DNA of 64,000 nt from Pseudanabaena mucicola FACHB-723 (lineage in GTDB: Bacteria; Cyanobacteriota; Cyanobacteriia; Pseudanabaenales; Pseudanabaenaceae): positions 124,001-188,000 of the forward strand of contig NZ_JACJQB010000001.1 in assembly GCF_014696385.1 (NCBI RefSeq), in the 5' to 3' direction. This document shows positions 1-64,000 of the stretch, in pieces. Position 1 is the first letter of the stretch. Each line of letters starts with the position of its first letter. The notes below the pieces were generated by a model. It searched no databases, had not been told where the DNA came from, and worked only from the letters and a program-made list of their open reading frames with translations. The position numbers and the translations under genes are program-made.

Positions 1-162
1 GGTGAGCTAAAGCGTAATCGACGAGGGATTTGCCTGCTTTTTATCGTCATGAAATGAGCGTTTTAGCACCTATCCCTGATTAACTGACCAATGCCACGTG
101 TCATAGAATTTACCTCCAAATATAATAGAAACAAACTGTATTGCTAAATCTTGGGATTATGG
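1..162. other. Window-edge non-coding stretch
   Basis: No supported gene. On the minus strand a GGAGG-like site precedes an ATG at 104, but the reading frame stops after 13 codons (63-104). It could be the start of a broken gene whose remainder lies outside the window, or nothing. Confidence 0.3.
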
Positions 163-2262
163 TTATTTAGATTTTTTTAGAGAAAGTTTTTGAATGGTTG
201 GTGTGTTTGTGAGAGAACACATATTAAGTTCATTTTGTTCAGTAGATTCAGAATTAGCAAGTTTAAGCTCAATTCCAGACGTATCTTGAATCTTATAGAT
301 TCCCTTTGGGAAAAACTGTAAGAGTTCTACTACAGATTTAGATTGCTCAAGTTTGAAGTCTTTAATGTTTATGCCTACCCTTACATTTTTCTCTCTTACA
401 TCTTTCTTTTCACAGTCTTTTATTTGTTGAAACTCAAATTTAAGCTCTTCAAGTTTAGTTGTGGGTTCTTTAATAGATTCATCTATTGCAAGAGAAAATC
501 GAACGGAAGGTAGTCTCTCAATTACTAAAGCACGAAGTTGAAGAGCAGTTAATTTTGGAACAGAACAAAATTTGATTTCATTCCTACTTATATCTTCATC
601 AGTTGAGGGATCAATAAATTCGAGCCCTTGAGCATTTGAATTAGGCTCAAATCTATAAATACCTTGAGGAAAAAACTGTAGAGGATTGACAGAAAAATCA
701 GATTTTCCTTGTTCGCGAAATTGTCCGATTCTTACGTCAACAATTGTTTTATTAGTTGTATCAGCACCTGAGCATTCTTTGACTTTCTGAAGTTGAAATC
801 CGAATTCATTAGGAATATCTTGCGATTTGATTGATTCTCCCATTTTAAGTGAAAATCGACTAACAGCTAAGTTTTTGGTTAGTTCATCGCTTACATTTCC
901 CCAGCCGCCACCCGCATTATCCTGTGCAAGTTGAATTGGTTTAGTCTGTGGTGTAAGTCCTATTAATCGAGACAAATCTATAGAAATTACCCCCGCAGTA
1001 TCTACCCTTGTGGAACCTACATTATTGTCAGAAATACGAGCACCACCAGAAAGCGTAAAAATGGAAGCCTGTAAACTAGGTCCGATGTACAGAGATGTTT
1101 GCGCTTGAGGCACAACACCAAACAAAACACCCAATGTCAAAGGCTCCCATTTAGCAAGTTCGAGGTTAGCCCCGACAAGTAATTCAACCTTATCTCGACC
1201 AAATAATCCGCCACTGATGATTGAATAGTTTGTATCACCTTCAAAAAGTGTTCGAGAAAGTAAATCCCCAATTTGCTGTCCTCCAATACCAATGAAATTC
1301 AAAGTTTGATCTAGCTGGTTTCCTGCTTTTTCTTCTTGTATTTTGCTTAGTTCTTTTTCGTATGCTTTTGTTGGTGTCAGTGTGATTTTGTCAATATCTT
1401 TGTAGAGAAATTCAGCTCCTCCACTTTGAGACAAGCCTAATGCTCCTCCATTTTTGAATCTGATAGCAACTTCGGCATTGATTTCTCTGCCTTTAGGCTT
1501 AGCAATTGTAATATCGATAGGTTCAATCTTCGCTTTGATCGTATAGCGATAATAAAACTTTGTTGGTACAGGAGAACCGCCTGAATCAGAAGGCGTTGAC
1601 CCGACTGGAAATTGATAAATACTAATTTCCCAAATAATATTTTGATCAGATACTTTTGGAAATCCTTCTTGAATAACTTCTTCTTCTTGTTTAAGAGTCA
1701 GAAAATACTCAATTCCTTGACTCTTGAGTACGTTTGTTAATATCTTGTGATCTCTAAATAAACTGAAAAAGTTTGATGCATCTACATCTTTACCATTGAT
1801 AAGGTTTTCGGCTAAGTCCTCTGCAAGCCAGTATTTCTCGAAATTTTTGCTTGAGGTGTCGTTACGAAACTGACTTAGGTCGGATATTCTAGAGCTATCA
1901 TCTGGATACAACGCTTTTAATAAAATATTTTTTTCTTCAGAACTCAAATTGTTAGTCCAAATCTTTGGATCTCCCAAGTCACGATTGGGAATTCTGATGA
2001 CAATTGGTTTTACAAACTCATTTCGACTCTGTTTTGGAAGTATTGTTCCTTCAGGTAAGACATCCCAAATAAGCTCAATTTTAGCTTTTGCTTGTTGTGG
2101 ATTTTTAGCAAGCTCAATTATGCCGTTTATTAAAGACAGACGAATAGCTCTAGGGACATTCGTTTCAGGCTCCTGTTGAGCTAAAGCTGAATAATTGAAT
2201 GTCGCCATTAACAAAAAGCATGACAGGAAAGATAACTTCTTTGTAGATGTATATTGGAGCAT
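163..2262 (-). CDS. Secreted protein with duplicated C-terminal module
   Basis: Unrecognised 699-residue protein. An N-terminal signal peptide (about residues 1-29, hydrophobic core then A-L-A-QQ) sends it to the periplasm or outer membrane. Residues about 345-440 are rich in Gly and alternating hydrophobics, which would suit beta strands. The C-terminal third holds two copies of one module, about 466-567 and 585-683. Both copies have RFSL, ESIK, a Cys after a K-rich strand, LQFFP-x-GIY and a closing CS, so each carries a conserved Cys pair that may form a disulfide. The start is the ATG directly before the signal peptide. It is followed, on the same strand upstream, by another unknown gene about 100 bp away. 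Function unknown; calling it a surface or cell-envelope protein is inference. Confidence 0.6.
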   Translation of the reverse strand: MLQYTSTKKLSFLSCFLLMATFNYSALAQQEPETNVPRAIRLSLINGIIELAKNPQQAKAKIELIWDVLPEGTILPKQSRNEFVKPIVIRIPNRDLGDPKIWTNNLSSEEKNILLKALYPDDSSRISDLSQFRNDTSSKNFEKYWLAEDLAENLINGKDVDASNFFSLFRDHKILTNVLKSQGIEYFLTLKQEEEVIQEGFPKVSDQNIIWEISIYQFPVGSTPSDSGGSPVPTKFYYRYTIKAKIEPIDITIAKPKGREINAEVAIRFKNGGALGLSQSGGAEFLYKDIDKITLTPTKAYEKELSKIQEEKAGNQLDQTLNFIGIGGQQIGDLLSRTLFEGDTNYSIISGGLFGRDKVELLVGANLELAKWEPLTLGVLFGVVPQAQTSLYIGPSLQASIFTLSGGARISDNNVGSTRVDTAGVISIDLSRLIGLTPQTKPIQLAQDNAGGGWGNVSDELTKNLAVSRFSLKMGESIKSQDIPNEFGFQLQKVKECSGADTTNKTIVDVRIGQFREQGKSDFSVNPLQFFPQGIYRFEPNSNAQGLEFIDPSTDEDISRNEIKFCSVPKLTALQLRALVIERLPSVRFSLAIDESIKEPTTKLEELKFEFQQIKDCEKKDVREKNVRVGINIKDFKLEQSKSVVELLQFFPKGIYKIQDTSGIELKLANSESTEQNELNMCSLTNTPTIQKLSLKKSK

Positions 2263-2359
2263 GGTTTGATATCTAGATTAATGTTAGTGATTACTAATAG
2301 GGTGGGACTTTAGAGTTGAAATGGATCGTGTAGTTTAGAAAATTAGTTTTGACTTTCCC

Positions 2360-3010
2360 TTACGAAATCAAGTGTGCGGGATAAACCAATGCATTACAGA
2401 CACCTCCAGAGTTAGAAGTGAAGATTAGCATCCCCACAAGTTCTCCTGTAGACTTCAAAACCACTCTTGCTCCGCGAGAATTTTCCTGTAGATTACTATT
2501 AAAAGTAACTAAATAAGCATCTACATTTAGAATTGGGGTCAGAAATATTGCAGATTTTATAGCATTACCAATTATATTCAGTTGACCATCAACTCCACTT
2601 GGTATTAAGCTTAAAGTTGAATCAATATATTCAATTGAAACCTGATCACCATCTTTTAAATCATTATGATCAGCGATTTTTTTTACGTCAGGAATCTTTT
2701 TTACCTGACTTGACTTGATGGTGGGATTAACTAATACCACAGGATTAACCGAGCCAATAACACTCGGGCTGGCATAACTCTTGATGTTACCAAATGGAGA
2801 TCCCCAAAGTGTCTTCACATCAGCACCTACAGTACTACCAATTTCAGGGATATTTCTAAGTTTTTGAATGATTACGTCACTAGTAGCATCTAATTCATAT
2901 AGAACAAAATCTAATGGAAGAATTATTTCGTCACTTGCAGTTTTCCCATAAACACATCTTTGTGGGCCTGATTTTATGGAGGAAATTGGTTCTCTATTAA
3001 GCATTAACAT
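2360..3010 (-). CDS. Degenerate trypsin-like serine protease fold protein
   Basis: Protein of 216 residues without a clear signal peptide. The C-terminal segment (NSRGARVVLKSTGELVGML) resembles the GDSGGPV...G-LVG segment of chymotrypsin-fold proteases, but the catalytic Ser-Gly-Gly is replaced by Ser-Arg-Gly-Ala and no convincing His/Asp partners are visible. It may be an inactive, binding-only relative. Two Met codons (MLM) compete for the start; the first is used here. The upstream region shared with the divergent WD40 gene carries helically phased AGGTC repeats. The fold assignment is an inference from a short motif. Confidence 0.45.
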   Translation of the reverse strand: MLMLNREPISSIKSGPQRCVYGKTASDEIILPLDFVLYELDATSDVIIQKLRNIPEIGSTVGADVKTLWGSPFGNIKSYASPSVIGSVNPVVLVNPTIKSSQVKKIPDVKKIADHNDLKDGDQVSIEYIDSTLSLIPSGVDGQLNIIGNAIKSAIFLTPILNVDAYLVTFNSNLQENSRGARVVLKSTGELVGMLIFTSNSGGVCNALVYPAHLIS

Positions 3011-3073
3011 ATTTAATTACTTTACTTGTTGTTTAATTTTTAAAGACATCATCTGAGCTTAACTAGCAATACA

Positions 3074-3119
3074 AGGTTCAAAGGTCAGAAAAGGTCGGAT
3101 CAAGGTCGGATGTTTTCGG
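3074..3119. promoter_or_regulatory. Phased AGGTC direct repeats (copy A)
   Basis: AGGTT/AGGTC occurs at 3074, 3082, 3092 and 3103, the last three spaced 10 and 11 bp, followed by TTTTCGG. It lies between the divergent genes at 3010 and 3198. The same block, 28 of 30 bases identical, recurs at 7656 upstream of the PEP-CTERM gene. One-turn spacing suggests an operator bound on one helix face. Confidence 0.5.
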
Positions 3120-3197
3120 CATATTTATGTAAATTTTTTTGACAAATGAGGATTTTCTAGCGATAGTGTAAGTATCAGTCGAGATTTAAGGCGAAAA

Positions 3198-6100
3198 ATG
3201 ACAAAAAATGAGGCGATCGCGCTAGTCACGCGATTACTAGGCAATGGAGACTTAAAAGAAGTTCAAAAACTTGTATTGAGTCAATCTTGGGACGGTAATA
3301 AATACTCAGATATGGCTATTGAAAAGGGCTATGATCTTGGATATATCAGAGATGTTGGCTCAGGATTATGGCGAGCGCTGTCTCAAGCTTTAAACGAAAA
3401 AGTCACCAAAAATAATCTGCGTGGAGTATTGGAGAGATATGCTCAGCAGCAAGCGGCTTTAAATGCAAACTCAGAGACAAGTCAGATTCACATGGGGGAA
3501 GCGATTGATGTTGCTAAATTCTGTGGACGAACTCAGGAATTAGAAACTCTTAGAGAATGGATTTTGGCCGATCGCTGTCGGGTGGTGACGATTCTGGGAA
3601 TGGGCGGGATGGGTAAAACCTCCTTATCTGTGAAGATTGCTGAACAATTGCAAGGCGAATTTGATTATGTGATTTGGCGATCGCTACGCCATGCACCTAC
3701 TTTCAGCGACAAGATGGGAGACTGTCTGAAGATTCTGTCACAGCAGCAAATTACGACTTTACCGACTAACTCCCATGAGCAGATTACTTGCTTAATCGAA
3801 TACTTCCGCAAGTATCGATGTTTGCTGATTTTGGACAACTTCGATACGTTGTTGCACCATGGTCAAGCGACAGGTACTTATCTTGATAGCTACGAAGCTT
3901 ATGGCGAACTTTTGTGGCGAGTGGGAGAAACTAGTCATCAAAGTTGTGTGCTGATTACCAGTCGCGAAAAACCCTCAGAGGTGACAGCACTTGAGGGTGA
4001 TGGATTAGCAGTAAGGACGCTTGCTCTATCTGGATTGGAACTTGAGGCAGCGAAAACTATCCTAGACCTCAAAGGCTTATCAATCTCCGATGCCGAAGCT
4101 CGGCAATTAGTTGATTGTTATAGTGGTAATCCTTTAGCTCTAAAGATCGCCGCTACTTCCATTCGTGACTTGTATGCAGGTAATGTTAATTATTTTTTAG
4201 CCAGTGGCATCACTCTATTTAATGGGATTAACAATCTGCTATCTCAACAATTAAAGAGATTGTCAGACCTTCAAAATCAAGTCATGTATTGGCTGGTGAT
4301 TCATCGCGAGAGTATTTCTTTAACAGATTTGCATAGTGCTTTTACGCCATTAACATCTAAATTGCAGTTAATGGAAGTTTTAGAGTCTTTGGTGAACTGT
4401 AACTTGATTGAACGCGATCGCCATGGATTTACTCAGCAACCTGTGGTGATGGAATATGTAACGGATCGATTAACTAAACTAATCTGTCAAGAAATAGTTA
4501 CCGAATCGTCGCAGTATTTGTTAACCCATGCTTTAGTTCAAGCCCAAGCGAAGGATTACATTCGGGATAGTCAAATTCAATTAATTGTGCAGCCGATCCT
4601 TCAGCAATTACAAAATAATCTTGTCTCTAAGAAACAGGTTGAGTATCAATTAGGAAGACTAATTACGACCTTTCAAAATGAGGCGAATGCTCTTAACGTT
4701 TATGGGGCAAGAGGCTTAAGCCCCTTGCCCGCAGACAATTATGGCGGTGCAAACCTCCTTCATTTACTGGTGCATTTGGGAACTGATTTAACGGGCTATG
4801 ACTTCTCTCGGCTGATGATTCGGGACTGTGATTTGCGATCGCAAACTTTACATCGGGTCAACTTTACTCAAGCGCATTTTCGAGATTGCCTGTTTGCGGC
4901 GACCTTTGGCGGCATTACTAGCGTTGCCTTTAGCCCCGATGGACTTGCCCTTGCTAGCAGTGATACCAATGGCGAAATTCAGATTTGGGACGCTGTTAAT
5001 GGCAAGCAACTATTTATTTGCCAAGGACATAATAGTTGGGTTTGGCACGTTGCTTTTAGTCCCAAGTCGCCAATTCTCGCTAGTTGCGGTCAGGATCATA
5101 CGATTAAACTGTGGAATACAAATAATGGCGAATGTTTCCGAACCCTAGACGAACATATCAACATTGTGACGGCAATTGCCTTTAGCCCTGATGGTCAACT
5201 CCTTGCTAGTAGTAGCACCGATCGCACTGTGAAAATTTGGAATATGGTCACAGGCGAGTCTATGCAAACCCTAGCAGGACATAATGCCTGTGTCTGGTCG
5301 GTGGACTTCCATCCCAATGGTCAGCTTTTAGCATCGGCGGCCGAAGATAACACGATCAAGTTATGGAATCTGGAGACGGGTGAATGTGTGCAAACTCTGC
5401 AAGGGCATCAATATTGGGTGAAAGCGATCGCCTTTAGTCCTGATGGCAAAACCTTAGCCAGTGGCAGTTTTGATAGCACTGTAAAAATATGGAATTGGCA
5501 AACGGGCGAATGTCTAAAAACCTTGCTAGGACATAATTCTGTTGTCACTTCTCTAGAATTTAGTCCTCAAGGCGATCGCCTAGTGACGGGTAGCTATGAT
5601 CAATCTGTCAAGATTTGGGATGTTGCCACAGGGAAATGTCTGGACACGATGCACAAACACACCAATCGCGTGTGGTCAGTTGCTTTCCATCCCCAAGCAA
5701 ATTTAGTGGTTAGTGGTGGTGATGACCACGGGATTAAAATATGGGAACTTCAGAGGGGAAAATGTATCAAAACCCTGCAAGGCAATAGCAATGCTATTTA
5801 TGCGATCGCCTATGATCATCAGCAGAACTTACTTGCTAGTGGACATGAAGACCAAACACTTAAACTCTGGAATGTTGATATCAATGCACCCCAAAGTTTA
5901 GAAACTGATCTGCAACCTTTTCAAATACTACGCGGACATTGCGATCGCATTCTCTCTGTTGCCTTCAGCCCCAATGGACAAATTCTCGCCAGTGGCAGCG
6001 CCGATCGCACGGTTAAACTTTGGAATCCTCATACAGGAAAACTCATCAAAACCCTTCAAGGACATCGTAGTTGGGTTTGGGGAATTGCCATTAGTCCCGA

Positions 6101-6791
6101 TAGCAAATTCTTAGCGAGTGGTAGCTATGACCACACTGTTAAGTTGTGGAATCTAGAATCTGGTGAATGCTTACAAACCTTGCAAGGTCATCCAAGTTCT
6201 GTCCTATCGGTTCGGTTTAATCACGATGGCAAAACCCTCTTTAGCAGTGGCTATGACAAGCTCGTAAAATATTGGCATCTAGAAACAGGTGAGTGTCTAC
6301 ATACTTGGGAGGCGGATTCTAGTAATCGTGTGTGGGCAATGGAGATCAGCCCCAATTCACAGTATCTAGCAACGGGTGGCGATGATCACTCGATTAAGCT
6401 ATGGGACATAGCGACAGGTGAATGTTTACGCCTATTTTCTGGGCATTATCACCCTGTTATCTCGCTGATTTTCACGCCCAATGGAGATCGTCTAATTAGT
6501 GGCAGTAGCGATCGCACTGTCAAAATTTGGGATGTGTTAACAGGAAATTGTCTTGAAACATTAAAGGGGCATGGTCACTGGGTCGCGTCACTAGCGATAA
6601 GTCAGGATGCTAAAACGCTAATTAGTGGCAGTTGGGATGAGACGATTCAATGCTGGGATATTCCCACAGGGCAATGTTTACAAACCCTGCGATCGCTCTC
6701 TCCCTATAGAGGCATGATCATCAACGATGTTAGAGGCTTGACTCAAGCGGAAATTGATACTTTGAAAGCATTAGGAGCTTTAGAAACCTAA
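3198..6791 (+). CDS. STAND NTPase with 14 WD40 repeats
   Basis: A 1197-residue signal-transduction ATPase. Residues 1-85 look like the helical N-terminal domain found on cyanobacterial vWA-MoxR-associated STAND proteins. An NB-ARC-type NTPase follows, with Walker A GMGGMGKT (134-141) and Walker B LLILDNFD. A winged-helix/linker region leads to a C-terminal array of 14 WD40 repeats (about 565-1170), each with the usual x-IKLWN or VKIWD strand, enough for two seven-bladed propellers. Such proteins are thought to oligomerise when the propeller senses a ligand. No effector domain is visible beyond the small N-terminal domain. A perfect hairpin terminator begins within its stop codon. Confidence 0.9.
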   Translation: MTKNEAIALVTRLLGNGDLKEVQKLVLSQSWDGNKYSDMAIEKGYDLGYIRDVGSGLWRALSQALNEKVTKNNLRGVLERYAQQQAALNANSETSQIHMGEAIDVAKFCGRTQELETLREWILADRCRVVTILGMGGMGKTSLSVKIAEQLQGEFDYVIWRSLRHAPTFSDKMGDCLKILSQQQITTLPTNSHEQITCLIEYFRKYRCLLILDNFDTLLHHGQATGTYLDSYEAYGELLWRVGETSHQSCVLITSREKPSEVTALEGDGLAVRTLALSGLELEAAKTILDLKGLSISDAEARQLVDCYSGNPLALKIAATSIRDLYAGNVNYFLASGITLFNGINNLLSQQLKRLSDLQNQVMYWLVIHRESISLTDLHSAFTPLTSKLQLMEVLESLVNCNLIERDRHGFTQQPVVMEYVTDRLTKLICQEIVTESSQYLLTHALVQAQAKDYIRDSQIQLIVQPILQQLQNNLVSKKQVEYQLGRLITTFQNEANALNVYGARGLSPLPADNYGGANLLHLLVHLGTDLTGYDFSRLMIRDCDLRSQTLHRVNFTQAHFRDCLFAATFGGITSVAFSPDGLALASSDTNGEIQIWDAVNGKQLFICQGHNSWVWHVAFSPKSPILASCGQDHTIKLWNTNNGECFRTLDEHINIVTAIAFSPDGQLLASSSTDRTVKIWNMVTGESMQTLAGHNACVWSVDFHPNGQLLASAAEDNTIKLWNLETGECVQTLQGHQYWVKAIAFSPDGKTLASGSFDSTVKIWNWQTGECLKTLLGHNSVVTSLEFSPQGDRLVTGSYDQSVKIWDVATGKCLDTMHKHTNRVWSVAFHPQANLVVSGGDDHGIKIWELQRGKCIKTLQGNSNAIYAIAYDHQQNLLASGHEDQTLKLWNVDINAPQSLETDLQPFQILRGHCDRILSVAFSPNGQILASGSADRTVKLWNPHTGKLIKTLQGHRSWVWGIAISPDSKFLASGSYDHTVKLWNLESGECLQTLQGHPSSVLSVRFNHDGKTLFSSGYDKLVKYWHLETGECLHTWEADSSNRVWAMEISPNSQYLATGGDDHSIKLWDIATGECLRLFSGHYHPVISLIFTPNGDRLISGSSDRTVKIWDVLTGNCLETLKGHGHWVASLAISQDAKTLISGSWDETIQCWDIPTGQCLQTLRSLSPYRGMIINDVRGLTQAEIDTLKALGALET

Positions 6792-6832
6792 AAGAGAGAG
6801 TTGCAACGCTTCGCGTTGCAACTCTCTCTTTT
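6790..6832 (+). terminator. Hairpin terminator, GC-TTC-GC apex
   Basis: Perfect 20-bp stem with a 3-nt loop (TTC), starting with A-run and ending with TTTT. It overlaps the stop codon of the WD40 gene. Member of the GC-N3-GC apex hairpin set. Confidence 0.8.
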
Positions 6833-6861
6833 GGATTTAGAAAAAACAGTTTGAATCTCAC

Positions 6862-6905
6862 ATTTTATCGTAGGGGCAATTCATGAATTGCCCCTACGAT
6901 AAAAT
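6862..6905. repeat. 44-bp perfect palindrome (GTAGGGGCAATTC type)
   Basis: Both 22-bp arms match perfectly around TTCATGAA. GTAGGGGC...GCCCCTAC palindromes are a familiar dispersed class in cyanobacteria. It lies between convergent genes and could terminate both. Confidence 0.75.
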
Positions 6906-6931
6906 TTTATGGAAAATAATTGCAGATGTCT

Positions 6932-7540
6932 TTAGACAGCAACTTCTTGCTTAACCGCTTTTGTCTGGCGGCGCAATTGCTTCGAGGCAATCCATCCACC
7001 CGCCGCCACAATGCCAAAAGCAAATGCAGGCACAGGTACTGGTCTTCTCTCAGTCAGGCTGAATGGACCGAAAGTGTCGAGATTGTTGTCAATTTGGCCG
7101 TAATTAAAGCTCAAAGACGCACTTCCAATAAAAGATTTATATTCATTGCCAACGTTGGCAAGTATCTGGATGCCAGCTAGAAAACTACCGTTGGAAGGGT
7201 AGAATGGTGAACTAGTTGGAAATTCGTACAATTGAAGGTAAGAACTAGGTACATCAGCTTTAGTATAGGTTGTACCAAGATAGGCAAAGCTAAAGTCTAA
7301 CCACTGCGCTTGTCCCCATAAGGAATAATCATAATCATCTGTAGACTCACTATAAGATTTATTGTCCTTATCAAGAGTGATATAGCCGCTACCACTAGTA
7401 TTATTAGCAAACTTAAACTCAAAATCGTAAGTCGCAAGATTAGCGGCACTGACTGCATTGGGAATACTGAGAGCAACACCAGCCATCGCTGCGATCGCTG
7501 AAGCGGCTAGAAAGCCTTGTTTTTGGGGGATAGTTGTCAT
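6932..7540 (-). CDS. PEP-CTERM/PTPA-CTERM type exported protein
   Basis: Protein of 202 residues built like an exosortase substrate: a signal peptide (about 1-33, ending VSAA), an extracellular Asp/Ser/Tyr-rich body, and a C-terminal sorting signal made of a short P-V-P-V-P-A motif, a hydrophobic helix (FAFGIVAAGGWIA) and a basic tail (KQLRRQTK). The cyanobacterial variant is often named PTPA-CTERM. Family knowledge predicts cleavage and surface anchoring by an exosortase encoded elsewhere. Its role is unknown. About 115-155 bp upstream lies the second copy of the phased AGGTC repeats, so it may share a regulator with the genes near 3 kb. Confidence 0.8.
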   Translation of the reverse strand: MTTIPQKQGFLAASAIAAMAGVALSIPNAVSAANLATYDFEFKFANNTSGSGYITLDKDNKSYSESTDDYDYSLWGQAQWLDFSFAYLGTTYTKADVPSSYLQLYEFPTSSPFYPSNGSFLAGIQILANVGNEYKSFIGSASLSFNYGQIDNNLDTFGPFSLTERRPVPVPAFAFGIVAAGGWIASKQLRRQTKAVKQEVAV

Positions 7541-7655
7541 GGGGTTTCCTGTCGTTGGGGGGCAGCAAATAGATTGTGCAAATCTCTAAAGAATTTCTTG
7601 TTTTAGTCTTTAAAGGGACACGTAGCTGCACCTTAATAGAAAAATTCATGCTTTT

Positions 7656-7702
7656 AGGTCAGAAAAGGTCTGATCAAGGTCTGATCAAGGTCTGATCTTT
7701 CG
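7656..7702. promoter_or_regulatory. Phased AGGTC direct repeats (copy B)
   Basis: AGGTC starts at 7656, 7666, 7677 and 7688 (spacing 10, 11, 11), the last units being AAGGTCTGATC in tandem, followed by TTTCGG. It matches copy A at 3082 over about 30 bp with two G/T differences. Copy B has one extra 11-bp unit, which looks like expansion or contraction of a binding-site array. Confidence 0.55.
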
Positions 7703-7809
7703 GTAAATATCTTGTTACTAGTTGTTAATCTTGTCATAAGCCAATGCGCTTATCAATGTGCCATATTCGCACATTGACTGTTGAGTAATGTCTATTAAGT
7801 AGGTCACTT

Positions 7810-7864
7810 AAAACCCAGATTATCGTGCCGCCCGCGTAGCGGGCGGCACGATAATCTGGGTTTT
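7810..7864. repeat. Perfect 26-bp hairpin, GC-GTA-GC apex
   Basis: Arms of 26 bp match perfectly around GTA, with AAAACCCAGA at the outer end and a GC-rich core near the loop. It lies between divergent genes, so it is not an obvious terminator for either. The 25-bp core is close to that of the hairpin at 23599. Confidence 0.85.
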
Positions 7865-7952
7865 GTCTATGAATATGCCGAGCTATTTACCAATAAAAAG
7901 TCAGTCAGAATTTCGTAGTAAAATAGAAAGAATAAAATCATAGAGAATCCTG

Positions 7953-8696
7953 ATGACTTCTCAAACTGGACGTATTCATTCAATCGAAACTTTTGGGACA
8001 GTAGACGGGCCGGGGATCAGATTTATTGTGTTTACACAGGGCTGCCCCCTGCGCTGCCTTTATTGTCATAATCCAGACTGCCGTAATGCCCATGATGGCA
8101 AAGAAGTCACCGTTGATTATCTAATTGATGAGATCAAAAAATGTAAATCTTTTATTCGTAAAGGTGGGGTAACGGTCAGTGGTGGCGAACCACTGATGCA
8201 GCCAGAATTTACTAGGGAAATATTTCAGCGCTGTCATCAAATGGGCTTGCACACAGCCCTTGATACATCGGGTTACTGTGCGATCGCAAATGCAAAACCC
8301 GTACTCGCAGAAACCGACTTGGTTTTACTGGATATCAAGTCCTACATTCCCGAACTTTACTACAAAGTTACTAGTGTTTCCATCGAGCCAACCCTAGAAA
8401 TGGCAAGATATCTCAGTGAAATTGGCAAGCCCGTTTGGATTCGGTTTGTGCTAGTTCCTCACCTCACCGACAACATTGACAACATCAATCAACTAGCTGA
8501 CTTTATTGCCACACTCAAAAATGTAGAAAGATTAGAAGTCCTACCATTTCATAAAATGGGAGAATATAAATGGGAACAGTTGGGATTACCCTATTCCCTC
8601 AAAGACACACCACCTGCGCCGCCCGAACTGGTACAGCAGACCGTGAATATATTTTGCGATCGCGGAATCAATGCCCTTGGTGCAGTTGGGATTTGA
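7953..8696 (+). CDS. pflA: Pyruvate formate-lyase activating enzyme
   Basis: Radical-SAM glycyl-radical activase of 247 residues, near the E. coli length. The N-terminal T-V-D-G-P-G-I-R-F motif precedes the [4Fe-4S]-binding CxxxCxxC (C31, C35, C38, followed by HNPDC), and SGGEP follows as SAM-binding motif. By family it abstracts hydrogen from a glycine of formate-lyase under anoxia to switch on pyruvate plus CoA to acetyl-CoA plus formate. The lyase gene pflB is not in the window. A membrane-protein gene follows after 44 bp and adhE lies 1.2 kb on, which supports a fermentative role. Confidence 0.93.
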   Translation: MTSQTGRIHSIETFGTVDGPGIRFIVFTQGCPLRCLYCHNPDCRNAHDGKEVTVDYLIDEIKKCKSFIRKGGVTVSGGEPLMQPEFTREIFQRCHQMGLHTALDTSGYCAIANAKPVLAETDLVLLDIKSYIPELYYKVTSVSIEPTLEMARYLSEIGKPVWIRFVLVPHLTDNIDNINQLADFIATLKNVERLEVLPFHKMGEYKWEQLGLPYSLKDTPPAPPELVQQTVNIFCDRGINALGAVGI

Positions 8697-8740
8697 TGAC
8701 CTGCTCCCAATAAAATCGAATTGTTAGGAGGCAAGGGATT

Positions 8741-9190
8741 ATGCTGCACAAACACCATCAACAATATCAAGAGAAGATCATTACCCTTTGGGTTGTATTT
8801 CTGCTAGGTTTACTCTTCCATACTCAACTAGGATTAATGCCCCTATTTCACGGGCTAAATATCATTACATCCCAGTCTCACAATATGGCAGAGATTGCTC
8901 CCATTATGTGGTTGATGCTAAGCTTCTTCGTACTGCCAATGGTGGCAATTATCGGTACTGTTTTTACTAATTCTAGGAGCTATCGCGTCATCCATTTTAG
9001 TTTTACAGTGCTTTATACCATGCTAAATCTTTCCCATCTGATCGCGGATATCATGGTGCAAACCGATTTATATCAAATCGCACTCATGGCAATTCTCTTC
9101 GCGATTGGGCTGCTGATTAATCTAGTTTCTTGGCAGTGGATGCGCGATCGCTCCCACAGATCCACTCATCAACATCTACAGCATTCTTGA
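8741..9190 (+). CDS. Small four-helix membrane protein
   Basis: Unrecognised 149-residue protein with four predicted hydrophobic helices (about 15-35, 50-75, 85-105 and 112-132) and a His-rich C-terminal tail (HRSTHQHLQHS) that could bind metal. A strong AGGAGG-like site precedes the ATG. It follows pflA by 44 bp on the same strand, so co-transcription is likely. No function can be given. Confidence 0.65.
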   Translation: MLHKHHQQYQEKIITLWVVFLLGLLFHTQLGLMPLFHGLNIITSQSHNMAEIAPIMWLMLSFFVLPMVAIIGTVFTNSRSYRVIHFSFTVLYTMLNLSHLIADIMVQTDLYQIALMAILFAIGLLINLVSWQWMRDRSHRSTHQHLQHS

Positions 9191-9240
9191 CAATCTATTT
9201 GCTGGTAAATACAATGTAATTACTAACCACAATCCACATT

Positions 9241-9501
9241 ATGAGTACAGCTATTAGAACTCGAATTGTCAAAATTGGAAATTCTCAAGGTGTACGTATT
9301 CCTAAATTGCTCCTAGAGCAAAGTGGTATTCATACAGAAGTCGAGATCGAAGTTGAGGGAGATCATCTAACTATTCGCCAAGTCAGACATCCCCGCGCAG
9401 GATGGGATCAAGCCTTTGCCCAGATGTCTCAAAACCATGATGATGTGCTTTTAGATGAAATTAGTACAACTGAATGGGATCAAGCTGAATGGGAGTGGTA
9501 A
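9241..9501 (+). CDS. mazE: MazE-type antitoxin (AbrB fold)
   Basis: An 86-residue DNA-binding antitoxin. The N-terminal swapped-hairpin AbrB/MazE domain is clear (TRIVKIGNSQGVRIPKLLLE, then EVEIEVEGDHLTIR). The acidic, Trp-rich C-terminus (DEISTTEWDQAEWEW) is the usual toxin-wrapping tail. It overlaps the toxin gene by 13 nt, the classical antitoxin-first arrangement with coupled translation, and probably represses its own operon. Confidence 0.88.
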   Translation: MSTAIRTRIVKIGNSQGVRIPKLLLEQSGIHTEVEIEVEGDHLTIRQVRHPRAGWDQAFAQMSQNHDDVLLDEISTTEWDQAEWEW

Positions 9502-9818
9502 TTAAAAGATTTGACGTTGCCTTGGTTAATCTTGATCCCACCATTGGTAGTGAAATTCAGAAGACACGCCCCTGTCTTATTATTTCCCCTGATGAAATGA
9601 ATCTGCATATTTCCACAGTCATAATTGCCCCCATGACAACAAAAGGGAAAGCATATCCTAGTCGGATCAATTGTCAGTTTCAAGGTAAAAATGGGCAAAT
9701 AGTTCTAGATCAGATCCGTACTATTGATAAAACTCGATTGGTCAAGAAATTGGGGCGAATTAATCAAGATGAACAAAGATTGGTGCTTGACACCTTAGCT
9801 AAAATGTTTGCTGAGTAG
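9489..9818 (+). CDS. mazF: MazF/PemK-type mRNA endoribonuclease toxin
   Basis: A 109-residue PemK/MazF-fold toxin. The N-terminal strand KRFDVALVNLDPTIGSE, then KTRPCLIISPDEMN and the STVIIAPMT strand are diagnostic, and the conserved QIRTIDK region follows. By family it cuts single-stranded RNA at short sequence motifs when not bound by MazE. Its ATG lies inside the antitoxin's last codons. The pair sits between pflA and adhE. Confidence 0.88.
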   Translation: MGVVIKRFDVALVNLDPTIGSEIQKTRPCLIISPDEMNLHISTVIIAPMTTKGKAYPSRINCQFQGKNGQIVLDQIRTIDKTRLVKKLGRINQDEQRLVLDTLAKMFAE

Positions 9819-9938
9819 GCTCTTTCTTAAAGATCTTTAATCATTTAAGCATTGTAAAGATTCTCCTCAATCCCCAATATAAAAGGGAAATAGGGGGGGC
9901 TTAGTAATTACAACAAGAAAATATCAAGGGAATTGAGA

Positions 9939-12536
9939 ATGAAAGTTACAAATAATGAAGAATTAGAACTCTTAATTCAACGAGTCAAAGCGGCTCAAGC
10001 CGTGTTTGCCAGTTTTACCCAAGAGCAAGTTGATCGCATTTTTAAACATGCCGCACTGGCAGCCAACGCAGCACGGATTCCCTTAGCCAAAGCTGCTGTC
10101 AAAGAATCGGGGATGGGCGTAATCGAAGACAAAGCGATTAAAAATCACTTTGCTTCAGAAATGATTTATAACAAATATAAAAATGATAAGACTTGCGGTG
10201 TAATTGAATCAGACAAGCATTTTGGCTATGAGCGCATCGCCGAACCCGTGGGCATCTTAGCGGGGATCGTTCCCGTCACCAATCCCACTTCCACAACTAT
10301 TTTTAAGGCTCTGATTTCCCTGAAAACCCGCAACGGCATCATTTTTTCACCCCATCCCCGCTCTAAACAATGTACAATTACTGCCGCCAAAATTGTGCTG
10401 GAAGCTGCCGTTGCCGCAGGTGCGCCTCCCGACATTATTGGCTGGATTGATGAACCAACTGTGCCACTATCCCAAGCTTTGATGCAGAACCCAAACATCA
10501 AACTAATTCTGGCGACAGGGGGGCCGGGGATGGTTAAAGCTGCCTATTCTTCGGGAAATCCTTCCCTTGGGGTGGGTGCTGGCAACACTCCCGCGATCAT
10601 CGATGAAACCGCCCATATCCAAATGGCAGTTAGTTCAATTATTCTCAGTAAAACCTTTGATAACGGCACAATTTGCGCCTCTGAACAGTCTGTGGTCGTT
10701 GTCGAGGCGGTATATGCAGCCGTTAGAGAAGAATTTATTAAACGGGGTGCTTATTTTCTCAACGAAGAAGAACGTGATCAAATTCGCAAAGTAATTTTGA
10801 CCGATGGGCGCTTGAATGCCGAAATTGTTGGGCAATCGGTGATCAAAATTGCGGAAGTTGCAGGATTCTCGATTCCAGACAATACGAGGGTTTTGATTGG
10901 TGAAGTCACGGCGATCGACAAAGACGAACCCTTTGCCTATGAGAAATTATCGCCAATTCTAGCTATGTATCGCACCAAGGATTTTTATGAGGCAGTTACC
11001 AAAGCCGAAGAACTGATTCTCTTTGGTGGTCATGGGCATACATCGGTACTATATACAGCCCCTAACAATCAAAAGCACATTCGCTATTTTGAATCTAAAG
11101 TAGAAACTTCGCGAGTGTTAATTAATACGCCATCGTCACAGGGTGCGATCGGTGATCTTTATAACTTCCGCCTTGATCCATCACTGACCCTTGGTTGTGG
11201 CTCTTGGGGTGGTAATTCTATTTCCGCCAACGTTACACCACATCATTTACTCAATGTCAAAACCGCCGCCGAACGTCGGGAGAATATGCTGTGGTTTCGG
11301 ATTCCACCAAAGATTTATTTTAAATCTGGCTGTTTGCCTGTGGCACTGCGGGATCTCGTAGGCAAAAAACGCGCTTTGATTGTCACCGATCGTCCATTAT
11401 TTGAACTGGGCTTAACGAAGGAAGTCACCGATAGTCTGGAAGAAATTGGACTAGCTCACTATACTTTTTATGATGTCGAACCCGATCCCTCCCTCGCCAC
11501 AGTGCGTAAGGGATTAAACATCTGCAATAGCTTCCAGCCCGATGTGATTATTGCCTTTGGTGGGGGATCGCCGATGGATGCTGCCAAAATCATGTGGTTA
11601 ATGTACGAACATCCCGAAATTGAGTTTGAAGGTTTGGCAATGCGATTCATGGATATTCGCAAACGGGTTTATGAGTTGCCACCTTTGGGCGCAAAAGCAA
11701 TGCTAGTTGCTGTCCCTACGACATCGGGAACAGGATCAGAGGTAACACCTTTTGCCGTAGTCACCGATGAGAAAACGGGAATCAAGTATCCTCTTGCTGA
11801 TTATGCCTTGACTCCGAATATGGCAATTGTTGATCCTGAGCTAACGCTGAACATGCCTAAGCGTCTGACCGCTTACGGTGGTATTGATGCGCTCACCCAT
11901 GCGATCGAATCCTACGTGTCCGTGTTGGCTTCCGAATATACAAATGGATTGGCACTGGAGGCAATTCGTTTGTTGTTCAAATATTTACCCAGTGCTTACA
12001 AAAATGGAGCGAATGATCCCAAAGCAAGGGAAAAAGTCCATTATGCCGCCACAATTGCAGGTTTAGCCTTTGCCAATGCCTTCTTGGGGGTCTGCCACTC
12101 GATCGCCCACCAGTTGGGTGGTACTTGTCACATTGCCCATGGTTTAGCCAATGCACTGATGATTAGTCATGTGATTCGTTATAACGCCACCGATGTTCCC
12201 TTCAAGCAAGCTATCTTCTCGCAGAATAAGTACCCCAATAGCAAATGGCGCTATGCCAGAATTGCGGATTATCTAAATTTGGGTGGTACAAATGAAGATG
12301 AGAAAATCGAAAGATTGATTGCCGCAGTGGAAGATCTCAAGCGTCAGGTCGATATTCCTGCCACGATCAAGGATGCCCTTGCTGAACAAGGTCTGGGCGA
12401 GGAGTTCTTCATGGCGCATGTGGAAGATATGGCGGATCAAGCCTTTGATGATCAATGTACGGGTGCAAATCCTCGCTATCCTTTGATTGCAGATTTGAAG
12501 CAGTTAATGGTTCAGGCTTATCACAGCCAAGCCTAA
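9939..12536 (+). CDS. adhE: Bifunctional acetaldehyde-CoA/alcohol dehydrogenase
   Basis: AdhE of 865 residues from this ATG; a TTG six bases upstream is open but the AAGGG site fits the ATG better. The N-terminal aldehyde dehydrogenase half has the catalytic Cys in FDNGTICASEQS (C246, matching the E. coli position). The C-terminal iron-dependent alcohol dehydrogenase half has the GGGSPMD nucleotide site and the metal-binding segments GGIDALTHAIE and CHSIAHQLGG. It converts acetyl-CoA to acetaldehyde and then ethanol, reoxidising two NADH, and AdhE typically forms filaments called spirosomes. In cyanobacteria this is a dark fermentation enzyme. A shared hairpin separates it from the convergent mntB. 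Confidence 0.96.
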   Translation: MKVTNNEELELLIQRVKAAQAVFASFTQEQVDRIFKHAALAANAARIPLAKAAVKESGMGVIEDKAIKNHFASEMIYNKYKNDKTCGVIESDKHFGYERIAEPVGILAGIVPVTNPTSTTIFKALISLKTRNGIIFSPHPRSKQCTITAAKIVLEAAVAAGAPPDIIGWIDEPTVPLSQALMQNPNIKLILATGGPGMVKAAYSSGNPSLGVGAGNTPAIIDETAHIQMAVSSIILSKTFDNGTICASEQSVVVVEAVYAAVREEFIKRGAYFLNEEERDQIRKVILTDGRLNAEIVGQSVIKIAEVAGFSIPDNTRVLIGEVTAIDKDEPFAYEKLSPILAMYRTKDFYEAVTKAEELILFGGHGHTSVLYTAPNNQKHIRYFESKVETSRVLINTPSSQGAIGDLYNFRLDPSLTLGCGSWGGNSISANVTPHHLLNVKTAAERRENMLWFRIPPKIYFKSGCLPVALRDLVGKKRALIVTDRPLFELGLTKEVTDSLEEIGLAHYTFYDVEPDPSLATVRKGLNICNSFQPDVIIAFGGGSPMDAAKIMWLMYEHPEIEFEGLAMRFMDIRKRVYELPPLGAKAMLVAVPTTSGTGSEVTPFAVVTDEKTGIKYPLADYALTPNMAIVDPELTLNMPKRLTAYGGIDALTHAIESYVSVLASEYTNGLALEAIRLLFKYLPSAYKNGANDPKAREKVHYAATIAGLAFANAFLGVCHSIAHQLGGTCHIAHGLANALMISHVIRYNATDVPFKQAIFSQNKYPNSKWRYARIADYLNLGGTNEDEKIERLIAAVEDLKRQVDIPATIKDALAEQGLGEEFFMAHVEDMADQAFDDQCTGANPRYPLIADLKQLMVQAYHSQA

Positions 12537-12544
12537 TATCAAAG

Positions 12545-12566
12545 ACAAGGGGCTGAAGCCCCTTGT
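12545..12566. terminator. Bidirectional hairpin terminator adhE/mntB
   Basis: Stem ACAAGGGGC...GCCCCTTGT with a 4-nt loop, flanked by A-rich and T-rich ends. It ends directly before the mntB stop codon, so it can serve both convergent genes. Confidence 0.7.
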
Positions 12567-13412
12567 TTAGCGATTTTTTTGCGATCGCAATAACAAGCCG
12601 TGCTTCGGTGCAAAAATCATTGCCGCTAGAAATAACAAGGTTTGCAGAACAACAATGCACCCACCCGTCGATCCATCGATGTGGTAACTGATATAAGTAC
12701 CAATCACACTCGAAAATACCCCTGAAGCCATGGCAATCAACATCATGTGGTCAAAGCGATCGCTCAACAAATAGGCGGTTGCCCCTGGGGTAATCAACAT
12801 AGCCACCACCAGAATAATACCGACGGTTTGCAATCCTGCTACAGCAGTGAGGGATAACAAGGACAGCAAAATGTAATAGAGAAAGGTGGTATTTAAACCA
12901 ATCGAACGGGCATGGGTGGCATCGAAACAAAACAGAATCAAATCTTTGCGTAAAATCGCCAATATAACTAGGGTAATTACACTAATAATTACCGTCTGTA
13001 CAATATCATTGTCGGCAATTCCTAAGACATTTCCAAACAGAATGTGATTGAGATCAACGGTACTTTTAATTTTAGAGACGAGGACGACACCAAAGGCAAA
13101 TAGCCCTGTGAATACCAAACCGATTACGGTATCTTCCTTAATCCGTGTATTGGACTTAATAAAACCGATCGCAATTACAGAACCAACCCCAAATACAAAC
13201 GCACCAATGGCAAAGGGAATATTCAGTACATAGGCAAGTACGACCCCTGGTAAGACCGCATGGGACACCGCATCTCCCATCAATGCCCAACCCTTTAAGA
13301 TCATAAAACAGGATAGTGCGGAACAGACCAACCCCACTAAAGCACTGATCCAGATTGCCTTCACCATAAAACTATATTGCAAAGGTGCGGTAAACCAATT
13401 GACTAGATCCAT
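12567..13412 (-). CDS. mntB: Manganese ABC transporter permease
   Basis: Integral membrane permease of 281 residues from the ZnuB/MntB family, with about eight hydrophobic helices. MGDAVSHAVLPGVVLAY near residue 50 and the TVGIILVVAMLITPGATAYLL segment are typical. It follows the ATPase gene by six bases on the same strand. Manganese is preferred over zinc because of the ligands in the adjacent binding protein. Confidence 0.9.
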   Translation of the reverse strand: MDLVNWFTAPLQYSFMVKAIWISALVGLVCSALSCFMILKGWALMGDAVSHAVLPGVVLAYVLNIPFAIGAFVFGVGSVIAIGFIKSNTRIKEDTVIGLVFTGLFAFGVVLVSKIKSTVDLNHILFGNVLGIADNDIVQTVIISVITLVILAILRKDLILFCFDATHARSIGLNTTFLYYILLSLLSLTAVAGLQTVGIILVVAMLITPGATAYLLSDRFDHMMLIAMASGVFSSVIGTYISYHIDGSTGGCIVVLQTLLFLAAMIFAPKHGLLLRSQKNR

Positions 13413-13418
13413 ATGCTT

Positions 13419-14243
13419 CTATTCCTGTGATGCTTGTTCCGAAGGATGCTCTAAATGACTGTGGACGAGACAACTTTTAGCGTGGGATAAATCCACAACC
13501 GAACCCCCAAAGGTACGCGAAAGATTCTCTTCGGTAAACACTTCTGAGGTTTCACCATAGGCGAGAATCGTGCGATTAATTAGTACCACCTGATCGCAAA
13601 ATGTGGTGATGGAATCGAGGTCATGGGTAGAGATTAAAATCGTGTAGCCCGCTTGACGGAGTTCCATTAATAGATGAATCATCATCTTTTCGGTCTTAAC
13701 ATCGACTCCTGCAAATGGCTCATCTAGCAGCAAAACCTTGCCATGTTGTGCCAAGGCACGGGCAAAAAATGCTCTCTTTTTTTGCCCTCCCGATAGCTCA
13801 CCAATTTGCCGATCGCGAAGTTCCCACATTTCCACCCGCTCTAGACTTTCGCGCACAGCTCGACGATCTTGCGATCGCGGCATTCTCAAAATATTCATAT
13901 AGCCATAGCGCCCCATCATTACCACATCATAGACGCTGACAGGAAAGTTCCAATCTACTTCCTCGTTTTGCGGCACATAGGCAACAAGGCTACGTTTTTG
14001 AACTTGGCGAACGGGCAGACCATGAATTAAGACCCTGCCGCTCATAGGTTTGACAAAGCCCATCACCGCTTTAAACAAGGTCGATTTACCCGCGCCATTC
14101 ATGCCCACTAGACCACAGATTGTGCCTGCATTAAGTTGCAATGAAGCGCTATGTAGAGCCACTTTGCCATGGTAACTAACAGTTACATTTTCTACATCAA
14201 TGCTCGGTGTTGTTGAGGATAGATTGATATTTGGGTTAGGCAT
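13419..14243 (-). CDS. mntA: Manganese ABC transporter ATPase
   Basis: ABC ATPase of 274 residues with Walker A GMNGAGKST (47-55), signature LSGGQKKRAF, Walker B LLLDEPFAGVD and a switch His in STHDLDS. The start is placed at the ATG preceded by AAGGTAAATA, one base after the mntC stop. A TTG 24 bases upstream would overlap mntC but has no better ribosome site. It energises import through MntB. Confidence 0.92.
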   Translation of the reverse strand: MPNPNINLSSTTPSIDVENVTVSYHGKVALHSASLQLNAGTICGLVGMNGAGKSTLFKAVMGFVKPMSGRVLIHGLPVRQVQKRSLVAYVPQNEEVDWNFPVSVYDVVMMGRYGYMNILRMPRSQDRRAVRESLERVEMWELRDRQIGELSGGQKKRAFFARALAQHGKVLLLDEPFAGVDVKTEKMMIHLLMELRQAGYTILISTHDLDSITTFCDQVVLINRTILAYGETSEVFTEENLSRTFGGSVVDLSHAKSCLVHSHLEHPSEQASQE

Positions 14244-14244
14244 A

Positions 14245-15231
14245 TTATTTACCTTGGAGTCCTGCAATCAGAGTATTAACGTTGTATTCCAATAATTTGA
14301 GATAGGTGGGGGTTACGCCATCGGGAGGAGAAAGGGAATCCACGTAAAATACACCGCCATACTTTGCCCCTGTTTCCTTGGCTACCTGTAACTGCGATTG
14401 ATTATTAACGGTACTTTCACAAAAAACGACAGGGATTTGCTTAGTTCTCACGGTGTCAATCACTCGTTGCACTTGCCGAGGCGTACCTGATGAATCAGAA
14501 TTCACTGACCAAATATAGACTTCTGTTAATCCATAGTCCCTTGCTAGATAGGGAAATGCACCCTCACAACTGACGATATAGCGCTTATTTTCAGGAATCA
14601 CTGCGATCGCAGTTTTTAATTTATTGTCAATTTCCTGAATTTGCTGACTATAGGCTTTTGCATTAGCGGCATAGGTGTCAGCATTAGCGGGATCAATTTT
14701 AGTTAAGGCTCTACGAATGTTTTCTACGTAAATCAGAGCATTGCGAGGTGACATCCATGCATGGGGATTGGGTTTGCCCTGATAGGCATCTTCAGTAATA
14801 TCAATTGCCTGAATACCCTCGCTCAAGGTGACTCGCTCGACCTTAGGTAAACTGTTGTAAAAGCGATCTGCCCAGCGTTCTAACCCCAAACCATTATCTA
14901 AAATTAAATCTGCTGCTTGCCCCCTCTGAAGGTCACTGGGTGTGGGTTCATAGCCATGAATTTCTGAGCCGAACTTAGTAATTGACTCAACAATGGCTTT
15001 GTCTCCTGCCACGTTTTGTGCCATATCTGCAAGGACAGTAAACGTGGTCAAAATTACCTTGCGATTTTGAGGATCTTTGCGAAGAGTGGAATTTTGAGTA
15101 GAATTTTGCTCGTTTGTCGAGGATGGAGAATTGCAACCACTCAGCCCAATCACCACTAGCAAGCTCAGCATGACGGTGGCAGAGCTTTTAATTAGGGTAA
15201 AACTTTGACGGGGAAACAGTTGACGGCGCAT
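14245..15231 (-). CDS. mntC: Manganese-binding lipoprotein of ABC transporter
   Basis: Cluster A-I solute receptor of 328 residues. The signal peptide ends in the lipobox LSGC (Cys33), so it is a lipoprotein. Predicted Mn(II) ligands are H92 (EIHGYEP), H157 (NPHAWMS), E223 (SCEGAF) and D298 (YVDSLS), the His-His-Glu-Asp set of Synechocystis MntC at nearly the same spacing. Zinc receptors usually have a third His. Cys222 and Cys271 correspond to the known MntC disulfide pair. First gene of mntC-mntA-mntB. Manganese supply serves photosystem II. No regulator site could be identified upstream. Confidence 0.93.
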   Translation of the reverse strand: MRRQLFPRQSFTLIKSSATVMLSLLVVIGLSGCNSPSSTNEQNSTQNSTLRKDPQNRKVILTTFTVLADMAQNVAGDKAIVESITKFGSEIHGYEPTPSDLQRGQAADLILDNGLGLERWADRFYNSLPKVERVTLSEGIQAIDITEDAYQGKPNPHAWMSPRNALIYVENIRRALTKIDPANADTYAANAKAYSQQIQEIDNKLKTAIAVIPENKRYIVSCEGAFPYLARDYGLTEVYIWSVNSDSSGTPRQVQRVIDTVRTKQIPVVFCESTVNNQSQLQVAKETGAKYGGVFYVDSLSPPDGVTPTYLKLLEYNVNTLIAGLQGK

Positions 15232-15369
15232 GATTACTTTTCATAATCGTTTCATTTTTTAAAATATAACACAAAATTTCCCACGGCAATTTCAACTAGC
15301 CTTCTGGGTTTTGATATCTAAGCAAAACTTGATTTGCTACATAGTGAATCCCCCTAAGAGTTAGGTGAG

Positions 15370-15466
15370 ACCCTCATCCCCCAGCCCCTTCTCCCTAGGG
15401 AGAAGGGGAGAAAAGCCAATATTTCTTGTTCCCTCTCCTACGGGAGAGTGGCTAGGGGTGAGGGCT
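15370..15466. repeat. Dispersed CCCTCA...TGAGGG repeat with two inner hairpins
   Basis: Outer ends CCCTCATCCCCCAGCC and GGCTAGGGGTGAGGG are near inverted repeats, enclosing CCTTCTCCCTAGGGAGAAGG and CCCTCTCCTACGGGAGAG. The same element type sits inside priA at 44072. It is intergenic here and might end the fusion gene's transcript. Confidence 0.75.
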
Positions 15467-15490
15467 GTAGAAACTTCTACATAACATCAG

Positions 15491-16672
15491 TTAGTTATTA
15501 GTCACAATGCGATCATCAAATACAAAACAGTCACCTTGCCACAGACTCTCATCTTGGGGAACTTCTGCCAAATACTTGAGAATCCCACCCTTGAGGTGAT
15601 AAACCTCCTGAAACCCTTGTGCCAACATATAGGCACTGGCTTTTTCGCAACGGATGCCACCTGTACAGAACATGGCAATCTTTTGAGATTTTTTCTCAAG
15701 CAATTGATCCTGCACATACTGCGGAAACTCATGGAAGAAATCTAAATTGGGATTAATTGCACCTTGAAAAGTCCCAAACTCCACTTCATAGATATTGCGC
15801 GTATCGATCACAACTACTTCAGGATCAGCCATCAACGCATTCCAATCCCTAGGTTCTACATAAGTACCAACCTCCCGACTAGGATCAATACCATCGACAC
15901 CAAACTTAACTAATTCTTTTTTTAAACGTACCCGCAATTTTTGGTAGGGCATTACGTTGCTATAGCTTTCCTTATGTTCTAAACCTTGCAAGCGTGGATC
16001 AGACCGCAAATAATTTAACAACGCATCAATGCCCTCCCGACTACCTGCAATCGTAGAGTTAATCCCTTCCTGCGCTAACAGAATTACACCTTTTAACTCA
16101 TTGCGATCGCAAAAATCTTTAATGATGGGACGCATCAATTGATAGTCTTCTAAATTCGTAAAATGATAGAAAGTTGCAACCACAAACGGTTCAGACTTGA
16201 CTAAATATTTTGTCAGGGATTTTTCCATGGCAAAGTTGGTTAATTTTTCGCCTCGACAAAATACCTGCTGCTCTTTAACAACCGCAAACCCTCTACTTTT
16301 AAAAAAGGCTCTAGCAGTAATACTTGCCTCAACCGATAGCCATGCGATTCCTAACTCTAAAGCCTTTGCTTCCAGTGCTCGATATAGCCTTGTGCCAACC
16401 CCACAACGTTGATAATTTTTGTGACAAAAGAAGCAATCAATATGACCATTCGCTTCTAATTGAGCAAAGCCAACAATTTCTGTTCCTTCTTCGGCAACGT
16501 AAGTATATTTACTATGGCAATCCTCTTCCCAGTCACAAAAGTGGATGTCATCGGGAGCCCATGCTTGGATTTGCTCAGGCGAATAATCACGGATATTCAC
16601 TTCATGAATTGTGTCATGAAATAATTTGGCAATCTGATCGCGATCTTGTTTTTGGAACAATCTAATGAGCAT
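15491..16672 (-). CDS. GNAT acetyltransferase fused to tRNA uridine hydroxylase TrhO
   Basis: One uninterrupted 393-residue frame with two enzymes. Residues 1-155 are a GNAT N-acetyltransferase with the acetyl-CoA loop QRCGVGTRLY (88-97). Residues about 160-393 are a full TrhO (YceA/UPF0176) protein beginning FVVATFYHFT, with a C-terminal rhodanese domain whose catalytic Cys336 lies in MFCTGGIRCEK. TrhO makes 5-hydroxyuridine at tRNA position 34. TrhO normally starts where the second domain starts here, so the acetyltransferase is an added module. Its substrate is unknown. Confidence 0.88.
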   Translation of the reverse strand: MLIRLFQKQDRDQIAKLFHDTIHEVNIRDYSPEQIQAWAPDDIHFCDWEEDCHSKYTYVAEEGTEIVGFAQLEANGHIDCFFCHKNYQRCGVGTRLYRALEAKALELGIAWLSVEASITARAFFKSRGFAVVKEQQVFCRGEKLTNFAMEKSLTKYLVKSEPFVVATFYHFTNLEDYQLMRPIIKDFCDRNELKGVILLAQEGINSTIAGSREGIDALLNYLRSDPRLQGLEHKESYSNVMPYQKLRVRLKKELVKFGVDGIDPSREVGTYVEPRDWNALMADPEVVVIDTRNIYEVEFGTFQGAINPNLDFFHEFPQYVQDQLLEKKSQKIAMFCTGGIRCEKASAYMLAQGFQEVYHLKGGILKYLAEVPQDESLWQGDCFVFDDRIVTNN

Positions 16673-16754
16673 GGTCTTCCATCAAAATAAAACTAAGAAA
16701 AATTGAAGCTAAGCGACAATTTCTCAAATTGTAAAACCCTAAGGTCAATAAATT

Positions 16755-17279
16755 ATGTACAGGCAGTTTAGAAGTGTAGCAGCGGTATTTGCGCTCGCAA
16801 TAGTTGCGAGCAGCTCAATTACCGTCGGACAAATGTCTAGCCAAGCGCTGGCAGAGCCTCTAATTCTCAAAGTTTATCCCACTAATGATAGTCCTGCTGC
16901 CGCAGTCTGCCCTGAGACAGTGACCATCAACTCGCAGTCACGCCCCTATCGCGAGGGTGGCTATACCATTGATGGCAATGCCAAATTAAGTTGGCTAGCG
17001 GGTAAGTTTCAAATTGCGGCAACCGATGATTTTAGTGTGACTTGGAGTGCCAAACTCAATCGCAAGTATGCTAGCTGCAAAGCCACCGCAGGCATTTCCA
17101 AAGCCTATGGTGAAGACTTTACAGGGCATTCTTACCTAAGGATGCGCTTTGTGGGTGGGCAAGTCTTCTTAATTTTAGACACGACAGCGATGTATGATGC
17201 CAATGATCAAACAACTGTCATCCTCAACCAAGAAGTGCGAAATGGGAATCCATACTGGTCATGGGGAGGAACAGATTAG
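16755..17279 (+). CDS. Exported hypothetical protein
   Basis: Protein of 174 residues with a signal peptide (about 1-34, ending SQALA). The mature part has two Cys (VCPET and ASCKA) that could pair, and many short beta-like strands (FSVTWSAKL, RMRFVGGQVFLIL). Not recognised. It ends 24 bp before rlmD on the same strand. Confidence 0.6.
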   Translation: MYRQFRSVAAVFALAIVASSSITVGQMSSQALAEPLILKVYPTNDSPAAAVCPETVTINSQSRPYREGGYTIDGNAKLSWLAGKFQIAATDDFSVTWSAKLNRKYASCKATAGISKAYGEDFTGHSYLRMRFVGGQVFLILDTTAMYDANDQTTVILNQEVRNGNPYWSWGGTD

Positions 17280-17303
17280 TTTTCACCAAGAATTTAGGAA
17301 ATC

Positions 17304-18668
17304 ATGCTGCAACAGGGACAAAAAATCACGCTCACCATTGACGACCTCGCCGATAGTGGCGACGGGGTGGGTCGCTATGAAAATATCGCCATCTTCGTCC
17401 CCAATACCGTCCCTGGCGATCGCATTGCCGCCAAATTAGAGTTTGTCAAAAAGAACTTTGCCCATGCCAGTATCGAAAAAATTCTGACTCCATCTAATGA
17501 TCGCGTGCGTCCCAGTTGCATCGTTGCCGATAAATGTGGTGGTTGCCAATGGCAAGCTGTTAGCTATTCCGCCCAGCTCAGAACCAAACAAAATATCGTT
17601 CTCCAAGCATTGCAGCGCATTGGCGGATTTGACTCCGATGCCCTAGAAGAAATTCTGTCGCCCATAGTTGGTGCAGCCGATAGCCTGCACTATCGCAATA
17701 AAGTTACCTATCCCCTTGCCACTGGGCGCGATGGCAACCTTAAAGCGGGCTATTACCAAAAGGGAAGTCACAAAATCGTCAATCTTAATCAATGTCCTGC
17801 CCAAGACGAGCGTCTTGATCCGATGTTGGCAGAATTGAAAATGGATATTCACAACCAATGTTGGGAAATCTATGACGAAAACACCCATACTGGACTGCTG
17901 CGCCATTTAGGACTTCGCATTGGTAGGTCAACAGGTGAAATTCTGATCACCATTGTGAGTAGAGATTGGGATGTTCCGAATTTGGGTGTATTTGCTCAAA
18001 CTTGGTTGGAACGCTATGACAAAGTAGTTGGGGTGATCCTCAATTGCAACCCTGATAAAACCAATGCAATTTTTGGGCGCGATAGCCGTTGTATTGCAGG
18101 ACGAGATTATTTATTAGAGAAATTTGCGGGACTAACTTTCCGTTTGCGCGGCGATACATTTTTCCAGATTTACACCGAGCAAGCGGAGCAGATGTTGAAA
18201 ATCATTGAAGCAGAACTCAATCTAGAAGGAACGGAAGTTCTCCTTGATGCCTATGCGGGGATCGGTACAATTGCGTTACCCTTAGCAGAGCAAGTCAAAC
18301 AGGCGATCGCGATTGAAATACAGCCACAGGCAACGGCTCAGGGCAAGCTTAATGCTGAACTCAATGGTATTGATAACGTCGTTTTTCATACTGGTAAAGT
18401 TGAGGAGCTAATCACCAAACTCGATCTCCATCCTGATATCGTCATTCTTGATCCCCCCCGCAAGGGTTGCGAGCCTGAAGTGATTAACTATCTCCGTAGT
18501 AATCCTCCTGCAAGGCTGGTTTATGTAAGTTGCAACCCTGCGACACAGGCACGGGATCTCAAAATGTTATGTGAAGGTGGGCGCTATCAACTTACCCGAT
18601 TACAGCCGATTGATTTCTTCCCCCAAACCTCTCATGTCGAAGCGATCGCATTTTTAGCATCGGCATAG
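17304..18668 (+). CDS. rlmD: 23S rRNA (uracil-C5)-methyltransferase, RlmD/RumA family
   Basis: Methyltransferase of 454 residues. An N-terminal TRAM domain (about 1-60) is followed by the iron-sulfur cysteines around SCIVADKCGGCQW and NQCPAQ. The SAM-binding Rossmann fold has LLDAYAGIGTIALPLA, then DPPRKGC and the catalytic-Cys motif VSCNPATQARDL. By family it methylates C5 of a uracil in 23S rRNA (U1939 in E. coli); the exact base in cyanobacteria is inferred. Confidence 0.9.
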   Translation: MLQQGQKITLTIDDLADSGDGVGRYENIAIFVPNTVPGDRIAAKLEFVKKNFAHASIEKILTPSNDRVRPSCIVADKCGGCQWQAVSYSAQLRTKQNIVLQALQRIGGFDSDALEEILSPIVGAADSLHYRNKVTYPLATGRDGNLKAGYYQKGSHKIVNLNQCPAQDERLDPMLAELKMDIHNQCWEIYDENTHTGLLRHLGLRIGRSTGEILITIVSRDWDVPNLGVFAQTWLERYDKVVGVILNCNPDKTNAIFGRDSRCIAGRDYLLEKFAGLTFRLRGDTFFQIYTEQAEQMLKIIEAELNLEGTEVLLDAYAGIGTIALPLAEQVKQAIAIEIQPQATAQGKLNAELNGIDNVVFHTGKVEELITKLDLHPDIVILDPPRKGCEPEVINYLRSNPPARLVYVSCNPATQARDLKMLCEGGRYQLTRLQPIDFFPQTSHVEAIAFLASA

Positions 18669-18669
18669 C

Positions 18670-18715
18670 CAATCAGGTGGAAGAAATTGCGATCGCAATT
18701 TCTTCCACCTGATTG
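18670..18715 (+). terminator. 46-bp perfect palindrome after rlmD
   Basis: The arms CAATCAGGTGGAAGAAATTGC and its complement meet at GCGATCGC, so the HIP1 word forms the centre. It begins directly after the rlmD stop and is followed by CCTTTT. Likely terminator. Confidence 0.65.
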
Positions 18716-18950
18716 CCCTTTTATGGGATCATATTGTGCTGATTTTCAAAAGCTGATTTCATTAGATTTTTTTAGCCAAATCTAAGCTAATGTCAGGGAA
18801 CCATCAAGAATTCATCACTAAAACATAAATTATCAGTTAATAAATGCCCAACATTTCAAAGTTTATGCTTGGATAGGACAAGGGCATTACCCTCCGCCTT
18901 AGGGTCAGCAGAACGGCAATAAGACAAAGTAACCATTCAGGAATAATTCT

Positions 18951-21494
18951 ATGCAAACAGATGTTGCTAATCAAACCAGCAATATTACGGTAGAAGACGA
19001 TCGCACAGGTCTAAGTATCGAAACCCTCAAGCGTGCCTTTGCCGACAACCTGTTCTATATACAAGGCAAACTTGCTATTCTCGCCAACTTCACCGACTAC
19101 TACATGGCGCTGTCGTACACTACACGCGATCGCCTGTTGCAGCGTTGGTTGCAAACACTCAAGGTTTACCACGAACAAGATATTAAAACTGTCTATTACC
19201 TCTCCGCCGAGTTTTTGATGGGGCGACACCTTGGTAATAGCTTAATTAACCTCGATCTTTATGAATCGATCGCCCAAGCCGTCAAAGAATCTGGACTTGA
19301 CCTTACCGAAATCTTAGAACAAGAACCCGATCCTGGTCTTGGCAATGGTGGTCTGGGTCGATTAGCCGCCTGTTTCCTTGATTCCCTTGCCACCCTAGAA
19401 ATTCCTGCAATGGGCTACGGCATCCGCTACGAGTTTGGTATTTTCAACCAATCGATTCAGCATGGCTGGCAGGTGGAGATTCCCGACAAATGGCTGCGCT
19501 GCGGTAACCCTTGGGAAGTTGTTCGCTATGAATCCACAGTCCAAGTCAAATTTGGCGGACATACCGAAATCTACAACGACGATCGTGGTCGTCCGCATAC
19601 TCGGTGGATTCCTAGCTTCACCGTTGAGGGCATTCCCCACGATACTCCTGTCCCCGGATATCAAACTAATACCGTCAATACCTTACGTCTCTGGAAAGCA
19701 GAAGCAGGCGAAGACTTTAACTTCCAAGCCTTTAACTCTGGCGACTATGACGGTGCAGTTGCCACTAAGATTAAGTCAGAAACCATTTCCAAGGTTCTTT
19801 ACCCCAACGACAACACCCCCCAAGGTCGGCAGTTGCGCCTAGAGCAGCAATTCTTCTTTGTGTCCTGCTCACTACAAGACATCATCCGTCGCCATCTCAA
19901 AAAATATGGTCGCCTTGATAATCTTCCCGAACATGCGGCGGTGCAGCTCAACGATACCCACCCTGCGATCAGCATTGCGGAAATGATGCGTTTGCTAGTT
20001 GATGAGCATGGACTCTTTTGGGATGAAGCATGGCGGATTACCCAAAGCACCTTTGCTTACACAAACCATACCCTCATGCCCGAAGCACTAGAGAAATGGG
20101 GTGTACCTCTATTTGAAAGCCTCTTGCCTCGTCATTTGGAAATCATTTACGAAATCAATCATCGCTTCTTGCAAGATGTGCAGACTTGGTATCCTGATGA
20201 TGAGGAGTTGCTAGCGCGTCTATCGATTATTGAGGAAAATGGCGGCAAACAGGTGCGGATGGCAAACCTTGCTACCGTCGGTAGTCATGCTGTTAATGGT
20301 GTAGCGGCGCTGCATACTGAATTACTGAAGCAAGATGTGCTTAGTGATTTTTACAAACTTTGGCCAGAGAAGTTTAACAACAAAACCAATGGCGTTACTC
20401 CTCGTCGTTGGGTGTTGCTGGCGAACCCTGCCTTGTCCGAGTTGATTAGTGAAAAGATTGGCGGCACTTGGCTGAAGCATCTCGATGAACTTCGCAAGCT
20501 AGAAAGCTTTGTCGATGACAGTGATTTTCGTCAGCGCTGGCGGCAAATCAAGCAAGCTAACAAACAGAAACTTGCGGACTACATCATGGCCCACAACTGT
20601 GTGGAAGTTGATGTCAACTCGATCTTTGATATTCAGGTTAAGCGCATCCATGAGTACAAGCGTCAACACCTCGACCTGCTGCACATCATCGCGTTGTACC
20701 TACGCATCAAGCAAAATCCTCATATCCAAATGACCCCACGCACCTTTATTTTTGGTGGCAAGGCGGCTCCTGGATATTTCATGGCAAAGTTGATCATCAA
20801 AGCGATCAATGCCGTTGCTGATGTGGTTAATCGTGATCCTGATGTCCATGGGAGACTCAAGGTTGTGTTCTTGGCAAACTTCAGCGCTTCCCTTGGGCAA
20901 TTAATTTATCCTGCGGCAGACCTCTCTGAGCAAATTTCCACCGCAGGTAAAGAAGCCTCTGGTACTGGCAACATGAAGTTCACCATGAATGGCGCTTTGA
21001 CCATCGGTACTTTAGATGGAGCGAATATCGAAATTCGTGAAGAAGTCGGCGAAGAAAACTTTTTCCTTTTTGGTCTGACTGCCGCAGAAGTCGAAAAGAT
21101 GAAAACTGATGGCTATAAACCTCGCGATTACTACGAAAGCAATGAAGAATTGCGTCATGTACTTGATCGCTTGGCGATGGGTTATTTCTCCCCCGGAGAC
21201 AAAGACTTGTTTAAGCCTCTGGTGGACTCCTTGCTCAATCATGATGACTATATGCTATTGGCAGATTATCAAGCCTATGCAGATTGTCAAGATAAAGTTG
21301 GCGAGGCATACAAGGATGTCGAGCAGTGGACAACGATGTCGATTCTCAACGTTGCTCGCTCTGGTAAGTTCTCATCCGATCGCACAATCAAGGAATACTG
21401 TGACGAGATCTGGCATGTAAAACCCGTTAACGTGGAATTAGAACCATACGATCCTGCTAAAGCAACTCTGAATGTTGTGCATGTCGGTAGTTAG
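18951..21494 (+). CDS. glgP: Glycogen/alpha-glucan phosphorylase
   Basis: GT35 phosphorylase of 847 residues, the usual bacterial length. Recognised from YYLSAEFLMGR near the N-terminus, NGGLGRLAACFLDS, QLNDTHPAI and the PLP-lysine motif EASGTGNMKF near the C-terminus. It releases glucose-1-phosphate from glycogen stored in the light. Downstream lies a lactate dehydrogenase behind its own terminator gap, which matches dark fermentation of glycogen. The 280-bp upstream region has a small GC hairpin (ACCCT...AGGGT, about 18889-18905) before the ribosome site. Confidence 0.96.
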   Translation: MQTDVANQTSNITVEDDRTGLSIETLKRAFADNLFYIQGKLAILANFTDYYMALSYTTRDRLLQRWLQTLKVYHEQDIKTVYYLSAEFLMGRHLGNSLINLDLYESIAQAVKESGLDLTEILEQEPDPGLGNGGLGRLAACFLDSLATLEIPAMGYGIRYEFGIFNQSIQHGWQVEIPDKWLRCGNPWEVVRYESTVQVKFGGHTEIYNDDRGRPHTRWIPSFTVEGIPHDTPVPGYQTNTVNTLRLWKAEAGEDFNFQAFNSGDYDGAVATKIKSETISKVLYPNDNTPQGRQLRLEQQFFFVSCSLQDIIRRHLKKYGRLDNLPEHAAVQLNDTHPAISIAEMMRLLVDEHGLFWDEAWRITQSTFAYTNHTLMPEALEKWGVPLFESLLPRHLEIIYEINHRFLQDVQTWYPDDEELLARLSIIEENGGKQVRMANLATVGSHAVNGVAALHTELLKQDVLSDFYKLWPEKFNNKTNGVTPRRWVLLANPALSELISEKIGGTWLKHLDELRKLESFVDDSDFRQRWRQIKQANKQKLADYIMAHNCVEVDVNSIFDIQVKRIHEYKRQHLDLLHIIALYLRIKQNPHIQMTPRTFIFGGKAAPGYFMAKLIIKAINAVADVVNRDPDVHGRLKVVFLANFSASLGQLIYPAADLSEQISTAGKEASGTGNMKFTMNGALTIGTLDGANIEIREEVGEENFFLFGLTAAEVEKMKTDGYKPRDYYESNEELRHVLDRLAMGYFSPGDKDLFKPLVDSLLNHDDYMLLADYQAYADCQDKVGEAYKDVEQWTTMSILNVARSGKFSSDRTIKEYCDEIWHVKPVNVELEPYDPAKATLNVVHVGS

Positions 21495-21517
21495 TTTATA
21501 AGCTAAACATCAACAAT

Positions 21518-21540
21518 AAAGGCTCGCTTGGCGAGCCTTT
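21518..21540 (+). terminator. glgP terminator, GC-TTG-GC apex
   Basis: Stem AAAGGCTCGC...GCGAGCCTTT with a 3-nt loop, flanked by CAACAA and TTGTTG that extend the pairing. Member of the GC-N3-GC apex set. Confidence 0.8.
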
Positions 21541-21573
21541 GTTGTTGGCAAAAAATATTGATGCTATTGAATT

Positions 21574-22593
21574 ATGAAGATTGCTTTTTTTAATACAAAA
21601 CCCTACGATCGCCAATCTTTTAATACCGCAAATGGCACATATCAACACGAAATAGTCTTTTTTGAATGTCACCTCAGCAATGAGACCGTTTCTCTCGCCG
21701 CAGGATTTGCCGCAGTTTGTATTTTTATCAATGACTATCTCAATGCCGAAATGCTAGAGATTTTGGCTAAAGGTGGCACAAAGTTAATTGCTTTGCGATC
21801 CGCAGGATTTAACCATGTGGATTTAGCTACTGCCGCTAATTTGGGCATAACGATCGTGCGTGTACCTGCCTATTCCCCCTATGCCGTTGCCGAACATGCC
21901 GTCGCACTGGTTCTATCGCTCAATCGTAAAGTCCATCGAGCCTACAACCGTGTTAGAGAAGGAAACTTTTCGATCGAAGGTTTATTGGGATTTGATCTAT
22001 ATGGATCAACGGTGGGAGTTGTTGGCACTGGTCGAATTGGTGCAATTTTCGCTCAGATTATGCGTGGATTTGGGTGCAAACTAATTGGATATGATGCCTA
22101 TCAAAACCCCGCTTGTTTAGCCATGGGTATGACATATGTATCGATGCCCGAACTCTTGGCAAGTTCAGATATTATTTCACTCCATTGTCCATTGACTCCT
22201 GATACGCGTTATTTGATTGATGCTGTTGCGATCGCAAAAATGAAAACAGGAACGATGCTGATCAATACTAGTCGAGGAGCATTAATTGACACACAGGCCG
22301 CTATTGACGGCTTGAAATCTGGGGCAATTGGCTACCTTGGTATTGATGTGTATGAGCAGGAGGCAGATTTATTTTTTGAAGATTTATCTAATGAGGTAAT
22401 TCAAGATGATGTTTTTCAGAGGTTATTGACCTTTCCCAATGTGATCGTCACAGGGCATCAAGCCTTTTTTACTAGTCATGCTCTGGCGAATATTGCGGAA
22501 ACCACCCTTGCGAATATTGCGGAATTTGAGACTAGTGGTAATTGTGTCAATGAGGTAAAGCTGGAAACTGCGATCGCAACTAATTCTAAATAA
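21574..22593 (+). CDS. ldhA: D-lactate dehydrogenase (2-hydroxyacid dehydrogenase family)
   Basis: Protein of 339 residues with NAD-binding [13 protein letters not shown], the catalytic Arg segment [10 protein letters not shown], the Glu segment [10 protein letters not shown] and the His segment VTGHQAFFT. The length and N-terminus ([15 protein letters not shown]) match fermentative D-lactate dehydrogenases. It reduces pyruvate to D-lactate with NADH. Position after glgP suggests a joint role in dark carbon use. Confidence 0.88.
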
Positions 22594-22620
22594 AGAAATG
22601 GCTACGCTATCTCTTTATTT
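22588..22620. terminator. Imperfect hairpin between convergent genes, GC-TAC-GC apex
   Basis: Arms AAATAAAGAAATGGC and GCTATCTCTTTATTT, two mismatches, loop TAC. It overlaps the ldhA stop and precedes the diguanylate cyclase 3' end. Confidence 0.6.
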
Positions 22621-22627
22621 GGGATAA

Positions 22628-23476
22628 CTAACCAACGCTGCTAAATACGGCACGATTGCGACCTTGGTTTTTGGCTAAATATAAACCCTTATCAGCAGCT
22701 TCTAATAAAACCTTGGCATCAACGGATTCCGTAGGCAAAAATGTCGATATGCCAATACTCATCGAAATGCGATCGCTAACAAAAGATGACTCATGGGCAA
22801 TGCCCAAGTTATAGACAGCCTGACAAATTTTTTCGGCAATAAAAATTGCTCCTTGACTTAAGGTGTTGGGCAAAATGACAGCAAATTCTTCGCCGCCATA
22901 ACGGGCTGCCAAGTCGGCAGGGCGACAAATACAGGATTCAATGGACTTAGCCACAGCTCGCAAACACTCATCTCCCGCAGGATGTCCATAGCGATCGTTG
23001 TAGCGTTTAAAAAAGTCAATATCACATAGCAGTAGAGAAATGGGTAACTGCTCCCTAGCGAGTCTGTGCCATTCTTGAGTGATCCGTTGATCAAAGGCGC
23101 GACGGTTGGCAATTTGCGTTAAGCCATCAATGGTTACTTCATGGGCTAAAGACAATGCCTTGTCATACAACAACGCTTCGATGGTGTCACTATGGCAGGT
23201 AGTTGTATCAAGAATAATTTCGAGATCATTTTTTTCGCTCGAAAGTCGATCTAAAAGTAAACGTAAAGCCGTTTCTGTTTGCTGGCGATCGAGAATTTCT
23301 GTTTGCAAAGAATTATTAGCCTGTACTAACTGTTCCCCTTGGATTGTTTTTGTGACCAATTGATCCCGCAACTGACGATTTTGAGTCTTTAACTCTTGGA
23401 TTTCTTCTTCCAAGCTTGCCAGCTTAGCCAAAAGAAATTTTTCGCTAGTTACTATTTTGGGGTTTTCAGTTTCCAT
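22628..23476 (-). CDS. Diguanylate cyclase with coiled-coil N-terminus
   Basis: Protein of 282 residues. Residues about 15-85 form a long coiled coil, and the rest is a GGDEF domain with active-site GGEEF (194-198). The inhibitory I-site RPAD (185-188) lies five residues before it, so product inhibition by c-di-GMP is expected. It should make c-di-GMP from two GTP. No sensor or membrane domain is present. A ComFB protein, of a family reported to bind c-di-GMP, is encoded 16 kb away. Confidence 0.92.
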   Translation of the reverse strand: METENPKIVTSEKFLLAKLASLEEEIQELKTQNRQLRDQLVTKTIQGEQLVQANNSLQTEILDRQQTETALRLLLDRLSSEKNDLEIILDTTTCHSDTIEALLYDKALSLAHEVTIDGLTQIANRRAFDQRITQEWHRLAREQLPISLLLCDIDFFKRYNDRYGHPAGDECLRAVAKSIESCICRPADLAARYGGEEFAVILPNTLSQGAIFIAEKICQAVYNLGIAHESSFVSDRISMSIGISTFLPTESVDAKVLLEAADKGLYLAKNQGRNRAVFSSVG

Positions 23477-23552
23477 GCTGTTATTTGTACTTAACTTGGC
23501 AATCTTGCAAATGTGCTGGAGAATATTTAGCTAATAACTTGCCACGTTTATC

Positions 23553-23574
23553 GTTAACTTACAGTTAAGCTAAC
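23553..23574. promoter_or_regulatory. Inverted repeat upstream of diguanylate cyclase
   Basis: GTTAACTTA-CAGT-TAAGCTAAC, nine-base arms with one mismatch, about 80 bp before the cyclase start. Possible operator; no known factor assigned. Confidence 0.3.
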
Positions 23575-23598
23575 CACAAATTCGATTTTATACCAGAT

Positions 23599-23657
23599 CT
23601 AAAACGGATGATCTTGCGCTGGCCGCGTAGCAGGCGGCGCAAGATCATCCGTTTTAG
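23599..23657. repeat. Hairpin with GC-GTA-GC apex
   Basis: 28-nt arms with three mismatches near the loop. The core GGCCGCGTAGCAGGCGGCGC is close to the core at 7826-7850. It lies just downstream of the FAD oxidoreductase stop and can act as its terminator. Confidence 0.75.
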
Positions 23658-23667
23658 GCTGAACTAC

Positions 23668-25824
23668 TTACCAGATTTTCCAATCCGCCCAATCAAGATT
23701 AAAAATTGAAGTGTTAGGAAATGCGATCGGGTTGTTGTTTTGAGATAGCTTTTGCTGCAATTGCATCAACTGCGGACTTACTCTCGGTAAATTTTCCACG
23801 AATTGATAGGGAAGTATTCCCTCTGATAGGGCAAAGGATGCCGTCGTCCCTGCAGCGGCTCCCACTGACCACTCATAGGAATGCACCCGATAACCCGCCG
23901 CCACAATATAGCTAAAGGCGATATTTTTTCCTGATGCAATCAAATTGTCAACCCTTTGCGGAATTAACGATCGCAATGGAATTTGTCCGGGAAAAGCGGG
24001 AGCATGACCATTTCGCACCCCTTCGCGTTCAGTATTGCCCGCCGTTTCCACAGGATATTCGCTGAGGCAAGGGTGAAAATCAAGGTAATACTGAGCAATA
24101 CCTACCGCATCGGGATAAATTGTTGAACGGGTGCGGCGTTTAATTTGTTCGGGTGGCGTATTGTTTCTAATTGCTTCGGTTGTGCCTAAACCTGCCAGCG
24201 ATCGCCATAGATCTCGATACTTGGTTTCAGGAAGATTTTCACGATAGAAGTCAGCGCTAAAATCCACCTGCGAAACATCCACCTCAGCCATCGTAAAGCC
24301 TTCAGGATAGCCATAGGAAGGACGACCGATAATCCTGCGGGATTCGCGAATATAGGGATATTTGGATAGACCATGTTTCGTTCCCATCGGTGAATCTAGT
24401 CCTGTTAAGAGGCGATGGTTGGGGAATGGCTTTTTCCAATCCGTTTTTTGTTGCGAGTCCGTTGTACCTGCCACGAGCCAATAATAGAAACCTAGGGCAA
24501 TTTCCTCACCACTCTTGAGGGTTGCTGTCCGCAATCCTCCCATCCAGCCATTGGGTTCAAGCTGTCCCGATCGTAATAATTGATTTCTTGAATAGATCAG
24601 ATTGTCCTTATCTGTCCCTGGTCTGTAGTCATTGCCCCATACCCAGTTCTGCATGGAGATATCCCCTGCCTTCATGCCCGACACCCCAAAGCGATTTTTG
24701 GGAGGATTGGGTACTTGAGGATTTTCGGTACTCCAGATCCGCCGATAGGTAAAGATTGTGTCAAAGTTGGCGAGGTTCGGCTTAGGGTCAGAACCGTAAT
24801 AGGGGAGATAGCGATCGTAAAAGTTGGGCTTTTGCTGGGGTTGTGGCTCTGCCGTCTGTTCCATCGCAAAGGTATAGGTAAAGCCTTGAGTGCAGTATTT
24901 ATCGTTATCTAGCACTGGTGACGAGGGATTTAAATGCGATCGCGGATCGATACCCAAACGGTAAGGCACATCGGCAAGGGCAATAATTTCGCCTGTTTCT
25001 GTGGAGTCAATCACAAACCAATTACGCGATTTTTCTTTGGATAAAGGCGCAAAGCGAATCGTTTGCTTATGTAATCGAGCTGAATCTTCGTAACGGTAGG
25101 CATCTTCGATAATGCTAGACAGTGGCTCAGTATTCAGGGGTGGAGTGTTTGGCGCAGGACGATGCTGAATTGCGATCGCAGCATCAATCAACTTGCCATC
25201 AGCACTCATCTCCAAATTCTTGATCACGGTATTCGGGAACCATTTTAATTTGCCATTCCCCTTGCGTTCTGCCTCTTGCAGCATTCCCACCAAAATTGCT
25301 TGAGCATCACTCGGTAAAAAACAGGACACACTTACCCAACAATCCCCAGGGTTCAATTTGCCATATTGCCGTTCAATGCGCTTGCGAAATTCGGTATAGC
25401 CCTGCGGAAAAAACCAAAGGTTGCGTTGTTTTTTTGCTTCATCTAAGGCAGATGTACCCTGTGCTGTAATCTGTCCACCCACCCAGTCCGTAATCTCAGT
25501 CATACAGACAGTCCGCCCTGAGAGTAATCCCTCATAGGCGGCGGCTGTACCTGCTACGCCACCACCGACTATTAATATTTCACATTCTTCATTGAGATCA
25601 ATTGCGTTATTTTTGGCGATGATCGGATCGGCAGCAATTAACGATCCGACACAAATACTAAGTGCCGTTGCGATCGCAAATTTATATTTGCTCCTATATA
25701 GTGTTTCCCCAACTAGTGAAGTACGGCGTTGTTTCCCCGCCTTCGGCGGGGAAACAACGCTCTGTATCTCGCTTGCTTGAAAATTGTTATACTCGCTCCG
25801 AGAAATAAATAACGATTTCGGCAT
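23668..25824 (-). CDS. Exported FAD-dependent oxidoreductase
   Basis: Protein of 718 residues with FAD-binding CEILIVGGGVAGTAAAYEG after an internal export-like helix (KYKFAIATALSICVGSLIAA, about 47-66). The C-terminal SGKNIAFSYIVAAGYRVHS segment is typical of the FAD-oxidoreductase family (PF12831-like). The substrate is unknown. Residues about 22-33 (VVSPPKAGKQR) are encoded by a perfect 16-bp hairpin (25726-25760) of the dispersed type. No ATG, GTG or TTG lies between that hairpin and the signal helix, so the element seems to be translated. The long pre-sequence could be an insertion or a mis-set start. Confidence 0.75.
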   Translation of the reverse strand: MPKSLFISRSEYNNFQASEIQSVVSPPKAGKQRRTSLVGETLYRSKYKFAIATALSICVGSLIAADPIIAKNNAIDLNEECEILIVGGGVAGTAAAYEGLLSGRTVCMTEITDWVGGQITAQGTSALDEAKKQRNLWFFPQGYTEFRKRIERQYGKLNPGDCWVSVSCFLPSDAQAILVGMLQEAERKGNGKLKWFPNTVIKNLEMSADGKLIDAAIAIQHRPAPNTPPLNTEPLSSIIEDAYRYEDSARLHKQTIRFAPLSKEKSRNWFVIDSTETGEIIALADVPYRLGIDPRSHLNPSSPVLDNDKYCTQGFTYTFAMEQTAEPQPQQKPNFYDRYLPYYGSDPKPNLANFDTIFTYRRIWSTENPQVPNPPKNRFGVSGMKAGDISMQNWVWGNDYRPGTDKDNLIYSRNQLLRSGQLEPNGWMGGLRTATLKSGEEIALGFYYWLVAGTTDSQQKTDWKKPFPNHRLLTGLDSPMGTKHGLSKYPYIRESRRIIGRPSYGYPEGFTMAEVDVSQVDFSADFYRENLPETKYRDLWRSLAGLGTTEAIRNNTPPEQIKRRTRSTIYPDAVGIAQYYLDFHPCLSEYPVETAGNTEREGVRNGHAPAFPGQIPLRSLIPQRVDNLIASGKNIAFSYIVAAGYRVHSYEWSVGAAAGTTASFALSEGILPYQFVENLPRVSPQLMQLQQKLSQNNNPIAFPNTSIFNLDWADWKIW
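25726..25760. repeat. Hairpin element inside FAD oxidoreductase CDS
   Basis: Perfect 16-bp arms GCGTTGTTTCCCCGCC around TTC, in frame within the N-terminal coding region. Same architecture as the intergenic hairpins, with a CC...GG closing pair. Confidence 0.8.
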
Positions 25825-25899
25825 AGTTTTAAATTTCCAAGTTCTCCATAAATTTGCTGCCTAAAGCTTAACAGGCTCTCAAAAAGCTTGACCAGAGAC

Positions 25900-26862
25900 T
25901 TAATAAAGACTTTTCACATAATCTCCATAGCCGTTATAAATCTGCGTCGCATAGCGTTCATTTGTCCCCAGCATTCTTTCACTTGCCTGTGACCAACGCG
26001 GATGAGGAATATTAGGATTGACATTCGCTGTAAAGTCATACTCTTCAGGAATACGTGTATTCCAAAATGTTGCAGGCTTGCGATCGCTAAATTCGATACT
26101 CACAATCGACTTAATACTTTTAAAGCCATACTTCCAAGGCACAACTAAGCGAATCGGCGCACCATGTTGTTTTGGTAGCTCATGTCCATAAATACCCACT
26201 GCCAGAAAAGCTAAATCATTAATTGCTTCTTGCATAGTTAACCCCTCGGTATAGGGCCAAGGCTCACTTTGCAAAATTTGTCTTCTTGCCTGTTCAGGTT
26301 TAAAAAAGGTGGTGAACTTGACATGCGTTGCATTTGCCTTCGGCTCTACCAGATCAATCAATCGCTTTAAAGGGAAACCCATCCAAGGTACAGCCATCGC
26401 CCATGCTTCCACACAACGATGACGATATAGCCGCTCCTCAATTGGCATTTTGGCGATCAAATCTTCGATCGCAAATTTCTGAGGCTTAGCAACTAAACCT
26501 GATACTTCCAACGTCCAAGGATGGGGCTGAAATTTCTTGACATACTGCCACACCTCTTTATCAGCACTAAACTCATAGAAATTAGTATAGGCAGCCGCAC
26601 TATATTCATTAGTGAGTGGACGATCGAGGGTAAAGCTAAGATTTCGCGACGCTGTGAAGGGTTTGAGGCGTTCCTCTAATAATTTCTGTTTGATCATGGC
26701 TTGTTTTTCTTCGGGGGTTTGACAACCCGCCAACAGACCCATAATGCTGAGACTCCCTAACCCTGCCTTTTTTAAAAATCGCCGCCGATTTAGATAAACT
26801 GACTCTGACGTAGCTTGACTTTCAGGCAAAAACCAGTCTGGAAGAATTTTAATCAGCGTCAT
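25900..26862 (-). CDS. msrP: Periplasmic methionine-sulfoxide reductase catalytic subunit
   Basis: YedY/MsrP of 320 residues. A twin-arginine signal (RRRFLKKAGLGSL, from residue 26) exports the folded molybdenum-cofactor enzyme. Cys150 in RHRCVEAWAMAVPW is the molybdenum ligand, and the sulfite-oxidase-fold segments KRLIDLVEP and KYGFKSIKSI follow. It repairs oxidised methionine in envelope proteins. The membrane haem partner MsrQ is not in the window. Confidence 0.93.
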   Translation of the reverse strand: MTLIKILPDWFLPESQATSESVYLNRRRFLKKAGLGSLSIMGLLAGCQTPEEKQAMIKQKLLEERLKPFTASRNLSFTLDRPLTNEYSAAAYTNFYEFSADKEVWQYVKKFQPHPWTLEVSGLVAKPQKFAIEDLIAKMPIEERLYRHRCVEAWAMAVPWMGFPLKRLIDLVEPKANATHVKFTTFFKPEQARRQILQSEPWPYTEGLTMQEAINDLAFLAVGIYGHELPKQHGAPIRLVVPWKYGFKSIKSIVSIEFSDRKPATFWNTRIPEEYDFTANVNPNIPHPRWSQASERMLGTNERYATQIYNGYGDYVKSLY

Positions 26863-26996
26863 AGTATTTAGTTGAAGTAGTGCTTTGGTCTTGATGCCGA
26901 TGGCGATCGCTATATTTTGATTTTATTTGATTTTAGGGTGTTGCAGTGCTAACATGAGAAACGCTGAAAATTTTACCCGAATAAATTCCTAAGACT

Positions 26997-27311
26997 GTGG
27001 CACCTCAACAACAAAAGATTCGGATTCGTCTTAAAGCTTTCGATCATCGCCTGCTAGACTCATCCTGCGAAAAAATCGTCGAAACTGCTAATCGTACCAA
27101 TGCGGCTGCCGTCGGCCCAATTCCTCTGCCAACTCGTCGTCGTATCTATTGTGTTCTCAGATCTCCCCACGTAGATAAGGACTCTCGCGAACATTTTGAA
27201 ACTCGTACCCATAGTCGAATCATCGACATTTATCAGCCTTCTGCAAAGACAATCGACGCGCTCATGAAGCTGGATCTAGCTGCTGGCGTTGACATTGAAG
27301 TAAAACTCTAA
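26997..27311 (+). CDS. rpsJ: 30S ribosomal protein S10
   Basis: Full-length S10 of 104 residues ([31 protein letters not shown]). It starts with GTG, and the next codons (A-P-QQQK) align with the usual start, so GTG is credible although no strong ribosome site is seen. In many cyanobacteria rpsJ ends the rpsL-rpsG-fusA-tufA operon; here none of those genes is adjacent and msrP is divergent. Confidence 0.95.
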
Positions 27312-27450
27312 GTTTCCATTTGAAAACTCAATAAAATTCAGTACCTAGGCTTTAATTTAGCTATAGCCAAATGTATGATGCCCCTAGAGGTTGCTATGCG
27401 CTGCATTGCAACCTTTTTGGATTACGGGTCTTAGATACAGCCAAAACCCA

Positions 27451-27497
27451 GAGAAATTTTTGAGAGTGTAGCGAAGCCATACTCTCAAAAATTTCCC
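27451..27497 (+). repeat. Imperfect hairpin, GC-GAA-GC apex
   Basis: 22-nt arms with three mismatches around GAA; the left flank carries AAAACCCAGA as at 7810. The arm body AAATTTTTGAGAG nearly matches the hairpin at 43081. It lies between rpsJ and the next gene, about 140 bp after the rpsJ stop. Confidence 0.7.
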
Positions 27498-27590
27498 TAA
27501 GCATCAATAGGTTGCAATTTGGTTATAGCTTCGTTTGTTAAACTGTTTTGGGAGTGTCACAGCTTCAAAATTTAGCTATAGGAAATGACA

Positions 27591-28604
27591 ATGCTGAAAA
27601 AGCTAAAAATTAAATATTTGTTGGCATTACTGTTAGCGACGATCGCCACAGTAATGACTATATTGCTTGGACAAGCAGCCATGCCTGTCGATGCTCAAAA
27701 TCAGCAACCTCAAGTTTATGCCCAAGCTGAACCTGCAACCACCTCCTCAGCAGCTAGTCTGCAAACAGCAGGATTACAACTGCAAGAGGTTGCTCAAGGA
27801 GTTTATGCACTCATCGCCAGCACAGACTTTCCACCTGCTAGCCCCATGGTTGCCATTTGCAACAGTGGTTTTATCATTGGTAGTGACGGTGTATTGGTCA
27901 TTGACCCCTTTCATAGCCCTGAGCTAGCCGAGTTACTCATTTCCACCGTGAAATCGATAACCGATAAGCCAATTCGTTATGTTTTGAATACGCATTATCA
28001 CTTTGATCACACGGGGGGCAATATTGCTTTTATCAAGCGTGAAGTACCTGTACTTGGTCGTGGTGTAATTCGCGAATACATTCAAAGCGGCAAAAATAAC
28101 ACCTCTGGCATTACGCCACCAACCGTAATTATTAATAGTCAAACTGACATTTGGTTGGGCGATCGTAGTGTTCGCATTGAGCGTGTCGATGGACATTCTG
28201 CGGGTACTGATCTAGTTGCTTATGTACCTGATGCGAAGGTGCTATTTACAGGCGATATGGTCTTTAACAAGCGCATTCCCTATACGGCTGATAGCGATTT
28301 ACGTCAATGGCAAGGCAGTTTATACCGTTTGATTGCCACTTTCCCCGAGGCTAAGGTTGTTCCCGGACATGGTGATGTCACCGATGTGACTGGTGTACAG
28401 GCTCAGCAAGCTTATTTCAATTGGCTAGAGCGTCAGGCTTTAGAATGGAAGAGTCAAGTTTTGTCTAAGGAGCAAGTTTTGGAAAAATTTGCAAAACTTC
28501 CTGATACTTACAAAGACTACACTTTTAAGGCAATATATCCTCTCAATTTGGAATCAGCTTACGAACAATTTACGCGCAGCGCAACCATTCCCTTAATTTC
28601 CTAA
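27591..28604 (+). CDS. Exported metallo-beta-lactamase-fold hydrolase
   Basis: MBL-fold enzyme of 337 residues with an N-terminal signal helix (about 8-34). The metal motif is THYHFDHTGGN; further ligands are likely in VDGHSAGTD, FTGDMVF and VPGHGD. It is unlike classical beta-lactamases in its C-terminal helical region (YFNWLERQALEWK). The substrate is unknown. The start is the second ATG, which sits seven bases from the GGA ribosome site; an ATG six bases upstream is too close to it. Confidence 0.82.
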   Translation: MLKKLKIKYLLALLLATIATVMTILLGQAAMPVDAQNQQPQVYAQAEPATTSSAASLQTAGLQLQEVAQGVYALIASTDFPPASPMVAICNSGFIIGSDGVLVIDPFHSPELAELLISTVKSITDKPIRYVLNTHYHFDHTGGNIAFIKREVPVLGRGVIREYIQSGKNNTSGITPPTVIINSQTDIWLGDRSVRIERVDGHSAGTDLVAYVPDAKVLFTGDMVFNKRIPYTADSDLRQWQGSLYRLIATFPEAKVVPGHGDVTDVTGVQAQQAYFNWLERQALEWKSQVLSKEQVLEKFAKLPDTYKDYTFKAIYPLNLESAYEQFTRSATIPLIS

Positions 28605-28607
28605 AGC

Positions 28608-28652
28608 CATTAAAATGAAGTGCGATGCTTTGCATCGCACTTCATTTTAATG
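28608..28652. terminator. Bidirectional hairpin terminator, GC-TTT-GC apex
   Basis: Perfect 21-bp arms CATTAAAATGAAGTGCGATGC around TTT, between convergent genes. It covers the last codons and stop of the TetR gene. Confidence 0.85.
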
Positions 28653-29229
28653 AATCTTTGATTAGCTGACGAATACTCGCAAACCCACGTTGCAATCGCT
28701 CTGGTTGATCGTAAAGTCTAGCAATTAGTAATACACCCTCGATCATTGTCAATATTTGCTCAGCTAGTAAATCAGGATCACTGCGATCGCATAATTGCGC
28801 CTGACCATCTCGCAACATCTGAGCAAATAAATTTTGCCATTCATCAAACACCTGTTGGAGATGTTTCCGAAACGCATCATTATATTCAGCCAAATCAACA
28901 ATTAAATTCCCTAATAAACATCCTGCACAGTTAATTTCAGTAAGATGTTTAGCTTCAATTTTATCAATGGTTAACAGAAGTCGTTGGATGGGATCGTCAG
29001 TAATCTGAGAGGCCGACAAAAAAGCATGTTCTCTGATTTTGTGCCACTGAAAATCAATTAAAGCATGGGCAAATTCATCTTTAGATTGGAAATAGTTATA
29101 AAAACTACCCGATGAAGCTTGAGTAGCTGCAAATAATTCCTTTAAACCTGTAGACTGCAATCCTTGACGATGCACCAGATCGATTGATGAGGTGAGAATA
29201 TCTTCACGGGTACGTTTGAGATTTGCCAT
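28642..29229 (-). CDS. TetR/AcrR-family transcriptional regulator
   Basis: Protein of 195 residues with an N-terminal helix-turn-helix (TREDILTSSIDLVHRQG...GSFYNYFQSKDEF) and an all-helical ligand domain with a Cys pair region INCAGCLLGNL. The C-terminal domain resembles TetR_C in YcdC/AcrR relatives. The target is unknown; it stands alone behind the cyn terminator, and its nearest partner is the convergent MBL gene. Confidence 0.88.
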   Translation of the reverse strand: MANLKRTREDILTSSIDLVHRQGLQSTGLKELFAATQASSGSFYNYFQSKDEFAHALIDFQWHKIREHAFLSASQITDDPIQRLLLTIDKIEAKHLTEINCAGCLLGNLIVDLAEYNDAFRKHLQQVFDEWQNLFAQMLRDGQAQLCDRSDPDLLAEQILTMIEGVLLIARLYDQPERLQRGFASIRQLIKDSLK

Positions 29230-29266
29230 AAACTAACTGATTTGTATATTAGGTATAGCGATTATC

Positions 29267-29307
29267 AAGATACAGAGAGAAGTGCTTAGCACTTCTCTCT
29301 GTATCTT
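29267..29307 (-). terminator. cyn operon terminator, GC-TTA-GC apex
   Basis: Perfect 19-bp arms AAGATACAGAGAGAAGTGC around TTA, 25 bp after the cynS stop. Confidence 0.85.
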
Positions 29308-29331
29308 AGAGTCAAGCAACTTCAGGAAATG

Positions 29332-29778
29332 TTACCACTTTTTGTAAGGAAGGAATTTGCCATTCATCGTCACTTTCACCCGATCGCCTTTAGGATCTTC
29401 TACTTTGTCGATGTCGAGAGTAAAATCGATCGCACTCATGATGCCATCGCCAAACTTCTCATGAATGACTTCTTTAATGGGGTAGCCATAGACCTGCATA
29501 ATTTCATAGAAGCGATAAATCAAAGGATCGGTTGGTACAACTGGCCCCAGTCCTTTGCTAGGGTAGGAAGTCAAAGCAGTAACAATATCTTCACCCAGAC
29601 CCAAGGCATCCGCGAGTTTGGTTGCTTGCTCAACATTGGTGCTATTTTGCCCGTAAAAAAGGGAAGCAATCCAGACCTCATCTTGACCTAATAGCATTTC
29701 TAGATCGGCAAAACTCAAGCCTTTGGCTTTTTTTGCAGCTAATAGAGTTTGGGTAAAGGATGGAAATTCGACTGTCAT
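29332..29778 (-). CDS. cynS: Cyanate hydratase (cyanase)
   Basis: Cyanase of 148 residues. An N-terminal helix-turn-helix-like domain ([20 protein letters not shown]) leads to the catalytic C-terminal domain. The active-site Arg and Glu lie in [11 protein letters not shown] and the Ser in [11 protein letters not shown], as in E. coli CynS. It converts cyanate and bicarbonate to carbamate, then ammonia and CO2. Last gene of the cyn unit, 93 bp after the ATPase. Confidence 0.96.
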
Positions 29779-29871
29779 AATATTTTGAAGGTTCTATTTT
29801 CTATATTTAATTGGTTTGAACTGGTATTTAATCAGTCTAGGGAAATTTGCAAAGCAAATTTTAGATATACC

Positions 29872-30747
29872 CTAGATTCTGGCTGCCTCAACAGCACGGG
29901 TTTCACGCATGAGATGCTCTTCCATTTCCGCCTTGAGGTCATGATATCCCGATTGTTGATCAAGATTTTCCCGTGATCGAGGACGGGGGAAAGATACATC
30001 AAGGATTTCATCAATCCCTGCGGCAGGGCCCCGCTTCATCATCACAATCTTATCGGAAAGCAGTAATGCTTCTTCAATACTGTGGGTAATCATCACCACA
30101 GTTTTACGCTTTTGTTCCCAAATACGCGCCACCTCGTCTTGCAAAAATCCTCTTGTGAGGGCATCAAGAGCGCCAAAGGGTTCATCCATTAGCAGAATTT
30201 GCGGATCGATCGCAAGAGCGCGGGCAATACCCACTCTTTGTTTCATGCCACCCGAAAGCTCATGGGGATGTTTTTTCTCTGCACCTTTTAAACCGACTAG
30301 TTCGATATATTCGTAAACGCGACTTTTGCGATCGGCAAGGGACATGTTTGGATAAACCGTTTCGATCGCAAAATGTAAGTTTTCCGCAACCGTGAGCCAA
30401 GGCATGAGTGCATAGTTCTGAAATACTACGCCCCGATCGGGGCCGGGAGCATGGACTTCTACGCCATTGATCAAGACTGAACCACTGCTGGGTGTGGTTA
30501 GACCCGCGATTAGACTTAACAATGTGGACTTGCCACAACCAGAAGGGCCAATGATTGAGACAAAGGTATTAGGGGCAATATCAAAGTTGATATCGGCTAG
30601 GGCGACATAATCCTTGGAGGTGCGGCGGGTTAGTTTGTTGATCAAACCACTGCGACCCCGATAGACCATTGACACATCGCGAATGGAAATCTGTGCTTGC
30701 TTTGTCGCTGTGTTCGCAAATTCTTGTTCTATAGATGACACGATCAT
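29872..30747 (-). CDS. cynD: Cyanate/nitrate-type ABC transporter ATPase
   Basis: ABC ATPase of 291 residues with Walker [10 protein letters not shown] (67-75), signature [10 protein letters not shown] and Walker [12 protein letters not shown], of the NrtD/SsuB/TauB class. The start is the ATG that overlaps the permease stop as ATGA; a TTG 24 bases upstream also opens the frame. A cyanate role is inferred from cynS. Confidence 0.88.
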
Positions 30748-31601
30748 ACTTCTCTTCCAAATGACACCCAATGTTGCAGCAATCCAAACAGACGATCAAT
30801 AATTAAACCAATCGCACCAATTAAGAGGATTGCCGTAATAATGCTGGTAATACTGAGGTTATTCCACTCATTCCAAACGAAGTAACCCACGCCTGTACCA
30901 CCGATTAAAATCTCCGCTGCCACAATTACTAACCATGCAATCCCTGCACTAATTCGCATACCTGAGACAATGCTGGGAGCCGCCGCAGGCAAAATTACTT
31001 TCGTAATTGTGCGCCAAGGTGATGCACCAAGGGTGCGGGTCACATCGATGTAGGTGGGGTCAACATTACTGACACCAAATTTGGTGTTAATTAAGGTCGG
31101 CCATAGGCTGGTAATGGCGATCACGAAAATGGCGGTACTTTCGGAATCCTTGATTAGTCCCAACCCAATCGGCAACCAAGCGAGTGGCGAAACTGGCTTC
31201 AAAATTTGGATGAAAGGATCGACGGCTTTGGCAACAACGGGAAATAGACCAATGAGTACGCCCGATGGAATTGCGATCGCAGCGCCTAAGGTAAAGCCAA
31301 TGGCAACGCGACGGAGACTGGTGATCAAATGCCAGCCGATACCACGATCATTAGTGCCTTTGACGTAAAATGGGTTAGAAATCCATCCCCAAAAGTCGCT
31401 CAAAGTCTGTGATGCCGAGGGCATCAGTGGCGAAAACCAGCCAGCATTTGCGCCAACTTCCCAGAAAATTAGGATTGAGGCAAGGATAAAGAGAAATAGT
31501 ACAAACGCCTGTATATCTTGATTGGGCAATAAATTCTTGGCAATCATCATGATTGGGTTAGATTGCGATCGCCTTTTTGTCATTGGCGGAGAATAGTCCA
31601 T
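30744..31601 (-). CDS. cynB: Cyanate/nitrate-type ABC transporter permease
   Basis: Permease of 285 residues of the NrtB/SsuC class, with about six helices and the EAA-like loop ([25 protein letters not shown]). The ATG at MDYSPP is chosen; the GTG-initiated upstream extension runs through an intercistronic hairpin and looks untranslated. Pairs with the ATPase through a 4-nt overlap. Confidence 0.87.
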
Positions 31602-31657
31602 AGGTTTCTCAAGGTTTCTGAATATTTGAATTAATATTTCAATCTGTGAATTTCTGC

Positions 31658-31690
31658 CTCTAAATCCCACTTGTTAAGTGGAATTTAGAG
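31658..31690 (-). promoter_or_regulatory. Intercistronic hairpin in cyn operon
   Basis: Arms CTCTAAATCCCACTT and AAGTGGAATTTAGAG (one mismatch) with a 3-nt loop, between the binding-protein and permease genes. It lacks a clear T-run, so partial attenuation or mRNA-end protection is more likely than full termination. Confidence 0.5.
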
Positions 31691-31701
31691 AGACAAGGAA
31701 G

Positions 31702-33366
31702 TTACACCTTAAACTGCTTAATCTGTTCCTCAATGTAGCTTTCAGGTTTAGCAGGATCGAAAGAGTCAAACTTCAATTTTTCCGTTCGCTCCGTCTCCGT
31801 TGGTGGTGTTTGTCCTAGCTCCTTCGCTAGCTCACGGGCAAGATCGGTCATGTAGATATTCTCAGCAATTGCCTTGTAATCTGCTTTCTCCTTGGGCATA
31901 AGATCCCATCGTACAAACTGCGAAGAAATCCACTTGGCAAAACTCTTCCAAGGATAGGGATCGAAACCAATGCGATCGGGAACATCTAACGTGTTGCCCT
32001 GTCCATCTTCAAACTTGCCAGTTAATACCGCTTTCAAGACTGGTTCAGGTTGATTGAGATAGTTTTTACCTGCGATTGCCTTGGCAATTTCTTCTCGATT
32101 CTTGGGGTCATTAGCATAACCAGCTCCATCAATGATCGCCTTATTGATAGCGCGGAAAGTTTTAGGATTAGTATCAATCCATTTTTGGCTTGCGGCAAAG
32201 GCACAACAAGGATGTCCCGCCCAAATATCTTTGGTCAATAAGTGGATAAAACCAATCTTGTTAAATACAGAACGCTGTACCACGTTATCAGGGAGCAAGA
32301 AAGCATCTAACTGTCCTGCGGTCATTTTTGCGATCGCATCGGGCGGTGGAATCACTTGAATCTGTACATCCTTATCAGGATCAAGTCCACCAGAGGCGAG
32401 ATAGTAGCGCAATAGCAAATTGTGCATTGAGAAGGCAAAGGGAACGCCAATACTAAAGCCCTTAAAGTCCTTTGGCTCTTTAACCTTGCCCAAATGCTGA
32501 TTGGCAACTGAGATCGCTTGACCATTGACATTCTCAATACTGGCAAGTTTCACAGGAAAAGCCGTAGAACCCAAACCTAATGACATCGAAATTGGCATGG
32601 GCGAGAGCATATGGTAAGCATCCAATTCGCCTGCGATCGCTGAGTCCCGAATTGCTGCCCAGCTAGGCATTTTGACTAACTCGACCTTCAAACCGTACTT
32701 AGTATAAAAGCCTAAAGGCTCTGACATAATGATCGGAGTGGCACAAGTAATTGGCAAAAAGCCCACTTTCAAGCTGGACTTCTCGACATCTGTGGCAGGG
32801 GTATTTGTATTTCCACCCGTTGTTTCTTTGGAAGGAGTTTCAGGGGGCGCAGAGGGGCAACCAGTCAAAGTAACAACGGCGGCGGCGGCGGCGACTTTAA
32901 TTAAAAATTCGCGACGACGGAAGGTACTAGATTGTAATGTATCGGTAAAAAACTCCTGTGCTTGGGGACCAAAAGCCGCGCTAAAGGCTTCCTCAACACC
33001 ACCAGCCATTTTAATTAGGTCATAGCAAATTCGCTTTTGACTTTCAGAAGCATTAGATAGCGAACCCTGCTCTAAAAGTTGCCATAGATCAGCTTTCATC
33101 GCATTGGTTTCCCAAGACTGCGCCATCAATTGGGCGCGCTCGGAATAATGTCCCATCCGAATCAAATCATTTACCAGTTCCGCAGGATCGGTGGGCATTC
33201 CCTCCATTACACTTTGATGCTGATCAACACTGTGGTCTGCACCACAGGGGCAAGCGTTCCAATTTAGATTGTTTATTTGATTGCTGGAATAACCAGAAAT
33301 ATTGCCTGTAGTTAAATGATTCCCTATCGCTGAAGCGACCATCTGTTCTATCAAATTAGATGTCAT
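31702..33366 (-). CDS. cynA: Cyanate/nitrate-type substrate-binding lipoprotein with cytosolic N-terminal extension
   Basis: NrtA/CmpA-family receptor of 554 residues. The receptor part starts about residue 195 (SLKVGFLPITCATPIIMS). It is preceded by a twin-arginine lipoprotein signal (FRRREFLIK at 149-157, lipobox LTGC with Cys170). Unusually, about 148 residues come before that signal, including CPCGADHS (39-46) and a helical part. Receptors of this family usually begin at their signal peptide. The NtcA promoter is placed for the long start. The cyanate role comes from cynS; nitrate or another anion is possible. Confidence 0.83.
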   Translation of the reverse strand: MTSNLIEQMVASAIGNHLTTGNISGYSSNQINNLNWNACPCGADHSVDQHQSVMEGMPTDPAELVNDLIRMGHYSERAQLMAQSWETNAMKADLWQLLEQGSLSNASESQKRICYDLIKMAGGVEEAFSAAFGPQAQEFFTDTLQSSTFRRREFLIKVAAAAAVVTLTGCPSAPPETPSKETTGGNTNTPATDVEKSSLKVGFLPITCATPIIMSEPLGFYTKYGLKVELVKMPSWAAIRDSAIAGELDAYHMLSPMPISMSLGLGSTAFPVKLASIENVNGQAISVANQHLGKVKEPKDFKGFSIGVPFAFSMHNLLLRYYLASGGLDPDKDVQIQVIPPPDAIAKMTAGQLDAFLLPDNVVQRSVFNKIGFIHLLTKDIWAGHPCCAFAASQKWIDTNPKTFRAINKAIIDGAGYANDPKNREEIAKAIAGKNYLNQPEPVLKAVLTGKFEDGQGNTLDVPDRIGFDPYPWKSFAKWISSQFVRWDLMPKEKADYKAIAENIYMTDLARELAKELGQTPPTETERTEKLKFDSFDPAKPESYIEEQIKQFKV

Positions 33367-33463
33367 GATTAGTTATAGCTAGTATTTACAGAAAGTAGGA
33401 TTTCTCGTCTATTGAAAGTGATTCAGTTGGCAACAAAAAACAAGAATAAATTTAATTGTTATC

Positions 33464-33506
33464 ACTCTAGCAATTTAGCTGTAATCAAATCGGTATAGAT
33501 ATATAC
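33464..33506 (-). promoter_or_regulatory. NtcA-activated promoter of cyn operon
   Basis: GTA-N8-TAC is perfect at 33493-33506 (reads the same consensus on either strand). On the minus strand a TAN3T -10 element (TAGAGT, 33464-33469) follows 23 bases later, close to the canonical 22-23 spacing of NtcA-dependent promoters. The start codon is about 100 bp downstream. Confidence 0.82.
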
Positions 33507-33830
33507 GAAATGAATTGCCAGACGATGGCTATCAGTTTTTGAAACACAAGTTTTTTAATAAATTTATACGACTTGTCAAATCAGACTGTAATCTTACAGA
33601 GAATTTGGAGAGATAGATTCAGATACCAAGTCAAATACAAATGCAATTAATTAATTGCATTTGTATTTGACTTTTATCAATGATTAAATATTAAAAAATA
33701 TGCAGCAAAAATAGGCTAAAACTCTTTTAAAAAATCAAGAATTTTAGCTAGTTAAATAAACAATCAAATCTTTGATGTCTACAGATATTATTTGTTGTAT
33801 AAAAATGAAATATTTTTGAAATATTTTTAA
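33507..33830. other. AT-rich intergenic region
   Basis: About 320 bp between the cyn promoter and the acyl-CoA-dehydrogenase-like gene's stop. Apart from the palindrome at 33628 it holds only A/T-rich sequence; no gene or second regulatory site is supported. Confidence 0.5.
33628..33673 (-). terminator. 46-bp perfect palindrome
   Basis: Arms AAGTCAAATACAAATGC mirrored around AATTAATTAATT, followed by TTTT. Likely terminator for the acyl-CoA-dehydrogenase-like gene, although it is 158 bp past the stop. Confidence 0.6.
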
Positions 33831-34973
33831 TTAAGACATACCCGCTAATACTTTGCGTAAATGTTTAAGCGCAGGAGTAACCATCGCCACAAAATATGAC
33901 TCTCGTAAACGACGATCATAAACACTGCCATGGACATATCCGATCGCACCTGCATGGAGCATTAAGGATTGCGAAGATCGTAGTGATAATTCTGAAGCTG
34001 TTGCTCTTGCTTGCACCACTTCGCGTAAAATCTCTTTACTCACAATCTCTTGTCCATGCCCAATCTTTTCCGCTAATCGATAGGACTTCAGTCTCAAAGC
34101 TTCCAATTCACTTTCCATGTCGTCAGGACGATCATCAAGGTATTGATTCACATGCTGCTTAGTGTTATCAACGCGACGCATCAAATCGATGCAGTTCTGA
34201 GTTAACCCTAACCCCATCCCCACTTGCATCAAGATAAATCCTGCTTTGATGTATTCCACATAACGATCGCAAGGATCTGCTAATATCCAGTCATGACTAA
34301 TAAAAGCATTACGGAATAGGCATCTAAAGGTGTTTGTACCCTCTAGAGCAATGAAATGAACATCTTGTTTTAGTTCTAGCCCTTGCATCCCCCCCTGTGC
34401 GATCGCCATCAGGTATTGATCGGTTCCTTCTATTTGTGCCGATATCCCAAACAAATGCTGATCACCAATATTAGAGACCCAAGGTAAAGTACCATTGAGA
34501 ATATAACCACCTTCGCAGGGTGTGGCGATGATTTTAATTTTCTCTATGCCTGCAAAGTGTTTCATCGGATTGGATAAACCCGTTCCCGCTAAGAATTTCC
34601 CCGTTGCGACTTGGGGCAAGATTTGTTCACGTAAAAAGGAATTATCAGTATTTTGTAAATACCAAGAGCAGGCATTGTGACACCAAGCCATAAAACCTGT
34701 ACTGAGGCAGGTCTCTGACACCATTTCAATTGCTTTTAATGCGGGTAAAACGCCACGGCCAGTACCGCCATAGGTAGGGCTGACCGCCTGTCCATAGGCA
34801 CCCAAACTGCCGATATGTCTTAAAAATGCTTCAGGATAAATACCTTGCAGATCTATTTTGCTGACATCGGGCGCTAGTTGTTTTGCGATCGCAGTTTTAA
34901 GACTTTCCATTAAATCTGCATCAGTGAGCAAAGTTCCTTGATCTTCCTTGAATCTGGTTTCACTAACCTGCAT
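33831..34973 (-). CDS. Acyl-CoA-dehydrogenase-family flavoprotein
   Basis: Protein of 380 residues with the ACAD fold: an N-terminal helical domain (LGAYGQAVSPTYGGTGRG), a middle beta domain (KFLAGTGLSNPMKHFAG, WVSNIGDQHLF) and a C-terminal helix bundle (HAGAIGYVHGSVYDRRLRE). Several features resemble the flavin monooxygenase branch (DszC/SfnB-like) more than fatty-acid beta-oxidation enzymes, but this is weak. It is near an OsmC gene (80 bp) and just upstream of the cyn promoter, perhaps in a nitrogen or sulfur scavenging setting. Confidence 0.75.
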   Translation of the reverse strand: MQVSETRFKEDQGTLLTDADLMESLKTAIAKQLAPDVSKIDLQGIYPEAFLRHIGSLGAYGQAVSPTYGGTGRGVLPALKAIEMVSETCLSTGFMAWCHNACSWYLQNTDNSFLREQILPQVATGKFLAGTGLSNPMKHFAGIEKIKIIATPCEGGYILNGTLPWVSNIGDQHLFGISAQIEGTDQYLMAIAQGGMQGLELKQDVHFIALEGTNTFRCLFRNAFISHDWILADPCDRYVEYIKAGFILMQVGMGLGLTQNCIDLMRRVDNTKQHVNQYLDDRPDDMESELEALRLKSYRLAEKIGHGQEIVSKEILREVVQARATASELSLRSSQSLMLHAGAIGYVHGSVYDRRLRESYFVAMVTPALKHLRKVLAGMS

Positions 34974-35016
34974 TACTTCCTTCCTTCTATTCCGTCCTAG
35001 TAATTTGTATCATTCC

Positions 35017-35045
35017 AAATACGCCACGCTTAGCGTGGCGTATTT
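35017..35045 (-). terminator. OsmC-gene terminator, GC-TTA-GC apex
   Basis: Perfect 13-bp arms AAATACGCCACGC around TTA, eight bases after the OsmC stop. Confidence 0.8.
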
Positions 35046-35053
35046 TACTGCTC

Positions 35054-35593
35054 CTATGCTAGAGAAACTTCCATATCCACAGGATTGCGGAATGTATTCG
35101 CAACTGGAGACCAGTAGTTAGCATGGTCAAGTAGCTCAGCGAGTTCTTCTTTTGTGGCATCAGATTCAATATCCACCTTCACGCGCACAGCACTGAAGCC
35201 TAAACGCTTTTTCGATAAATCACCAATACCCCAAACACCTGTGATGTTGATATCACCTTCGAGATGCAATTCTAGTTTGGAGAGGGTAATACCACGCATA
35301 ACAGCGTTCGCATGAATGCCAACGGAAAGGCAAGAACCAAGGCAGGCGAGCAGAGCTTCGGAAGGATTGGGGGCAGTATCTTGTCCGAGCAATGTTGGTG
35401 GCTCGTCAATGACATGCTCAGGTAAATCGCGGACATAGGTCAAATTGCGAAATTGTCCTTCACAAACAGTTTTTACTTTTAATGTCCCGATAACATTGGG
35501 GTTGGACTGCGCTTTGGCGGCAAGTGCTTCTAAGCCATCCTTGCTAACGGGGCGAAGTGGGGTAATTACGGAAGCAGTAGCAGTTGTGGTCAT
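35054..35593 (-). CDS. OsmC-family protein
   Basis: OsmC-fold protein of 179 residues. The helix with the conserved cysteine, SEALLACLGSCLSVG, has C84 and C88, and the C-terminal RVKVDIESDATKEEL...SPVANTF strand-helix is typical. The second catalytic Cys of classical Ohr peroxidases is not obvious, so peroxidase activity is uncertain. It lies upstream of the ACAD-like gene with a hairpin between them. Confidence 0.82.
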   Translation of the reverse strand: MTTTATASVITPLRPVSKDGLEALAAKAQSNPNVIGTLKVKTVCEGQFRNLTYVRDLPEHVIDEPPTLLGQDTAPNPSEALLACLGSCLSVGIHANAVMRGITLSKLELHLEGDINITGVWGIGDLSKKRLGFSAVRVKVDIESDATKEELAELLDHANYWSPVANTFRNPVDMEVSLA

Positions 35594-35695
35594 ATTTTTT
35601 AATTGTTGATTTCTATCGAAAATTGAATCAAATAGAACGATCTATACAATTAAATACTATGCAATGACCTTGCAATTCCGTATTCCTCAATACAT

Positions 35696-35734
35696 AAAAC
35701 AAAAAAGGGAGCCATTGCCTCCCTTTTTTGTTTT
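35696..35734 (-). terminator. Intrinsic terminator
   Basis: Stem AAAACAAAAAAGGGAG paired with CTCCCTTTTTTGTTTT, 7-nt loop, located after the stop of the bitopic membrane protein gene. Confidence 0.85.
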
Positions 35735-35753
35735 AAAGCGCAAAGCGCTGTCG

Positions 35754-36269
35754 TTAATAGCCAAAACTTTCGTTAGGTTTGCTCGAATCTGCATCAGAAA
35801 CCGTAGAAGGTACTTCACGTTTGGGACGTAAAGGGGCAGATTCTAAAAACAAAGATTTTGATGGACTCTCACGGACTAAATCACCAGGCTTCTTTTGAAT
35901 GGATTGCAGCATCTCATTATTAAAAGAGCCAGCAGCATTAGTTAACTGGCGCTCTTGGCGTTTGAGCAATTCCAGCTTTTTGTACTGTTGATTCCATTGC
36001 TCATGGGCGTAGACAGTCCAACCATAGATGGCAAAAGCAGTACAGGCGAGCAATACAGTTGTAGTAATAGAAATCTTTTGAGTGACTATTAAAGCCCTCA
36101 GCCATATTGGCAGGGGGAACGAGTTAGTACGTGGTAACCGCTTAACGTTGCGATTAGGATCTGATTTGGGCAATCGTTTGCCCTTGCGATCGAGAGGCTG
36201 AGGCGCTCTTTGTGGTTCAGACATTCTCGCTCTGCTGGCTGTCATTTGTTTAACTCTTCTTTCACTCAA
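35754..36269 (-). CDS. Bitopic FtsL-like membrane protein
   Basis: Protein of 171 residues: a basic, Pro-rich cytosolic N-terminus (about 1-60), one membrane helix (ITTTVLLACTAFAIYGWTVY) and an outer coiled coil (QWNQQYKKLELLKRQERQL) with a Pro/Ser-rich tail. The order and size fit FtsL/FtsB-type divisome proteins, but sequence alone does not prove this. The HIP1 word in the gene and its own terminator suggest a native single-gene unit. Confidence 0.55.
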   Translation of the reverse strand: MSERRVKQMTASRARMSEPQRAPQPLDRKGKRLPKSDPNRNVKRLPRTNSFPLPIWLRALIVTQKISITTTVLLACTAFAIYGWTVYAHEQWNQQYKKLELLKRQERQLTNAAGSFNNEMLQSIQKKPGDLVRESPSKSLFLESAPLRPKREVPSTVSDADSSKPNESFGY

Positions 36270-36378
36270 GATCCACCACTGGTACTTGTAACACTTTCAA
36301 GCAGAAAATACCAAGTAGTTTTGAACATTTTTGATAAATTAGGATTATTTATAGCAAAAAAAGTTTTGCTTAGGACAT

Positions 36379-36433
36379 AAGCCCCAAGAATCGGGCGGCG
36401 GCGCTCAGCGCCGCCGCCCGATTCTTGGGGCTT
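36379..36433. repeat. Perfect 26-bp hairpin, GC-TCA-GC apex
   Basis: Arms AAGCCCCAAGAATCGGGCGG-CGGCGC around TCA. It lies 20 bp after the DUF192 gene's stop and may end that transcript. Confidence 0.85.
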
Positions 36434-36452
36434 GATTTGTAGATTATAGGGA

Positions 36453-37238
36453 TCATTGATTTTTTGGCAACAAGAATTTGATATTAATGCGATCGCCTTC
36501 TTGTAAACCTATTTCCTGTGTTAGTCCTGCCCTGACCTCAATCACCTGATCTGCCATTACTCCGCCCGCAGGATAAATTGGACAGGGATCGCTTACACAG
36601 GTGGTCACATTCCTTGCAATCGCTTTGACTTCTCCATCAAGCAAGAAAATCATGTCGAGGGGGGATGGAGTATTTTTCATCCAGAAGGCAACAGGACGTG
36701 CAGGTATAAAAGGAAATAACATGCCACGATCGTCGGGTAATGGCAGACGAAACATTAAGCCTTTTTCCCGCTCTTGGGGCGTATTCGCTACCTCCAGTTG
36801 GATTTCGCGATCGGCAATGGTGGCAATGGCAGTAATAGGCAAGTATTGAGCTAGCTCTGAGGCTGGTTTGGGTCTAGTTTGTGATGTCACTGTTGGCGTG
36901 ACTATTGGTGTGCTTGGTGATGTTGTCGTCTGAGGCTGAGTTGTCTGAGGCTGAGTTGTCTGAGGCTGAGTTGTCTGAGGCTGAGTTGTCTGAGGCTGAG
37001 TTGTCTGAGGCTGAGTTGTCTGAGGCTGAGTTGTCTGAGGCTGAGTTGTCTGAGGCTGAGTTGTCTGAGGCTGAGTTGTCTGAGGCTGATCAGATGCAGC
37101 AGGCTTACAGCCCATTAAACAGAGACTACAACAAAAACTGAGGCTAATCTTCCATACTTTTACAGAAAGTCTTTGGATTGAACTAGGAGTAGGTGTGTCA
37201 CAATTTCTAGAAGTATTGCCAGTCATATCGCCAGTCAT
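36453..37238 (-). CDS. DUF192 lipoprotein with (QPQTT)10 linker
   Basis: Protein of 261 residues. A signal peptide ends in the lipobox LMGC (Cys44). Residues 51-100 are ten exact QPQTT repeats from a 15-bp minisatellite, followed by a Thr/Pro linker. The DUF192 domain (about 135-258) has QEREKGLMFR, MLFPF, FWMKNTPSPLDMIFL and IEVRAG. DUF192 function is unknown. The start codon lies three bases from that of the divergent GH57 gene, so its promoter must lie in GH57 coding sequence, or the true start is later (Met5 is one option). Confidence 0.85.
   Translation of the reverse strand: MTGDMTGNTSRNCDTPTPSSIQRLSVKVWKISLSFCCSLCLMGCKPAASDQPQTTQPQTTQPQTTQPQTTQPQTTQPQTTQPQTTQPQTTQPQTTQPQTTQPQTTTSPSTPIVTPTVTSQTRPKPASELAQYLPITAIATIADREIQLEVANTPQEREKGLMFRLPLPDDRGMLFPFIPARPVAFWMKNTPSPLDMIFLLDGEVKAIARNVTTCVSDPCPIYPAGGVMADQVIEVRAGLTQEIGLQEGDRINIKFLLPKNQ
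36931..37089. repeat. 15-bp perfect minisatellite in DUF192 gene
   Basis: TGAGGCTGAGTTGTC repeated ten times without a base change plus a nine-base partial unit. In-frame (15 bp = five codons), so slippage changes linker length without a frameshift. Exact identity points to recent expansion. Confidence 0.95.
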
Positions 37239-37241
37239 CCT

Positions 37242-39461
37242 ATGTCATCTCCTCTACATATCGCATTTATCTGGCACCAACATCAACCTCTTTACAAAAG
37301 CGCGATCGCGGGCAAGTATCATCTGCCTTGGGTGAGACTGCATGGCGTAAAAGATTATTTAGATTTAGCGTTGATGTTGTCAAGATACCCGAAATTACAT
37401 CAAACCATTAATTTAGTGCCATCGTTAATCTTGCAACTACAGGATTATGTGGAGGGGAAAGCATTTGATCCTTACTTAGCTCTGACTCTAACGCCAGTCG
37501 ATACATTATCGCGATCGCAAAAACATTTTATCGTCGAACATTTTTTTGATGCTAATCATCAGACGATGATCGAGCCTTACCCTCGCTATGCTGACCTGCT
37601 AGCCCAAAAGCAAGCCTATGGCATTGATTGGTGCGTGAATAATTGGCAAGCACCAGACTTTAGCGATCTTTTGGCATGGCATAACTTGGCATGGATTGAT
37701 CCTCTGTTTCGGGAAGAGGATCAGGAAATTGCTGAATGGTACAATCGCGGCAAAGAATTTACCCTCGCCGATCGCCAAAGAATCTATAGCAAACAACGCG
37801 AGATTATTGCTCGAATTCTGCCCCAACATCGGCAAATGCAGCGTAATGGTCAGTTAGAAATCACCACCACGCCCTACAATCACCCGATTATGCCGCTACT
37901 TGCCGATACCCAAGCAGGTAGAATCGCCGTACCGCAAATGTATCTGCCCAACCAACGTTTTCGGCACGAGCCAGACATTACAATGCATCTGGCAAAAGCC
38001 AAAGAACTGTATCGTCAACACTTTAGCTGTGATCCTCAAGGTCTATGGCCGTCAGAGCAATCGGTTAGCCCTGCTATTTTGCCCCATATTTCTAAGCAAG
38101 GTTTTTCGTGGCTTTGTTCTGATGAGGGGGTCTTAGGTTGGAGTCTTGGACATTATTTCCGTCGCGATGAGCGCGGCGCAATTGATGCGCCACACCTGCT
38201 ATATCAACCCTATCGCCTCGAAACAGTCCATGGCGACCTGTCAATTATTTTTCGCGACCGTCTCCTCTCTGACCTGATTGGGTTTAGCTATGGTGCATTA
38301 CTACCCAAAGCTGCTAGTGATGACCTTTGCGATCGCTTGCTCAAGATTCAGCAACAACAAAATGAATATCTTGCTGAACATCCTGAAGGACAGCCTTGGC
38401 TAGTTACTATTGCCCTCGATGGCGAAAACTGTTGGGAATTTTACCCACAGGATGGCAACCCATTCTTACAAACACTTTACGAAGCGCTGTCTCAAAATCC
38501 CAATCTGAAATTAGTTACGCCATCTGAATATTTAGAGAAATATCCCCCTCTAGACAAAATCCCTCCCCATCAACTGCATAGCGGTTCATGGATTGACTCT
38601 AGCTTCACCACATGGATTGGTGATCCTGTCAAAAACCGTGCTTGGGAAATGCTTGCCGAAGCACGTCAAGTCTTAGCAATGCATCCCGAAGCGACCCCTG
38701 AAAATAATCCCGAAGCATGGGAAAGCTTGATGGCGGCTGAAGGCTCTGATTGGTTCTGGTGGTTTGGCGAAGGGCATAGCTCCAACGATGATGCGATGTT
38801 TGATCGCTTATTTCGTGAGCATTTGCAGGTAATCTATCGCGCCCTCAATGAGCCTGTGCCCCATGCTTTGCTCTATCCCCTTGAGCCGCACGATGTTTCG
38901 ACTAATGATCGTCCTACAGGTTTAATCAATCCAATTATTAATGGCAGATTTGAAAATGACGATTGGCAGGGAGCAGGCAAAATTGAAATTAGTGGGGCGC
39001 GTGGGGCAATGCACCAAAATGCCCCTGTTAAGAGACTTTGGTATGGATACGATCATTTTTATTGCTACTTACGCCTAGAATTTAGTAATCTAGACAGCAT
39101 CGCTCAAAGTAAACTAAATTTATTGTGGTTTTATCCTAATAGGATTCATCCCAATAGCCCAGTCAAGCTTCTTGATATACCTGACGTATCGCCGCTCAAT
39201 TATCTATTTCGCCATCATCTTGCGATCGATTTTGCCGATAGGTCAGTTCAGCTTCAAGAGTCAACCGAAGATTTTCGGTGGGAAACAATCGCGACTCATA
39301 CAAAGATTGGGTTTGAGACATGCTTGGAAATTGCTATTCCTTGGAGTGATTTAGCAGTTAAGCCTCAAACTGTCGCTAGACTGGTAATTATGCTCAGCCA
39401 AAAAGATCATTTCCAAATGTCTCTGCCTGAGTACACAATTATTCCCATCGAAGTACCCTAG
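37242..39461 (+). CDS. Glycoside hydrolase family 57 enzyme
   Basis: GH57 protein of 739 residues. Family regions are seen in order: HQHQP (12-16), then the nucleophile segment LWPSEQSVS and the acid/base segment IALDGENCWEFY. A C-terminal extension (about 560-739) looks like a beta-rich domain. GH57 members act on alpha-glucans as amylases, glucanotransferases or branching enzymes; which one cannot be told. A glycogen-metabolism role fits glgP at 19 kb. Confidence 0.88.
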   Translation: MSSPLHIAFIWHQHQPLYKSAIAGKYHLPWVRLHGVKDYLDLALMLSRYPKLHQTINLVPSLILQLQDYVEGKAFDPYLALTLTPVDTLSRSQKHFIVEHFFDANHQTMIEPYPRYADLLAQKQAYGIDWCVNNWQAPDFSDLLAWHNLAWIDPLFREEDQEIAEWYNRGKEFTLADRQRIYSKQREIIARILPQHRQMQRNGQLEITTTPYNHPIMPLLADTQAGRIAVPQMYLPNQRFRHEPDITMHLAKAKELYRQHFSCDPQGLWPSEQSVSPAILPHISKQGFSWLCSDEGVLGWSLGHYFRRDERGAIDAPHLLYQPYRLETVHGDLSIIFRDRLLSDLIGFSYGALLPKAASDDLCDRLLKIQQQQNEYLAEHPEGQPWLVTIALDGENCWEFYPQDGNPFLQTLYEALSQNPNLKLVTPSEYLEKYPPLDKIPPHQLHSGSWIDSSFTTWIGDPVKNRAWEMLAEARQVLAMHPEATPENNPEAWESLMAAEGSDWFWWFGEGHSSNDDAMFDRLFREHLQVIYRALNEPVPHALLYPLEPHDVSTNDRPTGLINPIINGRFENDDWQGAGKIEISGARGAMHQNAPVKRLWYGYDHFYCYLRLEFSNLDSIAQSKLNLLWFYPNRIHPNSPVKLLDIPDVSPLNYLFRHHLAIDFADRSVQLQESTEDFRWETIATHTKIGFETCLEIAIPWSDLAVKPQTVARLVIMLSQKDHFQMSLPEYTIIPIEVP

Positions 39462-39486
39462 ATTTGCGTTATTAACAGAGATAACA

Positions 39487-40044
39487 GTGGAAAAGCAAGA
39501 AAAGACCAGTATTGAGTCGATTGTTGAGCAAGCTCTGCAAGATGGCTACCTAACTCCAGCAATGGAAGCTGAAGTGGGGAGAATTTGTGATAGTGCCTTT
39601 GAACTGTCCGTCGAAGAGTACATGGCACTTGATCGATTAATGGGTTCTTTGCTTACGGGAGAAGTGGTTGCCGTACCGCGTAAGCAATTTATTAATGTTA
39701 TGGAAGAACTGGTACTTAGCGAGGCAGTAGCAAGAGTTGCTGAAATTGAAGCTAGTAGCAATAAGGTGCTGGACTTAGGAGATATTGCCGCCTATGCCCT
39801 TAATCGCCTACCACCGTTATATGCCACCACAGAGCAGGGGGCGAATTATCAACGTGACCGTGCTATGGCTGATCTACAACATTTAATTACCCAGCAGGTT
39901 AAAGAAGCGATCGATCGCAATATTGATCGTCCTGAATTTTTCCCCGATCGTTCCACGTTTGGCTCGATCAACAAAGATTCAGTGCTATCACAGCTTAGTA
40001 ACCTACTTCAAGCCTATGCTCCTGACTATGAGTCAAAGAGTTAG
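39487..40044 (+). CDS. ComFB-family protein
   Basis: Protein of 185 residues starting at GTG. The ComFB motif is clear: FINVMEELVLSEAVARV, then LGDIAAYALNRLPPLYATTEQG. Cyanobacterial ComFB relatives have been reported as c-di-GMP receptors, which would connect it with the diguanylate cyclase in this window. N- and C-terminal helical extensions flank the domain. It follows GH57 by 25 bp and may share its transcript. Confidence 0.85.
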   Translation: MEKQEKTSIESIVEQALQDGYLTPAMEAEVGRICDSAFELSVEEYMALDRLMGSLLTGEVVAVPRKQFINVMEELVLSEAVARVAEIEASSNKVLDLGDIAAYALNRLPPLYATTEQGANYQRDRAMADLQHLITQQVKEAIDRNIDRPEFFPDRSTFGSINKDSVLSQLSNLLQAYAPDYESKS

Positions 40045-40070
40045 TTAAGCAAAGCTGTTAATGGGGAATT

Positions 40071-40118
40071 ATAAAAGCCTTTATAAAGTCGCTTCGCGTT
40101 GCTTTTAAAGGCTTTTAT
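40071..40118. terminator. Hairpin between convergent genes, GC-TTC-GC apex
   Basis: Arms ATAAAAGCCTTTATAAAGTCGC and GCGTTGCTTTTAAAGGCTTTTAT separated by TTC, imperfect with a one-base bulge. It overlaps the stop of the minus-strand gene at 40115. Confidence 0.7.
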
Positions 40119-40900
40119 GGAGTGAACAAAAATGAGAGTGGGTAACTGGGATTAGCGGCAAATCCTAAAATGCCGCGATCGCGATGTTCGTAGATTAAAT
40201 GATTGTCTGTGTCAAATAGGAATGTGCCGCCGCGCTGCGTCATGTATGACGCATCAGGCACATAGGCTTGCCAATTGCCCAACACCTCTGCCATATTTCT
40301 GAGGCGGAGTGTGGCTAGCTCGAAAGGGCGCTGAAATCCGCTACCACCTGCCCACTGAAAGAATGAGCCTTTTAAGGGTGGCAATGGTGCAGCTTTGATG
40401 GTTTCTTGATCGCCAATTAGTTGTGGTGCATGACGATCGCCGCGATAGCCACGAAATACTTCCTTTAATGTGCCTTGGCTGCCAATGCCTGCACACATCA
40501 ACATCAAGTTTACCCAAGCACTCTGTCCTGCTGAGAGGAACGGAAATTTGGTTGTCAATCCTGTGTAGAGATTTAATTGGCGATGTAACTCGCCTGTGGG
40601 GTCAATGAATAGGCAATTTTCGTCAAAGCCTGTAAATTTGCAAAAATATTGTCCAGATTGGCGATTACCAATGCCGATCGCCCGAATGACAATTCCTTCG
40701 GATTTGATGCGGTCAATCTCTCGCTGGATCCACCAAATATATTCAAGGCTATCAAAGTCACCGAGCTGGGGCAGCACTAGGATTAATTTGCGTGACGCTG
40801 ATGGACAGGCATCGAATATGTTTGCGATCGCACCATCACTGACCCGTTGCCGTTGCGTTTGACTTAGTATTTCGTAAGTTTTGGAATTCAGGTTATCCAT
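40115..40900 (-). CDS. Peroxiredoxin-like AhpC/TSA-2 family protein
   Basis: Thioredoxin-fold protein of 261 residues (KLILVLPQLGDFDSLEYIW, then IGNRQSGQYFCKFTGF and a C-terminal GGTFLFDTDNHLIYEHRD strand). The place where peroxiredoxins have their peroxidatic Cys reads PQLGDFDS here, so peroxidase chemistry is doubtful. Cyanobacteria have several such Cys-less relatives; role unknown. Confidence 0.72.
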   Translation of the reverse strand: MDNLNSKTYEILSQTQRQRVSDGAIANIFDACPSASRKLILVLPQLGDFDSLEYIWWIQREIDRIKSEGIVIRAIGIGNRQSGQYFCKFTGFDENCLFIDPTGELHRQLNLYTGLTTKFPFLSAGQSAWVNLMLMCAGIGSQGTLKEVFRGYRGDRHAPQLIGDQETIKAAPLPPLKGSFFQWAGGSGFQRPFELATLRLRNMAEVLGNWQAYVPDASYMTQRGGTFLFDTDNHLIYEHRDRGILGFAANPSYPLSFLFTP

Positions 40901-40909
40901 ATGCTCTGG

Positions 40910-41416
40910 CTAGATCAATAACTTCGGTGGAATTGACAGAAAAAGGGTTCCATTACCGACCCAAGGTTGCTCATTAGGTAAAACCAAGCCAATGATACCT
41001 GCTTTTTTCAAGACTAATGCGCCCTTAGACTCTCCCCAAATCAACATCTCGGCCCAAGTGGTCAGATCAGGTTCATGCCCAATCAGCCCTAAAGCAGCTC
41101 GGTGAGGCTGAGGATGGTTACTGATCCAATCAGTAAACCATCCTAGCCATGCCTCAAAGTTTCCTTCAGGAGCAAGCTCTAAGGACTTTTCAATAGGGCA
41201 ATTACTAAAGGTATGGGCAAAAATTTCCGCAGTTTGTTGAGCGCGAAGTAATGGACTAGTCTGCATGAGATCAAAACGTAGACCTAAATCATAAAGACGC
41301 TTCACAACTTGCTTCGTTTTTTTGCGCCCCTCATCAGTGAGGGGACGTTGCGTATCATCTTCATAATTTTCTCTGTCTTCAGCAATGCCATGCCGAATGA
41401 GATATAGGCTAGGCAT
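40910..41416 (-). CDS. sixA: Phosphohistidine phosphatase SixA
   Basis: Histidine-phosphatase superfamily protein of 168 residues with the catalytic [10 protein letters not shown] at the N-terminus, [14 protein letters not shown] and the second His in GLIGHEPDL. SixA removes phosphate from His-containing phosphotransfer domains. The ATG lies inside the end of purQ (8-nt overlap), indicating translational coupling. Confidence 0.9.
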
Positions 41417-42107
41417 TGACTAACAAGCCCTCAAGTAATCCTGCAAATAGTGGCTTGCCATCAGTACCACCTAAAAGCCCCTCAGCAGCACGCTCAGGGT
41501 GAGGCATCATGCCAATCACATTGCCTTGTTGGTTACAGATGCCAGCGATATTGCTCACCGAACCATTGGGATTTGATTCGTTGTTCACATTACCAAGGGC
41601 ATCGCAATAACGAAATACAACTTGTTGATTATCTTCAAGTTCTTTGAGGGTATCGGCATCCGCAAAGTAGCAGCCTTCTCCATGGGCAATTGGTAGGGTA
41701 ATTACTTGCTGCTTTTGGTATTTTTGGGTGAACGGTAAATCGTTGCGCTCAACTCGTAAAGGTACGCGATCGCAAATAAAGTGCAAATCCCGATTACGAA
41801 CTAACGCACCTGGCAACAAGCCAGATTCAGTTAGGATCTGGAACCCGTTACAAATGCCAATCACATATTTGCCCTTAGCGACATGTTCTTGCAAAGATTG
41901 CATGACTGGGGCAAATCTGGCGATCGCACCACAACGCAAATAGTCGCCGTAGCTAAAGCCACCCGGCACAACAATGACATCGCAATCACTAATATCTGTA
42001 TCACTATGCCAAATCAGTCTGGTTGGCTGTTGCAAAATACCACTGGTAACAGTGGCAATATCGCGATCGCAGTTAGAACCCGGAAAAACGACAACGCCAA
42101 ATTTCAT
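41409..42107 (-). CDS. purQ: Phosphoribosylformylglycinamidine synthase subunit PurQ
   Basis: Class I glutamine amidotransferase of 232 residues: [11 protein letters not shown], nucleophile Cys in [11 protein letters not shown], and the His/Glu pair in MMPHPERA. It supplies ammonia to PurL in purine synthesis step four. Its ATG overlaps the purS stop as ATGA. Confidence 0.97.
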
Positions 42108-42370
42108 GCTTTGCGCTCCTGTGCGATCGCCGTTAATTCAAAGCGATAATTTTCAATTACAGGATTTGCCAACAGCTTATCGCAGGCTTCATCAAGCTTT
42201 TGAGATGCTTCAGTTTCATCAGCAGCATCAAGCACAATCTCCACATACTTGCCGATGCGAACTGAGTCAACGTGATAATCCATTTGCTTGAGGGCAGACT
42301 GTACTGCTGTACCTGCGGGATCGAGAACCGATGGACGTAAGGTAACAAATATACGGGCTTGATACTTCAC
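42104..42370 (-). CDS. purS: Phosphoribosylformylglycinamidine synthase subunit PurS
   Basis: An 88-residue PurS ([20 protein letters not shown], then VGKYVEI-like [12 protein letters not shown]). It bridges PurL and PurQ in the small-type FGAM synthase. Starts at GTG. First gene of purS-purQ-sixA; purL is elsewhere. Confidence 0.95.
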
Positions 42371-42503
42371 TCTAAATGACTTTCTCCTGTTGTTAAATCG
42401 ATCGTTTCTAAAGGCGATCTAGGGCGACCTTTTGAGTATATCAACTCTGTCAGCACTTCTCTAGGAATACCAAAGGAATCCTAATCAGTGTTTAATACGC
42501 GAT

Positions 42504-42986
42504 TTAAGCGGCTTTAGACATTTGCTCTAAAATGCGCTGTACGATTTCCCAACCCGTGAGTGTTTGCCAAGCGAAAATACCAATTAAAACGGTATTGACA
42601 GTGATATGTGTGACCCGCGCCCATTCTTTGCCCTGTTGCAGCACTGGCGCTAAAGCCGCAGATAGGGCCGCGAGAAACACTAGACCTAAACCTGCAATCA
42701 GATGCGCCCCCACAAAAAGTTTGCCATTGTTGTTATAGGTAACCGCCATGCCACCAATCGCACCAGCTACCATCAACAACAAAAAGATCGAGCCAAGGTT
42801 GTGATGCAAAACGTTATAACGCTTAGAAATTAAGGTTTTTTTCTCTTCACCTTCAGTGCTGCGAATCCTGCGATATTGCCAGCCAACGTAACCCGCATAC
42901 AATGTCAAAAATAAGGCGATAAGCATCAGCAATGGATGGGCAAAGGTGACGATAGTTTTGAGTGGTTCTGGAATTGCGACGATCAT
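42504..42986 (-). CDS. DUF4079 membrane protein
   Basis: Protein of 160 residues with four membrane helices and conserved His (FAHPLLMLIALFLTLYAGY, VLHHNLGSIFLLLMV, VGAHLIAGLG, VTHITVNTVLIGIF), the DUF4079 pattern; paired His residues might bind haem, which is speculative. The start is MIVAIPEP: the longer open frame reads upstream into a dispersed hairpin (43081-43139) and is very unlikely to be translated. Confidence 0.82.
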   Translation of the reverse strand: MIVAIPEPLKTIVTFAHPLLMLIALFLTLYAGYVGWQYRRIRSTEGEEKKTLISKRYNVLHHNLGSIFLLLMVAGAIGGMAVTYNNNGKLFVGAHLIAGLGLVFLAALSAALAPVLQQGKEWARVTHITVNTVLIGIFAWQTLTGWEIVQRILEQMSKAA

Positions 42987-43080
42987 AGTTCTATATTTAA
43001 GATTTGTTCTTGAGATCTGTTTAGAAATGCGTTGCGTGGCTATTTTATTGCATCCTATTCGATTGTAAACAATTTTAAGT

Positions 43081-43139
43081 AAACCAGATAAATTTTTGAA
43101 AGCGCCGCGAAGCGGCGCTTTCAAAAATTTATCTGGTTT
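43081..43139. repeat. Perfect 28-bp hairpin, GC-GAA-GC apex
   Basis: Arms AAACCAGATAAATTTTTGAA-AGCGCCGC around GAA; the right arm ends one base before the stop codon complement of the MEKHLA gene. Related in its arm body to 27451. Confidence 0.9.
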
Positions 43140-43140
43140 T

Positions 43141-43644
43141 TCAGTCAGTGTTTTGTGCTGTATCTATTGCTTCCCAGTGGCGAAATGTGGCGGCTTGCCC
43201 CAACAGCTTGCCCTGCGGATCGACAACATTCCAGATAATGGCTTGATCGATATAAAAACGTTCACCTGTGCTGGCAATCCGAATGCCGCGATAGTTACTG
43301 ATATATCCCTGAGACTTTGCCTGCGCGAGGAGTTGTTCTCTTTCACTACGTTCTATTGGCTCGGCAGTATAGCGCGATGGCGTGGCGGTGAAAGTTTGCC
43401 AATCCATTTTCCAAAGGCTTAATGCTTGTTGATTGCCATAGTTCAAAATCGGATCAGCTTGAGTACCATGGGAAACCACTACAAAGTCAGCATTAAATAG
43501 CTCATTGGCAATTTCTAGAGGGGATTTGCGATCGCAGTCTGGTAATAAATTAGTGCCTGTCCAATGATGAAAGCTATAAAGTAACAACTGAATATGTTGT
43601 AATAGTTCTTCTTGTAACCAAGGTTCCGATTGGTTGGGATTCAT
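43141..43644 (-). CDS. MEKHLA-domain protein
   Basis: Protein of 167 residues made almost wholly of a MEKHLA domain, a PAS-like fold common in cyanobacteria and plants (LFNADFVVVSHGTQADPILNYGNQ is its hallmark region, then GERFYIDQAIIWNV). No output domain is attached; a small-molecule sensor is inferred. Divergent from priA with 38 bp between starts. Confidence 0.85.
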   Translation of the reverse strand: MNPNQSEPWLQEELLQHIQLLLYSFHHWTGTNLLPDCDRKSPLEIANELFNADFVVVSHGTQADPILNYGNQQALSLWKMDWQTFTATPSRYTAEPIERSEREQLLAQAKSQGYISNYRGIRIASTGERFYIDQAIIWNVVDPQGKLLGQAATFRHWEAIDTAQNTD

Positions 43645-43682
43645 AATTTGTCTTAGGTTAGCTCAATCAAACAATCAAATAT

Positions 43683-46229
43683 ATGACAGTCTCTGCTCAA
43701 ATTCTAAACATTCATTGCGATCGCTATGTCAGCGTCTTGGTTGATTGTATTGGTATTGATGACTTGCTAACCTATCGCGTTCCAGAAGATATGGATATTC
43801 GCGTTGGTGATATTCTCAGCGTTCCCTTGGGGCAAAGATATGTGGGTGCGATTGCCTTGGATATTTCCTATACTTCCCAAATTGTCGATCCCAAAACTGA
43901 AATCAAGTCAGTTAGCACAGTAATTAGCACAGGTATTTTCCCAAAGACCTATTGGGAAATGCTGATTCGTACAGCCGATTACTATCGTACACCCGTGATG
44001 CAGACTGTCAAAACTGCCCTGCCACCGAAGTTATTAGATCATTCTCACTATCGGATTAAAGTAAAACAACTCCTCACTCCCCCCCCTCCTCTCCCTCTGG
44101 GAGAGGGGGAGCAGGATTCTTTTTCTCCTCTCCCAGAGGGAGAAGGTTTAGGGGTGAGGTCAATCTCAAAAGCTGCCCAAATGGTTTGGGATTTCTTACA
44201 GGAGCATACCCATAATCCCAAGGGAATTAGCCGCCGCTATATTTATCAAAAGCTCGGCAGATATGCGAGTTCAGGATTAAAGGAATTGCAGAACTTAGCA
44301 TGGATTGAAACGGTTTTAGAAATGCCCCATCGACCGCAACCTAAGTATGAAGATGTCGCTATTTTACTCAAGGCGGCTGATGGCGAATTAACAGAAAGAC
44401 AAGCCGAGATTTTGACGATTATGCAACATCAGGGTGGGGAATGTTTAAAAACGCAATTGTATAAACTTGCAAAGACTACCGCGACCACGATCCAAAATTT
44501 GGCAAATAAAGGATATCTAGCAATATCCAAGCGAGAATCTTTGCGGTTAGGGGGCAAAAGTCACACAGTTACCCGCGATTGTGCTAAAAATCTCACCCCC
44601 GATCAAGATGCGGCACTACAACAAATTTTGACTGCGATCGCAAATCAAACTGCCTCCCATTTTCTCTTGCATGGAGTCACAGGGTCGGGCAAAACTGAGG
44701 TCTATCTCCAAGCGATTGCACCTGTACTCGAATCTGGCAAATCAGCGCTAGTGTTAGTTCCTGAAATTGGCTTGACCCCCCAACTCACCGATCGCTTTCG
44801 CGCTAGATTTGGTGATGCGAAGGTGAATGTTTATCATAGCCAACTGTCTGAAGGAGAACGCTTTGATACATGGAGACTGATGCTCACAGGTGAAGCTCAA
44901 ATCGTGATCGGTACACGCTCGGCCGTATTTGCTCCCCTCACAAATTTGGGACTGATTGTGATGGATGAGGAACATGACAACAGCTTCAAGCAAGATCAAC
45001 CGCAACCCTGCTACCATGCTCGCAAAATTGCCGAATGGCGATCGCAATTAGAGCAGATTCCGCTTGTACTTGGCTCGGCAACACCTTCCGCTGAGGTTAT
45101 TTACGCCCATCAACAGCAACAATCTATCTATCTCGAACTACCCCATCGCATCGGCAATAAGGACATGCCTCCGATCGAAATAGTCGATATGCGAGATGAA
45201 TTTAAGGCGGGTAATTATTCGATTTTGAGTCGTAAACTGCAAATTGCGATCGCAGCTATGCTCGAAGCCAAACAGCAAGGAATTCTATTTATCCATCGGC
45301 GCGGTCATAGCACCTTTGTTTCCTGTCGCTCCTGTGGCTACGTCGCCGAATGCCCTAACTGTGATGTATCTCTTTCCTATCACGATCCGATCTCACCTAC
45401 CGCCTATCAACCCAAATCCGCTCATTTGCGATGCCATTACTGTAACTACACCATCATTCAGCCCAAATCCTGTCCCCAATGTGGCTCACCATACTTCAAG
45501 CACTTTGGTAGTGGAACTCAAAAAGTGGAACAGGAACTTGCCAAACTATTCCCCGATATTCGTCTCATTCGCTTTGACAGTGACACTACCCGCAACAAGG
45601 ATCAACATCGATTACTCATCGATCAATTCCGTTCAGGAGAAGCTGATTTATTAGTGGGAACACAAATGTTAACCAAGGGTTTAGATATTCCCCAAGTAAC
45701 TCTGGTGGGTGTTGTTTCGGCGGATGGATTATTAAATTTTTCGGACTATCGCGCAGGGGAGCGAGCCGCCCAAACTTTACTCCAAGTTGCTGGCAGAGCA
45801 GGTCGTGGGGAGGAAGAAGGCAAAGTAATCATGCAAACCTATACGCCCGAACATCCCGCCATTCAAGCCGTGCAAACCTATCAATTAGAAGAATTTATGC
45901 AAAGCGAATTGGAAATGCGTGAGGCTTTGCGTTATCCACCAATGGGGCAGATGGCGTTAATTCATCTCAGTAGTGAGAGTGCGACGACGGTGGAAAAATC
46001 AGCCCACGAATTAGCAGAATATTTGCGACAGTTAGAGAATGATTGGGATATTTTAGGAGCAACTCCTGCCACGATTGCCAAGGTTGCGAATCGTTACCGT
46101 TGGCAGATTCTGCTCAAATTCAATCCTGATGTTTTGCCCAATGTCCCCAGCCTAGAAGAATTAAGAATGTTAGTTAACTCTAAGGCAGTCAGAATTGCGA
46201 TCGATGTTGATCCCCTGACAATATTGTAA
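43683..46229 (+). CDS. priA: Primosomal replication restart helicase PriA
   Basis: PriA of 848 residues. The N-terminal DNA-binding domain is followed by the helicase: Walker A LLHGVTGSGKTEVY, DEEH box IVMDEEHDNSFKQ, the zinc cysteines (CRSCGYVAECPNCD, CHYCNY, CPQCG) and the C-terminal helicase motif QVAGRAGRGEEEGKV. It restarts stalled forks. Residues about 130-159 (rich in P, G and E) are encoded by a dispersed palindromic repeat inserted in frame, between KVKQLL and ISKAAQ. The insertion is in a linker, so activity may survive. Confidence 0.95.
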   Translation: MTVSAQILNIHCDRYVSVLVDCIGIDDLLTYRVPEDMDIRVGDILSVPLGQRYVGAIALDISYTSQIVDPKTEIKSVSTVISTGIFPKTYWEMLIRTADYYRTPVMQTVKTALPPKLLDHSHYRIKVKQLLTPPPPLPLGEGEQDSFSPLPEGEGLGVRSISKAAQMVWDFLQEHTHNPKGISRRYIYQKLGRYASSGLKELQNLAWIETVLEMPHRPQPKYEDVAILLKAADGELTERQAEILTIMQHQGGECLKTQLYKLAKTTATTIQNLANKGYLAISKRESLRLGGKSHTVTRDCAKNLTPDQDAALQQILTAIANQTASHFLLHGVTGSGKTEVYLQAIAPVLESGKSALVLVPEIGLTPQLTDRFRARFGDAKVNVYHSQLSEGERFDTWRLMLTGEAQIVIGTRSAVFAPLTNLGLIVMDEEHDNSFKQDQPQPCYHARKIAEWRSQLEQIPLVLGSATPSAEVIYAHQQQQSIYLELPHRIGNKDMPPIEIVDMRDEFKAGNYSILSRKLQIAIAAMLEAKQQGILFIHRRGHSTFVSCRSCGYVAECPNCDVSLSYHDPISPTAYQPKSAHLRCHYCNYTIIQPKSCPQCGSPYFKHFGSGTQKVEQELAKLFPDIRLIRFDSDTTRNKDQHRLLIDQFRSGEADLLVGTQMLTKGLDIPQVTLVGVVSADGLLNFSDYRAGERAAQTLLQVAGRAGRGEEEGKVIMQTYTPEHPAIQAVQTYQLEEFMQSELEMREALRYPPMGQMALIHLSSESATTVEKSAHELAEYLRQLENDWDILGATPATIAKVANRYRWQILLKFNPDVLPNVPSLEELRMLVNSKAVRIAIDVDPLTIL
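44072..44159. repeat. Palindromic repeat inserted in frame in priA
   Basis: Outer ends CCTCACTCC and GGGGTGAGG, with inner CTCTCCCTCTGGGAGAG and CTCTCCCAGAGGGAGA hairpins. Same family as 15370-15466. It stays open in the priA frame and adds about 29 residues. Confidence 0.85.
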
Positions 46230-46306
46230 AGCCCAAGAAGACCAGTTGCGGAACTCATCTTTTTGCTACAAATTTTGCTGTTAGAGTTCTCGACAAACAA
46301 ATTTCA

Positions 46307-46606
46307 ATGAGCTACGATCGTAATATTGCAATGATATTGCGACCAGATGAGTTTGGGTTCAAAACAATGTTAATTGAACATCCTAATCGTAAAGAATTAA
46401 CTGCTGAGGAGCTGCAAAGCTTGCAAAAACTGCAAGCAGTAATTGATCGAGTAGCTGCTGATGGCAAAATTAGTAAGTATGAAATGGAGCTAGTTGATCG
46501 AGCGATCAAAAATGATGGCAAAGTCCTCGTTGAAGAAATCACCATGATGCGTCAGATGATTCGCGACAAAATCAATAGCGGATTGCTTATTTACGAATGG
46601 AACTAA
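46307..46606 (+). CDS. Small hypothetical protein
   Basis: Unrecognised 99-residue protein, mostly helical (TAEELQSLQKLQAVIDRVAADGKISKYEMELV...). The AADGKIS-x-x-E pattern is reminiscent of TerB-like helices, too weak to assign. Its stop overlaps the stop of the minus-strand neighbour by four bases. Confidence 0.6.
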   Translation: MSYDRNIAMILRPDEFGFKTMLIEHPNRKELTAEELQSLQKLQAVIDRVAADGKISKYEMELVDRAIKNDGKVLVEEITMMRQMIRDKINSGLLIYEWN

Positions 46607-48810
46607 CGGAAATTCCACATTTCATATTGTCTATTCCTAAATGTCAAAATTTGACCTTTTTGTGAACTCGGTAATATCCCCATCCAGATTCTACCGCCAC
46701 TGATATCGCTAAATAATAATGCGCCATCACTGGAAAATACGATCGCAACGGGATAATGACGATCTTGTAAATCAACCTGCTCGCGATCTAACAACAACAG
46801 GTATTCAAGTTTGCCCAACCCATCAAGATCAACGGCGGATAATGTCCACTGTTCCTGAACTAATACACTAAATTCTTCGATACTAAGAGAAACCTGTCCA
46901 TTGCGTTGCAGTTCTCGATATATTGAGCGAACAATCCTCTCGATGGTTGATGGTGACAAGGTTCGCCAATCAACGGTAATACCGTCAGGTGGGATAAAGG
47001 CTCCGCCACTGGTAACGAGGGGAGTTAGGATACTGCGATTGAGTAAAGGTAAAAGACTCGCCTCTCCTGATGCTAAGACTTTCAGTCTTCCATCGGCGCT
47101 AACCCACAATGACTCAGCTGTTAACGATAAGGCTTGCGACTTGCCATAGGCATCATAGATCACAACTCCCAAGTTATTGTTCAGCGATAGCCCCAAGGTT
47201 CTCCACAACAAGGTTGATGAGCGATCACTAAGTTCCCTATAGGGAGCATTCCGCCATAGGTCACCATCTTTAATCAGATCAATGCTGACCTCATACCATG
47301 CTTGATTTGGCTCTAATTTTGGTGGGGGCAAAAACCAATCATTGCCCGCAGTTTTGCCAATATAGGAAACCGTGCCTAATAACTGACGCGGTTGAATCGT
47401 GATCGGTGCGAGGTCAAGTCTTTGCAACAACGGATCGGAATCCTTAGGATTAACTTTTTGCGATCGCAGCCAAGTTTCGGCACGACGCAACCCTTCCCGA
47501 TGCAAAACCACTAAGCCTCCCCATAGCTTAATGTCCTGATCACTAGACATTGTGAGCATGGTCATGACGCGCTGCCAAATATGGGGATGATACTTCCGCA
47601 ACATTTCCGCAATCCGATCGCCTTTATAGGCAGGATCATTGGCAATGGCCACCGCTTCTTGCCACCGACCATCAATGATATACACCAAAGCCTTATCACC
47701 CAAATTAGAAATTGCTTGCTGGGTTTGCTGAGTTGTGATTTGGGCATGAACAGAAATCAACTCATACTGTTCCTGTAAAAAAGGCGAGATTTCTTGGTTT
47801 TGAGATCGCAACTCTTTTAAAGCCTGATCAAACTTAGCCAATGCTGGTGACCAAAGTCCCACACTCGCCATCACCAAAGCCTGTTGATAGGATTTTGGCT
47901 GTCCCTTAGCCTCATTTAGGTTTGACTGCCGTAGTTGCATTTTGCGAACGGAGTCAGCACTGATATCTTCAGGATGAAAAATTAAAAAAGATGGCTCAAA
48001 TCCCTGACTTTGATTGACGACTAACTGAGTCGGAGAAGTTGATAACAGCTTACGCCATTTGGGTAGCTCACCTGCGGGACTTGTCCATTGCTCAAGCTCG
48101 ATCAATTGCGATCGCTTACCAACTGCAAAATAGTAAATCTGTCCATAGGCAATCCCATCAACGTTGCCCGATGTGGTAAACCATAGCCCGTCAAATTGTG
48201 ATGGTGGATTATTGATCAGGGATAACTTTTTGAGCGGTAGCCGATTCCGATTTGGTCTTAGTCTCGCAGGAACTGGCTCAGTCAGATATTTCAACTTTGG
48301 CGATCGCACAAAATATTCATCAACACCTGCGATCGTAGTGGTACTTACGAGTAGTAATTTTTCTTCTGTACGCTCCCTAACAGGCTGATAAATACGAATT
48401 TCCCGAATATTTTGAGTTTCAGTTTCTAAAACCGTATAAAGAATTTCACCTGTTTTGAGGCTATAGTTTTCGCCCAGCTTTAGTTGACTGCGCTCCAATT
48501 CTGATTGAATTTGCGGAATACTTTTAGGCAAATTCCATAGAGAGTCTGAATAGAACGTAGGAGCCTCGTCGGAAGGAGCAAGCCAGCTAATCGACGCAGG
48601 ATTGTAGAGATAGAGCAAACCAAATATTGCTAGTCCCCCAACTAGCGGAATGCTAAGCACAATTCCGACATCTGACCATGTGAGTTGATTGTGTGGATCA
48701 GATTCAGGTAGTTCTGCCACTAAATCATAAATATTGAGGGCTTCCTGATCGCTTTTAACAATGTCGCCCAAAGGTTGTGATGATTCAGGTAAAGATTCCA
48801 TGCGCGGCAT
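46603..48810 (-). CDS. Large single-pass membrane protein of unknown function
   Basis: About 735 residues from the ATG at MPRMESLPE; a GTG 36 bases upstream also opens the frame. One membrane helix (about 48-68, VLSIPLVGGLAIFGLLYLY) anchors a large outer part with helical repeat-like stretches (YQQALVMASVGLWSPALAKFDQALKELRS looks TPR-like). The C-terminal part (LDGLGKLEYLLLLD...VAIVFSSDGALLFSDISGG) is beta-rich. Cyanobacterial genomes often have such proteins; no function known. Confidence 0.65.
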   Translation of the reverse strand: MPRMESLPESSQPLGDIVKSDQEALNIYDLVAELPESDPHNQLTWSDVGIVLSIPLVGGLAIFGLLYLYNPASISWLAPSDEAPTFYSDSLWNLPKSIPQIQSELERSQLKLGENYSLKTGEILYTVLETETQNIREIRIYQPVRERTEEKLLLVSTTTIAGVDEYFVRSPKLKYLTEPVPARLRPNRNRLPLKKLSLINNPPSQFDGLWFTTSGNVDGIAYGQIYYFAVGKRSQLIELEQWTSPAGELPKWRKLLSTSPTQLVVNQSQGFEPSFLIFHPEDISADSVRKMQLRQSNLNEAKGQPKSYQQALVMASVGLWSPALAKFDQALKELRSQNQEISPFLQEQYELISVHAQITTQQTQQAISNLGDKALVYIIDGRWQEAVAIANDPAYKGDRIAEMLRKYHPHIWQRVMTMLTMSSDQDIKLWGGLVVLHREGLRRAETWLRSQKVNPKDSDPLLQRLDLAPITIQPRQLLGTVSYIGKTAGNDWFLPPPKLEPNQAWYEVSIDLIKDGDLWRNAPYRELSDRSSTLLWRTLGLSLNNNLGVVIYDAYGKSQALSLTAESLWVSADGRLKVLASGEASLLPLLNRSILTPLVTSGGAFIPPDGITVDWRTLSPSTIERIVRSIYRELQRNGQVSLSIEEFSVLVQEQWTLSAVDLDGLGKLEYLLLLDREQVDLQDRHYPVAIVFSSDGALLFSDISGGRIWMGILPSSQKGQILTFRNRQYEMWNFR

Positions 48811-48946
48811 CGCAAATCTTGCACAACAGATGCCATAGCCTAGCACAATAGTTCTTCAAATATTTTAGAGAAGCATGTTATCAGAATAAATAAATGAGGG
48901 TAAGATACCGCTAACGTTTAAGGCGATTTAGCAATCGACAAAAATT

Positions 48947-49210
48947 ATGAAAAATGCTCTAACAGTGATTCGTTCAGTTGCAATCAGTACCTCGATCAGT
49001 TTAGTAGCTTTGTGTGGATTTGGTCTTGCCGCCTATTCCCAGACTGAATGTGCAGCTTCTTCAGATGGAGAGGTTGCGGTTGCAGCCTGTGTTGATGCTG
49101 AAGGTAATACGGCAGTAACTGCCGTTGACTCGGAGGGGAATCAGGTGACTGTAACCGAGGATAGTGAAGGTAATACAACTACTGAGATTATTGAAGTATC
49201 TGACGAATAG
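48947..49210 (+). CDS. Small secreted acidic repeat protein
   Basis: An 87-residue protein with a signal peptide (about 1-31, ending AAYSQ). The mature part has two Cys and three 11-residue units (DAEGNTAVTAV, DSEGNQVTVTE, DSEGNTTTEII), strongly acidic. The units could bind divalent cations, which is inference. Followed by a strong hairpin terminator. Confidence 0.65.
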   Translation: MKNALTVIRSVAISTSISLVALCGFGLAAYSQTECAASSDGEVAVAACVDAEGNTAVTAVDSEGNQVTVTEDSEGNTTTEIIEVSDE

Positions 49211-49230
49211 ATTTCAACACCAAAAATAGC

Positions 49231-49284
49231 GACCAAAACGAAAAGCAAGTATCACTTTTGTGATACTTGCTTTTCGTTTTGGTC
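49231..49284 (+). terminator. Strong intrinsic hairpin terminator
   Basis: Perfect 25-bp arms GACCAAAACGAAAAGCAAGT-ATCAC around TTTT, 20 bp after the small secreted protein's stop. Confidence 0.85.
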
Positions 49285-49476
49285 TGTAAAAGCTCATACC
49301 AACAAGTATCGAATTGGTTTACCATTTAAAAAAAACAGGCTAAGATTGCACTAGTATCAATTTTTGTGGCAATCGCTACAACTTAGCCAAATAGCTATCT
49401 AAAAAATTGAACTAAGCTAAAACAGGTAAACTTTACAGTTACGTTTGCACCACAAACATTCATGAATTAACAAATT

Positions 49477-51120
49477 ATGTCTACAACATCTCACGAGTCT
49501 ATGGTTGCTCAAGACCGCATTATCTTTTTTGATACCACTTTGCGCGATGGTGAACAGTCCCCTGGCGCAACTCTGAACGTGGAACAAAAACTATTAATCG
49601 CGCAGCAACTAGCTCGACTTGGTGTAGACATCATCGAGGCAGGTTTTCCTTTTGCGAGTAAAGGTGATTTTCATGCCGTGCAAGAAATTGCCAAGCTCGT
49701 TGGTACAGAAAATGGCCCCACAATTTGCGGTTTAGCCCGTGCCACCAGATCTGACATTGATGCGGCTGCCGAAGCTGTCAAACCCGCAGCTAAAGGACGC
49801 ATTCATACCTTCCTTGCAACTTCTGATATTCATTTGGAATACAAGCTTCGCAAAACTCGCGCTGAAGTGTTGGCAATCGTGCCGGAAATGGTTGCCTATG
49901 CCAAGTCAAAGGTTGCTGATGTTGAGTTTTCCCCTGAGGATGCAGGGCGCTCTGATCCAGAGTTTCTGTATCAAGTTTTAGAGGCGGCGATCGCCGCAGG
50001 TGCATCAACAGTCAATATTCCTGACACCGTAGGCTATTTAACTCCTGCTGAGTTTGGAGTCTTGATTAAGGGTATTAAGGACAATGTGCCTAATATTGAT
50101 CGCGCCATCATTTCCGTGCATGGTCATAATGACCTTGGATTAGCCGTCGCCAATTTCCTTGAAGCAGCTAAAAATGGCGCACGTCAAATGGAATGCACAA
50201 TTAACGGTATTGGCGAACGTGCGGGTAATGCCGCTCTCGAAGAATTGGTGATGGCGTTACATGTGCGGCGCTCCTATTTCAACACCTATCTTGGTCGTCC
50301 TGCGGAATCGACTGCGCCACTTTGCAATATTGACACCAAGCAGATTTACAAGACATCGCGCCTTGTCTCCAATCTCACAGGCATGTTGGTGCAACCCAAT
50401 AAAGCCATCGTCGGGGCAAATGCGTTTGCCCATGAATCTGGTATTCACCAAGATGGCGTATTAAAAAATCGCCTCACCTACGAAATCATGGATGCTCAGT
50501 CCATTGGGTTAACCGACAACTTGATTGTGCTTGGCAAACTCTCAGGGCGTAATGCTTTAAGCTCGCGCCTCAAAGAACTTGGTTTTGAGCTTTCGGAACA
50601 GGAACTCAATGCTGCTTTTGTGCGCTTTAAGGAGCTTGCCGACAAGAAGCGGGAAATTAGCGATCGCGATTTAGAGGCAATCGTGAACGATGAAATTCGT
50701 CATGCCCCTGAAGCATTCAAGCTCGAGCAGGTACAGGTGAGCTGCGGCGATCGTGCCATTCCCACAGCGACAGTCACCATCGTTATGCCCGATGGCAGCG
50801 AAATCACCGATGCCTCCGTTGGTACTGGCCCCGTTGATGCGATTTACAAGGCAATTAACCGCATTGTCGATGTACCTAACCAGTTGATTGAATACTCGGT
50901 GCAATCAGTTACCGCAGGTATTGATGCCCTTGGTGAAGTGACAATTCGCCTCAAACACCCCGACGCAGGTACGCTTTCTGGGCATTCGGCAAACACTGAC
51001 ATTATTGTTGCGTCAGCCCGAGCCTATCTCAGTGCCTTAAACAAGCTCTATTTTGCACTTCAGACTCCTGCTACCAAGATCAGCGATCGCGACAAGCTCA
51101 AAAAAGAAGCTGCGTTATAG
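49477..51120 (+). CDS. leuA: 2-isopropylmalate synthase
   Basis: LeuA of 547 residues. The TIM-barrel start [17 protein letters not shown], metal-binding [12 protein letters not shown] and [11 protein letters not shown] are all present, and the C-terminal LeuA dimer domain (about 390-520, [15 protein letters not shown]) should carry leucine feedback inhibition. First committed step of leucine synthesis. Some 190 bp of leader lie between the previous terminator and the ATG; no leader peptide with Leu codons was identified. Confidence 0.96.
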
Positions 51121-51127
51121 ACCAAAT

Positions 51128-51168
51128 CAAGAAAAAAGAACCGCACTAGATGCGGTTCTTTTTTCTTG
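51128..51168 (+). terminator. leuA terminator
   Basis: Perfect 18-bp arms CAAGAAAAAAGAACCGCA around CTAGA, with a T-run in the right arm. Confidence 0.9.
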
Positions 51169-51348
51169 AGGTTGGATTATTTTTGGATTGTTTTAATATG
51201 TAGGGATATTCGGACAAATTACAATAGATATCTAGGCATAATTAAAAACTAAAGCTAAAACCTGTGGCGCACGCGCAGCATGTCCCCAAAGTTTGGATAG
51301 TTGATATTTTAAAGCTTTGCAAATCATATTTTATTAGCAACGGTAATA

Positions 51349-52476
51349 ATGCAAGAGTCAAAGAACTTCCCTCCTTCTGTAGTTGATCAACAGGCAGAAG
51401 CAATCCCCAAAATCAAATTTGCGAAAAATAATGGATTTCAGGCAGAGCTAAGAAGGCGGGTTGATGGCTTTTTGCAAGATGCTAATCTCCAAGAGCGCGA
51501 TTGTCCGCAAATGTATCTCAAGACAATCATCCTACTATCCAGTTTTTTTAGCACCTATGCTGTACTGGTTTTTGCAGCGCAGACATGGTGGCAAGTAGTT
51601 CCCCTTTGCATTCTTCTTGGTGTGATCACCGCAGGTATTGGGTTTGGCATTCAGCACGATGGCTCACACCATGCTTACTCCCATTCGCTATGGATGAATA
51701 AGTTAATGGCGTTGAGTTTAGATTTAATTGGTGGCAGTTCCTATATTTGGCATTGGAAACATGATGTTTTCCACCATACCCACACCAATATTATTAGTTA
51801 CGATCCTGACCTAGAAGTAGGTATTTTTGGCAGACTCGCACCTACTCAGCCGAGACTAGCATTTCATCGCTGGCAGCATTATTATTTATGGTTTCTGTAT
51901 GGTCTATTGGCGATCAAGTGGCATTTTTACGATGATTTTTATAGTTTGGTGACTGGCAAAATTGGCGATCGCAATTTTCCGCGCCCCAAGGGGAGCAATC
52001 TGATCATCTTTTGGGCTGGGAAATTGATATTTTTTGCGATCGCATTTGCAATTCCCCTACTATTTCATTCCTTGCCAATCGTCTTAGCTAGCTATGGTTT
52101 AGTTGCCTTAACCTTAGGTATCGTCCTAAGCGTTGTCTTCCAACTAGCCCATGTGGTTGAAGAAGCCAACTTCCCAATTCCAGTAGTTACATCTGGAGTC
52201 ATTGAGAATGATTGGGCAATTCATCAAATTGAAACCACCGTTAATTTTTCGAGAAATAACCCTGTAGCTACATGGTTACTAGGTGGTCTCAATTTTCAAG
52301 TGGAACATCATCTATTCCCTAACATTTGTCATGTCAACTATCCTGCAATTTCACAAATAGTTGAACAAACCTGTCAAGATTTTGGAGTCAAATACAATCA
52401 ACATAAATCTTTTTGGGCAGGGTGTATATCCCACTTCCAATGGTTGCGTCGTATGGGAAGCGAGTATCTAAGTTAG
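51349..52476 (+). CDS. desD: Acyl-lipid (Delta6-type) fatty-acid desaturase
   Basis: Membrane di-iron desaturase of 375 residues. The three His boxes are HDGSHH (103-108), HDVFHH (138-143) and QVEHH (317-321); the Q in the third box is typical of front-end (Delta6) enzymes. There is no fused cytochrome b5, as in cyanobacterial DesD. It acts on membrane lipids with ferredoxin. Regiospecificity is inferred from the third box and overall resemblance to Synechocystis DesD. Confidence 0.85.
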   Translation: MQESKNFPPSVVDQQAEAIPKIKFAKNNGFQAELRRRVDGFLQDANLQERDCPQMYLKTIILLSSFFSTYAVLVFAAQTWWQVVPLCILLGVITAGIGFGIQHDGSHHAYSHSLWMNKLMALSLDLIGGSSYIWHWKHDVFHHTHTNIISYDPDLEVGIFGRLAPTQPRLAFHRWQHYYLWFLYGLLAIKWHFYDDFYSLVTGKIGDRNFPRPKGSNLIIFWAGKLIFFAIAFAIPLLFHSLPIVLASYGLVALTLGIVLSVVFQLAHVVEEANFPIPVVTSGVIENDWAIHQIETTVNFSRNNPVATWLLGGLNFQVEHHLFPNICHVNYPAISQIVEQTCQDFGVKYNQHKSFWAGCISHFQWLRRMGSEYLS

Positions 52477-52498
52477 GTGCTAAGTATAAATACTTAGG

Positions 52499-52681
52499 TT
52501 AATAGAAATAGTCATTGAGATAAGCGCAGCGATGTTTCAAAACTTGAGTAACATTTTGCTGATTCCATTGAATCCCCGAAATTTTAACGTGGCGACCTAT
52601 CTGCTTAATTGTCGATTTTACAGCACCAGATCCAATGGTAAGCAGCTGTTTCTGTAGATAACCATACTCAAGAATACGATG
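52499..52681 (-). pseudogene. ISKra4-type transposase C-terminal remnant
   Basis: Read on the minus strand from about 52678, some 59 codons remain open to the TAA at 52499-52501. They contain IGSGAVKSTIKQIGRHVKIS, IQWN and LKHRCAYLN, which resemble the C-terminal end of ISKra4-family transposases. The rest of the gene and any terminal inverted repeats are missing, so this is a relic. Confidence 0.7.
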
Positions 52682-52697
52682 CCGATGATCGACTCAA

Positions 52698-53021
52698 CAC
52701 CATCCACAAAACCTGATCGCAAGTTCCCCATATCAAACAGCGATCGCCCCTCATCACCCAAAACCCGATCGCCTATTCGCTCAAATCAAGCAGCGATAGC
52801 AAGCACCCTCAACACCCAACACCCGATCGCCTATTCCCTCAAAACTAAACAGCGATCGCACCATCAACACCCACAAACCTGATCGTCTATTTCCTCAAAT
52901 CAAACCGCGATCACCATCTCACCACCCATAAACGAGATCGCCTCTCAACATTAAACAGTGAGCGTAACCCAACACATACAAACCCGATCATCATTTGCCA
53001 AAAAATCAAACCTCGATCTAA
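52698..53021. repeat. Degenerate ~55-bp tandem repeat anchored on CGATCG
   Basis: Six units (starts near 52698, 52755, 52813, 52868, 52923 and 52973; 49-58 bp) of the type CACCCAAAACCCGATCGCC, then a TCAAATCAAACAGCGATCGC half. Units diverge from each other, most near the KAP gene. It is not CRISPR: no constant repeat with unique spacers. Not coding. Confidence 0.75.
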
Positions 53022-53063
53022 GGGAAGCTTTTTCTGATTCAGAAATTTCCATTGAATCATTAT

Positions 53064-54980
53064 TCAGGGATTTACTATTTCAAATTGAATCTTTTTCTTG
53101 TCTACTTTTTTGATCAAACCATCTAAATAATGTTCATTTAATAACTTCAAACAATAGCCATCCACAGTCCCTTCCTTAGAATTAGCTGTTTTGTACAATT
53201 GAGTCTGAATAGATTTAAGCCAATCTAGTTCTTCAATTAAGTCTTGGTGAAAATTTTCATACTTATACCTATCACATATAGACCAAAAAATATATCTTTG
53301 ATCCTTACGCTCGATTTGCATAAGAGTGTCTATAAATTCTTGAGGAGAGATATATTTTAAGATCGGGACATCATAATATGTATGTTCACATATATCCTGA
53401 TTAGAATGGCTATCTATACATATCATTCTATGAAATTTAAATACATCAATCTTCATTATATCAAGTAATTTTTTTGCTTCAATAGGAAGTTTGTCAATAT
53501 TTTCCTTTGTTCTAACTTCATTAAGATAAATATTGAACTTTTTAAATTCACTAGATTCTTTTTCTTGATATCCCAACCCCATGAATGCTCCAGAATCATC
53601 TATCAGCGTACCGCTAAAAGAAGTGAGAGATTTTAACAATTCGTTAACTTGATCCTTGGATTTAAAATCATCAACATATTTTTTGGCAGAATCCAAGATT
53701 TCTTGAGTGGATTTTGGATATAACCCAGCCTTAGAAAACAGCAAAAACAAACCAAATATATGTTTGACAATTCTAATATCACAGAAATTTCTATTAATAT
53801 AATCTGACTCGATCTTATTTAATAAATCATTAAATTCTTCATTTGTAAGACTGCTGAAATGCCATAGTTTAATCCAGTCAGGCTGATTCTCATCTTGAAA
53901 GTAACTACTGTTTAGTATTGATTGCTCTAATTCTTGACTATCTATGATTCCTTTATCAAAAAATGTCTGCCACCACTTCAGGCTTGGAAATACATTAAAA
54001 AGGTTAAGTTCAGAGTAAATTGAGGTTTTTTGAGTTTCTTCATTATGTAAATCTGATTTTATTGAATCAGATTGTTTATTTATGAAATCATCTTGCAATC
54101 TATATATTTCTTGTGGGTGAAGCCTCCCAAATCTAATTTCGACAGAAAAAGTTATAGTTGTTTTTAAGATTTCATTCAATAACTTTGGCTTGCTTTTAAT
54201 TTTGTCTGGCAAGCTAGCAAAAATCCTATCAAAATCTATTACAGTCTGCTTTAAAATCCTTAAATTTTTACAGCATAATCTATTAAATACATCTTTTACT
54301 AATTCACTATTCTCAAGTAAAAATCTTTTGGATTTTGAATCCTTTATATTGTCTATAAATTTTGTTAAAGCTTTATCAAAATCAGGAGATATATTGAAGG
54401 TCTTACCAATTAACTTTTCCTTTATAAATTTATAACTATCATTTTTGGCAAGTTCATCCTCATTAGCAATAATAAACACCTTCATTTCGTGATTTTCTAC
54501 GAAATAGTTAATATAGCCTAATAAATTTTTTATATCTATGCTACATCTTTCCAAATCATCAAATATTAAAATACTATTATCTATATTATTAAGATGATCA
54601 GGAAGACTAATATCTGGAATTTGAACATTCCAAGAAACATCATTTTTTTTGTCTGAATCTAAGTCGATTTGAAAAGTTAGCTTAAGCAAGCCTTTAATTA
54701 TTTTTGAACTTATTGCCATACCTTTTGATGACAATATAGGATGTAACAACTTGAAAAATTGTTCATCTATATCAGAAAGACTCGCTAAACCATAAAGACT
54801 TACATATATATACTTTTGCTCTCTTTTTTTTAGCTTCTCACAATATTTGTTGATGAACCAAGTTTTACCTGCCCCCCATTCACCTTTTAGTAAAATTGCA
54901 AAACTTGGTGAGTAAGATAATTTGCAGTAGTAATCTAAATAGTTTTCTATATGCTCATTGATAATTTTTTTGTTTTGCAT
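53064..54980 (-). CDS. KAP-type P-loop NTPase
   Basis: Cytosolic 638-residue NTPase with Walker A GEWGAGKT (33-40) and Walker B ILIFDDLERC (137-146), the arrangement of KAP-family P-loop proteins. The Lys/Ile/Asn-rich remainder is helical and unassigned. Codon use is far more A/T-rich than in the neighbours and HIP1 words are absent, which suggests horizontal acquisition. Next to a transposase relic and a tandem repeat. Some KAP NTPases act in phage exclusion (PifA of plasmid F); a defence role here is inference only. Confidence 0.8.
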   Translation of the reverse strand: MQNKKIINEHIENYLDYYCKLSYSPSFAILLKGEWGAGKTWFINKYCEKLKKREQKYIYVSLYGLASLSDIDEQFFKLLHPILSSKGMAISSKIIKGLLKLTFQIDLDSDKKNDVSWNVQIPDISLPDHLNNIDNSILIFDDLERCSIDIKNLLGYINYFVENHEMKVFIIANEDELAKNDSYKFIKEKLIGKTFNISPDFDKALTKFIDNIKDSKSKRFLLENSELVKDVFNRLCCKNLRILKQTVIDFDRIFASLPDKIKSKPKLLNEILKTTITFSVEIRFGRLHPQEIYRLQDDFINKQSDSIKSDLHNEETQKTSIYSELNLFNVFPSLKWWQTFFDKGIIDSQELEQSILNSSYFQDENQPDWIKLWHFSSLTNEEFNDLLNKIESDYINRNFCDIRIVKHIFGLFLLFSKAGLYPKSTQEILDSAKKYVDDFKSKDQVNELLKSLTSFSGTLIDDSGAFMGLGYQEKESSEFKKFNIYLNEVRTKENIDKLPIEAKKLLDIMKIDVFKFHRMICIDSHSNQDICEHTYYDVPILKYISPQEFIDTLMQIERKDQRYIFWSICDRYKYENFHQDLIEELDWLKSIQTQLYKTANSKEGTVDGYCLKLLNEHYLDGLIKKVDKKKIQFEIVNP

Positions 54981-55033
54981 TGTCAGACAGCTGCATGTTT
55001 GTTCTTTATAAGAATTTTATTGGTAAGAGTAGC

Positions 55034-55069
55034 AAAAAGGGGATAGTGCAATTGTACTATCCCCTTTTT
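55034..55069 (-). terminator. chlH terminator
   Basis: AAAAAGGGGATAGT paired with ACTATCCCCTTTTT, 8-nt loop, directly after the chlH stop. Separates chlH from the KAP gene. Confidence 0.9.
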
Positions 55070-55074
55070 TTACT

Positions 55075-58000
55075 TTACTCTACACCTTCAATGCGGTCTT
55101 CGAGTTCTTGATAGAGTTCACGCAATCTATCCAGATTCTCTTCACTGGTTTCCCAATAGCCGCGACCATTGACTTCTAGCAAAGTTCCAACAATTTTACG
55201 GAACGAGTTGGGGTTGAGATTTTTGAGCCGATCGCACATCTCTTTATCGTTCACATAGACATCATTAACATCTTCGTAAACCCAGTTATCTACTGCTCCA
55301 GCCGTTGCCGACCAGCCCATTGTGTTGACAAGGCGCTTGGAGATTTCGCGCACACCTTCATAACCACTCTTGAGCATTCCCTCATACCACTTAGGATTGA
55401 GAATCTTGGTGCGGGTATCGAGGCGAACTGTCTCGGTGAGGGTGCGAACTTGGGCGTTTGCAGTAGTGGTATCCGCAACAAAAGAGGCTGGTTTCTTACC
55501 ATCTTTACGCAGACTGCCAACGAGCTTAGTGGGGTCAGAGTCGAAGTAGTGAGATACATCGGTGAGACTGATTTCTGACGAATCCAAGTTTTGGAAGGTC
55601 ATGTCAACAGTTTTCAGTGAGGCTTCGTAAAGCTGACGCTGTTGCGTGTTGCTGACGTTAGCACCGAAGGCGAATGACTTGCGCGATAGATACATCTGTT
55701 GCAATTCTTCTTCGTTTTCCCATGTGCTGTTTTCCACAGCGAGGTTAACGTTAGAGGAATAGGAACCCGATGAGTTGCTGAATACGCGAGTTGCAGCTTG
55801 ACTGATGGTTAAGCCAAACTCTTCCGCTTGGGCGATCGCATGTTTCCTGACAAAGTTCATTTCCAAAGGCTCATCAGCTTCGGCTGCCATTCTCACGGCG
55901 CGATCGATCAAGTCCATTTGATTCACGAATAAATCACGGAATACGCCAGAACAGTTAACCACGACATCAACGCGAGGTCTGCCCAGTTCTTCGAGGGGAA
56001 TCATTTCTAGACGGTTGATGCGACCAAGAGCATCGGGCATGGGCTTCACGCCAATCATGCAGAGAACTTGGGCAAGGGATTCACCGTAGGTCTTGATGTT
56101 GTCGGTTCCCCAGAGGACGACAGCGATCGTTTCGGGATAAACGCCATTATTGTCTTGACGTTGACGCTCTAACAGACGATCGACTACGGCTTTCGCTGCT
56201 TGGACTGCGGCACTCGTGGGAATCGAGTTGGGATCAAGCGCGTGCATATTCTTGCCAGTGGGCAGCACGAGTGGATTACGAATTGGGTCACCACCGGGAC
56301 TAGGCAGGATGTAATCGCCTTCAAGAGCCTTAATCAATCCGCCCAGTTCGTTGTCGGCAACGATTTGCTTGAGACAGAACTCAAGGAACTCAAATAGAGG
56401 CTTGATGTCGTCTTTATTGACATTGCCATAACCCGCTTCTTGGAGAATTTCGATCCAAGGTTCAGTTTTGCCCATGCGGAAGAAGTTGAGAACCGAGAGC
56501 TTGGAAACTCTGCCATCGTCATCCGCCTTGGCTTTGACCAATGCACCAACGGCTTGATTAGCGGCTTTGCGAATATTTGCCAAGAGTTCCACATCAGCGT
56601 AAATGCCCTTGTCACTGGATTTATAAAGCTGTTCGATATCGCGACCGATCGCTTCACACATAATTCGCAGAAGGGATTTCATGTTGTCTTCAGGGCGATC
56701 GAAGCTGGCGATGCTAGTCAAAACATCGGTCACATCTTCCACTTTCGGAGGTTCGCCAACCACATGCAGACCACATGGCAGAACGCGGGATTCGATTTCC
56801 ATCAGTTTGTTGTAAACCTGACCGATGACGTTATCACGTTCTTCGAGAGACATTTCCTTGGCATCTTGCTCAGGAAGTGCCACATCTTTGTCTAGGTTGA
56901 CCAACCTTACCTTGTCCATGATCGTGTTGGTAATCTGCACGCCACGACCACCTGTACGCAAGTCTTTGTAAGACGCAATCAATTCACTCAGTTCTTGCAA
57001 GTTGCGGCTCAAGCCTGCATTTTCGGGCGCAGGAGTGATGTAGCTGATGATTGTGGCATAACCACGACGTTTAGCGATCGTGCCTTCTGATGGGTTGTTA
57101 ACTGCGTAGTAATAGATATTAGGCAATCCACCGATCAGGCTATCGGGGTAACAATCACCAGACATACCGACTTGCTTGCCAGGCATGAATTCCATTGAGC
57201 CATGAGTACCGAAGTGGAGAACGGCATCGGCTCCCCAAATATGGTTGAGGTAGGTATAGTAAGCGACAAAGCCGTGGTGAGGAGATGCGGACTTACTAAA
57301 GAGTAAGCGCATGGGGTCGCCTTCATAGCCAAAGGTGGGCTGCACACCTACGAATAGATTTCCGTACTGCTTACCGAAGATCAGTAGGTTCTGTCCATCG
57401 GAGTTGAGATGTCCAGGAGCAGCTCCCCATTGCTCGGTAATCGCATCAACGTAGGGAGTGTTGGCTTCATATTCACTGACGGGCATCTTGTAAGCGATGT
57501 TCAATTCGGGGCTACCAACCATTGCTTCAGGGTCATGCAAGATTTCCGTCATCATTTCGTGGGAAGTCTTCGGCAGATCGGTAATGTCATAACCGTTATC
57601 GCGCAATGCTTCCGCAACCTTATGAATGGAAGAGAAAACATCTAGATAGGCGGCAGTTCCGATATTACCCTTATCGGGAGGGAAGCTAAAGATGGTGATT
57701 GCTAACTTCTTCTCATGGCGAGGTTTGCGGCGCAGGTTTGCCCACTTGATTGCACGGTTAGCGATAGTCTCGACGCGATCGCCGAGGGCATGGGCGCGAC
57801 CTGTGGCACTATCACGACCAGAGAGAACGATGGGGTCAAGTCCGCCATCGAGTTCGGGTAGAGCAACTTGCAGGGCAACTTGTACAGGGTGCAGACCAAG
57901 GTCGCTATCTTGCCATTCTTCAGTAGTTTGGAAAACTAGGGGTAGTGCCACCATGTAGGGGCGGTTGAGCTTGGCGAGAGCTTCGATCGCTTTAGGATGA

Positions 58001-59079
58001 TCTTGCTTTGCGGGCCCCCCAACGAGGGCAAAACCAGTTAAGGAGACAACGCTATCAACGATTGCGCGATCTTTTTGTTGGGGATCGTAGAAATATTCTT
58101 CCACTGCTTTCGAGAAATCTAAGCCTCCGTTGAATACGGAAATTACTCTTGCACCAAGGGATTCTAGTTCTTGTACCATTGCCACGTAATGCGCGTCATC
58201 GCCTGTGACTAGGTGAGTCCTTGCCATTAGCAGACCCACGCATGGTGCGAGAGGATCTTTCATTTCGTCAGGAATATCGGTACGGCTGTTGAACCAATCT
58301 AGATATTCGGTTGTGGACTCAAACATTTTAGGAGCGAGGGGATGCCACAGCCCCATATCAAGAAAGGTGACGGGATCTTTAATCTGTACCCGTTCGTATC
58401 CATTTTCCTTGGCGCGTTCTTTGGCGGTGGGCAGATAGTTTTGAGCAAGCATCAACAGGAAGTTTTCGAGGTTCTCGGTTGATCCGCCTAGCCAATATTG
58501 CAGGCTCAGCATGAAATTACGAGCATCCTGCGCTTTTTCCATGGGCATGTATTTGAGGATTTTGGGCAGAGTCTGTACGACCTTGAGCATACTGTCTTGG
58601 AAAGAACTGCCCGACTTCTCTTTACGCTTCCGCATAAATTGTGCGATCGCACTTTTGGACTGCCCTAGGTTTTCCATACTAAAGCTGCCCAATTTATTGA
58701 GACGCATTACCTCTGGCATGGATGGAAATACAACGCAGGCAGCTAGTCGATCGCGGTGGGGTTGCACTGCTTGGGCAATCTTGGTTGCCATATCGTCAAT
58801 GAAGATCAGCGAGGCGATAAACATATCTGCTGCCGCGATATCTTCTTTAAATGCCTCATAATTTTCAGGGCTGCGTAGCTCTTCAATTAAATATCCACTT
58901 ACCTCGATCGCTAGGTTAGGATTATTTTTATTAATCGACTTGACAGCCGCCGACATGGCGCTCTGGTACTGAGGTTCAAGCACCACATACACCAACTTCA
59001 TTAAAACCCGACCCTGTAAGTTTTCGGGAATAATACGTCTACCAGATACGGTTGCGATCGGTGGCATAGAAGTGAACAT
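55075..59079 (-). CDS. chlH: Magnesium chelatase subunit H
   Basis: ChlH of 1334 residues, full length. It begins with the N-terminal DUF3479-type domain ([20 protein letters not shown]), then the CobN/Mg-chelatase body with [18 protein letters not shown], and [20 protein letters not shown] near the C-terminus. It binds protoporphyrin IX for magnesium insertion with ChlI and ChlD, the first chlorophyll-specific step. A good AAGGAGA site sits five bases from the ATG. Confidence 0.98.
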
Positions 59080-59508
59080 GCAGTCTCCTTAAATTACTGT
59101 CCTGATTTTTGGGGGGATATATATTGCGTTTGGTTATATGATGTCAATTTTGTTACATACCGTAACAATTGGCAATTAAAGATTTATACCTATTCACTAT
59201 TTAATACCAGACAACCATTGCAGTGGTTGATTTTGGGCAGTAAATGCAATAATTTGAAATTGATTTGTTTATATTTTGTTACATTTTGTGAGCTTTGTGA
59301 TAAAGAAATGTAAAAGTTATTGTAGTGATATCCAGAGATTTCCATTAGCTGTCAGAAGCCACTGGGGTATACACAGTCACCAGCAATGACTTCTTAAAAT
59401 TTGGGTTTTGTTGTTGTGAAGAAATTGCCAACGGCGATCACAACAAAATCTTCGCTATAGACTATGGAGATTGCTACGAGAAAATAACTGAAGTGCAAGG
59501 AGTTCGTT
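59080..59508. other. Divergent promoter region chlH / FAD oxidoreductase
   Basis: A 429-bp A/T-rich region. It contains two exact copies of TTTTGTTACAT (59148 and 59274) and the palindrome at 59150. No small gene is supported. Confidence 0.6.
59150..59168. promoter_or_regulatory. TTGTTAC-N5-GTAACAA palindrome upstream of chlH
   Basis: Perfect seven-base arms, 70 bp before the chlH start. GTTACAT also occurs at 59278; GTTACA is the half-site of the RpaB HLR1 element, but the required direct-repeat spacing is not met. A dimeric regulator is inferred. Confidence 0.4.
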
Positions 59509-61062
59509 ATGAGATCGGATATGAGATCGGATTACGATTACTTGATTGTCGGCAGTGGCTTATCAGCGCTGGTTTTTGGGGCTTTGATGGCAAATTCTGG
59601 TAAGCGTGTGCAAATGCTAGAAGCCCATGAGCATCCTGGTGGATTTGGGCATACTTTTACACTGGCAAAGAAATATACTTTCAATGCTCAATTTCACTAT
59701 GTTTGGGATTGTGGCGAAGGTCAGACGGTAAATCGGGTACTCCAGAAATTGGGGCTAGACCAAGAGGTAACCTTTGAGCGATATGACCCTCATGGCTTTG
59801 ATCATATGCGGATGGAGGGCTATGCCCTAGATATTCCGTCTGAGCCTGAGGAATTGATTCAGCGATTGATTAAATTGTTTCCAGAGGCTGGCGATCGCAT
59901 TCGTGGTTTTGTGCATGAAGTGGAGAAGACGAGCATTGGTCTTAAAAATCTTGCGCCACCTGTGAGACCGATGCAACTGCTTAAACATGCCCGTGAAGTG
60001 CTGTGCGCAATTCAGTATCTCAATAGTACGCTGCAAGATGTATTTGATAAATTTCAACTGCCACAGGCTGCCCAAACGCTGTTGGCGCTGCAATGGCCAG
60101 ATTTTTTACTGCCTCCGAATCAACTGTCTTTCTATGCTTGGGTCGCGCTTTTTAAGGGCTATCAGTCGGGGGCATTTTATCCGACACAGCATTTTGAGCA
60201 TGTGATTAATTCACTGGTTAAGGTGATTGAATCCCACGGTGGACGAGTGTTGCTGAATCATGAGGTGATTAGTTTTAAGGTTTGCGATCGCAGTGTTACG
60301 GGTGTGGAGGCGATGAATCTCGTCACTCATGAAGGTCAAGAATTTACAGGTAAGAATGTCATCTGCAATATTGACCCCAAAAAAGCCGCCAAAATGATAG
60401 GTGAGGAAAAGTTCTCGAAGTCGGTGCGTCAAAAGCTCAATTATGACTATTCGCCATCGAACTACATGGCTTACTGTGTGGTCAAAGATCTGGATCTGCG
60501 AAACTACGGATTTGGAAATTGGAATGTTTTCCATTCGGGGCATGAGAGTTTAAATGAGTCCTTTACGCAGATGTATGAACATCATGACTTCTCTAATCCT
60601 AGCTTTGCGATTACCACACCAACTTTATTGACGGAAGTGGGTGGCGACTGTCCAGAGGATTGCCAGATTGTAGAATTTTTGACCGTTGCCAATTATGGCT
60701 ACTTTCAGCAATTACTGAATCGCGATCGCAAAGCCTACAATCAGAAGAAACAGGAAATTTTTGATTCGATTGTGGATGTCGTCGAGAAGCAATATATCCC
60801 TGATTTCAGGAAACATCTGGTCTTTCATGTCACGGGTAGCCCCACTACTAATGAGCGTTTTTGTGGTTGTCCCCAAGGTAATTCCTACGGCTCTAGTCTC
60901 ACGCCTCGCAATATGGGTTTGGGGCGGTTAAATCATGAAACTTCGCTTAAGAATTTCTATTTCTGTAATGCATCATCGGGTTATCCCGGATTTGCGCCCA
61001 CCTTTTGGACAGGAGCGCTGCTGTATCAGAGATTATCGGGCGATGCAATTTTAACAGCTTAA
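59509..61062 (+). CDS. Carotenoid-isomerase/retinol-saturase-like FAD oxidoreductase
   Basis: Protein of 517 residues with the N-terminal dinucleotide fold YDYLIVGSGLSALVFGALMA and HPGGFGHTF, as in phytoene-desaturase/CrtISO-type flavoproteins, and a C-terminal FAD-binding segment NFYFCNASSGYPGFAPTFW. The substrate is unknown. GGAG lies nine bases before the ATG. The first 24 bases are an exact duplication of ATGAGATCGGAT (MRSDMRSD), so either ATG may start it. Next gene downstream is another FAD enzyme, separated by 63 bp with a hairpin. Confidence 0.82.
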   Translation: MRSDMRSDYDYLIVGSGLSALVFGALMANSGKRVQMLEAHEHPGGFGHTFTLAKKYTFNAQFHYVWDCGEGQTVNRVLQKLGLDQEVTFERYDPHGFDHMRMEGYALDIPSEPEELIQRLIKLFPEAGDRIRGFVHEVEKTSIGLKNLAPPVRPMQLLKHAREVLCAIQYLNSTLQDVFDKFQLPQAAQTLLALQWPDFLLPPNQLSFYAWVALFKGYQSGAFYPTQHFEHVINSLVKVIESHGGRVLLNHEVISFKVCDRSVTGVEAMNLVTHEGQEFTGKNVICNIDPKKAAKMIGEEKFSKSVRQKLNYDYSPSNYMAYCVVKDLDLRNYGFGNWNVFHSGHESLNESFTQMYEHHDFSNPSFAITTPTLLTEVGGDCPEDCQIVEFLTVANYGYFQQLLNRDRKAYNQKKQEIFDSIVDVVEKQYIPDFRKHLVFHVTGSPTTNERFCGCPQGNSYGSSLTPRNMGLGRLNHETSLKNFYFCNASSGYPGFAPTFWTGALLYQRLSGDAILTA

Positions 61063-61066
61063 TACT

Positions 61067-61095
61067 TTACTTCCTCCGCATAGCGGAGGAAGTAA
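61067..61095 (+). terminator. Hairpin between two FAD genes, GC-ATA-GC apex
   Basis: TTACTTCCTCCGC paired with GCGGAGGAAGTAA around ATA. It lacks a following T-run, so it may attenuate rather than stop transcription. Confidence 0.65.
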
Positions 61096-61125
61096 TCTCA
61101 AAAACAAGTAATTTGGAGTCTAGCT

Positions 61126-62352
61126 ATGAAAATCGCGGTCATCGGTGGTGGTGCAAGCGGTATGACTACCGCTTACTTGCTCGATCAGCAACAACATCAG
61201 GTCACAGTCTTTGAACGACAACCGATGTTGGGCGGTCACATTCGCACCTTAACCAAAAATGTGCAGCCAAATTTATCGAATTGCGATCGCATGTTGGAAT
61301 GTGGTGTTTTAGAGTTTCCCACCGTATTTCACAGCTTTGTGAAACTGATGCAGGAGCTAGGCGTTGAGCTAAAACCGATTAATGTTGGTTCAGCTCTATT
61401 TCCTAAGGATGGCAGTCGTTTTTTGTCGGGCGCGACCATTGATAAAAATTATCAGGGTTTTCAAAAATTATTGGAATATCTCCGATTTGATCTAGTTCAT
61501 GCAAGTTCCGTGGGATTGTGGTTAGAAGCCAGATTTGCCGAGATGGAAGACTTTTATGATCAGCCGATGTCAAAGTATGTTCACAATCACAGCATCAGTA
61601 ATATTTGGCTGAAACTATTGACTATGTACAGCTATTCCATGCCCTTTGAGCTGATTGACGATTTTCCTGCCGAACTAGCTATGCCAATGTTGCGCGATTA
61701 TATTGCCGTCAAGTGGCTTAGGGTGGAAGGTGGCGTTTATTCTTATATTGAGAAGATGCTCCAACGTTTTCAGGGCGAAGTTGTCCTAAATGCTGATATC
61801 CAATCGATTTCCCGCAGTCATGATGGTGTCAGTATTTTGCGATCGCAAGATCAAGTACAGAAATTTGATCGCGTCGTATTTGCGACACCACCCGATCAGG
61901 TCTTGGCGCTACTGAGCGATCCCACCGAAGCGGAGGTCAGACGGTTTTCGGCATGGCAAGCGAATCATATGCATACGATTGTGCATTGTGATTCATCCAT
62001 TTATGATCGCCATGACATTCATAATCCTTCCGAATTTGACTTTTTCCAAACCGATCATCAGTGGGGATACAACAGTTACTTAAATGATCTTTGTGGATTT
62101 ACAGCTCCAGAGCATTATTTTCTTTCATTTCAACTGGAAGATTTAATTGCCAAAGAACGACTAATTCATAAACAGGCACATCATACACCGCTCTATACTA
62201 CGGCTGCTTTTCGATACCGTGATGAAGTTGTAAAGACTAATGGTGAAAACAAAACCTATCATGCAGGGGCTTATCTTGGTGATGGTTTACATGAGGGTGC
62301 GATTGCATCTGCTTATCGAGTTGCGGAATTACTTTCCCCTGTTGCGGTCTAA
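61126..62352 (+). CDS. NAD/FAD-binding amine-oxidase-like protein (COG2907 type)
   Basis: Protein of 408 residues with MKIAVIGGGASGMTTAYLL and the FERQPMLGGHIRT dinucleotide/FAD motif, then FDRVVFATPPDQVLALL and GAYLGDGLHEGAIASAYRV at the C-terminus. It resembles the COG2907 flavoproteins often found next to lipid-modifying enzymes, but no such partner is here. Substrate unknown. Confidence 0.8.
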   Translation: MKIAVIGGGASGMTTAYLLDQQQHQVTVFERQPMLGGHIRTLTKNVQPNLSNCDRMLECGVLEFPTVFHSFVKLMQELGVELKPINVGSALFPKDGSRFLSGATIDKNYQGFQKLLEYLRFDLVHASSVGLWLEARFAEMEDFYDQPMSKYVHNHSISNIWLKLLTMYSYSMPFELIDDFPAELAMPMLRDYIAVKWLRVEGGVYSYIEKMLQRFQGEVVLNADIQSISRSHDGVSILRSQDQVQKFDRVVFATPPDQVLALLSDPTEAEVRRFSAWQANHMHTIVHCDSSIYDRHDIHNPSEFDFFQTDHQWGYNSYLNDLCGFTAPEHYFLSFQLEDLIAKERLIHKQAHHTPLYTTAAFRYRDEVVKTNGENKTYHAGAYLGDGLHEGAIASAYRVAELLSPVAV

Positions 62353-62384
62353 TCACGGTCTACAGCGATTTGCGCTCAAACAAA

Positions 62385-62419
62385 TTAAAGGACTATGCTC
62401 TCTGAACATAGTCCTTTAA
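62385..62419 (+). terminator. Hairpin after FAD gene
   Basis: TTAAAGGACTATG paired with CATAGTCCTTTAA, 9-nt loop, 32 bp after the stop. The rest of the 284-bp intergenic stretch shows no gene. Confidence 0.75.
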
Positions 62420-62636
62420 CCGTCGTTTTGATTTTTCAGAATAACCTCCATTGATCAATCTAAAGCGAACTCGGAATGGAGAAGTTAGCGATTTTCTCTC
62501 ATCGGTCTCTTTACCAGATTGTGGTCTAGCTCTACTCTTTAGAAGGAGTATCACTACTACGGTTGATGGTGAAAGAAGTTTACTACGACTCCACTAATAT
62601 ATTAGCATAACTGCCAAAAATAGAACGACTTCAACC

Positions 62637-62891
62637 TTAAATCAATTTGCGTTGAATATAACTAATCATGTCTTTTAGGGAAATCAATTTACCGTAGTCA
62701 GCTTCGGGGATTTCGATGCTAAATGCCTCACTGAGGCCAATTAACAAGTTTAGAAAATCAAAGGAATCAATGCCTAAAGTGGTGCGGATATCTTCGTCCT
62801 CACCAAGGCTATCGAGATCGGCTTCTGGCGCAATATTGCCCAATAGATTACCGATGGTTTCTTTAATTTGGAGTTCGCTAGTAATAGTCAT
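62637..62891 (-). CDS. Acyl carrier protein
   Basis: Stand-alone ACP of 84 residues. The phosphopantetheine Ser43 sits in GIDSFDFLNL; the housekeeping FAS carrier normally has DSL, so DSF suggests a specialised carrier. It follows the E2 gene by 32 bp on the same strand, pointing to co-transcription. Confidence 0.88.
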   Translation of the reverse strand: MTITSELQIKETIGNLLGNIAPEADLDSLGEDEDIRTTLGIDSFDFLNLLIGLSEAFSIEIPEADYGKLISLKDMISYIQRKLI

Positions 62892-62923
62892 AGAGAAATC
62901 ACCTCTTATTATTTTCTAGTTAA

Positions 62924-64000
62924 TTACAGTGCTTCCACTGCTTGCAAATGAGCATTTAAAGCTTGTAGAAACTTCGCGCCAACCATGCCATCGGTGGCAC
63001 GGTGATCGCCTGCGATCGTTGCAGTCACGACAGGACGAGCGCCGACCATGCCATGCTCTGCCCAAGGTTGTTCCGCTATCTTGCCGAAACCAATAATTGC
63101 CACTTGTGGCGGATAGATGACACCATAGACTTTCTCTACGCCGATATCACCGAGATTGGTAAGTGTAATCGTGGCATCGGATAGCTCAGAACTGCGGAGA
63201 TGACCGCTACGGGTGCGGGCGATCAGGTCGCGCATCGCGGTCATCAGTTCGTCAAGATTTTTTAGATCGGCGTGGTGGATCGCTGGGGTGACTAATCCAC
63301 CTTGACGGAGGGAAATCGCAAAACCAATATGAATACCTTCCTGCACTTGCAGATGATCATCGACCCAATAGCCATTGAGTTCAGGAACATCCACTAGGGA
63401 CTTGGCTACGGCTTTAATCAACAAGACTACGGGCAAAATCCGATCCTTAATCGATCGCCGTTGATTTTCTGCTTCTAGCCATTGCAAGGGATGGCTCATA
63501 TCGATGCGAGTTTCCAAATAGTAATGGGGGATATCCCGATTTGCTAAGGACATCGCCGCCGCGATCGCTCGCCGCATTCCTGATTGAAAATCGCTGGTAG
63601 AAGTGGATTTAGCAGCAGGTTTCTCGGCAGGCGGCATAACAGTTGGCGATGGTGCAGATACGGGTTGTTTTTGCAAAGTCGCCGCCCGTTCGATGTCGGC
63701 TTTCTCAATTGCGCCATCAGCACCAGTACCTTTGACCGTCGTGAGGTCAACTCCCAATTCAGTAGCTAGTTTTCGTGCAAGCGGAGAGACGCGCAGACGT
63801 TCGGATTTTGCGATCGCAGGTGCAGGTGTTGATTGAGAAACCTCTTGAGAGATTTCTTTTGGTGCAGGTATAGAAGGTGCTGAAGAAGTGACTGGTACAA
63901 CCTCATTTTTGACAGTCTCTTCAGTGTGGATTTTTGCCATCACCGTTCCCACAGGAACCTTTGTCCCTGTCTCTAGCAATAACTCTTCAACCACGCCATC
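62924..64000 (-). CDS. Lipoyl E2 acyltransferase of a 2-oxoacid dehydrogenase complex (5' end outside window)
   Basis: At least 358 residues; the N-terminus, with the lipoyl lysine, is cut by the window edge. Visible parts are the end of a lipoyl domain ([18 protein letters not shown]), an Ala/Pro linker, the E1/E3-binding domain ([33 protein letters not shown]) and the catalytic domain with [15 protein letters not shown] (HxxxDG active site). The binding-domain and catalytic sequences look different from typical cyanobacterial pyruvate dehydrogenase E2, and an ACP gene follows. It may be an accessory complex that feeds acyl groups into a special pathway. Confidence 0.85.

Follow-up and report, generated by a model that had tools for sequence, protein, structure and literature searches.

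An old REP doublet in the PriA linker of Pseudanabaena mucicola, with the DUF559 nuclease as a candidate partner enzyme

Palindromic repeats in protein genes and the priA insert

REPs lying in frame in genes of replication and repair, the Rickettsia palindromic elements (RPEs) and the REPINs are all already known, and the locus described below is compared with them. REP and REPIN elements have RAYT (TnpA-REP) proteins as their partners (PMC3116915, PMC8266576). REPs of the GTAG/CGTC type were found in DNA replication and repair genes as in-frame dimers coding for 20–30 residues, and they occur at the same site in recB of Xanthomonas (Di Nocera et al. 2013, PMC3733652). The RPEs are palindromes that essential protein genes tolerate as in-frame insertions (reviewed in PMC10969869). 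Small dispersed repeats of cyanobacteria were described by Elhai et al. (2008, as cited in PMC3116915); going by that brief description alone, our element resembles them in being a very small mobile repeat of a cyanobacterial genome.

The window, by which we mean the whole 64,000-nt stretch of DNA that was analysed, holds on its forward strand the host gene priA for the primosomal replication-restart helicase (43683..46229), a single ORF of 848 aa recognised by the Pfam domains PriA_3primeBD, DEAD, Helicase_C and PriA_C and by solved PriA homologues. Within its frame lies a REPIN-like REP doublet (44072..44159, forward strand) that codes for LTPPPPLPLGEGEQDSFSPLPEGEGLGVR and is marked out by its repeat nature, by alignment and by low pLDDT. 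The doublet consists of two hairpins of about 43 nt, whose CCTCTCCC-n-GGGAGAGG cores face each other, with the outer ends CTCAC..GTGAG. The left 17-nt arm of its long inverted repeat (44090..44106, forward strand) includes the first of these cores, and the right 17-nt arm (44127..44143, forward strand) is its perfect complement. The right REP half (44117..44159, reverse strand) is matched by our covariance model R1 with 59.8 bits (G000:C1:168117-168159:-, the window offset being 124000) and carries the tag CCTCAC on the reverse strand. When folded, the doublet beats 200 of 200 shuffled sequences, with a z of -3.6 as DNA and -4.9 as RNA. The first-pass annotation had seen here a palindromic repeat in frame within priA, and the unbroken 848-aa frame together with the perfect 17-nt arms bears this out.

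The insert follows the 3'BD (residues 18-114) and comes before the winged-helix region, whose start is near residue 163. It had been placed in a linker between the DNA-binding and helicase parts of the protein, which is right in that it follows the 3'BD and wrong in that it precedes the winged helix and not the helicase directly. In the AF2 model the inserted stretch, residues 131-158, has pLDDT values under 50, so that the linker is modelled as disordered. The element does code for the 29 residues that had been counted as added; these take the place of a shorter native linker, and the net gain counted from the alignment is only about 16 aa relative to congeners without the element. At priA there is no evident target-site duplication, and the insertion resembles a replacement. 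Real copies of the element have one to four of their six frames free of stops, and the priA copy has three of six, so that the makeup of the element does not in itself make an in-frame insertion rare. The open frame and the low pLDDT of the linker agree with the earlier view that the insert is tolerated in a housekeeping gene, and it is tolerated, as we see it, because the linker is flexible and several frames of the repeat have no stop codon. We propose that a REP doublet replaced part of a non-conserved, disordered PriA linker in a lineage ancestral to several species of the genus, and that it would have been kept in frame since then.

Compared with the REPs of Di Nocera et al., the likeness lies in the in-frame dimers in replication and repair genes and in the same-site occurrence; the repeat family and its tag are different, no DUF559 link was reported for those REPs, and the priA site studied here also holds unrelated, apparently non-repetitive palindromes. 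The RPEs, by description alone, are similar as in-frame palindromes in protein genes (here priA, leuS, cobN and GH94), but they are about 150 bp long, against about 90 bp for the doublet, and the present repeats have a candidate partner nuclease.

Age of the priA copy and other palindromes at the same site

The doublet is found at the same site and codons in 4 of 21 congeners (G016, G018, G019 and G022), with a remnant in G014. Among the carriers the PriA proteins are only 86-89% identical, and the insertion is therefore old. On this point the first-pass annotation, which had taken the element to be active or recently active, does not hold for the priA copy. It had also named conservation of the segment in distant cyanobacterial PriA proteins as the finding that would speak against an insertion; the doublet is in fact missing from the PriA linker in eight other cyanobacterial families.

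All carriers have a derived right flank, ..AISK or ..AIPK-like, in place of the usual ..LPK, and this common flank points to a single origin. When the linker is left out, the PriA tree nevertheless has carriers interleaved with non-carriers, and the well-supported branches force at least three changes. Transfer of a priA block between species was considered and rejected: the 30 codons on either side of the insert track the species relations, so at most very short tracts can have moved. We read this history as one insertion followed by exchange or replacement of very short tracts, with repeated loss as the alternative. In G022 (locus L050) the doublet in the linker has undergone a 39-bp tandem expansion, in which a 13-aa unit like QDSFSPLPLGVSK is repeated with the frame kept; every in-frame priA variant, this expansion included, leaves the frame open.

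The linker is not reserved for the doublet. In nine congeners that have no doublet, this site is occupied by unrelated palindromes that are near-perfect and score 14-31 bp (loci L036, L037, L044, L048, L035, L038, L040, L042 and L043), from which it follows that the linker tolerates hairpins generally. The 65-nt, 31-bp palindrome of G011 (L044) is single-copy in its genome, by which the idea that the priA-linker palindromes of other species are mobile repeats is ruled out for this locus. To us these unrelated palindromes look like local perfection or growth by template switching in a permissive stretch, a mechanism inferred in part from the arms in G005 and G012, which run on into conserved codons. 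Seen in this way, the flexible linker of an essential helicase is a landing pad for palindromes.

The occurrence of different palindromes at one site could also mean that priA retains a hairpin because it serves some function, be it in mRNA structure, in attenuation or in a PriA linker under regulation. Linker-site hairpins are present in 14 of 22 genomes of the genus, none scoring 10 or more is found elsewhere in the priA coding part of those genomes, the predicted RNA folds are very stable, and in G005 and G012 both arms of the palindrome reach into conserved coding sequence, all of which would fit selection. Yet seven congeners with a whole priA have no strong linker hairpin and one more has only a remnant, the outgroup priA genes have no hairpin at the site except in one weak case, the palindromes of different clades are unrelated in sequence, and a disordered loop would accept template-switch palindromes without any selection. 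We regard a retained function as improbable, and prefer to see an old insertion into a permissive linker.

Near-perfect palindromes are also common in the rest of the window. There are 18 of them, with scores of 13-28 bp and short loops, nearly all intergenic (for example at 43081-43139, 36379-36433, 7810-7864 and 49231-49284) and differing among themselves in sequence; three Markov-shuffled windows gave none.

The REP family and its possible movers

The priA doublet belongs to a family of repeats with the tag CCTCACCCC / GGGGTGAGG (the outer tag being written CCTCAC/GTGAGG). The half-element drawn from its relatives in the same genome is CCCTCACCCCTAGCCCCTCTCCC-n-GGGAGAGGGGAACAAGA, and it is present both singly and as inverted doublets. 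By blastn the priA repeat has 56 match places in its own genome, and the covariance model R1 finds at least 128 half-elements there (E <= 0.1), so that the repeat is not a chance palindrome. Each of the 26 genomes of the genus has R1 matches, numbering from at least 10 to at least 208 per genome; these covariance-model counts are lower bounds, with 150 candidates scored per genome. The priA repeat was earlier judged to be of the same type as an intergenic copy near 15370, and the covariance model does find both. This intergenic doublet (15369..15464, strand not assigned; R1 match at 15372-15415 of the window, G000:C1:139372-139415:+) is too diverged to be among the blastn matches. Copies in the genome differ from one another in sequence and are mostly intergenic; those in frame, besides priA, lie in genes for a GH94 protein, a CobN-type chelatase, LeuRS (leuS) and HsdR. 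When aligned to solved homologues, the CobN copy falls within a loop insertion; in LeuRS the site is a variable editing-domain loop, and the net gain there is small. In four other genomes (G039, G040, G153 and G168) tens of REP-half copies have identical model scores, which suggests recent spread of REPs there.

The likeness to REPs and REPINs is broad: short palindromes, single copies and inverted doublets, many dispersed copies, and a nuclease gene flanked by repeats. The differences are in the tag, which is CCTCACCCC and neither GTAG nor CGTC, and in the enzyme, since the neighbour here has a Vsr/EDxHD fold and not an HuH one and the genome of P. mucicola has no Y1_Tnp. A Y1/RAYT protein (TnpA-REP) could still move these REPs in trans, or have done so formerly, in which case the link to DUF559 described below would come from both gathering in defence islands. 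This account has in its favour some Y1_Tnp match in 22 of 26 congeners and a doublet architecture that is that of the REPINs (PMC3116915). Against it, no R1 REP is found near the six Y1_Tnp loci of the genus, and Y1_Tnp was not found in the genome of P. mucicola. RAYT as a present-day mobiliser in P. mucicola itself was accordingly rejected, and with the evidence on clustering given below we hold the broader account to be highly improbable. The open-access literature offered no explanation for the spread of REPs without RAYT.

DUF559 nucleases bracketed by REPs

DUF559 (PF04480) is present in 24 of 26 congeners, and its genes keep close company with the REPs. By the covariance model, a REP lies no more than 250 bp away on one or both sides at 26 of the 30 DUF559 loci in the genus, and on both at 20 of them. 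At 12 loci DUF559 is in frame and bracketed by REP-coded peptides; the hosts of these cassettes are HsdR, Type ISP, MmeI and DUF1156-type genes by Pfam, along with one host (L081) that has no Pfam name. The REPs around DUF559 are not strictly inverted, since they point outward at 10 of 18 loci and at 8 of 20; flank repeats are direct about as often as they are inverted, and a model of strict terminal inverted repeats was dropped because of this mixed orientation.

HsdR genes provide an empty site for such a cassette. The HsdR of G001 has no cassette, and over the queried part it shares 97% identity with that of G012, which has one; between the same host motifs there are 102 nt in G001 and 681 nt in G012, a difference of 579 nt (3 x 193), or 193 codons. 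In P. mucicola itself the HsdR gene (L065, G000:C9:64500-70800) is broken up into separate frames and holds a DUF559 cassette together with several REPs in frame. A further insertion there, of REP alone, replaces about 30 nt of a host loop, and the HsdR insertions therefore resemble loop replacement and not a clean insertion with duplication. The proposal of the first-pass annotation, to examine copies within genes for frame preservation, thus has a divided outcome: the GH94, CobN-type, LeuRS and HsdR copies are in frame, but in HsdR the frame does not continue beyond the cassette, so it is not always kept.

The association reaches well outside the genus. When contigs of GTDB species were scanned with an alignment of DUF559, 80 loci came out, spread over many phyla and with one archaeon among the sources. 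Perfect hairpins with a stem of at least 8 lie within 100 bp of DUF559 in 39 of 80 cases upstream and 48 of 79 downstream, against a rate of about 2% per 100 bp at distances above 400 bp and against 15 of 156 downstream of the stop codons of other genes at these loci. Repeats shared between the upstream and downstream flanks (scoring at least 13) were found at 38 of the 80 loci and in 1 of 80 swapped partners. Among 146 genomes of the phylum, 57 have both DUF559 and REPs, 17 DUF559 only, 15 REPs only and 57 neither, which gives an odds ratio of 12.7 (Fisher p 5e-12, with phylogeny not corrected for). At many of the 80 loci DUF559 lies in frame inside a long protein, and the Pfam-confirmed hosts outside the genus are HsdR, HsdM, MetH (three proteins), IleRS and an adenine deaminase. 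The housekeeping hosts in other phyla are MetH-type proteins at L143, L158, L170, L192 and L202 (L158 and L170 assigned by sequence only), IleRS at L160 and the adenine deaminase at L199. These settings bear on the RAYT account, since the hairpin peak at DUF559 is also seen inside metH and ileS, neither of which is a defence gene, and it is gone within 400 bp, too sharp for the clustering of defence islands.

DUF559 is labelled as of unknown function in Pfam, and has been assigned to the EDxHD homing family (PMC9403480). Its structural model matches 3hrl, then the homing endonuclease I-Bth0305I (3r3p) and Vsr, and the residues invariant in the alignment are R, E, D, E-x-D-G and H. A Vsr-like DUF559 protein of Caulobacter provokes a DNA-damage response in cells without a methylase (PMC12907096). 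The cassettes resemble EDxHD/Vsr-fold homing endonucleases such as I-Bth0305I in the fold, in the conserved acidic and His residues and in the in-gene insertion with an empty site. They differ in having no recognised intron or splicing domain, in being bracketed by REPs and in apparently being translated within the host protein. Pfam scans of 15 host ORFs showed no intein or Hint domain, and the REP-DUF559-REP cassettes are apparently left unspliced and translated as part of the host protein.

The explanation that we favour, by a little over even chances, is that of an old REP doublet in the priA linker with DUF559 as the partner enzyme of its family, the family itself being, within the same estimate, part of a wider set of hairpin repeats with C-rich tags that stand beside DUF559 genes and often bracket them. 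In this explanation DUF559, a Vsr/EDxHD-type nuclease, would cut at or near the REP hairpins or at empty sites; repair would then copy REPs or REP-DUF559-REP cassettes to new places, including protein loops in which they stay in frame; and the priA copy would be a nuclease-less form of the cassette. The repeat, its reading frame and age, the adjacency and joint occurrence of DUF559 and REPs, the in-frame cassettes and the one empty site are observed, and we infer from them both the causal role of DUF559 in REP movement and the cut-and-repair route. The main objection is that some REP-rich genomes are without DUF559: G007 has at least 136 REP matches and G008 at least 37, both with no DUF559 match, and G040 has at least 180, many with identical scores, and only a weak DUF559 match. 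DUF559 is therefore unnecessary for the presence of REPs, and perhaps also for their recent spread.

Such genomes are accounted for if DUF559 is instead a homing endonuclease that lands on REP hairpins as a parasite of the REPs, which themselves spread by other means (a lost RAYT, replication slippage or recombination). This would also account for a REP on both sides of the nuclease, and it fits the I-Bth0305I-like fold and the REP-only insertions in an HsdR gene that holds a DUF559 cassette as well. It leaves the mover of the REPs unnamed, however, in the face of four genomes (P. mucicola, G007, G021 and G038) with more than 120 REP matches each in which Y1_Tnp was not found, and many DUF559 loci have full doublets or several REPs per side and not one split doublet. 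We consider this parasitic relation unlikely, if the least so among the alternatives to DUF559 as a partner enzyme.

We put forward, as a tentative proposal that we would rate somewhat below even, that DUF559 and the C-tagged REPs form a previously unrecognised, prokaryote-wide mobile class: a REP-bracketed, homing-type endonuclease that would enter genes in frame, even essential ones, stay unspliced and shed nuclease-less doublets as in priA. No paper linking DUF559 to REPs or palindromes was found in the open-access literature, as far as which the DUF559-REP link is new, and it may show how repeats spread into protein genes. If the pairing is true, it would give a testable role both to the RAYT-less REPs and to DUF559; it would name a source of many Pro/Gly/Glu-rich loops (PLPLGEGLGVR-like) in bacterial proteins, and it would describe an endonuclease element that enters genes for enzymes such as MetH, IleRS and HsdR without an intron or an intein.

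A finer pairing between DUF559 clades and REP subtypes was also considered and was set aside as evidence. Within the genus it is as if each DUF559 clade had its own REP type, a pattern in which the common ancestry of shared insertions is a confounder, and over the 80 loci a Mantel test of clade against subtype gave a rho of 0.18, weakly above the 0.09 of a far-flank control. The other DUF559 clades of the genus (L073, L075, L076-L080, L083-L086, L090 and L093-L095) have different types of flanking hairpins, and these hairpins have one common layout, made up of a C-rich tag, a CCCC stem and a GGGGnACAAGA-like end.
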